DNA from: Nitrospirota bacterium
GTDB lineage: Bacteria > Nitrospirota > Thermodesulfovibrionia > Thermodesulfovibrionales > JdFR-85
DNA length: 33,211 bases
Assembly (NCBI GenBank): GCA_013152195.1
Contig: JAADGU010000072.1
Location: 1 to 33,211 of the forward strand
Reading direction: 5' to 3'
The translations under genes and the position numbers were made by a program. Under the pieces are notes generated by a model. The model was not told the DNA's origin, made no database searches, and saw only the letters and a program-made list of their open reading frames with translations. Of the stretch, positions 1 through 33,211 are shown piece after piece (within the stretch, counting starts at the first letter, position 1; every line of letters begins with the position of its first letter).

Positions 1-362
1 TTACCGGCGGGGCAGTTAATGACCCCAGGGTTACCATAGAGATTGCTGATGTGGCGTCACTGATCCGCAAGGCTGCAATGAACGGCGGAGATGCTCGGTT
101 TGATGCCATTATTCTTGACCTCTATGAGGGGCCGTTTGAGGCTGCCAGGGAAAGAAGTGACTATCTATACGGAGAGACTGCCCTGGCTATGAGCGGATCA
201 GCCCTGATGCCCGGAGGTGTGTTTGCCGTCTGGTCTGAAGACCCGGATAAGGCTTTTGAGAGGCGGATTGTCCGTGCCGGGTTTACCTTTAAGCGCCATC
301 GGCCGGGCAGGGGGAGCAGGCATGTTGTGTATATTGCAACAAAATCCGGTTCTTCTCCGTGA
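1..362 (+). CDS. Spermidine synthase-like methyltransferase, C-terminal part (5' end outside window)
   Basis: Frame 3 is open from the window edge (TGGAVNDPRVTIEIADVASLIRK...), with FDAIILDLYEGP and GGVFAVWSEDPDKAFERR; aligns by eye to the paralog at 1557-2246. Confidence 0.75.
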   Translation, partial: TGGAVNDPRVTIEIADVASLIRKAAMNGGDARFDAIILDLYEGPFEAARERSDYLYGETALAMSGSALMPGGVFAVWSEDPDKAFERRIVRAGFTFKRHRPGRGSRHVVYIATKSGSSP

Positions 363-450
363 AGGGATTAGCTATATTTAGCTGCATTGTAGTAAACTTA
401 CGGTCAAGTTTAGCAGATTAATGAAAAATACACTTGTGAAGGAGTTAAAA

Positions 451-779
451 ATGGCAGAAGCAAAGGGATTGAATAAACCGGTAAAGCTGAAAAATGATTT
501 GGCTGGTCTTCTGGGAGCAACCGAGCTTCCCAGAACAGAGATAACCAAAAAACTATGGGAGTATATTAAGGCAAATAAACTTCAGACAAAGACTGAAAAT
601 GGAAAGCCTGAGAATGCAGGCAAGTTCATTGTGGCTGATGCCAAGTTGCTTCCGATCTTCAAAAACACAAAATCCAAAAGCAAATCAGGCAAGGTCACTG
701 ACCTCTCACAAAGCTGAAAGAGGGCCAGACAATCGACATGATGCAGATGGCTGCTATTGTTGGTGCAAATATAGAATAA
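451..779 (+). CDS. SWIB/MDM2-domain protein, frame-disrupted near 714
   Basis: MAEAKGLNKPVKLKNDLAGLLGATELPRTEITKKLWEYIKANKLQ is a typical SWIB domain. The expected C-terminus LKEGQTIDMMQMAAIVGANIE* is read in the -1 frame from 714 to 779. AAGGAG lies upstream of ATG 451. Confidence 0.8.
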
Positions 780-799
780 GAATAAGAAGCAGGTTAACA

Positions 800-950
800 G
801 GCTGAAGGCTGAAGACTGAAGGGAAAGAATAATAACGTTCTGAAGGGCTTGATTACAGCACTAAGTGCTGTCTGATTTACTTCAGCCTTTAGCCTTCAGC
901 CTTTAGCCTTCAGCCTTCAGCCTTCAGCCTTCAGCCTTCAGCCTTCAGCC
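800..950. repeat. Heptamer inverted-repeat block A: GGCTGAA x3 (800-820), tail of an IVP-like ORF (837-875), TTCAGCC/TTTAGCC x10 (881-950)
   Basis: Read directly: 3 heptamers on the left, and 70 nt of exact 7-mer tandem units in reverse-complement orientation on the right. Confidence 0.9.
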
Positions 951-984
951 TTAAGTCTCTATCCTATCAACTTAACTAAAAAAA

Positions 985-1341
985 ATGCGTGATCACACAA
1001 AACTTAGGGCCTTTGAGTTGGCTGATGAGGTAGCGCTATTAGTTTATCGGTTCACAGCAAGTTTTCCAAGAGAAGAACTATATGGGTTGACTTCTCAAAT
1101 GAGGCGGGCAGCGGTTTCTATTCCTTCTAACATTGTAGAAGGTTGTGCTCGTGAAAGCCAGGCAGATTACCTTAGATTCCTTAATATTGCCTTCGGATCA
1201 TTAAGAGAACTGCGCTATCAGCTAAGTTTATCGAAGCGCCTGGGCTTCTTTCACAATCAGGATTTTTCCCTGATTGAGCCAAAGATTATTGAGACGGAAA
1301 AGGTTCTTAATGGCTTGATTAAAGCGCTAAGTGATACTTGA
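985..1341 (+). CDS. Four-helix bundle protein (23S rRNA intervening-sequence / S23 / bAvd-like family)
   Basis: Family-typical LTSQMRRAAVSIPSNIVEGCARESQADYLRFLNIAFGSLRELRYQL; 118 aa. Confidence 0.9.
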   Translation: MRDHTKLRAFELADEVALLVYRFTASFPREELYGLTSQMRRAAVSIPSNIVEGCARESQADYLRFLNIAFGSLRELRYQLSLSKRLGFFHNQDFSLIEPKIIETEKVLNGLIKALSDT

Positions 1342-1354
1342 GTAAAGGTTGATA

Positions 1355-1433
1355 GGCTGAAGGCTGAAGACTGAAGGAAAAGAAAAAGACAATAAGGTTT
1401 TGAATGATTTGCTTCGGCCTTCGGTCTTCAGTC
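1355..1433. repeat. Heptamer inverted-repeat block B (GGCTGAA GGCTGAA GACTGAA ... TTCGGCC TTCGGTC TTCAGTC)
   Basis: Same architecture as block A, with a short remnant GTTTTGAATGATTTG (VLNDL) between the arms. Confidence 0.85.
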
Positions 1434-1457
1434 TAAATACTTGAACAAAGGTTACCA

Positions 1458-1545
1458 GGCTGAAGGGAAAGAATAATAACGTTCTGAAAGGCTTGATTAC
1501 AGCACTAAGTGCTGTCTGATTTGCTTCAGCCTTTAGCCTTCAGCC
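1458..1545. repeat. Heptamer inverted-repeat block C, near copy of block A with a shorter heptamer array
   Basis: GGGAAAGAATAATAACGTTCTGAA(A/G)GGCTTGATTACAGCACTAAGTGCTGTCTGATTT is shared almost exactly with block A (about 820-879). Confidence 0.9.
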
Positions 1546-1556
1546 TAAACACCTGC

Positions 1557-2246
1557 TCAGTCGCAGTTTCCAGAACCGCGTACGGCAATCCAGATTGTAT
1601 GACGCCCGCCACCGCGGGAGCCGCGGGCCCTTACACTGACCTCATCTACATCAAAGCCCGACCTGCGAAGACGTCTTGCAAAGGCACGGTCCGGGGCTGC
1701 TGACCATACAGCAAGCACTCCCTCGGGCCGAAGTGCTGCAAAGGATGTCTCAAGCCCGGCCTGTGAATATAGCCGGTCATTGCCCTCACGTGTCAGTCCC
1801 TCAGGTCCGTTGTCCACGTCCAGCAGAATAGCATCATATGCCCTCTTTTTCTGTTTCAGCACCTGTCCCACGTCAGTTTCGCTTACAGTGACCCTGCTGT
1901 CCTGAAGAGGGTTACCGGACAGTCCGGCAAGGGGTCCCCTGTTCCACTTCACTACTGCGGGTACTAATTCAGATACAACAATACGGGCACCAGGGCTGAG
2001 ACATTTAAGCGACGATGCCAATGTAAACCCCATGCCAAGCCCCCCTATCAGTATCCGGGGACTGCCGTGTCCTGAAATCCTTTCACAGGCAAGCTCGGCC
2101 AGTGCTTCCTCTGATCCATGAGAGCGGCTGTTCATAAGCTCATGACCGTTCACCCTGATCGAAAATTCTTCACCGCGCCTGTACAGGCAAATCTCCCCAC
2201 CGTCTCCGGGGACCTGTGCGCATTCGAGCCGTTCCCATGGGATCAT
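1557..2246 (-). CDS. Spermidine synthase-like SAM-dependent methyltransferase
   Basis: ILIGGLGMGFTLASSLKCL (SAM-binding glycine motif), ARIVVSELVPAVVKWNR, YDAILLDVDNGPEGL. Confidence 0.8.
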   Translation of the reverse strand: MIPWERLECAQVPGDGGEICLYRRGEEFSIRVNGHELMNSRSHGSEEALAELACERISGHGSPRILIGGLGMGFTLASSLKCLSPGARIVVSELVPAVVKWNRGPLAGLSGNPLQDSRVTVSETDVGQVLKQKKRAYDAILLDVDNGPEGLTREGNDRLYSQAGLETSFAALRPEGVLAVWSAAPDRAFARRLRRSGFDVDEVSVRARGSRGGGRHTIWIAVRGSGNCD

Positions 2247-2272
2247 AAACGCCTCATCTCTCTTTTTCCATG

Positions 2273-2506
2273 CTAATCAACTTCTATAACCAGACCGCAG
2301 TCTTCGCATCTGTATCTTGCCCTTCCAGTCTCTTCCGCTGTAACTTCTTCAAAATCAACCCGCTTACTGCCGTTTATTTCATAACATTCAGGACAATAAC
2401 CCCCTCCGAGTTCATCGGCCTTTATCGTCAAATGGCAGTGCCGGCAGCGCAGCACGTTCTTTTTGTCAGTCAATAGTTCGAGAATGGTGTGTTTGCAGGA
2501 AGACAC
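2273..2506 (-). CDS. Zinc-ribbon protein
   Basis: Three CxxC/CxxH-type pairs: CRHC, CPEC, CEDC. Confidence 0.6.
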   Translation of the reverse strand: MSSCKHTILELLTDKKNVLRCRHCHLTIKADELGGGYCPECYEINGSKRVDFEEVTAEETGRARYRCEDCGLVIEVD

Positions 2507-2514
2507 AATGACTT

Positions 2515-2793
2515 TTACCCTCTGCTCGTAATTTTAATAAGGTGATAGCCAAACTGGGTCTTGACCGGGCCGTGTACTTTTCCAACTTCCTTGCTGAATA
2601 CGACTTCATCAAATTCCTTCACCATCTGTCCGGGTGAAAATTCACCCAGCTCTCCGCCTCGTTGCCCTGAAGTGCACTGGGAATGCTCCTTTGCCATTTG
2701 GGCAAAATCAGCTCCCTCTTCAATCTGTTTCCTGATGTTTGAGCATTCTTCCTCACTCTTTACCAGAATGTGACTTGCAGCAGCTTTAGCCAT
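2515..2793 (-). CDS. Parvulin-type peptidyl-prolyl cis-trans isomerase (PpiC family)
   Basis: ASHILVKSEEEC...FAQMAKEHSQCTSGQRGGELGEFSPGQMVKEFDEVVF...VKTQFGYHLIKI. Confidence 0.92.
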   Translation of the reverse strand: MAKAAASHILVKSEEECSNIRKQIEEGADFAQMAKEHSQCTSGQRGGELGEFSPGQMVKEFDEVVFSKEVGKVHGPVKTQFGYHLIKITSRG

Positions 2794-2995
2794 TGTTGCC
2801 TCCTTTTACCAGTGATTTTGCTGATTAGAGTCTCTTGATGAATTCAAACAGTTATTGTTATGTCTTTTCCAGAAAGCCTTCAGAACATCGTTTTTTCAAG
2901 AAGAATTCCTGACTCCCCAATGCGTTAGGGATTGCGGGAATGGCATGTTTTTGAGTATTTGTGTTGTTTATGCACAGACGATACTGAGTATTTAA

Positions 2996-3277
2996 TCATA
3001 TTGCCCGTTTTATTGCACTTATCACGATTTTACCTTCTACGAGCAGTTCTTTCCTGTTCTTTGTGAGCTTTTTTACCCTGTCTTCAACCTTCAGTGCAAG
3101 GCCTTTGTCCCCTATCTTCTTCTTTAAGACCAGCTGCAGAGGAGCCTTTCCTCTTAAATATTTCGAGCCCCGGCTGCCGCCCTTATGCTCTTTGAACCTT
3201 CTCTTCACGTCAGTGGTTATCCCCGTATACAAGCTGCCGTCCCTGCACCTTATTAAATATAAAAACCATATCTCCAT
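2996..3277 (-). CDS. GIY-YIG nuclease family protein
   Basis: WFLYLIRCRDGSLYTGITTDVKRRFKEHKGG...SKYLRGKAPLQLV. Confidence 0.93.
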   Translation of the reverse strand: MEIWFLYLIRCRDGSLYTGITTDVKRRFKEHKGGSRGSKYLRGKAPLQLVLKKKIGDKGLALKVEDRVKKLTKNRKELLVEGKIVISAIKRAI

Positions 3278-3473
3278 TTAGTGTGTGCCTCTCGATACCT
3301 TCACGGTGCAAAGTAACTACAGCAGAAAGTGTTATGATAATTATAACTTGACGTGCACTGAATAATAAAGGAAGAAGTCTGGACAGATAAGCTGTTTCTG
3401 TAAAGAAAGCGCAATTGGTCAGGTACTGACAAGTACAATCGAGGATTTTAGCACATAGTAATTTTATAAAGTG

Positions 3474-3668
3474 TCAACTGCATATCTCTTTGACCCGCCC
3501 CACCTCTCCGCTATCCAATCTTACTTTTATTCCATGAGGATGTGAAGGAGAATTTGTCAGGATATCCCTGACAACTCCCTCGGTTAATTTGCCGCTTTTC
3601 TGGTCTTGCTTTAGTACTATCCTGACTCTGATGCCTTGCGTTATTTCCAATCTTTTTTTCCCATCCAT
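3474..3668 (-). CDS. YwbE family protein (DUF2196)
   Basis: I(T)QGIRVRIVLKQDQKSGKLTEGVVRDILTNSPSHPHGIKVRLDSGEVGRV. Confidence 0.9.
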   Translation of the reverse strand: MDGKKRLEITQGIRVRIVLKQDQKSGKLTEGVVRDILTNSPSHPHGIKVRLDSGEVGRVKEICS

Positions 3669-3788
3669 AATAATGTTTTCTGACCTCCTCTGATTTTTTT
3701 ACAATATGTCTGGTGGCACACATTTGTCCAGGGTCAACAGGGGTGGCAAACACCACAAGGTCTGACACACTGGATACTGCTGTGTATT

Positions 3789-5681
3789 TCATGCGGACTC
3801 TTTCAATTTCTGTTCAAGCAGGGCCCAGCGTTCATAAGCGCCTGAAATATCTTTCTCCAGCTTTTCGATCATTGCTTTTGCTTCAGCAATTCTGACTCCA
3901 TCTCCTCTGTAAAATTCAGGATCTGCAAATTTTCTGTAAAACACGGCATGCTCTGCCTCCATTGATTCAATCATGCCCGGGAGTTCTTCTATCTCCCTCT
4001 TTTCTTTAAAGCTTAGCTTGCGGGGTCCCTCCTTTTTTTGACGGGGCTTTTTTCTGCCCGGGACCTTCTCTTTCTGGTTTACGGCTTCGGGTACGCGCTG
4101 TCTCAGCCAGTCATCATATCCGCCGACATATTCGCCAATCCTGCCCCCGCCTTCGCAAACGATTGTACTTGTTACAATGTTGTTCAGAAATTCCCGGTCA
4201 TGGCTCACCAGCAGGACCGTGCCTTTATATTCCATCAGCATCTCTTCAAGAAGCTCAAGCGTGTCTATATCGAGATCGTTTGTCGGCTCATCCATGACGA
4301 TTACATTTGAGGGCCGTGTAAAAAGCTTTGCGAGCAGAAGCCGGTTGCGTTCTCCGCCGGACAGGACCTTTACAGACATTCTGGCACGATCCGGCGGAAA
4401 GAGAAAGTCCTGTAGATAGCCGATTACATGTTTTTTAATGCCGTTTACAGTAACGTACTCACCGTCAGCCACATTTTCCACTACCGATTTTTCGTCATCC
4501 AACTGTGCACGGTGCTGATCAAAGTATGCAACTTCAAGTTTTGCTCCCATGCGGACAGAACCCTCGTGCTGTTCCATGTTGCCGAGAAGGATGTTTATCA
4601 GGGTAGTCTTTCCCGAGCCGTTGGGTCCGATTATTCCTATCTTGTCGCCCCTCATAATTACCGTTGAGAAATTATCTATGAGTTTCCACCCCTCAAATGT
4701 ACAGCCAATCCCCTTTGCCTCAAGCACAAGCTTCCCGGATTTTTCAGCTTCGTTAAAATTCATCCTGGCGCTTCCGGACAATTCACGCCTTCTGCTCCTC
4801 TCTCTTCGCATCTCTTTCAATTCCCGTACCCGGCCTTCATTCCGGGTGCGGCGGGCCTTGATGCCCTGACGGACCCATGCCTCTTCCTGTGCAAGCTTTT
4901 TATCAAAAAGCGCATTATTGGTGGCCTCGGCATCCAGCAGTGCCTGTTTTCTTTTAAGATAGGTTGCGTAGTCACCGGGCCAGTCGGTTATCCTGCCGCG
5001 GTCAAGCTCAATTATACGGGTTGCAAGGGACTGGAGGAATTTACGGTCATGAGTTATGAAGAGGATGGCCCCCTTGTAGGCGCTTAAAAATTGCTCAAGC
5101 CACGTGATTGATTCAATATCGAGATGGTTCGTTGGTTCGTCAAGCACTAAAAGGTCCGGCTCACTTACAAGGGCCCTGGCAAGGAGAACTCTTCTTTTCT
5201 GTCCCCCTGACAGTTCGGCAACAGATGCATCGGCATTCAGCTTAAGCATCGAGAGCACAGTCTCTACCCTCTGCTCTGAATGCCAGCCTCCTTCAGATTC
5301 TATCTCGTGCTGCAGCCTCTCAAGTCTTGAGAGTGCCCCTTTGTTATGGTCAGATGACAGTTGGTGACTTATCAGGTGGTATTCAGAGATCAAGCCGACT
5401 ATCTTTCCAAGCCCTTCTGAAACCACATCAAATACCGGACCGCTGAGGTCATGTGGAACTTCCTGGGGGAGTGAGGCAATGCGCAGTCCCTGGGAATATA
5501 TAACCTCACCGGCGTCAGGAAGAATCTCTCCGCTGATTATCTTGACAAGGGTGGTTTTCCCTGTACCGTTCCTGCCGACCAGGCAGACACGCTCCCCAGC
5601 CTCCACATTAAGTGTAACCCCGTCAATCAACTCAGGGCCGCCAAATGCTATCTTTATATCCTGCAGACTTATTATTGCCAA
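3789..5681 (-). CDS. ABC-F family ATP-binding protein (Uup-like)
   Basis: Two ABC cassettes (GRNGTGKTT / LSGGQKRRVLLARAL and GPNGSGKTT / LSGGERNRLLLAKLF) without TM segments, plus a C-terminal coiled-coil region. Confidence 0.92.
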   Translation of the reverse strand: MAIISLQDIKIAFGGPELIDGVTLNVEAGERVCLVGRNGTGKTTLVKIISGEILPDAGEVIYSQGLRIASLPQEVPHDLSGPVFDVVSEGLGKIVGLISEYHLISHQLSSDHNKGALSRLERLQHEIESEGGWHSEQRVETVLSMLKLNADASVAELSGGQKRRVLLARALVSEPDLLVLDEPTNHLDIESITWLEQFLSAYKGAILFITHDRKFLQSLATRIIELDRGRITDWPGDYATYLKRKQALLDAEATNNALFDKKLAQEEAWVRQGIKARRTRNEGRVRELKEMRRERSRRRELSGSARMNFNEAEKSGKLVLEAKGIGCTFEGWKLIDNFSTVIMRGDKIGIIGPNGSGKTTLINILLGNMEQHEGSVRMGAKLEVAYFDQHRAQLDDEKSVVENVADGEYVTVNGIKKHVIGYLQDFLFPPDRARMSVKVLSGGERNRLLLAKLFTRPSNVIVMDEPTNDLDIDTLELLEEMLMEYKGTVLLVSHDREFLNNIVTSTIVCEGGGRIGEYVGGYDDWLRQRVPEAVNQKEKVPGRKKPRQKKEGPRKLSFKEKREIEELPGMIESMEAEHAVFYRKFADPEFYRGDGVRIAEAKAMIEKLEKDISGAYERWALLEQKLKESA

Positions 5682-5697
5682 GTATTACCTCCAGTAA

Positions 5698-6195
5698 TTA
5701 AAACGGATAATGAATGGATACTACAATAAAGGTGGTTTTGCCGTTTGGTCTGCTCACAACTACTTCATCATCCTTTTTTTTGCCCAACAATGCCTTTGCC
5801 ATAGGTGAATCGATGCTGATATAGTTCCTGGCAGAATCAAATTCGTCACGACCAACTATCCGGTACTTATACTCATTCCCGTTATCATCCTTCAGTTCAA
5901 CCCAGGCGCCGAAGAATATTTTTGTAGTCTCTTTCGCCGGTCTGTCCACAATTTTCAGTTCGTTCAATCGCTGCTGAAGAAACCGCATACGGGAATCGAT
6001 CTGCCTTAACTGCTTCTTTCCATATATATATTCTGCATTCTCAGAGCGGTCACCCATTGCGGCAGCATCGGCAACCGCCTGAGTAACCTTGGGGCGTTTA
6101 ATCTTCCATAGATAGTTGAATTCCTCACGCAGGCGCTTATGTCCCTCGGGAGTTATATAAGGTGAAAGGTTTGATTTAGTTGATGGTATTCTCAT
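5698..6195 (-). CDS. greB: Transcription elongation factor GreB
   Basis: YITPEGHKRLREEFNYLWKIKRPKVTQAVADAAAMGDRSENAEYIYGKKQLRQIDSRMRFL; C-terminal FKBP-like part. Confidence 0.92.
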   Translation of the reverse strand: MRIPSTKSNLSPYITPEGHKRLREEFNYLWKIKRPKVTQAVADAAAMGDRSENAEYIYGKKQLRQIDSRMRFLQQRLNELKIVDRPAKETTKIFFGAWVELKDDNGNEYKYRIVGRDEFDSARNYISIDSPMAKALLGKKKDDEVVVSRPNGKTTFIVVSIHYPF

Positions 6196-6225
6196 ATTTC
6201 CTTTTTAATTGTCTGTGCACTTGTC

Positions 6226-6567
6226 TCATCCCCCTGAGCGTTTCGGTTTATACCCCATTTTTTCAAGTACCGTCATTACAGCACCCCTCCGGTCGCCCTG
6301 AATCTCGAGGAGGTCATCCTTTATTGCCCCGCCTGTTCCGAGCCTGGACTTCAATTGTTTCAGCAGGTTCCTTAATTCTGCATTCTGCATTCGAAGGCCT
6401 TCAATAACTGTTACGGATTTTCCGCCTCTGTGTTTACGGTCAAGACGCACCCTGACTTTCTGCTTCCCGGGACTGAGCTGTTCCCCAGACACTTTAACCA
6501 CGGCCTTCTCTTTTCCAGGGACGACACTGTCAGTAGAGTAAACCAGCTTTGAATCATCCCGGGGCAT
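6226..6567 (-). CDS. SUI1/eIF1-family translation initiation factor (YciH-like)
   Basis: VRVRLDRKHRGGKSVTVIEGL...LKQLKSRLGTGGAIKDDLLEIQGDRRGAVMTVLEKMGYKPKRSGG. Confidence 0.9.
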   Translation of the reverse strand: MPRDDSKLVYSTDSVVPGKEKAVVKVSGEQLSPGKQKVRVRLDRKHRGGKSVTVIEGLRMQNAELRNLLKQLKSRLGTGGAIKDDLLEIQGDRRGAVMTVLEKMGYKPKRSGG

Positions 6568-6753
6568 CTCTTAGTTTATCATGCCGGAATGAATTATCTC
6601 CTGTTCCTGCTTTAATTCCTGCAAATCATGGCTCAACAAAGTATTATTATAGTATAATATAAGAATATTGTTATATGTTGAGAACCTTAAATCCCTGAAC
6701 AGAAATCTCCAGCCTTTGGGCGGAGAGATTCACTTTTTAAGGAGGAAAACAGA

Positions 6754-7308
6754 ATGAGTTGGATCCGTACGATAGCAGAAGAAGATGCCGATGGTTTATT
6801 GGCAGAGATCTACGAAGAGACTCGAGCCAAATCAGGGCGTGTAGTTAATCTGGTAAAAGTCCAGAGCCTCCGCCCGGAGACCATGGCAATCGGGAGAAAG
6901 CTTTACCGTCACATGATGGACAGCCCGGGCGGCTTGAGCAAGCTGCAGCGGGTCTTGATCGCTACAGTGGTGTCAAAGCTCAATGGCTGCTATTACTGAA
7001 TGGAAAGCCATGAGTCCGATCTCCGTGAAGAGATCAGAGACGATGCCGAGGTATCGAGAATTCAGGAGGATTACCGCCAGGCCAACCTTGATCCAGCCAC
7101 CAAAAAACTGCTTGACTTTGCAGCCAAATTAACGCTGACCCCTAAAGAAATAAGCAGAACGGATGTTGAAGTTTTACGTGCAACCGGTTTTGCTGATGAA
7201 GACATCCTTGACGCAGTACAACTCATTGGTTATTTTAACTACACCAACCGTGTTATGGATAGCCTTGGAATAGATCCTGAACCCGGGATGAGATACAAAC
7301 CGGAATAA
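6754..7308 (+). CDS. AhpD-family (carboxymuconolactone decarboxylase-like / peroxidase-related) protein, candidate selenoprotein with in-frame TGA (Sec) at 6997-6999
   Basis: ORFs 6754-6999 and 7000-7308 are in the same frame, separated only by TGA. Joined product reads ...VSKLNGCYY[U]MESHESDLREEI..., so TGA is at the second Cys of the family CxxC. AAGGAGG lies before ATG 6754. Confidence 0.85.
7014..7041 (+). promoter_or_regulatory. Putative bacterial SECIS hairpin
   Basis: GTC c GATCTC [CGTGAA] GAGATC aga GAC: perfect 6-bp stem plus a 3-bp lower stem. G is the second loop nucleotide; the apical loop starts 25 nt after the last base of TGA 6997-6999. Confidence 0.75.
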
Positions 7309-7330
7309 AACCGGCATACCGCTGACCACT

Positions 7331-7372
7331 CCCTCCTGTTTGCGTGCAATGCTCAGGCACGCATCAGGAGGG
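7331..7372 (+). terminator. Stem-loop after the AhpD-like gene, possible terminator
   Basis: CCCTCCTG ttt GCGTGC aatgctcag GCACGC at CAGGAGGG; no clear U tract on the + strand. Confidence 0.5.
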
Positions 7373-7457
7373 GATAAAAAATACTCAGTTCAGGTATTAT
7401 ATTTTAATGAATTACGCAATTCATACTGACATCATTCCCGGTGATTGTTAATAGCTT

Positions 7458-7892
7458 ATGACACAAAAAACAGACCTGACAGAGAGCTTCAGAAAATTAT
7501 TTGTAAAGGCGGATATTTTATTTCATATATTTGCTGCATTACTGTTGCTTATTGCATGCGGCTTTATGTTCTATTACGCAGCGCTCAATATCGTTCACCC
7601 ATCTCGCGACTCCATAATACGCCTTGTAAATGACGTGCTTTTGGCATTGATAATTCTTGAACTCCTCTGGACCGTTATCAGGTTTCTGAAGAAACAGAAA
7701 TTCCTGCTTGGACCCTTCCTTGCCATCGGCATGATAGCTGCGGTGAGGAGGATTCTTTTGATAGAGGCCCAGACATCCACCATGGAGCATGTACCTGTTG
7801 AAAAACTCTATGAGATAGGGTTAAGCGCTGTTGTAATCCTGATTTTAATGGTTGCATACTACCTGTCCGCCAAGGCTCAGAAAATAGAGTAA
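7458..7892 (+). CDS. PsiE-like (phosphate-starvation-inducible family) membrane protein
   Basis: Four predicted hydrophobic segments; FLAIGMIAAVRRILLIEAQTSTMEHVPVEKLYEIGLSAVVILILMVAYYL resembles the PsiE family. Confidence 0.75.
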   Translation: MTQKTDLTESFRKLFVKADILFHIFAALLLLIACGFMFYYAALNIVHPSRDSIIRLVNDVLLALIILELLWTVIRFLKKQKFLLGPFLAIGMIAAVRRILLIEAQTSTMEHVPVEKLYEIGLSAVVILILMVAYYLSAKAQKIE

Positions 7893-7915
7893 TCAAGACA
7901 AAGAAGGAGGGTTAA

Positions 7916-8413
7916 ATGGCTGAAGCACATTCTTTTGACATTGTATGCGTAGTGGATTTGCAGGAAGTGGACAACGCCGTAAATCAGGCAATGAAAGAGA
8001 TAAGTCAGAGGTTTGACTTTAAAGGGAGTAAAAGCAATATTGAACTTAACAAGGATAAGGGCGTTGTTACGGTTATCTCTGATGATGAGCAGAAGATTAA
8101 AAGCGTTATCGATATTCTGCAGTCAAAGCTTGTAAAGCGGGGAATTTCTCTCAAGGCCCTGAGCTATGGCAAAGTGGAGCCGGCAGCAGGGGATACAGTC
8201 AAGCAGGTAATAACCCTTCAGCAGGGAATCCCTCAGGATAAGGCAAAAGAGATAGTAAAGTTTATAAAAAACACCAAGCTTAAGGTGACCTCCGAGATCC
8301 AGAAAGAACAGGTTCGTGTCAAGGGGAAAAAGATAGATGATCTTCAGGCCATTATGTCCAGGGTTAAAGAAGAGGATTTCGGGATACACCTGCAGTTTAC
8401 AAACTACAGGTAG
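7916..8413 (+). CDS. yajQ: YajQ family nucleotide/c-di-GMP-binding protein (DUF520)
   Basis: [71 protein letters not shown]. Confidence 0.95.
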
Positions 8414-8414
8414 A

Positions 8415-8468
8415 GAAACAGCCTATCCCGGGGTTACACAGGATTAGTGTAACCCTATCTCCCTGTTT
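8415..8468 (+). terminator. Stem-loop downstream of yajQ
   Basis: Perfect GGGTTACAC aggatta GTGTAACCC (8431-8455), with outer GAAACAG/CTGTTTC. Confidence 0.6.
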
Positions 8469-8531
8469 CCATGAAGATATAACTGAAACGCCGCTTTTTA
8501 CCACGTCCCTGTGAAGCCGGATTGCAGGGTC

Positions 8532-8804
8532 TTAGTATCCTGTTCTGTGTTGTGGACGTTCTCCTCGGGGTTTTGCCTGATTAACCTTTATATTACGTCC
8601 CTTTATTTCTTTTCCGTCCAGGGCCTTAATCGCTTCATCTGCTTCTGAATCATTCGGCATCTCTACAAATCCAAAACCTTTCGACTGTCCTGAAAACTTA
8701 TCCGTTATAATGTTAACAGTAGATACTTCTCCGAATTCTGAGAAAAGCTCTTTCAACTCATCTTCACTTACATTGTAAGGCAGATTTCCAACATAGATAT
8801 TCAT
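8532..8804 (-). CDS. RRM-domain RNA-binding protein
   Basis: MNIYVGNLPYNVSEDELKELFSEFGEVSTVNIITDKFSGQSKGFGFVEMPND has RNP1/RNP2 motifs. Confidence 0.95.
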   Translation of the reverse strand: MNIYVGNLPYNVSEDELKELFSEFGEVSTVNIITDKFSGQSKGFGFVEMPNDSEADEAIKALDGKEIKGRNIKVNQAKPRGERPQHRTGY

Positions 8805-9274
8805 GATATCATTCCCTCAAAACATCAAAAATGTGCGTTAGTCGAGATTGCGCCATCAGATAACCATACGCACAGGTTAATCGACAGCGTTCAGCCAACC
8901 ATTGGCCAATTCACAGAAAGACATGCCTTTTAAGATTATTGCATTTAATGTCATCATTATATCCGATGATTTCAGGGTTGTCAAGGCAACAGAGACATTT
9001 GGAAGAAAGCGGGCAGGCTGATAAACCTTCAGGTGAGCAGCAGGTTTCTGCAGATGGGCGCAGACCTGGATTGTAGCAGCAGAAATAGTGCAGGTACGTA
9101 AAACGAATTAAGGTGGCTGTCAGAATATTATCTCCACCGGCCAGGTTAAGGATGTCATGTCTTCAGGAATGAGAAATGCCGGGTTCTGGTTCGACAACCG
9201 TGAAACTTTGACATTAAGTGAGCCCCTGTGTTAATAATATAAGATTTAATATCAAGGCTATTTATGGGAGGAGT

Positions 9275-10536
9275 ATGTATTATTTCAGATATATAAAAGG
9301 AGAGCTCTACGCCGAAGATGTTCCGGTCAAGAGCCTTATTGAAGAGTATGGCACCCCCCTTTATGTATACAGCCATAAAACCCTGACCCGGCACCTGAAG
9401 GCGTACAATGACGCCTTCTCGGAAATCCCACATATAATATGTTTTGCAACAAAGGCCAATTCCAACAGCGCCATCCTCCGTCTGATTGCAAATCATGGTG
9501 GAGGCGCTGATATTGTCTCCGGAGGAGAGCTTTACAGGGCCTTACGTGTGGGAATCCCCCCGGAAAAGATTGTTTATGCAGGGGTAGGCAAAACAGATGA
9601 TGAGATTCGATATGCCCTCAGCAAGAGGATATTGATGTTTAATGTTGAATCCGAACAGGAGCTTGAAAGGATTAACGATATAGCAGAGGGCAGATGAATG
9701 TCACTGCACCAATAGCATTGAGAATAAATCCTGATATCGACCCTGAAACTCATCCCTATATATCAACAGGGCTTAGAAAGCACAAGTTTGGCATTCCGAT
9801 AGAAAATGCCCTTGAGTACTACAGAGTGGCCAAGGGGCTTGAAAATATTGAACTGATAGGCGTTCATAAACATATCGGCTCCCAGATAACAAAGATTACG
9901 CCCTTTGTTGATGCACTCCAGAGGATACTGGTCCTCATTGAGAGCCTGAAGGCAGAAGGGATCAATCTGAGATATCTGGACATAGGTGGCGGGCTTGGCA
10001 TACAATATAAGGACGAATCCCCACCCCACCCAAAGGAGCTTGCCCGGAAACTCCTGCCGCTTCTGAGGGGACAGGATATAACCATAATTGTGGAGCCGGG
10101 ACGCTCAATCGCAGGCAACGCTGGCATACTCCTCACAAAGGTGCTTTACCTGAAGAAGGGTGAGGACAGGGAGTTTGTGATAGTGGATGCAGGGATGAAC
10201 GACCTGATGAGACCTACACTGTATGATGCATATCATCACATTCTTCCTGTCAGGAAGAACAGGCGCAGGATGATTGTGGCAGATATTGTCGGTCCTGTAT
10301 GCGAATCAGGGGATTTTCTTGCAAGGGAAAGGGAAATCAACAGTGTGCAGCACGGCGACTGTCTTGCTGTTATGAGTGCCGGGGCCTATGGTTTTTCGAT
10401 GAGCTCCAATTACAACAGCCGTCCAAGACCGGCCGAGGTGCTTGTAAGGGACGGAGAACATTATATTATAAGAAAGAGGGAGACTTACAGAGACCTTGTC
10501 CGGGGTGAGATTATACCCGACTTTCTGGATAAGTGA
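9275..10536 (+). CDS. lysA: Diaminopimelate decarboxylase, split by a net -1 frame change near 9691-9697
   Basis: ORF 9275-9697 (YGTPLYVYSHKTL...FATKANSN) and ORF 9694-10536 (LRINPDIDPETHPYISTGLRKHKFGI...VGPVCESGDFLA) are the two halves of LysA. GGGAGGAG precedes ATG 9275. Confidence 0.9.
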
Positions 10537-10555
10537 AGAATTAAATTTTAATGAA

Positions 10556-10685
10556 GTCGTAAAAAGCCGTAAAGCAGCGTTTCTTGTCATTGCGAGCGGA
10601 GCGAAGCAATCTCTTGCAGTATGATTTTAAAACAGATTGCTTCGTCGCTTTGCTCCTCGCAATGACAGTGATGGACTTTTTACGA
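10556..10685. mobile_element. MITE-like inverted-repeat element, about 130 bp
   Basis: Ends TCGTAAAAAGCC... / ...GGACTTTTTACGA; inner TGTCATTGCGAGCGGAGCGAAGCAATCT / AGATTGCTTCGTCGCTTTGCTCCTCGCAATGACA. Confidence 0.75.
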
Positions 10686-10725
10686 GAACATCAAGATTTA
10701 AGCTGGTATATAATTACCTGATATT

Positions 10726-11604
10726 ATGAAGATCGAATTTACAAAAATGCATGGCCTTGGAAATGACTTTATTGTTGTTAACGCAATTAAAGAGTCCTTT
10801 CTGTCCGCTCTCGGCTCTGATGAACTTTCCAGGCTGTCAGCACATTTATGCAACAGAAGGTTTGCCATCGGGGCCGATCAGCTTCTCCTGCTCTGTCCAT
10901 CTGAAAGGGCCGATTTCAGGATGAGAATATTCAATGCTGACGGTTCGGAGGTCGAGATGTGTGGCAATGGTATCCGCTGTCTGGCCAGATACATCTGGGA
11001 CAGGGGGCTGAGTGAAAAAGAGGTGCTTGAGATAGAGACCCTGGCGGGCATTATCAGGCCGGAGGTCCGTAATGGATTGGTCAGGGTCGATATGGGAATG
11101 CCCGAGTTTTCACCGGAGAGGATACCGGTGGATATCAAGGAAACAGACAGGGCTGTCCTTCCGGAAACAAGCGTTTTTATAAAGTATCCACTTGAGGTTG
11201 AGGGGCAGGTTTTTGATATTACCTGTCTTTCCATGGGGAATCCCCATTGCGTTATAGTTGTTGATGATGTAGACAACTTTCCTGTAAGTTACTACGGACC
11301 AATGATTGAAAACCGCCAGATATTCCCCCGAAAGACAAACGTGGAGTTTGTGGAGATACTCAATGATAAAGAGATAGACATGAGGGTTTGGGAAAGGGGT
11401 GCCGGAGAAACAATGGCCTGTGGAACCGGGGCCTCTGCTGCTGCTGTTGCAACATCATTAATCGGGAGTACAGGAAGAGAAGTGACTGTTCACCTGCTGG
11501 GCGGAGACCTGTTTATTGAATGGGCCGAGAATGGACATATATACATGGCAGGTCCTGCTGTAACTGTATTTGATGGAGTTATAGATGTTGAAGTCGATGG
11601 ATGA
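10726..11604 (+). CDS. dapF: Diaminopimelate epimerase
   Basis: KMHGLGNDFIVV...VEMCGNGIRCLARYI...ERGAGETMACGTGASA. Confidence 0.97.
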   Translation: MKIEFTKMHGLGNDFIVVNAIKESFLSALGSDELSRLSAHLCNRRFAIGADQLLLLCPSERADFRMRIFNADGSEVEMCGNGIRCLARYIWDRGLSEKEVLEIETLAGIIRPEVRNGLVRVDMGMPEFSPERIPVDIKETDRAVLPETSVFIKYPLEVEGQVFDITCLSMGNPHCVIVVDDVDNFPVSYYGPMIENRQIFPRKTNVEFVEILNDKEIDMRVWERGAGETMACGTGASAAAVATSLIGSTGREVTVHLLGGDLFIEWAENGHIYMAGPAVTVFDGVIDVEVDG

Positions 11605-11899
11605 AAAAACAGAGAAGAGGAGTGTTTCCAGAGAAGAAACCAGCCTCAATGTCAAATTTGCCGTAACAGAGGTGGGGGGAAGAGATGCTACAAGGGTTGA
11701 GGCAAAGGGCTCGATTGTGGACATTTCAGAGCAGGGGTTTGGTATGATAACCACCTATCCCCTGCAAAAAGGTCATGCGATAACAATAAGGGACAGGGAA
11801 AACGAAAAGATGCCGGGTTATGGACTTGTCAAGTGGACAGAAAAGGCGGGTTCTGCATACAGGGCCGGTCTTTACCACAGGTTCCCGGTAAACTTATAA
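11597..11899 (+). CDS. PilZ domain protein
   Basis: GSIVDISEQGFGMITTYPLQKGHAI and downstream PilZ-like beta pattern; overlaps the dapF 3' end by 8 nt. Confidence 0.7.
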   Translation: MDEKTEKRSVSREETSLNVKFAVTEVGGRDATRVEAKGSIVDISEQGFGMITTYPLQKGHAITIRDRENEKMPGYGLVKWTEKAGSAYRAGLYHRFPVNL

Positions 11900-11966
11900 A
11901 CTCTTTACAGATTGCCCTTCCCGGATAGAGGGAAAGGGCCGGTATAAAGTTCTTGAGGAGGAAGTC

Positions 11967-12839
11967 ATGCTTAAAGGTTCAATAGTAGCCCTGGTTACCC
12001 CTTTCAGGGATGGTGCGGTGGATGAAAAGGCCCTGTCAGAGCTGATTGAGTGGCATATATCAGAGGGTACAAACGGTATAGTGCCCTGCGGCACTACAGG
12101 AGAGTCGGCAACCCTGACCTATGAGGAGCATTACAGGGTAATAAAGACAACCATAGAAGTTGTAAACAAAAGGATTCCGGTTATAGCAGGTACCGGTGCC
12201 AATTCCACAGATGAGACGATTACAATGACTCAGGAGGCCAGGAAACTCGGGGCGGATGCCGCCCTGCTTGTAGCACCCTACTACAACAAGCCCACCCAGG
12301 AAGGGCTTTACAGGCATTACAGGGCAGTGGCAGAGGCTGTTGACCTTCCTCTTGTACTTTATAATGTGCCCGGACGCACGGCTGTTAACATACTTCCCCA
12401 AACGGTTGAACGCCTTGCCGGGATTGAAAACATTGCGGCCATAAAGGAAGCCTCCGGTGACATGAAGCAGGTGAGTGAGGTCATAAGGCGGTGTGGTGAC
12501 AGGATTACCATTCTTTCAGGAGATGACTTTACCACGTTTCCCCTCCTTGCTCTTGGTGGCAGCGGGGTGATTTCGGTTACTGGCAACGTGATGCCAGGAA
12601 TGGTTTCTCAAATGTGTGCAAGCTACGAGAAGGGGCTTTATGACGATGCACGGAAGCTCCATTTCAAGCTCGAACCACTCAATGCTGCAATGTTCCTGGA
12701 GACCAATCCCATACCTGTAAAAACAGCCCTCTCAATGATGGGCAGGATACGTGGTGAGCTCCGTCTCCCACTATGTGAAATCTCAGAGGCGAACAAAAAA
12801 AGTCTGCGGGAGACCCTGCTCTCATATAACCTTGTTTAA
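11967..12839 (+). CDS. dapA: 4-hydroxy-tetrahydrodipicolinate synthase
   Basis: GSIVALVTPFRDGAVDEKAL...GTNGIVPCGTTGESATLTYEEH...YYNKPTQEGLYRHYRAVAE...LYNVPGRTAVN...IKEASGD. Confidence 0.97.
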   Translation: MLKGSIVALVTPFRDGAVDEKALSELIEWHISEGTNGIVPCGTTGESATLTYEEHYRVIKTTIEVVNKRIPVIAGTGANSTDETITMTQEARKLGADAALLVAPYYNKPTQEGLYRHYRAVAEAVDLPLVLYNVPGRTAVNILPQTVERLAGIENIAAIKEASGDMKQVSEVIRRCGDRITILSGDDFTTFPLLALGGSGVISVTGNVMPGMVSQMCASYEKGLYDDARKLHFKLEPLNAAMFLETNPIPVKTALSMMGRIRGELRLPLCEISEANKKSLRETLLSYNLV

Positions 12840-12843
12840 AACA

Positions 12844-12874
12844 GGCCGCACCCTTTAAGAAAAAGGGTGCGGCC
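12844..12874 (+). terminator. Strong hairpin downstream of dapA
   Basis: Perfect 13-bp stem GGCCGCACCCTTT aagaa AAAGGGTGCGGCC; no strong U tract. Confidence 0.65.
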
Positions 12875-12958
12875 CGAAAGCATTGATATCACGCCGAAAA
12901 GCAGGCTGAGGGCATCCCCTTCCTTGAAAATCTTAATACCTATCTGGTAGTATTTTAA

Positions 12959-13389
12959 ATGGTAACCCCTGCAGGACTTCTCTCCCGTGTAGTTGCAAAG
13001 GTGTCATAGACCTTATCGTGGCAACTATAGCTGTTGAGATATTACAGAAGACCGGTTTTTTTGCAGGACTTGTATACATTCTGGTAGCCGATGGTTTCTT
13101 TAACGGCAGGAGTCCCGGTAAACTACTGCTTGGGCTAAGTGTGGTCAGGGGGGACGGAGGGCCTTGTACTGTCAGGGAATCCATACTGAGAAACCTGACT
13201 ATTGCTGTCGGGTTTTTGTTGTGGAGAATACCCTTGATAGGCTGGCTTCTCTTTCCCTGTGTGCTGGCCTTTGAGTTTATCGTGCTTTTTGGAAGTGATA
13301 CAAACAGGCGCCTTGGTGACGAGATTGCAAAAACCAATGTTATAGAAATAGCAGGCAAAAAGGAACAGGTGGCAGACAGTGAAGAATAA
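12959..13389 (+). CDS. RDD family membrane protein, N-terminus frame-disrupted near 13001
   Basis: ATG 12959 reads MVTPAGLLSRVVAKVS*; the -1 frame continues VIDLIVATIAVEILQKTGFFAGLVYILVADGFFNGRSPGKLLLGLSVV. Confidence 0.8.
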
Positions 13390-13424
13390 CTGCTTGCTGT
13401 GAAACTACTAAAGAGGTTGCGAGA

Positions 13425-13447
13425 CCCTGGAATAAATTCAGGGTGAC
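13425..13447. repeat. Half-copy of a dispersed palindromic repeat (GAGACCCTGGAATAAATTCAGGGTGACAA)
   Basis: Same family as the inverted repeat at 30284-30355. Confidence 0.6.
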
Positions 13448-13475
13448 AATTAAAGTTGCCGCAACAGGAGGATAG

Positions 13476-14504
<1,029 letters not shown>

Positions 14505-14511
14505 TGATGAG

Positions 14512-15299
14512 ATGAGGAACAGACGAGTTGTTTTACTTTTTCTGGTTGTTGTCGTCTCCGCTTCCATTATGACCTTTCAGAGTACCATACCAGGGGACCG
14601 TTTAAACCCCTAACTGCCCTGCAGACCCCTCTGTACCAGCTGGAGAGGGGTTTCGCTGCTGTCATGAAGATCATCAAGTCACCTTTTATCTATTATTTCA
14701 GGCTGGAAAACGAAAACCAGATACTGAAAAACAGGATTGGACAGCTTGAAATGCGGGAACAGGAATACACAGAGCTTAAACTCGAAAACCGGAGACTAAG
14801 CACCATAGTTAGCATAAAGGAAACATCCCCGCATTTTATTGCAGCCGCCAGTGTCATCTCGTCAGGAATAAGACAATGGCCGGAGCTGATTATAATTGAC
14901 AAGAAGGGGACATCAAGCGGTATAAAAAAGGATATGGCAGTAAGGATACCGGAAGGACTTGTTGGGAAAACTTCCGAGGTTATGCCGGGTTTCTCAAAAG
15001 TACTGCTTGTAACGGATGTAAACTTTTCTGTATCAGTACGGCTTCAGGATACAAGGATTGAAGGTATACTGTCCGGCAGGGGTGATGGATCATGTATCCT
15101 GAAATATATCCCGCGGGATGAAGATATAAAGCCCGGAGCTTTATTAATAACTTCAGGGCTTGACGGGCTTTTTCCAAAGGGTATTCCTGTGGGTTATATC
15201 ACGGGGGTCAAGAAGGGGAGTGAACTCTTTCTTGACATTGAGGTTAAACCAATAATAAAGGCATCCATGATTGAAGAGGTCATGGTTTTTAAAAAATAG
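14512..15299 (+). CDS. mreC: Rod shape-determining protein MreC, frame-disrupted near 14593-14600
   Basis: ATG 14512 encodes MRNRRVVLLFLVVVVSASIMTFQSTIPGD; the -1 frame continues PFKPLTALQTPLYQLERGFAAVMKIIKSPFIYYFRLENENQILKNRI... Confidence 0.88.
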
Positions 15300-15309
15300 G
15301 ATTTCAACT

Positions 15310-15771
15310 ATGAATAAAACTGTAAAAAAAATCGCTTTCTGGACAATAATCGTAGCCGGAGTCTTTCTCATACAATCTGTAGTATCAACAGAGTTAATAA
15401 AAGTGAATCTGACACTGCTGCTTGTCTATTATTTCGGTCTCAAAAAAGGTGAGCTCCAGGGTGTCGCAGTAGGGATACCCGTAGGGTTCCTCGAGGATGC
15501 GCTCTCCGGACAGTTAATCGGTCCGGGAATGATGGGAAAAGGACTGGCAGGTATCCTTCCAGCATATCTCTCTGATGGCTTTTTTATATGGACTCCCCTT
15601 CTTGGAATGCTTGCAGTATTTGCCCTGACCGTCTTTGACGAAACAGTGGTATATACATCACTATCCCTCTTTTCACAGAGCCCGGCTCCTTTTCAGGATT
15701 TTTTGGCCCTGACCTTTGTCAAGGCATTGATAAACGCACCCTTCGGGTGGCTGATAAGACCAGGAAAATGA
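15310..15771 (+). CDS. mreD: Rod shape-determining protein MreD
   Basis: Hydrophobic protein between mreC and mrdA; VNLTLLLVYYFGLKKGELQGVAVGIPVGFLEDALSG...; stop overlaps the mrdA start (ATGA). Confidence 0.85.
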   Translation: MNKTVKKIAFWTIIVAGVFLIQSVVSTELIKVNLTLLLVYYFGLKKGELQGVAVGIPVGFLEDALSGQLIGPGMMGKGLAGILPAYLSDGFFIWTPLLGMLAVFALTVFDETVVYTSLSLFSQSPAPFQDFLALTFVKALINAPFGWLIRPGK

Positions 15772-17542
15772 TAGATAAAAAAAGAACCATAACGGTTCTG
15801 GCTTACATATCCATGGCAGTTTTTGTAATCTTTTTACTAAGGCTGTGGCAGTTGCAGATACTGAAAGGCAGTTATTACAGGAAGCAGTCTGAGAAAAACA
15901 GGGTCAGGGTCTTCAAGATACCTGCCCCAAGGGGTATAATCTTTGACAGAAATGGTATCCCCCTTGTGAAGAATGCCCCTTATTTTATCGCCTCACTTAT
16001 ACCCGGCCTCTCAAAAAAGGGCCTCAATCTTTCCGGGCTCTCAAAACTGCTTGATACATCAGTTGAAGACCTGTCCGAGAAGATAGCAAAACGAAAAAAA
16101 CACGTCCTTGAGCCGATAAGGCTGAAAGAGGGTCTGAGTTTTGCCCAGGTCGCCAGGATAGAAGCAAGACGGTCTGATTTCCCCGGGCTTGTGGTAGAGA
16201 CAGAGATCACGAGGGCCTATCCATTTGGCAGCACCGGCGCACACCTGATCGGATATTTGAGTCTCCCCACGGAGGCCCAGTTGCGCAAGGGGCTATTCGC
16301 CGGTACCCCCAGGGGGACCTTTGTTGGACAATGGGGTGTGGAGGCACTATATGATAAAAGGTTAAAAGGCGTTCCCGGAAAGAGGTTTATAGAGGTAGAT
16401 GCCCTCGGAAGACAGTTGCGTACACTGAAGATAGTGCCGCCCCAAAAGGGGGAGGACCTCACCCTGAGCGTTGACATCCGGACACAGAAGACGGCAGAGG
16501 AGGCATTCAAGGGAAAGGCCGGAGCACTTATGGCCCTGGATCCTCAGAGTGGTGAAGTACTTGCACTGGTGAGCCTTCCATCTTTTGACCCCAATCTCTT
16601 TGTACGGGGGATATCCCAAAAGCAATGGAAGAGGCTTCAGAGACATCCCGGACATCCATTTCTGAACAGGGTGTTTCAGAGTCAATATCCTCCGGGTTCC
16701 ATATTCAAGATTGTTACTGCCATTGCTGCCCTGGAGGAGGGGGTTGTAGACGAGAACTTTTCAGTGGATTGTACAGGTGCGATTCATGTGGGTATCTGGA
16801 AGTTCAGCTGCTGGAAAGGGCAGGGACACGGCAAAACAGCACTCAGAAAGGCTCTCGTTGAATCCTGCGATATATATTTTTACGAGATCGGCAGGTTACT
16901 CGGTATGGACAGGATTGCAAAGTATGCAAATGCACTCGGACTCGGTATTGCGCCCGGGGTTAATCTGAGCGCTGAAAGGAAGGGGCTCATCCCGACCACA
17001 TCCTGGAAATTAAGGAAAAAGGGGATTCCATGGTACCTTGGTGAGACCTTTAATGCAGCAATAGGGCAGGGATACGTCTCAACCACCCCTGCCCAGGCAG
17101 CCCTGATGATGGCCGCCATAGCAAACGGGGGCAATGTTTACAGGCCTGAGCTTCTCAAGGATCAGCCCGGACCTGAACCAATAGCAAAACTCAGCCTCAG
17201 CCCAAAGACACTCAGGATAATCAGGGACTCCCTGGTGGGGGTGGTTGAGGACAGAAAGGGCACGGGTGGAACGGCAAGGTCGGAAATCGTCAGGATTGCA
17301 GGGAAGACAGGGACTGCCCAGGTCATCAAGATACCCGAGGTAGTCAAGAAAAAACTCGCAAACACAGGGACCATGCATGGTTTGTTGCATACGCACCGGT
17401 TAAAAATCCTTCAATAGCCGTTTCTGTCTTTGTTGAACACGGCGGGCATGGCGGAGAAACAGCAGGTCCTATTGCAAAGGCAACTATTGAAGCATATATG
17501 AAATCATCAGGATACTATGTTGAGACACCGGCTGAAAATTAA
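15768..17542 (+). CDS. mrdA: Penicillin-binding protein 2 (peptidoglycan transpeptidase), frame-disrupted near 17349-17375
   Basis: APRGIIFDRNGIPLVKN, PPGSIFKIVTA, AGKTGTAQV; the C-terminus HRDHAWFVAYAPVKNPSIAVSVFVEHGGHGGETAGPIAKATIEAYMKSSGYYVETPAEN* is in the -1 frame. Confidence 0.95.
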
Positions 17543-18647
17543 TTACCAGGGCATACGGAACTTTGACTGGTTCATGTTCTCCATCCCCCTTGTCCTTACC
17601 CTCCTCGGGATAATGACGATATACAGTGCCACTAGGTCTGTCCTGGATACCCCGCCATCGTTTTATGTAAGGCAGTCAATATGGCTGTTCCTCAGCGTAA
17701 TAGCGCTCTTTGTCTCTGCGAGCTTTGATTACAGAAAACTTATCGGCTATGCCTATCACCTGTACGGGATCGGCCTGATCCTCCTGTTCCTGACTATAGT
17801 GCTTGGCCATACAGGTATGGGGGCTCAGAGATGGCTCAGGATAGGGCCAATCAGTTTTCAACCCTCGGAGATGTTCAGGATAGCTATTATAATCGTTGTT
17901 GCCAAGTATCTAAGCATAAAACGTGCACCCCTTTCAGTCTCTCCCCTCGCAACACTCCTGTTCCTCTTTGTCCTGATACCCTTCTGCCTTCTTTACAAGC
18001 AACCGGACCTTGGTACAGCAATAACATTAGTCGGAATAGTTGTCTTGATGGTGCTGGTAAAGGGGGTACAGAGACGTATTCTTGTCAGTCTGCTGCTGGT
18101 AATTGTCATCTCGCTACCCTTTGCAGGAAACATCCTGTGGGAAGGACTGAAGGAATACCAGCGCAACAGGCTGGTTGCATTTATTGACCCAAAGGTTGAT
18201 CCAAAGGGCATAGGATATCAGATTGAGCAGTCCAAGATCACAATAGGCTCCGGAAAGGTTTTTGGCAAGGGATATCTTAAGGGTACACAGGGGCCATTCC
18301 GGTTTCTGCCCGAAAAACATACGGATTTTATATTTTCGGTCTTTTCAGAGGAGTGGGGGGCTGTTGGCTCTGTTGTTGTAATCAGCCTTTATCTCCTGTT
18401 AATCATACGGGGATATGAGACCGCCTTTTATGCAAAGGATGAATTCGGCACACTCCTGTCCATTGGTATCAGCACCATGTTTCTCTTCTATGTCTTTATC
18501 AATATCGGTATGACCATGGGGCTGATGCCCGTTGTAGGTATTCCTCTGCCGTTCTTCAGCTATGGCGGCACGGCATTGCTCTCCAATTTCATATGTGTGG
18601 GACTTCTGATAAATGTGAGGATGAGACGCTTTATTCTCTTTTATTAA
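17517..18647 (+). CDS. rodA: Rod shape-determining protein RodA (SEDS family)
   Basis: FDWFMFSIPLVLTLLGIMTIYSAT...QPSEMFRIAIIIVVAKYL...EKHTDFIFSVFSEEWG...GIPLPFFSYGGTALLSNF. Confidence 0.97.
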   Translation: MLRHRLKINYQGIRNFDWFMFSIPLVLTLLGIMTIYSATRSVLDTPPSFYVRQSIWLFLSVIALFVSASFDYRKLIGYAYHLYGIGLILLFLTIVLGHTGMGAQRWLRIGPISFQPSEMFRIAIIIVVAKYLSIKRAPLSVSPLATLLFLFVLIPFCLLYKQPDLGTAITLVGIVVLMVLVKGVQRRILVSLLLVIVISLPFAGNILWEGLKEYQRNRLVAFIDPKVDPKGIGYQIEQSKITIGSGKVFGKGYLKGTQGPFRFLPEKHTDFIFSVFSEEWGAVGSVVVISLYLLLIIRGYETAFYAKDEFGTLLSIGISTMFLFYVFINIGMTMGLMPVVGIPLPFFSYGGTALLSNFICVGLLINVRMRRFILFY

Positions 18648-18662
18648 AGCCGATTATTTTGT

Positions 18663-18668
18663 TATAAT
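18663..18668 (+). promoter_or_regulatory. Possible -10 box (TATAAT) upstream of the tRNA
   Basis: Exact TATAAT about 28 nt before the tRNA 5' end; no convincing -35 seen. Confidence 0.35.
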
Positions 18669-18695
18669 TATCTTTACGTTTAAGCGCAAGACAAT

Positions 18696-18769
18696 GGCGG
18701 TGTAGCTCAGTTGGTAAGAGCATGCGGCTCATATCCGCAGGGTCGGGGGTTCAAATCCCTCCCACCAGC
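18696..18769 (+). tRNA. tRNA-Met (CAT anticodon)
   Basis: D arm TAGCTCAGTTGGTAAGAGC, anticodon arm TGCGG-CTCATAT-CCGCA, T arm GGGGG-TTCAAAT-CCCTC; the acceptor stem pairs poorly (see findings). Confidence 0.85.
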
Positions 18770-18903
18770 TCTTTATTTCCATTTTTTTACATGCATCCGT
18801 CTTACCCGTATTCGATAATTGCAAAATAAATATGACGATAAGGAAGATATCAAAGGGGCCGGAGGGCAAGAATCCCTTAACCCTCCTCGACAAAAGCTAT
18901 CCC

Positions 18904-20424
18904 CTATGGATTGAACCTCCAGACAGTCATGTTGGAATCTCTGTTCTTATAAATCGTTCCTGCGACCAGGATCTTTCCATTTGAATCAACGGTGACGGAT
19001 TTGCCGGCGTTATGGCCGTCTCCGCTGTCGTAGGTCGCAACACCGTTTGTGCCGAATGTGGTATCCGGCGAGCCGTCAGTATTGAATCTCAAGACAGCCA
19101 TATCGGAAACACCGCCGTTGGAAATGTACCCTGTGACAAGGATCTCTCCATTTGAATCAACGGTAATGGAATAGCCGTACCCCCCATCGTAGGTCGCAAC
19201 ACCGTTTGTACCGAATGTGGTATCCGGCGAGCCGTCAGTATTGAATCTCAAGACAGTTATATCGGAATCAGCGCCGTTGAAAATGTACCCTGCGACAAGG
19301 ATCTTTCCATTTGAATCAACGGTGACGGAATAGCCATAATCGCCATACCCGCTGTCGTATGTCACAATGCTGCCTATGCCGAATGAGGTATCCGGCAAGC
19401 CGTCAGCATTGATCCTCAAGACAGTCATGTCGGAATCATCGCCGTTGTAGCTGGTTCCTGCAACCAGGATCTTTCCATTTAAATCAACGGTAACGGATTC
19501 GCCGTAATCATTGCCGTACCCGCTGTCGTAGGTTACAACACCGTTTGTGCCGAATGTGGTATCCGGCGAGCCGTCAGTATTGAACCTCCAGACAGTCATG
19601 TCGGAATCACTGAAGTTATAACTGGTACCTGCGACCAGGATCTTTCCATTTGAATCAACTGTGATGGATTCGCCGCGACTCCCGTACCCACTGTCGTAAG
19701 TTACAACACCGTTTGTGCCGAATGAGGTATCCGGTGAGCCGTCAGCATTGAATCTCAAGACAGCCATATCGGAAACACCGCCGTTGGAAATGTACCCTGT
19801 GACCAGTATCTCTCCATTTGAATCAACGGTGACGGAATAGCCATAATCATGGTCACCGCTGTCATAGGTCACAACACCGTTTGTGCCGAATGAGGTATCC
19901 GGTGAGCCGTCAGCATTGATCCTCAAGACAGTCATGTCGGAATCATCGCCGTTGTAGCTGGTTCCTGCAACCAGGATCTTTCCATTTGAATCAACGGTAA
20001 CGGATTCGCCGTAATCATAGCCGTATCCGCTGTCATAGGTCACAACGCCGTTTGTGCCGAAGGTTGTATCCAGCGTACCTGAATCATAGCAGACAACTGT
20101 CACATCCGTTACATCCGCCCCAGATATGGTTCCCGTATTGTTCGATACCGTGCAGCTCTGTCCTGCAGGCTGTGTCTTTACAGTCACATTGTAGCTTGCA
20201 CCGTTGGCAAGAGCGGTTGCAAAGGTGAAAGAACCGTCCTGTGTTACCGTGAGGTCGTCCCTGCCGTTGTTCTGTAAAACCACAAATTTTCCGGGTGCAA
20301 GCCCTGTCACCGTCCCCCCAACTGTGTAGGTGTGTGTACTATTGCCGCAGCCGCAGCTGGTCAGCACGACCGCAAGCGAGAGAAACATCAGGGTGATTAT
20401 TAATAATTTGCCGCCATTCTTCAT
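18904..20424 (-). CDS. Lipoprotein with seven delta-60-type repeats (predicted beta-propeller)
   Basis: Lipobox LTSC after a hydrophobic segment; seven ~51-aa units with (D)TSFGTNGVVTYDSG...SVTVDSNGKILVAG...DMTVLRFNADGSP. Confidence 0.85.
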   Translation of the reverse strand: MKNGGKLLIITLMFLSLAVVLTSCGCGNSTHTYTVGGTVTGLAPGKFVVLQNNGRDDLTVTQDGSFTFATALANGASYNVTVKTQPAGQSCTVSNNTGTISGADVTDVTVVCYDSGTLDTTFGTNGVVTYDSGYGYDYGESVTVDSNGKILVAGTSYNGDDSDMTVLRINADGSPDTSFGTNGVVTYDSGDHDYGYSVTVDSNGEILVTGYISNGGVSDMAVLRFNADGSPDTSFGTNGVVTYDSGYGSRGESITVDSNGKILVAGTSYNFSDSDMTVWRFNTDGSPDTTFGTNGVVTYDSGYGNDYGESVTVDLNGKILVAGTSYNGDDSDMTVLRINADGLPDTSFGIGSIVTYDSGYGDYGYSVTVDSNGKILVAGYIFNGADSDITVLRFNTDGSPDTTFGTNGVATYDGGYGYSITVDSNGEILVTGYISNGGVSDMAVLRFNTDGSPDTTFGTNGVATYDSGDGHNAGKSVTVDSNGKILVAGTIYKNRDSNMTVWRFNP

Positions 20425-20722
20425 GATAGCCTCCTTTTTGATGATATGGATTGCTACATGGAAGCCATGCTACAATAGCAACCCCTCCTTTTTCCTCTAA
20501 TGATAAGAAAGCACTTTTTAAGCGTGTTTTATTATAGCTGTAACCCCTTTGTCACGTTTCAGGTAACCGAGACCACTAACATAATTGAGAATATTCCAGT
20601 AAAATCAAACGTTCAATCTTTTTACCCATTTCAGATTAAGTGCAGTAATCACTAAAAATGTTGACGGGAGACTTCCCCGGCTGACATCCCTATGCTGCCT
20701 TCAGACACAGGTTGTTGAAGAA

Positions 20723-23700
20723 CTACACCTGAGGACGTGTCTGCACCACATAATAACGGCCCCCGGTACAGGCACCCTCGATATCCTGAGGAGAGCCAAG
20801 GACCTTTTCAACCATGACGCCGACGTTGGTGATTCCGGTCAGGAGTTCATTTCTGAAGTTCTCATCCCAAACCAGTGGCTCCTCTGTATAATCCAGCAAA
20901 ACCTCACGGGGGGGAATCAGCATTACGCTGTCATAAAGGCCGGCCCCCGCGTAACCGCTCAGGTCCTCTCCGTTGGAGTCTGAACGGAAGATGAGCCCTC
21001 CGCCAAAGAGACCAACGCTTTTGCTCGGATAGGAAAGGAGCTGTGGTTCGGACCCTCTTTTTTTGCAGGTAAAACCAAGGGCCCTGCCCGGGTAGTTGCC
21101 GACCAGGGTCTCCCCAAGGCCCAACACCACCTCTGCATAGAGTTCATCACTGTCGCCTGTGAATGGATTGTCCGTATGGATTACAAAGGAATATTCCGCC
21201 TCCACGACCTGCTGGATGAGCACTGCCATAAAAAGGTCCTCATCCGGAATACCCCTTGCCTTACGGCTCAGATATGCCCTTTCATTCCACTTGGATGCCC
21301 AGACACGCTTGATACACATCCAGGCATCATCCCAGTCTTTGGGCCACCCAAGCCCTGCATCCTCCATAACCCCGCGAAGTACGGATGGCAACTCCTCCGG
21401 GGCTTCAAGCCCCAGCAGGGTCTTGCGGATCTCTTCAAGTATCTCTTCGGGGTTACCGTCAAGCCGGGATACGAGTTCCCGGCAACGTTGTGCAATCTCG
21501 CTGTTACGATCCATGGCAAGCACTTTTTCGAATACACCAAACGGCAGTGCCACTGAAGCGGGCAGATGGATCCAGTCGGGCAATTTACCCTGAAGGCGGG
21601 TCAGGGAGGGACTTGCCGCCCACCAGCCCTTCCCTGAAATCCCTTGCACCTATAGCGTATGCTGTAAACTCGGGCCGGGCTATCTTTATGAATCCCAACT
21701 TGACCCGCGGGGGTACATTAACCATTTCACCGGAAACCTCTTCAAATACCACATCTCCTGATGCATCCACCGCAAAGTTAAGGTAACGGCCCCTGAGTGA
21801 TTTAAGGTGCTCAAGGTGTTTTCTGTCGTAACAGATGGCAAAGAGCAGGCGGGCGTTTCGGGCACGGACCGCCACATGCGATACAAGATCAACTGCATCC
21901 GGGGTAATAACAGCGGTTACACCTTCAGGGGGCTCTTCATCTCCCCTTACCTTGTCTGCAATGATAACTGTGGGACTGTCAAACCTTTTGCCCTGAACGG
22001 CCCCTAATGACTCGACCGTCTCCACCCGGCCAATCCCCTGGCCCTGGCTGATAACCTGCCAGTTGCCGAGCTTTGCCTTTTTTCGTAATACCGGGTCCAG
22101 ATAACGCAGAAGCATGGACAGAACAAATGCAGGCCTGCCGCGCACAATCTCCTCAGAGAAGAGTGTAATGGCCCATGAATCTGCCTGAAAAGCCTTGCCG
22201 AGCAATTCTGCCCTGGGTTGCAGCAACTGGTAATAATGGTCGATAAAGGCGCCTATGGCACGCCCTATCCTGTCAAGCACGGCCTTGGCATGGAGTGCCC
22301 GGTCACGGGTAAGGGGAGAGGCCGCCTTAAGCCTTTTCCACTCACGGAGACATGCTGAAAACTCTTCACTGTCATAGAAGAACCTTACGTTCTCAAGCAC
22401 CAGGCTTACCAGTTCTACAAGCTCCTTCACCTCCATGCGGGAGTGTATATTGCGCTCTACGATAACGCGCAGGAACTCCTCGAGTGCAAGGTCGAGGTAG
22501 AGGATATCACGAACCCTGGCGTTATCCTTTTCCGTGTTCAGTAGTCTGTTAAGAATGCGCCGCACCTGGGTGATCCTGTCAACGAGCTCCACCACCTCTG
22601 TCCTGCTGTTATCCTTGTGCTTCCATATGAATTCCAGCATTCCGCTTGCTTCGTCATCCAGTAGATACCTTGCGGCATTGATGGCGCTTTCGAGGTCAGT
22701 GCCGGAATGAACCGATCTTAAAAGTCTTAGATACTCCTCAAAATCATGTATCAGGGCGTCTTTCAGGTGGGGGATAAAATCCGGAGAGCTTTTTATGGGC
22801 CGCTCAAAACCTTCCAGCCTCTCTTTTGTAACGCCTCCGGCCTCAAGTGTTCTGTAGAAGAGCTCGAGATCTCCGTCACTTTTCAGAAAATTCAGGTAAG
22901 CCTCACAGATGACGATATCATCGGGGGTGGCGTTGTTGTGGAGTTTCTGGTGCCACTCCTCCAGAAAATGGCCTGCAACCTCCTTTATGTGGTGTCTGTG
23001 CATGATATGGAGTATCTCGTCACGGATACGCTGGCCCTCACCACCCCTGCCCACTGTGGTCATCATCAGCCGGATTAGATCACGGCTTGCCGGTTCATTT
23101 ATATAGACATCTGCAAGCTTCAGGGTCAGGCGGTCCTGGGAGTGGGTCAATTCTCTTGGCTTTGTATTATAGTTCCGTTGCCAGACCAGTTGCCTTATGG
23201 CTGAAAAACGCAGCCATACAAAAAGCAGTGCCAGGCCTTCCACGTCATTTCTGACATTCTCCAGCAGGTCGTGGCAGAGGTTAAACCTGTGCATCAGTGT
23301 CCATGAATGGTTGCCCATTTCAGCCCGGATGATCTCCTCGGCAAGTTGAGACAGGGGAACCTCCTTTTGACCGGCCACGGGTACGTAGAAATTCTGCCCC
23401 CGGTTTTTAATCCAGCGGCCTGTGCCCGGCTGCCTCAGAACAAAGGGAATCCCCATGGGTGCATCCTCTTCCCTGAATTCCAGTATCAAGCGGTTCAGAC
23501 CTTCGTACAGAACGAAAGGTGTCTCTGCAGCTTTGTCGTCAAAGACCTCTGTTCCGGCTGGATGCATTGAAGCGGGGGGCAGGAGCCATTCATTTCGTCT
23601 GTGCCTTGCCACACCCCAATGCAGGAGCAGGGGGCCAGCCATGTCGGTAAGCAGAACAAGCCGGTAGCGGCCGTCTTCCCTGCTGAGGGCAACTGCCAGC

Positions 23701-24167
23701 TGACTGTCCGGGTCAAGGCCATACATGTCTTTAAATAATACTTCACGCTCCTTCAGCGCCTCTTCCAGTACCTGTGCCGGAGAAGGCCCTTTGCGTGCCG
23801 GTGGTTTAATTCTGATCCGGTAGTTCTTTCCCCGGTTATTGTCCCAGGAGCCGTCTTCAGGAAAGAAGAGGGCAAAGTTCAGGATAGAGAAGTTCAGGTC
23901 CTTATCCAGCCTGATGATAATCCGGCCTTCATTGTTATGACGAATGAAAGGTGTTTGAAGCGCTCCCTTACCAAAGGCCCTGCTGCCTTCGGGCCAGAGC
24001 GGTTGCGGGGGAATCTGCCAGGGGGCACGTTCATTGAGCGCAAGCCCCCAGTGCAGGATACAGGTCTCCGTGCTTTTCATTCGCAGTGATAACTCAACCC
24101 CGCCATCTATCTCCCGTCTCTCTACCAGCAGGGTGGTACCACTTCTTGTCTTTATCTCTTCAGCCAT
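20723..24167 (-). CDS. Alpha-glucan, water dikinase (GWD-like), split by a net +1 frame change near 21600-21620
   Basis: TPDAVDLVSHVAVRARNARLLFAICYD (GWD phosphohistidine domain), EEWHQKLHNNATPDDIVICEAYLNFL, EIVRGRPAFVLSMLLRYLDPVLRKKAKLGNWQVISQG, two N-terminal LHWG...W..PP CBM45-like motifs; ORF 20723-21649 supplies the PPDK-type nucleotide-binding end (YYVVQTRPQV). Confidence 0.9.
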
Positions 24168-24288
24168 ACAATAATATTATACCTCTTTTTATAACGGATT
24201 CGTATCCCTGCCCGGGGTAAGTTTCTTGTTGACGATTTTAATGCTGTAATAATACAGTATAAGCAGTGAAAGGAGAGATGAGACAAAT

Positions 24289-26731
24289 ATGAAACGGTAT
24301 ATCTGTATACATGGACACTTCTATCAGCCACCCAGGGAGAATCCCTGGCTTGAGAGGATCGAGTTTCAGGAGTCTGCATATCCGTACCATGAGAATGAGC
24401 GGGTCAACGCTGAGTGCTATGCACCTATTGCTGTCTCAAGGATAGTGGATGGTACCGGCAGAATTATCCGGATAGTGAACAATTACGAAAAGATAAACTT
24501 TGATTTTGGTCCAACACTGCTTAGCTGGATAGAGTGGCATTCACCACATATCTACAGGAAAATCATCGAGGCCGACAGGGTGAGTATAGAGAACCGCTCA
24601 GGTCATGGCAATGCAATGGCGCAGGCATATAACCATATGATAATGCCCCTGGCAAACAGGCAGGATAAGGTCACACAGGTTGTCTGGGGCATACAGGATT
24701 TCAGGAAGAGGTTTGGACGTCAACCCGAGGGTATGTGGCTTCCGGAGGCTGCAGTGGATACCGAGACCCTTGAGATAATGAACGAACACGGCATTAGTTC
24801 TTGCTCCGGGGCAGGCAAGGAGTGTCAGGCCGGTTGGAGGGGAAGAGTGGACTGATGTGTCGGGTGGCTCAATAGATACCACCATACCCTATCTCTTCAG
24901 GTTACCTTCAGGGGCTGAGATGCACATTATCTTCTATGACGGGGGAATTGCTCATGACGTCTCCTTTGGTGACCTGCTCAACAGCGGCGAGTCCTTTGCA
25001 AACAGGCTCTTTGAGGCATTAAAGCACGGTGGGAACCCTTCACCAATTGTTAATATTGCAACTGATGGCGAGACTTACGGCCATCACCACAAGTTTGGCG
25101 AGATGGCCCTTGCCTATGCAGTTGACCATATTGAAAGGGACCCCGGGGTCAGGCTGTGCAATTACGCGGAATATCTCTCCCTCAACAAACCCTCACACGA
25201 GGTACAGATCATCGAGAATACCTCCTGGAGCTGTGCCCACGGCATTGAGAGGTGGCGTTCTGATTGTGGTTGCGCCACAGGGGGCCATTCTGAATGGAAT
25301 CAGGGGTGGAGGGCCCCTCTGCGTGAAAGCCTGGACTGGCTGAGAGAAGGGCTTGCACGGATTTATGAAGAACATGCTCCCCGTCTTCTGAAAGATCCCT
25401 GGAGTGCAAGAAACAACTACATAGACGTGATACTGGAGCGCACCGGAACCACAAAGGATGCCTTTTTCAGGGACCATGCCATAAAGTCTCTGAAGAGTGA
25501 GGAGAGGGTTACCGCTTTAAAACTCCTTGAAATGCAGAGAAATGCAATGCTGATGTATACAAGCTGCGGCTGGTTTTTCGAGGACATCTCGGGCATTGAG
25601 ACGGTCCAGATACTCCGGTATGCTGCCCGGGCAATAGAGCTTGCCGGTCAGGTCTCGGGACAATGGCTTGAAGATGAATTTCTTGAAAGGCTTGCAGGGG
25701 CAAAGAGCAATATTGAGGAGCTGGGCAATGGGGCGGATATATACAGAAGGTCTGTAAAGCCTTCAAGGGCGGATCTGAAGAGGGCGACAGTGCATGTGGC
25801 CATAAGCTCCTTCTTTGAAGAGTATCCTGAAGACACAGAGGTCTACTGTTACAGGGTGAAGACGGAAGACTATCAGAAACTGAGGCACGAGGACACGGAG
25901 ATTGCCATAGGCAGGCTTCGCGTTACTTCCCTGATAACAGAAGAGACAAAGACCCTCGTATTTGCTGCCCTTCAACTCGGTGCGTATGATTATAATTGTG
26001 CTGTTACGGATTATACGGATAACAGTGAATACAAAAAGATAAAAAAAGAGATGCTCTCCGGTTTCAGCCGGGGGGACCTTGCGGGAATACTGAAGAATAC
26101 CGAGAGATTTTTTGGTCCTGAGCGCTATACAATCAAGGATCTTTTCAAGGACGAACAGCAGAGGTTGCTCGATGTTATCATCAAAGACAATGTTGAAGAG
26201 ATAGAGAAGAACTTTGAGGGTGTGTATGAAAAGAACTCCTTCCTCATGGGCATGCTTGAGGAGTTCGGTCACAGGATCCCCGGGGTCCTCATGATGGCAA
26301 CCGAGATAGCCCTGAAGCGGGAGATCCAGCAGGAGATACAGAGTAAGAGGGTGGATACGGAAAGGGTCAGTTTCCTGCTCCGGGAGATGAAGCGGTGGCA
26401 TATAAAGCTGGATCTGAAGTGGCTGGAGATGTTCCTGAGGCGAAGACTCGAAGAGGAGATGAGGAGATTCAGTGAGTCCCCTGACTTTGAGCACCTCGAA
26501 AGGGTTAATGAACTGCTGACTGTTGTCTTTCTCTTTCCTGTGCAGGTGAATCTCTGGACTGCCCAGAATATATACTACGATATGCTGATGTCTGTATATC
26601 CTGACATGCTGAAGTGCGAGGAATCTGCTGAAGAGGATATCAGGGCAAAGGATATCAAAGAATGGATATCGGGGTTCCTGCATCTTGGGCAGAGGCTTTT
26701 TTTCAATGTTGAGGAGATAACACGCTTTTGA
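24289..26731 (+). CDS. GH57-family glycoside hydrolase (DUF3536-containing), split by a net +1 frame change near 24788-24800
   Basis: RYICIHGHFYQPPRENPWLERIE...GMWLPEAAVDTETLEIMNEHGI; then LVLAPGQARSVRPVGGEEWTDVSGGSIDTTIPYLFRLPSG...IATDGETYGHHHKFGEMALAYA. Confidence 0.92.
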
Positions 26732-26784
26732 GCCTTTCTGTCTGACAGTCTTTCCGGGATTGCTCAATTAAGATTAATTTGATA

Positions 26785-29040
26785 ATGAAGATACAGGACC
26801 TTATAAATGAACTTTCCGGGCTCTGCGGCATTATCCCGGAGTATTATGACGCATGGGACAGGCTCCGCACTGTTCCGTTTGAGACCAAAGCGGCTGCCCT
26901 CAGGGCCATGGGATATGATACCTCGGACCCGGAAAGGGTTAGGGAGGCGATAGAGGGGATTAAAGAGAAGAGGTATTGTACCCTGATTGAGCCGGTAAGG
27001 GTTGTATCAATAAACGCCCAGCCCGGTGAGTTCCCGTTGTGCATACCGGCTGAAGATGCTGATGAGAGCACAGTTCTAAGATGGTCTGTTACTGATGAGG
27101 AAGACAATACAGAGGTCAACAGCGCGGAGCTTTCAGGTATTCCCCGGCAGACAGTTAAAGAGATTGCCGGAAAGAGGGTTGTTGAGGTTTCAGTTCCAGA
27201 CAGGGATGACAGGCCAACAGGATATTACGATGTAAGCGTCGAGGTCGTTTCGGCAGGACATAACCTGTCAGGGCGGATGCGGCTCATCATAACTCCGGAC
27301 AGGGCCTACCTGCCCCCGGCTCTTGCGGACGGCAACAGGACCTGGGGCCTCGGAATAAACCTCTATGCACTGCGTTCCGGCAGTAACCAGGGAGTTGGTG
27401 ACCTGAGTGATTTGGGGGAGATGCTTCAATGGGTGGGCGGCGGGTTAGGTGGAGATTTTGTAGCGATAAATCCCCTGCACAGTATTACCAACCGGATGCC
27501 CTACGGCGTGAGTCCGTACTCTCCTCTAAGCCGCCTGTACTGCAACATGATATACATAGATATCTACGGGGTTGAAGACGTCAGGAATTCAAGAAGGGCA
27601 ATGGCAATCATTGAAAGCCCCGAATTCGTTGAGGAGCTTGAAAGGCTGCGACAGACTGAACTGATTGATTATGAGGGGGTTGCAAGACTCAAGGAGCCGG
27701 TGCTGAGTGCGGCATTTCAGTATTTATATGAAGAGCACCTCCTCTCCCTGACAGAGAGGGGGCAAGGGTTCAGGCTTTTTATCTCTTCCGAGGGAAAACC
27801 ACTTGATGACTATGCAACGTTTCTCTCCCTCCACGAACACTTTACGCAGAAAGGGCTTTGTCACTGGAAGGACTGGCCTAAGGAGTACCACAGCACCGAC
27901 ACTCATGAAGTCAGGATGTTCAGGGAGAGGCATGAAAAGAGGATAACCTTTCACAAGTACATACAGTGGCTGATAAATGAACAGCTTGGCGATGCATCAA
28001 AAAAGGCAGGGGAATCAGGCATGTCAGTCGGGCTTTACAGGGATCTTGCCGTAGGCTCACTCGCTGACGGCAGTGATGTATGGGGCAGTCAGGAGATATT
28101 TGCCATTGACGTAAACGTCGGGGCCCCGCCTGACAATTTCAGCCTGAGGGGCCAGAACTGGGGCTTTCCACCGTTGATTCCAGACAGGCTTCGTCAGCAG
28201 GGTTACGACTTCTTTATACAGGTTATCAGGGAGAATATGAAGCATGCCGGGGCCATCCGTATCGACCATGCCCTGGGGTTATTCAGGCTGTACTGGATTC
28301 CTCCGGGTATAAAGTCACAGGATGGTGTTTATATACGCTATCCCTCTGAAGACCTCCTGAGGATAATAGCGCTTGAGAGTATGAGGAATCGTGTAGTCGT
28401 GATTGCCGAAGACCTCGGCACAGTCGGCAAGGAAGTAAGGGAGACCCTCCAGAGGTTCGGGATGCTCTCATACAGGCTTTTTTATTACGAGAGGGACCGT
28501 TCAACCCGGGAATATCTGCCCCCGCAGGCATACCCTGAGATGGCGGTCACCTCGATCACTACCCACGACCTTCCCACCATCTCCGGGTTCTGGACCGGAA
28601 GGGATATCGAGGTCAAGAAGGCGCTTAATCTCTATCCCGACAATGAAGCCTGGTTGCGGGACCTGTCAAACAGGCAGGCAGACAGGCAGAGGCTTCTGAG
28701 GGCCCTCAAGCGGGCAGGACTGCTGCCACCGGGAATGCCCGCTGACCCCGGGAGGATACCTGTCATGACAGAGGAGCTATGCCTTGCCATTTACAGATAC
28801 CTTGCAATGACATCCTCAAAACTCCTGACAATAAATCTTGACGATATCATAGGGACAGCAGACCAGCAAAACCTGCCCTCAACCGTAAATGAATATCCGA
28901 ACTGGAGACGGAAGGTCCCTTACAGGATAGAAGAGCTGAAGAAGATGGAGGTCTTCAGAAAGCTCGTTGGGATAAGGGAGAAGCGTGATCAGGCAGATTG
29001 TATATCCGTAAATAAGGGGTATAAAGAGAGACATGATTAA
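26785..29040 (+). CDS. malQ: 4-alpha-glucanotransferase
   Basis: WGLGINLYALRSGSNQGVGDLSDLGEML...INPLHSI...PYSPLSRLYCNMIYIDI...VGLYRDLAVGSLADGSDVW...GAPPDNFSLRGQNWGFPP...RIDHALGLFRLYWIPPG. Confidence 0.96.
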   Translation: MKIQDLINELSGLCGIIPEYYDAWDRLRTVPFETKAAALRAMGYDTSDPERVREAIEGIKEKRYCTLIEPVRVVSINAQPGEFPLCIPAEDADESTVLRWSVTDEEDNTEVNSAELSGIPRQTVKEIAGKRVVEVSVPDRDDRPTGYYDVSVEVVSAGHNLSGRMRLIITPDRAYLPPALADGNRTWGLGINLYALRSGSNQGVGDLSDLGEMLQWVGGGLGGDFVAINPLHSITNRMPYGVSPYSPLSRLYCNMIYIDIYGVEDVRNSRRAMAIIESPEFVEELERLRQTELIDYEGVARLKEPVLSAAFQYLYEEHLLSLTERGQGFRLFISSEGKPLDDYATFLSLHEHFTQKGLCHWKDWPKEYHSTDTHEVRMFRERHEKRITFHKYIQWLINEQLGDASKKAGESGMSVGLYRDLAVGSLADGSDVWGSQEIFAIDVNVGAPPDNFSLRGQNWGFPPLIPDRLRQQGYDFFIQVIRENMKHAGAIRIDHALGLFRLYWIPPGIKSQDGVYIRYPSEDLLRIIALESMRNRVVVIAEDLGTVGKEVRETLQRFGMLSYRLFYYERDRSTREYLPPQAYPEMAVTSITTHDLPTISGFWTGRDIEVKKALNLYPDNEAWLRDLSNRQADRQRLLRALKRAGLLPPGMPADPGRIPVMTEELCLAIYRYLAMTSSKLLTINLDDIIGTADQQNLPSTVNEYPNWRRKVPYRIEELKKMEVFRKLVGIREKRDQADCISVNKGYKERHD

Positions 29041-29233
29041 CCCCGAACATCAGGAAAAGCTCTCTTCGAAATTCAGTGATATATTGATATATGGCTAAAA
29101 GAGAGACATGATCAACCCTTCACTCATTCTCGTCGGGCATCCAGCCCTCCTCCGAGGAAAGTATCACGGTTCACCCTCCAGGTGAAGCCTTTGTGATACT
29201 TAAAACCGTTCAGGGTTAATCATGTCTCTCTTT
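29023..29233. mobile_element. Inverted/direct-repeat element: AAAGAGAGACATGAT(T/C)AACCC at 29023-29043 and 29098-29118, inverted copy at 29213-29233
   Basis: The right copy is a perfect 21-bp reverse complement of 29023-29043 and has one mismatch to 29098-29118; inner AAGTATCAC...TTCACC...GGTGAA...GTGATACTT palindrome. Confidence 0.8.
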
Positions 29234-29321
29234 TATATCGTTCAATGTTGATTTGTCATTCAATCCGGATTGCAGTATTCAATTGCAGAAGTAATAGCAC
29301 GGTTATGAGGATATAAAAAGC

Positions 29322-30170
29322 ATGAAAAGGGGTTTAAAGTTAGGAAAGTTTGAATTGTTCTGGCTCAGCGGCGGGAGATTTGCCATTGATGGCGGGGCCA
29401 TGTTTGGTGTTGTGCCAAAGGTGCTGTGGTCAAAAAAATACCCCTGCTGTGATGAAGAAAACCGTGTCCCGTTGATTGCCTCACCCATACTTGTTAAAAC
29501 TCCCAACACCCTTGCTCTCATTGATACAGGGTTGGGAAACAAGCTTGATGAAAAACAGAAGAGGATATTCAGGCAGCAGGGGGGCTGGGATATCCTGAAA
29601 GACCTGGGCTCTCTGGATATAAAGAGAGAGGATATAGACCTTGTTATCCTGACCCATTATGATTTTGACCATGCAGGCGGAGTGGTTATGATGGTCGAGG
29701 GTGCGGGGCTGGCGCTCACATTTCCAAATGCAAGGCACATCCTTCAGGAAACGGAATGGCAGGACGTCTTAAATCCAAACAGGAGGTCTGTCAACACTTA
29801 CTGGCCCATAAACTATGAGCTGCTGAAGAAGTCAGGGAATCTCGAGCTGGTTTCAGGTGAGGTTGAGGTTGTTGATGGTATAAAGGCCATACATACAGGC
29901 GGGCATACAAGGGGGCATCAGGTAGTGAAAATGGAGTCTGCCGGGCAAACAGCCCTGCATATGGGGGATTTGCTTCCCACGCATGCCCATTTCAACCCGC
30001 TCTGGGTTACTGCATATGACAACTTTCCCCTTGATGCCATTGAAATAAAAAAAGAGCTGGAATCCAGGGGTATTAAAGAGGGATCGTGGTTCACCTTCTA
30101 CCATGATCCGTTTATCCAGGCCTGCAGGTTTGATGAAGAAGGGGATATTGTTGAGGAATGGAAGGGCTGA
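29322..30170 (+). CDS. MBL-fold metallo-hydrolase
   Basis: LALIDTGLGNKL, VILTHYDFDHAGGV, HTGGHTRGHQVV, HMGDLLPTHAH. Confidence 0.9.
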   Translation: MKRGLKLGKFELFWLSGGRFAIDGGAMFGVVPKVLWSKKYPCCDEENRVPLIASPILVKTPNTLALIDTGLGNKLDEKQKRIFRQQGGWDILKDLGSLDIKREDIDLVILTHYDFDHAGGVVMMVEGAGLALTFPNARHILQETEWQDVLNPNRRSVNTYWPINYELLKKSGNLELVSGEVEVVDGIKAIHTGGHTRGHQVVKMESAGQTALHMGDLLPTHAHFNPLWVTAYDNFPLDAIEIKKELESRGIKEGSWFTFYHDPFIQACRFDEEGDIVEEWKG

Positions 30171-30283
30171 ATATGATATTAACCCGGCAACTATTCAGCT
30201 GAACTAAATTGGGCAGGCTCTGAACTTGTTTCAGGCCTGGCAAGGCGAATAGACTGCGTCTCATACCATTTTGCCCTTAATTT

Positions 30284-30355
30284 GTCACCCTGAACTTGAT
30301 TCAGGGTCTCATAACCTATTGATTCTTAGAGATTCTGGAGTAAATTCAGAATGAC
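30284..30355. repeat. Dispersed palindromic repeat
   Basis: GTCACCCTGAACTTGATTCAGGGTCTC ... GAGATTCTGGAGTAAATTCAGAATGAC inverted arrangement; related half-copy at 13425-13447. Confidence 0.7.
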
Positions 30356-30431
30356 ATATATGGTTTTTTTCTGTTTGTGCAACAAACCTTTAACCTGCTA
30401 AATACTCTGTATTTATTTGCCGGTTTAATAA

Positions 30432-30460
30432 AAGAGAGGGGGCATTCCGCCCCCTCTCTT
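30432..30460. terminator. Bidirectional rho-independent terminator between the MBL gene and hcp
   Basis: Perfect 12-bp stem AAGAGAGGGGGC attcc GCCCCCTCTCTT followed by TTT; T-rich on the complementary side too. Confidence 0.85.
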
Positions 30461-30487
30461 TTTGAGCATATTTTTATTAAGTAATAC

Positions 30488-32148
30488 TTAAGCTGAAGCC
30501 TTGCTAACCTCAAGACAGTCGGCATCAGCTGCTTCATCGCCACAGAGTATCGCCTTCAGATCCTCCTCCGGCGTACTGATCGGCTTGATGTTATAGTTAT
30601 CAACCAGTACCTTGAGCACGTTCGGTGTGATAAATGCCGGAAGTGTCGGCCCAAGCCTGATATCCTGAATACCCAGGTGAAGCAGGGTCAGCAATATCGC
30701 CACTGCCTTCTGCTCATACCACGAGAGCACCATTGAAAGCGGCAGGTCATTGACTCCCACACCAAAGGCCTCGGAAAGGGCAACCGCTATCTTGATCGCC
30801 GAGTAGGCGTCATTGCACTGACCCACATCCAGGAGCCTCGGTATTCCGCCGATATTTCCGAGATCCTTGTCGAAAAAGCGGAACTTCCCGCATGCAAGTG
30901 TCAGAACCACACAGTCTGAAGGGACCTTCTCTACAAACTCGGTGTAGTAATTTCTGCCGGGCTTTGCCCCGTCGCAACCTGCAACCAGGAAGAAGTGACG
31001 TATATCCTTGTTCTTTACTGCCTCTACAATCGTTCCAGCCACGCCCAACACAGCGTTTCTGGCAAATCCTGTCATTACCGTTTTGCCCGGAACATCGGTC
31101 TCAAAACCCTGCAATTCAAGTGCCCTCTCAACAACCGGGGTAAAATCATACCCTTCGATATGTGTTACACCCGGAAACTGAACAGGCCCTGAGGTGAATA
31201 TATTGTCCTTATAGGTATCAAGGGGTTTCTGCAAACAGTTGGTGGTCATGAGTATCGCACCCGGGAATGCAGCAAACTCCTTGTGCTGGTTCTGCCATGC
31301 AGTTCCGTAATGACCTGCAAGGTGAGGATACTTTTTAAGCCCCGGATAACCGTGGCACGGAAGCATCTCGCCGTGGGTGTATACGTTAATCCCTTTTCCC
31401 TCTGTCTGCTTCAGTATCTCAGCAAGGTCCTTAAGGTCATGACCTGATACGAGTATGGCCTTGCCTTTTTTGGCCCCGAGAGAGACATTGGTAGGCTCAG
31501 GATCTCCATAGGTGCCGGTGTTAGCCGTATCAAGGAGTTCCATTGCCCTGAGATTGACCTCTCCGCACTTCAGGGCCATTGCCACCCAGTCGTTCAGGGT
31601 GAGGTCCTTGCTCAGCATGGAGGCCAGGGCCTCGTGCATAAAGGCATAGACGCCATTGTCCTCCTGTCCGAGTGTGCGTGCATGCACTGCATAGGCAGCA
31701 ACACCCTTCAGCCCGTACAATGTTGTATGCATAAGCGAGCGGATATCCGGATCATCGCTTAAGCTCATAATCCCGACCCGGCCTGACTGTGCAACCATTC
31801 CCTCGTAATCATCTGCCGGGGTGAAAGTAGCGGCATCATGGTCAAGGGTCTTTGAAACCTTAAGCCCATCTCTGAGCTCAACACACCTTTTGACAAGGCC
31901 CGCAATACTCTGCCCGTCGAAGTTAACATTCGTAAGAGTGGTAAAAAGGGCATCTGCTGTAAAGGCATTTACAGCGGGATCAGAAGCGATCCCTTCCTTC
32001 TCAGCCTCCACGGCATACAGGGCCAGGCCCCTTAATGCATGTTCAAGCAGGTCCTGCAACTCCGAAACCTGCGGACTCTTCCCCCACAGACCCCAACCTT
32101 TTCACATCCCGTTCCTTTTGCAGCCTGTTCACATTGATAACAAAACAT
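30488..32148 (-). CDS. hcp: Hydroxylamine reductase / hybrid cluster protein, frame-disrupted near 32081-32086
   Basis: The start at 32148 reads [25 protein letters not shown] 30488-32059 has [16 protein letters not shown]...[17 protein letters not shown]...[14 protein letters not shown]...[26 protein letters not shown]. Confidence 0.95.
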
Positions 32149-32381
32149 TGATAGTCCTCCTTTGACTTTTATTATCTTTTCTGCTGTAACTGTATCAGCA
32201 CTTTAATGATGCACTATACGAGGGAAAGGATTCCATGATATAAATCATAAGTTCAGATTTTATTATAAGGATAAGGCTCGTTTTAGTATATAGAAAAGCT
32301 TATCGGCAAAAAATAATAAGCAACTATACTAATTATGGTACAATTTGATAAATACACTGAATAGAATTACGGGAGGAATTT

Positions 32382-32615
32382 ATGGCTTCAAGATATTCTT
32401 TCAGAATAATGTTGAGACCGGAACCGGAAGGCGGATATACTGTTATAGTGCCATCGCTGCCAGGCTGTATAACTTATGGAAAGACAGTGGATGAGGCTGT
32501 TTCAATGGCTGAAGATGCAATACGCGCTTATCTGGAAAGCATGAAAAAACACGGTGAAGAGATTGTTGATGATTCGATGACCCTGGAGAGTGTTTTAAAT
32601 CTGGAATATGCCTAA
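32382..32615 (+). CDS. hicB: HicB-family antitoxin
   Basis: FRIMLRPEPEGGYTVIVPSLPGCITYGKTVDEAVSMAEDAIRAYLESMKKHGEEI. Confidence 0.93.
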   Translation: MASRYSFRIMLRPEPEGGYTVIVPSLPGCITYGKTVDEAVSMAEDAIRAYLESMKKHGEEIVDDSMTLESVLNLEYA

Positions 32616-32682
32616 AATACCGGCGCTGACACCTGATAAAGTTGTTAAAATATTGCTCCGGAACGGCACAGTTATCATTTGA
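32608..32682 (+). pseudogene. Truncated HicA-like toxin remnant
   Basis: MPKIPALTPDKVVKILLRNGTVII* overlaps the HicB stop; matches only the HicA N-terminus. HLIQRGQKTGRKFR in another frame may be further remnant. Confidence 0.65.
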
Positions 32683-32814
32683 TACAGCGTGGACAGAAGA
32701 CCGGACGGAAGTTTAGGGAAATGGGCTTTTCTTGAAATACTTGATTCGTGGAACACGAAAACAGAGATAAAAAAACTTTTAGATAAATCAGACAAAACGG
32801 ATTAAGAAACTGAA

Positions 32815-33159
32815 ATGCACATTAAAGAAAAAGAAGATTTTATAAAACAGAAGGCGAAAGAACATATGCCGGTATCAAATGAAAAGATATTATGGTCCTT
32901 GCATGCAGTTCAGAAACTAAGAATAGAAGGTCTACGCAAAAAAGAGATCGAGGAATCACTAAAAGATTGTAACATAATCGAAGATTATGATATGAAGGGT
33001 AGGCCACTTCCTGGCTGTCTTGTCCTTGGATATACGGGGTCTCTGCCTGTGCATTCGGTAATAGCTGTCGACAGGGAGCTTGACCGGATATTCATAATCA
33101 CAGTTTATAAACCTTCTGCTGAGAGGTGGGAAAATGGCTGGAAGAAAAGAAAAAAATAA
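32815..33159 (+). CDS. DUF4258 domain protein (putative toxin)
   Basis: ILWSLHAVQKLRIEGLRKKEIEESLKDCNIIEDYDMKGRPLPGCLVLGYTGSLPVHSVIAVDRELDRIFIITVYKPS. Confidence 0.8.
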   Translation: MHIKEKEDFIKQKAKEHMPVSNEKILWSLHAVQKLRIEGLRKKEIEESLKDCNIIEDYDMKGRPLPGCLVLGYTGSLPVHSVIAVDRELDRIFIITVYKPSAERWENGWKKRKK

Positions 33160-33211
33160 CACAAAGAAGTGTCCCTTATGCGGTGGGAGAATGAGTGACG
33201 GCATGACAGTA
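33134..33211 (+). CDS. YgiT/MqsA-type zinc-finger protein, 5' part (continues beyond window)
   Basis: MAGRKEKNNTKKCPLCGGRMSDGMTV..., CPLCGG zinc-finger start overlapping the DUF4258 gene by 26 nt. Confidence 0.65.
   Translation, partial: MAGRKEKNNTKKCPLCGGRMSDGMTV

Follow-up and report, generated by a model that had tools for sequence, protein, structure and literature searches.

In a Nitrospirota bacterium, a stop codon appears to cut a gene in two, but the gene is almost certainly intact and encodes one enzyme, with selenocysteine (Sec) inserted at the active site where the apparent stop stands. We hold with very high confidence that the locus is a single AhpD-like thiol oxidoreductase gene and that UGA codon 82 is translated as Sec by the bacterial machinery. 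The single gene, the conserved TGA, the Cys counterpart in homologues, a downstream hairpin and the Sec machinery of the lineage are supported computationally; from here we infer each of Sec insertion, a peroxidase or reductase activity and an electron donor.

Reading frame, family and fold of the locus

The window, which is the whole stretch of 33,211 nucleotides that was analyzed, carries on its plus strand at positions 6754-7308 a frame of 184 codons that begins with ATG at 6754, ends with TAA at 7306-7308 and holds TGA at 6997-6999 as its sole internal stop. ORF calling returned two adjoining pieces, 6754-6999 (81 aa) and 7000-7308 (102 aa), which share one frame without an indel. When TGA is read as Sec, the product has 184 residues and contains LNGCYY-U-MESHESDLR. 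An earlier note on this DNA had described the two ORFs as one frame broken only by this TGA, with a CxxU motif in the sequence just given, and had expected an automatic caller to split the gene; upon re-reading, the coordinates were exact, the motif was present precisely as claimed, and the caller produced the 81-aa and 102-aa pieces. The features of the locus are as follows:

6741..6746, plus strand: AGGAGG ribosome-binding site, as read from the sequence, 5' of the ATG at 6754
6754..7308, plus strand: predicted AhpD-like (TIGR01926, PF02627) CxxU selenoprotein gene, 184 residues including Sec82, TAA stop
6988..7011, plus strand: active-site codons Cys79-Tyr-Tyr-Sec82...His86 (CxxU...H), with C79, Y81, E84, S85 and H86 invariant in 8 aligned members
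6997..6999, plus strand: in-frame UGA, putatively Sec, with TGA in 15/15 distinct subfamily genes and Cys in 13/13 aligned remote homologues
7018..7035, plus strand: bSECIS-like hairpin GAUCUC-CGUGAA-GAGAUC, with a 6-bp stem, a 6-nt loop and G at loop position 2

Homologues likewise carry a purine-rich AGGAGG or GAGG 5' of the gene.

The joined protein was matched by the TIGR01926 model ("peroxidase-related enzyme") with 155.3 bits against a cut-off of 81.8 (E 1.3e-45), over positions 1-177 of 178 in the profile, so that the earlier description of a full-length AhpD/peroxidase-related protein of ~184 aa holds. PF02627 was also matched, and the similarity to the family extends over the sequence before and after the TGA. 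Because the TIGR01926 match is full length and TGA occupies the same codon in 15 distinct homologous genes, the arrangement is more than chance. The CxxC...H residues of TIGR01926, where the second Cys may be C or U, are found as C79, U82 and H86. Two neighboring families were considered and rejected as a home for the protein: NF041238 (AhpD_rel_CFYUT) gave 60.6 bits against a cut-off of 175, with only the second half of its 357-position model matched, and NF053654 (GroundWater_YciW) gave 29.7 bits, far under its cut-off of 310. Both consist, like the locus protein, of CMD/AhpD-type (seleno)proteins, and NF041238 likewise has CxxU (PMC13188914).

The nearest solved relatives by sequence are 6k40 (E 6.4e-31), 2pfx, 2oyo, 3c1l and 2prr, all of which align across the TGA site. 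In the three alignments inspected, the motif reads C-x-Y-C and a Cys occupies the TGA position, as in 6k40. An AlphaFold model computed from eight members reached a mean pLDDT of 70.5 and a pTM of 0.68, with the termini and residues 29-44 modeled poorly; a Foldseek search with this model placed the same set of structures on top, with 6k40 as the best PDB match (E 8e-12, TM 0.67). The predicted fold is the helical one of the AhpD type. AhpD of Deinococcus radiodurans (6k40) thus resembles the locus protein in a near full-length sequence match and in its CxYC...H active site, but it and the structural-genomics relatives 2pfx, 2oyo, 3c1l and 2prr have Cys where the locus protein would have Sec. 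Without its AhpD gene, D. radiodurans becomes more sensitive to H2O2, and AhpD with mutated Cys residues complements the loss poorly (PMC8945050).

In the neighborhood, genes for PsiE and YajQ lie 3' of the AhpD-like gene within the genus only; other members adjoin unrelated genes (YceD, PlsX-like FA_synthesis, MFS, nucleoside deoxyribosyltransferase). Since the neighbors differ among members, the neighborhood offers no functional clue. A search for homologues in phages found none. In relatives L018 and L027, a match to the C-terminal part of the window's lysA-like gene sits on the opposite strand, upstream of the AhpD gene. Within the window, a gene for a decarboxylase of diaminopimelate/ornithine type (lysA-like, 9218-10536) runs in two frames with an indel-like break at ~9694-9697. 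An alpha-glucan water dikinase-like gene (21585-24167) overlaps the ORF that follows it in a different frame (20723-21649), and after a GH57-type ORF (24289-24855) comes a long one whose frame also differs (24857-26731); both have an indel-type look. The AhpD-like ORFs, unlike these breaks, abut in frame with no frame change at the TGA, a distinction that had been drawn from the outset.

Conserved TGA, downstream hairpin and Sec machinery

Homologues were collected in a single scan of 85,488 species genomes, and two further sets, 151 related genomes and 399 from the phylum, were searched and added more. The scan of 85,488 genomes yielded seven close relatives, 62-97% identical, comprising five Nitrospirota-type records (including "Bacterium BMS3Bbin07") and two Desulfobulbaceae bins. 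In each of the seven, codon 82 is TGA. Close homologues (E<=1e-20) were present in 12 of the 399 phylum genomes, each with exactly one internal stop, which is TGA. With duplicates removed, the set comes to 15 distinct genes, spread over Nitrospirota and Desulfobulbaceae, whose products share 62-97% identity with the window protein. TGA stands at codon 82 in every one (15/15), and neither TAA nor TAG was seen there among these 15 genes. No Cys-containing close orthologue of the subfamily was found in the genomes searched. Among weaker, remote homologues that align at the site, Cys is present in 13/13, in the pattern C-x-[YF]-C; these sequences and 6k40 bear out the proposal that TGA replaces a Cys.

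Selection was compared on the two sides of the TGA. Between L018 and the window gene, dN/dS is 0.041 before the TGA and 0.037 after it (pN 0.016 and 0.009, with large pS); between L029 and the window gene, the corresponding pN values are 0.064 and 0.051, at high pS. Both sides change in the manner of a coding sequence, and as pN is low and alike on either side, the part after the TGA is held by the same protein constraint as the part before it.

In the hairpin at 7018-7035, the loop begins 24 nt downstream of the UGA. According to the published model for bacterial SECIS elements, the stem should have 4-16 bp, the loop should have 3-9 nt with a G at its first or second position, the UGA-to-loop spacing should be 16-37 nt, and the MFE should be <= -7.5 kcal/mol (PMC13188914). 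The window hairpin lies within its limits for stem, loop, spacing and loop G; it is bSECIS-like and stands at the right distance from the UGA. For energy, the bare 18-nt hairpin gives -6.0 kcal/mol, short of -7.5, and a 50-nt fold with flanking pairs passes at -12.9; for a 71-nt region, the MFE is -18.4 kcal/mol (z -2.3). In 14 aligned sequences, 100% of cells at the six stem pairs are standard pairs, versus 18-51% for slid controls. A single compensatory change, from UA to CG, occurs in the stem alongside some GU variants, a result matched by 68 of 500 shuffles; covariation in the hairpin is by itself not significant and proves nothing. The suppression of silent changes is stronger evidence for the hairpin than covariation: mean synonymous heterozygosity is 0.096 at stem codons 89, 90, 93 and 94 compared to 0.497 overall, and a proportion of only 3e-5 of random four-codon draws were as low. 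CTC (Leu90) and GAG (Glu93) are unchanged as codons across the 15 genes. In relatives L048, L050 and L051, the loop reads CUUGAU instead of CGNNNN and lacks the G that is usual at its first or second position.

The source genome is a draft of 1.58 Mb that is 78% complete. It contains tRNA-Sec (selC) with anticodon tca (73.5 bits, contig C26) and SelA (600.8 bits, contig C44), while SelB and SelD had no match over the family cut-off in this draft. The expectation that the genome should hold the sel genes is thus borne out for tRNA-Sec and selA; for selB and selD, which fall under the cut-off there, it is genomes of the same genus that have them. Two candidate SelB fragments in the draft were checked and proved to be IF-2 and TypA, with IF-2 the best match to the selB model, and four of the lower-scoring tRNA-Sec candidates, likewise checked, were tRNA-Ser or tRNA-Leu. 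The gap in selB and selD is best read as incompleteness, since a draft at 78% would account for their absence.

When the source and 30 relatives were surveyed, SelB was over the cut-off in 29 of the 31 genomes, the exceptions being the source draft and one genome of the same genus. SelD was also over the cut-off in 29/31, and tRNA-Sec was detected in 28/31. Of the five same-genus genomes, four have SelB above the cut-off, and in the remaining one SelB is split into two pieces; SelD passes the cut-off in each of the five, once as a partial match, with an in-frame TGA in 4/5. An in-frame TGA of its own was seen in SelD of 28 of the 29 relatives (G001-G030) that have an over-cut-off SelD. The genomes of two more distant carriers, L022 and L024, both have SelA and SelB. 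tRNA-Sec was found in that of L022 and was not detected in that of L024, a Desulfobulbaceae bin with a subfamily member, selA and selB. In six genomes (G013, G015, G020, G023, G024 and G427, the last holding L022), tRNA-Sec was matched twice above the family cut-off, with a lower score for the second match.

Alternative readings of the TGA

An ordinary gene caller would output exactly the two ORFs, and these could be two real polypeptides that form a split AhpD, with the upstream ORF stopping at the TGA and ribosomes restarting at the adjoining ATG. Of the 15 genes, 12 have ATG and 2 have GTG directly 3' of the TGA, all possible starts; in L022, however, this codon is GTC, which is no start codon. 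Cys homologues are small or hydrophobic at this place (mostly I, also V, M, A and S), so that M or V there fits ordinary protein constraint. The cut would fall, as judged from the predicted structure, within the active-site helix (H80-94) and would separate the two redox residues. A restart also leaves unexplained why the stop is always TGA and never TAA or TAG, and why the hairpin is constrained. We regard it as very improbable. Decoding of the UGA as cysteine, or by near-cognate suppression, would agree with Cys as the family residue, and sequence alone cannot separate Cys from Sec, but the lineage has Sec machinery, and a SECIS-like hairpin stands at the canonical distance. A UGA-to-Cys code is not known from this lineage, and this decoding appears scarcely credible.

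A false stop, read from TGC or TGT through a sequencing or assembly error, or a decayed gene, might be suspected because other genes in the window look frame-broken (lysA at 9694, GWD near 21600). Against this stand the identical TGA in 15 distinct genes, from independent assemblies in two phyla, and purifying selection that is strong both before and after the codon; as the TGA is conserved, error or decay is excluded for practical purposes, and with it the TGC/TGT misreading that the earlier note had named as a possible refutation. Reassignment of TGA throughout the genome (for example, to Trp or Gly), with plain sense decoding, would likewise explain a TGA that is read through in the AhpD-like gene. 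Yet 7 of 17 other Pfam-supported ORFs in the window end in TGA and 0 of 17 contain it, so that TGA is a normal stop for seven neighboring genes and the code is standard. Trp uses TGG, the homologue residue is Cys and neither Trp nor Gly, and tRNA-Sec and selA are present; the chance of a reassigned code is negligible. Translation of UGA codon 82 as Sec in one AhpD-like protein is the reading that we adopt.

Proposed mechanism and place among known AhpD-like selenoproteins

For Sec insertion, the hairpin at 7018-7035, close downstream of the UGA, would recruit SelB carrying Sec-tRNA(Sec) (anticodon UCA). The ribosome would then insert Sec and complete a 184-residue, mostly helical protein of the AhpD fold, in which Sec82 would stand in for the second Cys of the CxxC...H active site. 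In characterized AhpD, this second Cys of CxxC is the nucleophile that reacts with peroxide, and the first Cys resolves; in Mycobacterium tuberculosis AhpD, the residues are Cys133 and His137. The +4 spacing from nucleophile to His in the M. tuberculosis enzyme equals that of Sec82 and His86 in the locus protein. By analogy, selenolate-based reduction of a peroxide or disulfide with an Se-S intermediate is suggested. In the likely cycle, the selenolate of Sec82 would attack a peroxide or disulfide, Cys79 would resolve the selenenic acid or mixed bond to form an Se-S bridge, and a dithiol donor (a lipoyl domain, thioredoxin or similar) would regenerate the enzyme.

The locus protein is not novel in kind, as the earlier note had recognized. 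CxxU AhpD-like selenoproteins have been known since 2005, when 27 sequences of an "AhpD-like protein" were reported from the Sargasso Sea (PMC1088965). They were followed in 2008 by 299 CxxU selenoproteins of the GOS group "AhpD-like 1" (PMC2398784), and a 2026 review has the entry "AhpD-like protein, TIGR01926, CxxU" (PMC13188914). By model, motif and description, the published proteins (TIGR01926 / COG2128) are like this one in family model, in CxxU with Sec for the second Cys, in widespread Cys homologues and in a SECIS directly 3'; the locus differs in that it sits in a Nitrospirota draft genome. New here are a locus in this Nitrospirota genus that is prone to being split by gene callers and the detail of a close subfamily, patchy across two phyla, in which no Cys orthologue was found. 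It is possible, although we hold it to be rather doubtful, that there is a Sec-only AhpD-like subfamily, patchy in Nitrospirota and Desulfobulbaceae, of which some members use the non-standard SECIS loop CUUGAU. If true, this would point to Sec retention and horizontal spread, not repeated exchange of Cys and Sec.

Knowledge of the family is unchanged by this locus. For the organism, the two fragments of an ordinary gene caller hide a predicted selenoenzyme, with Sec at the active site, in a Nitrospirota genus, and the correction gives the selenoproteome of the lineage one more candidate for oxidative stress or thiol redox functions, next to SelD.
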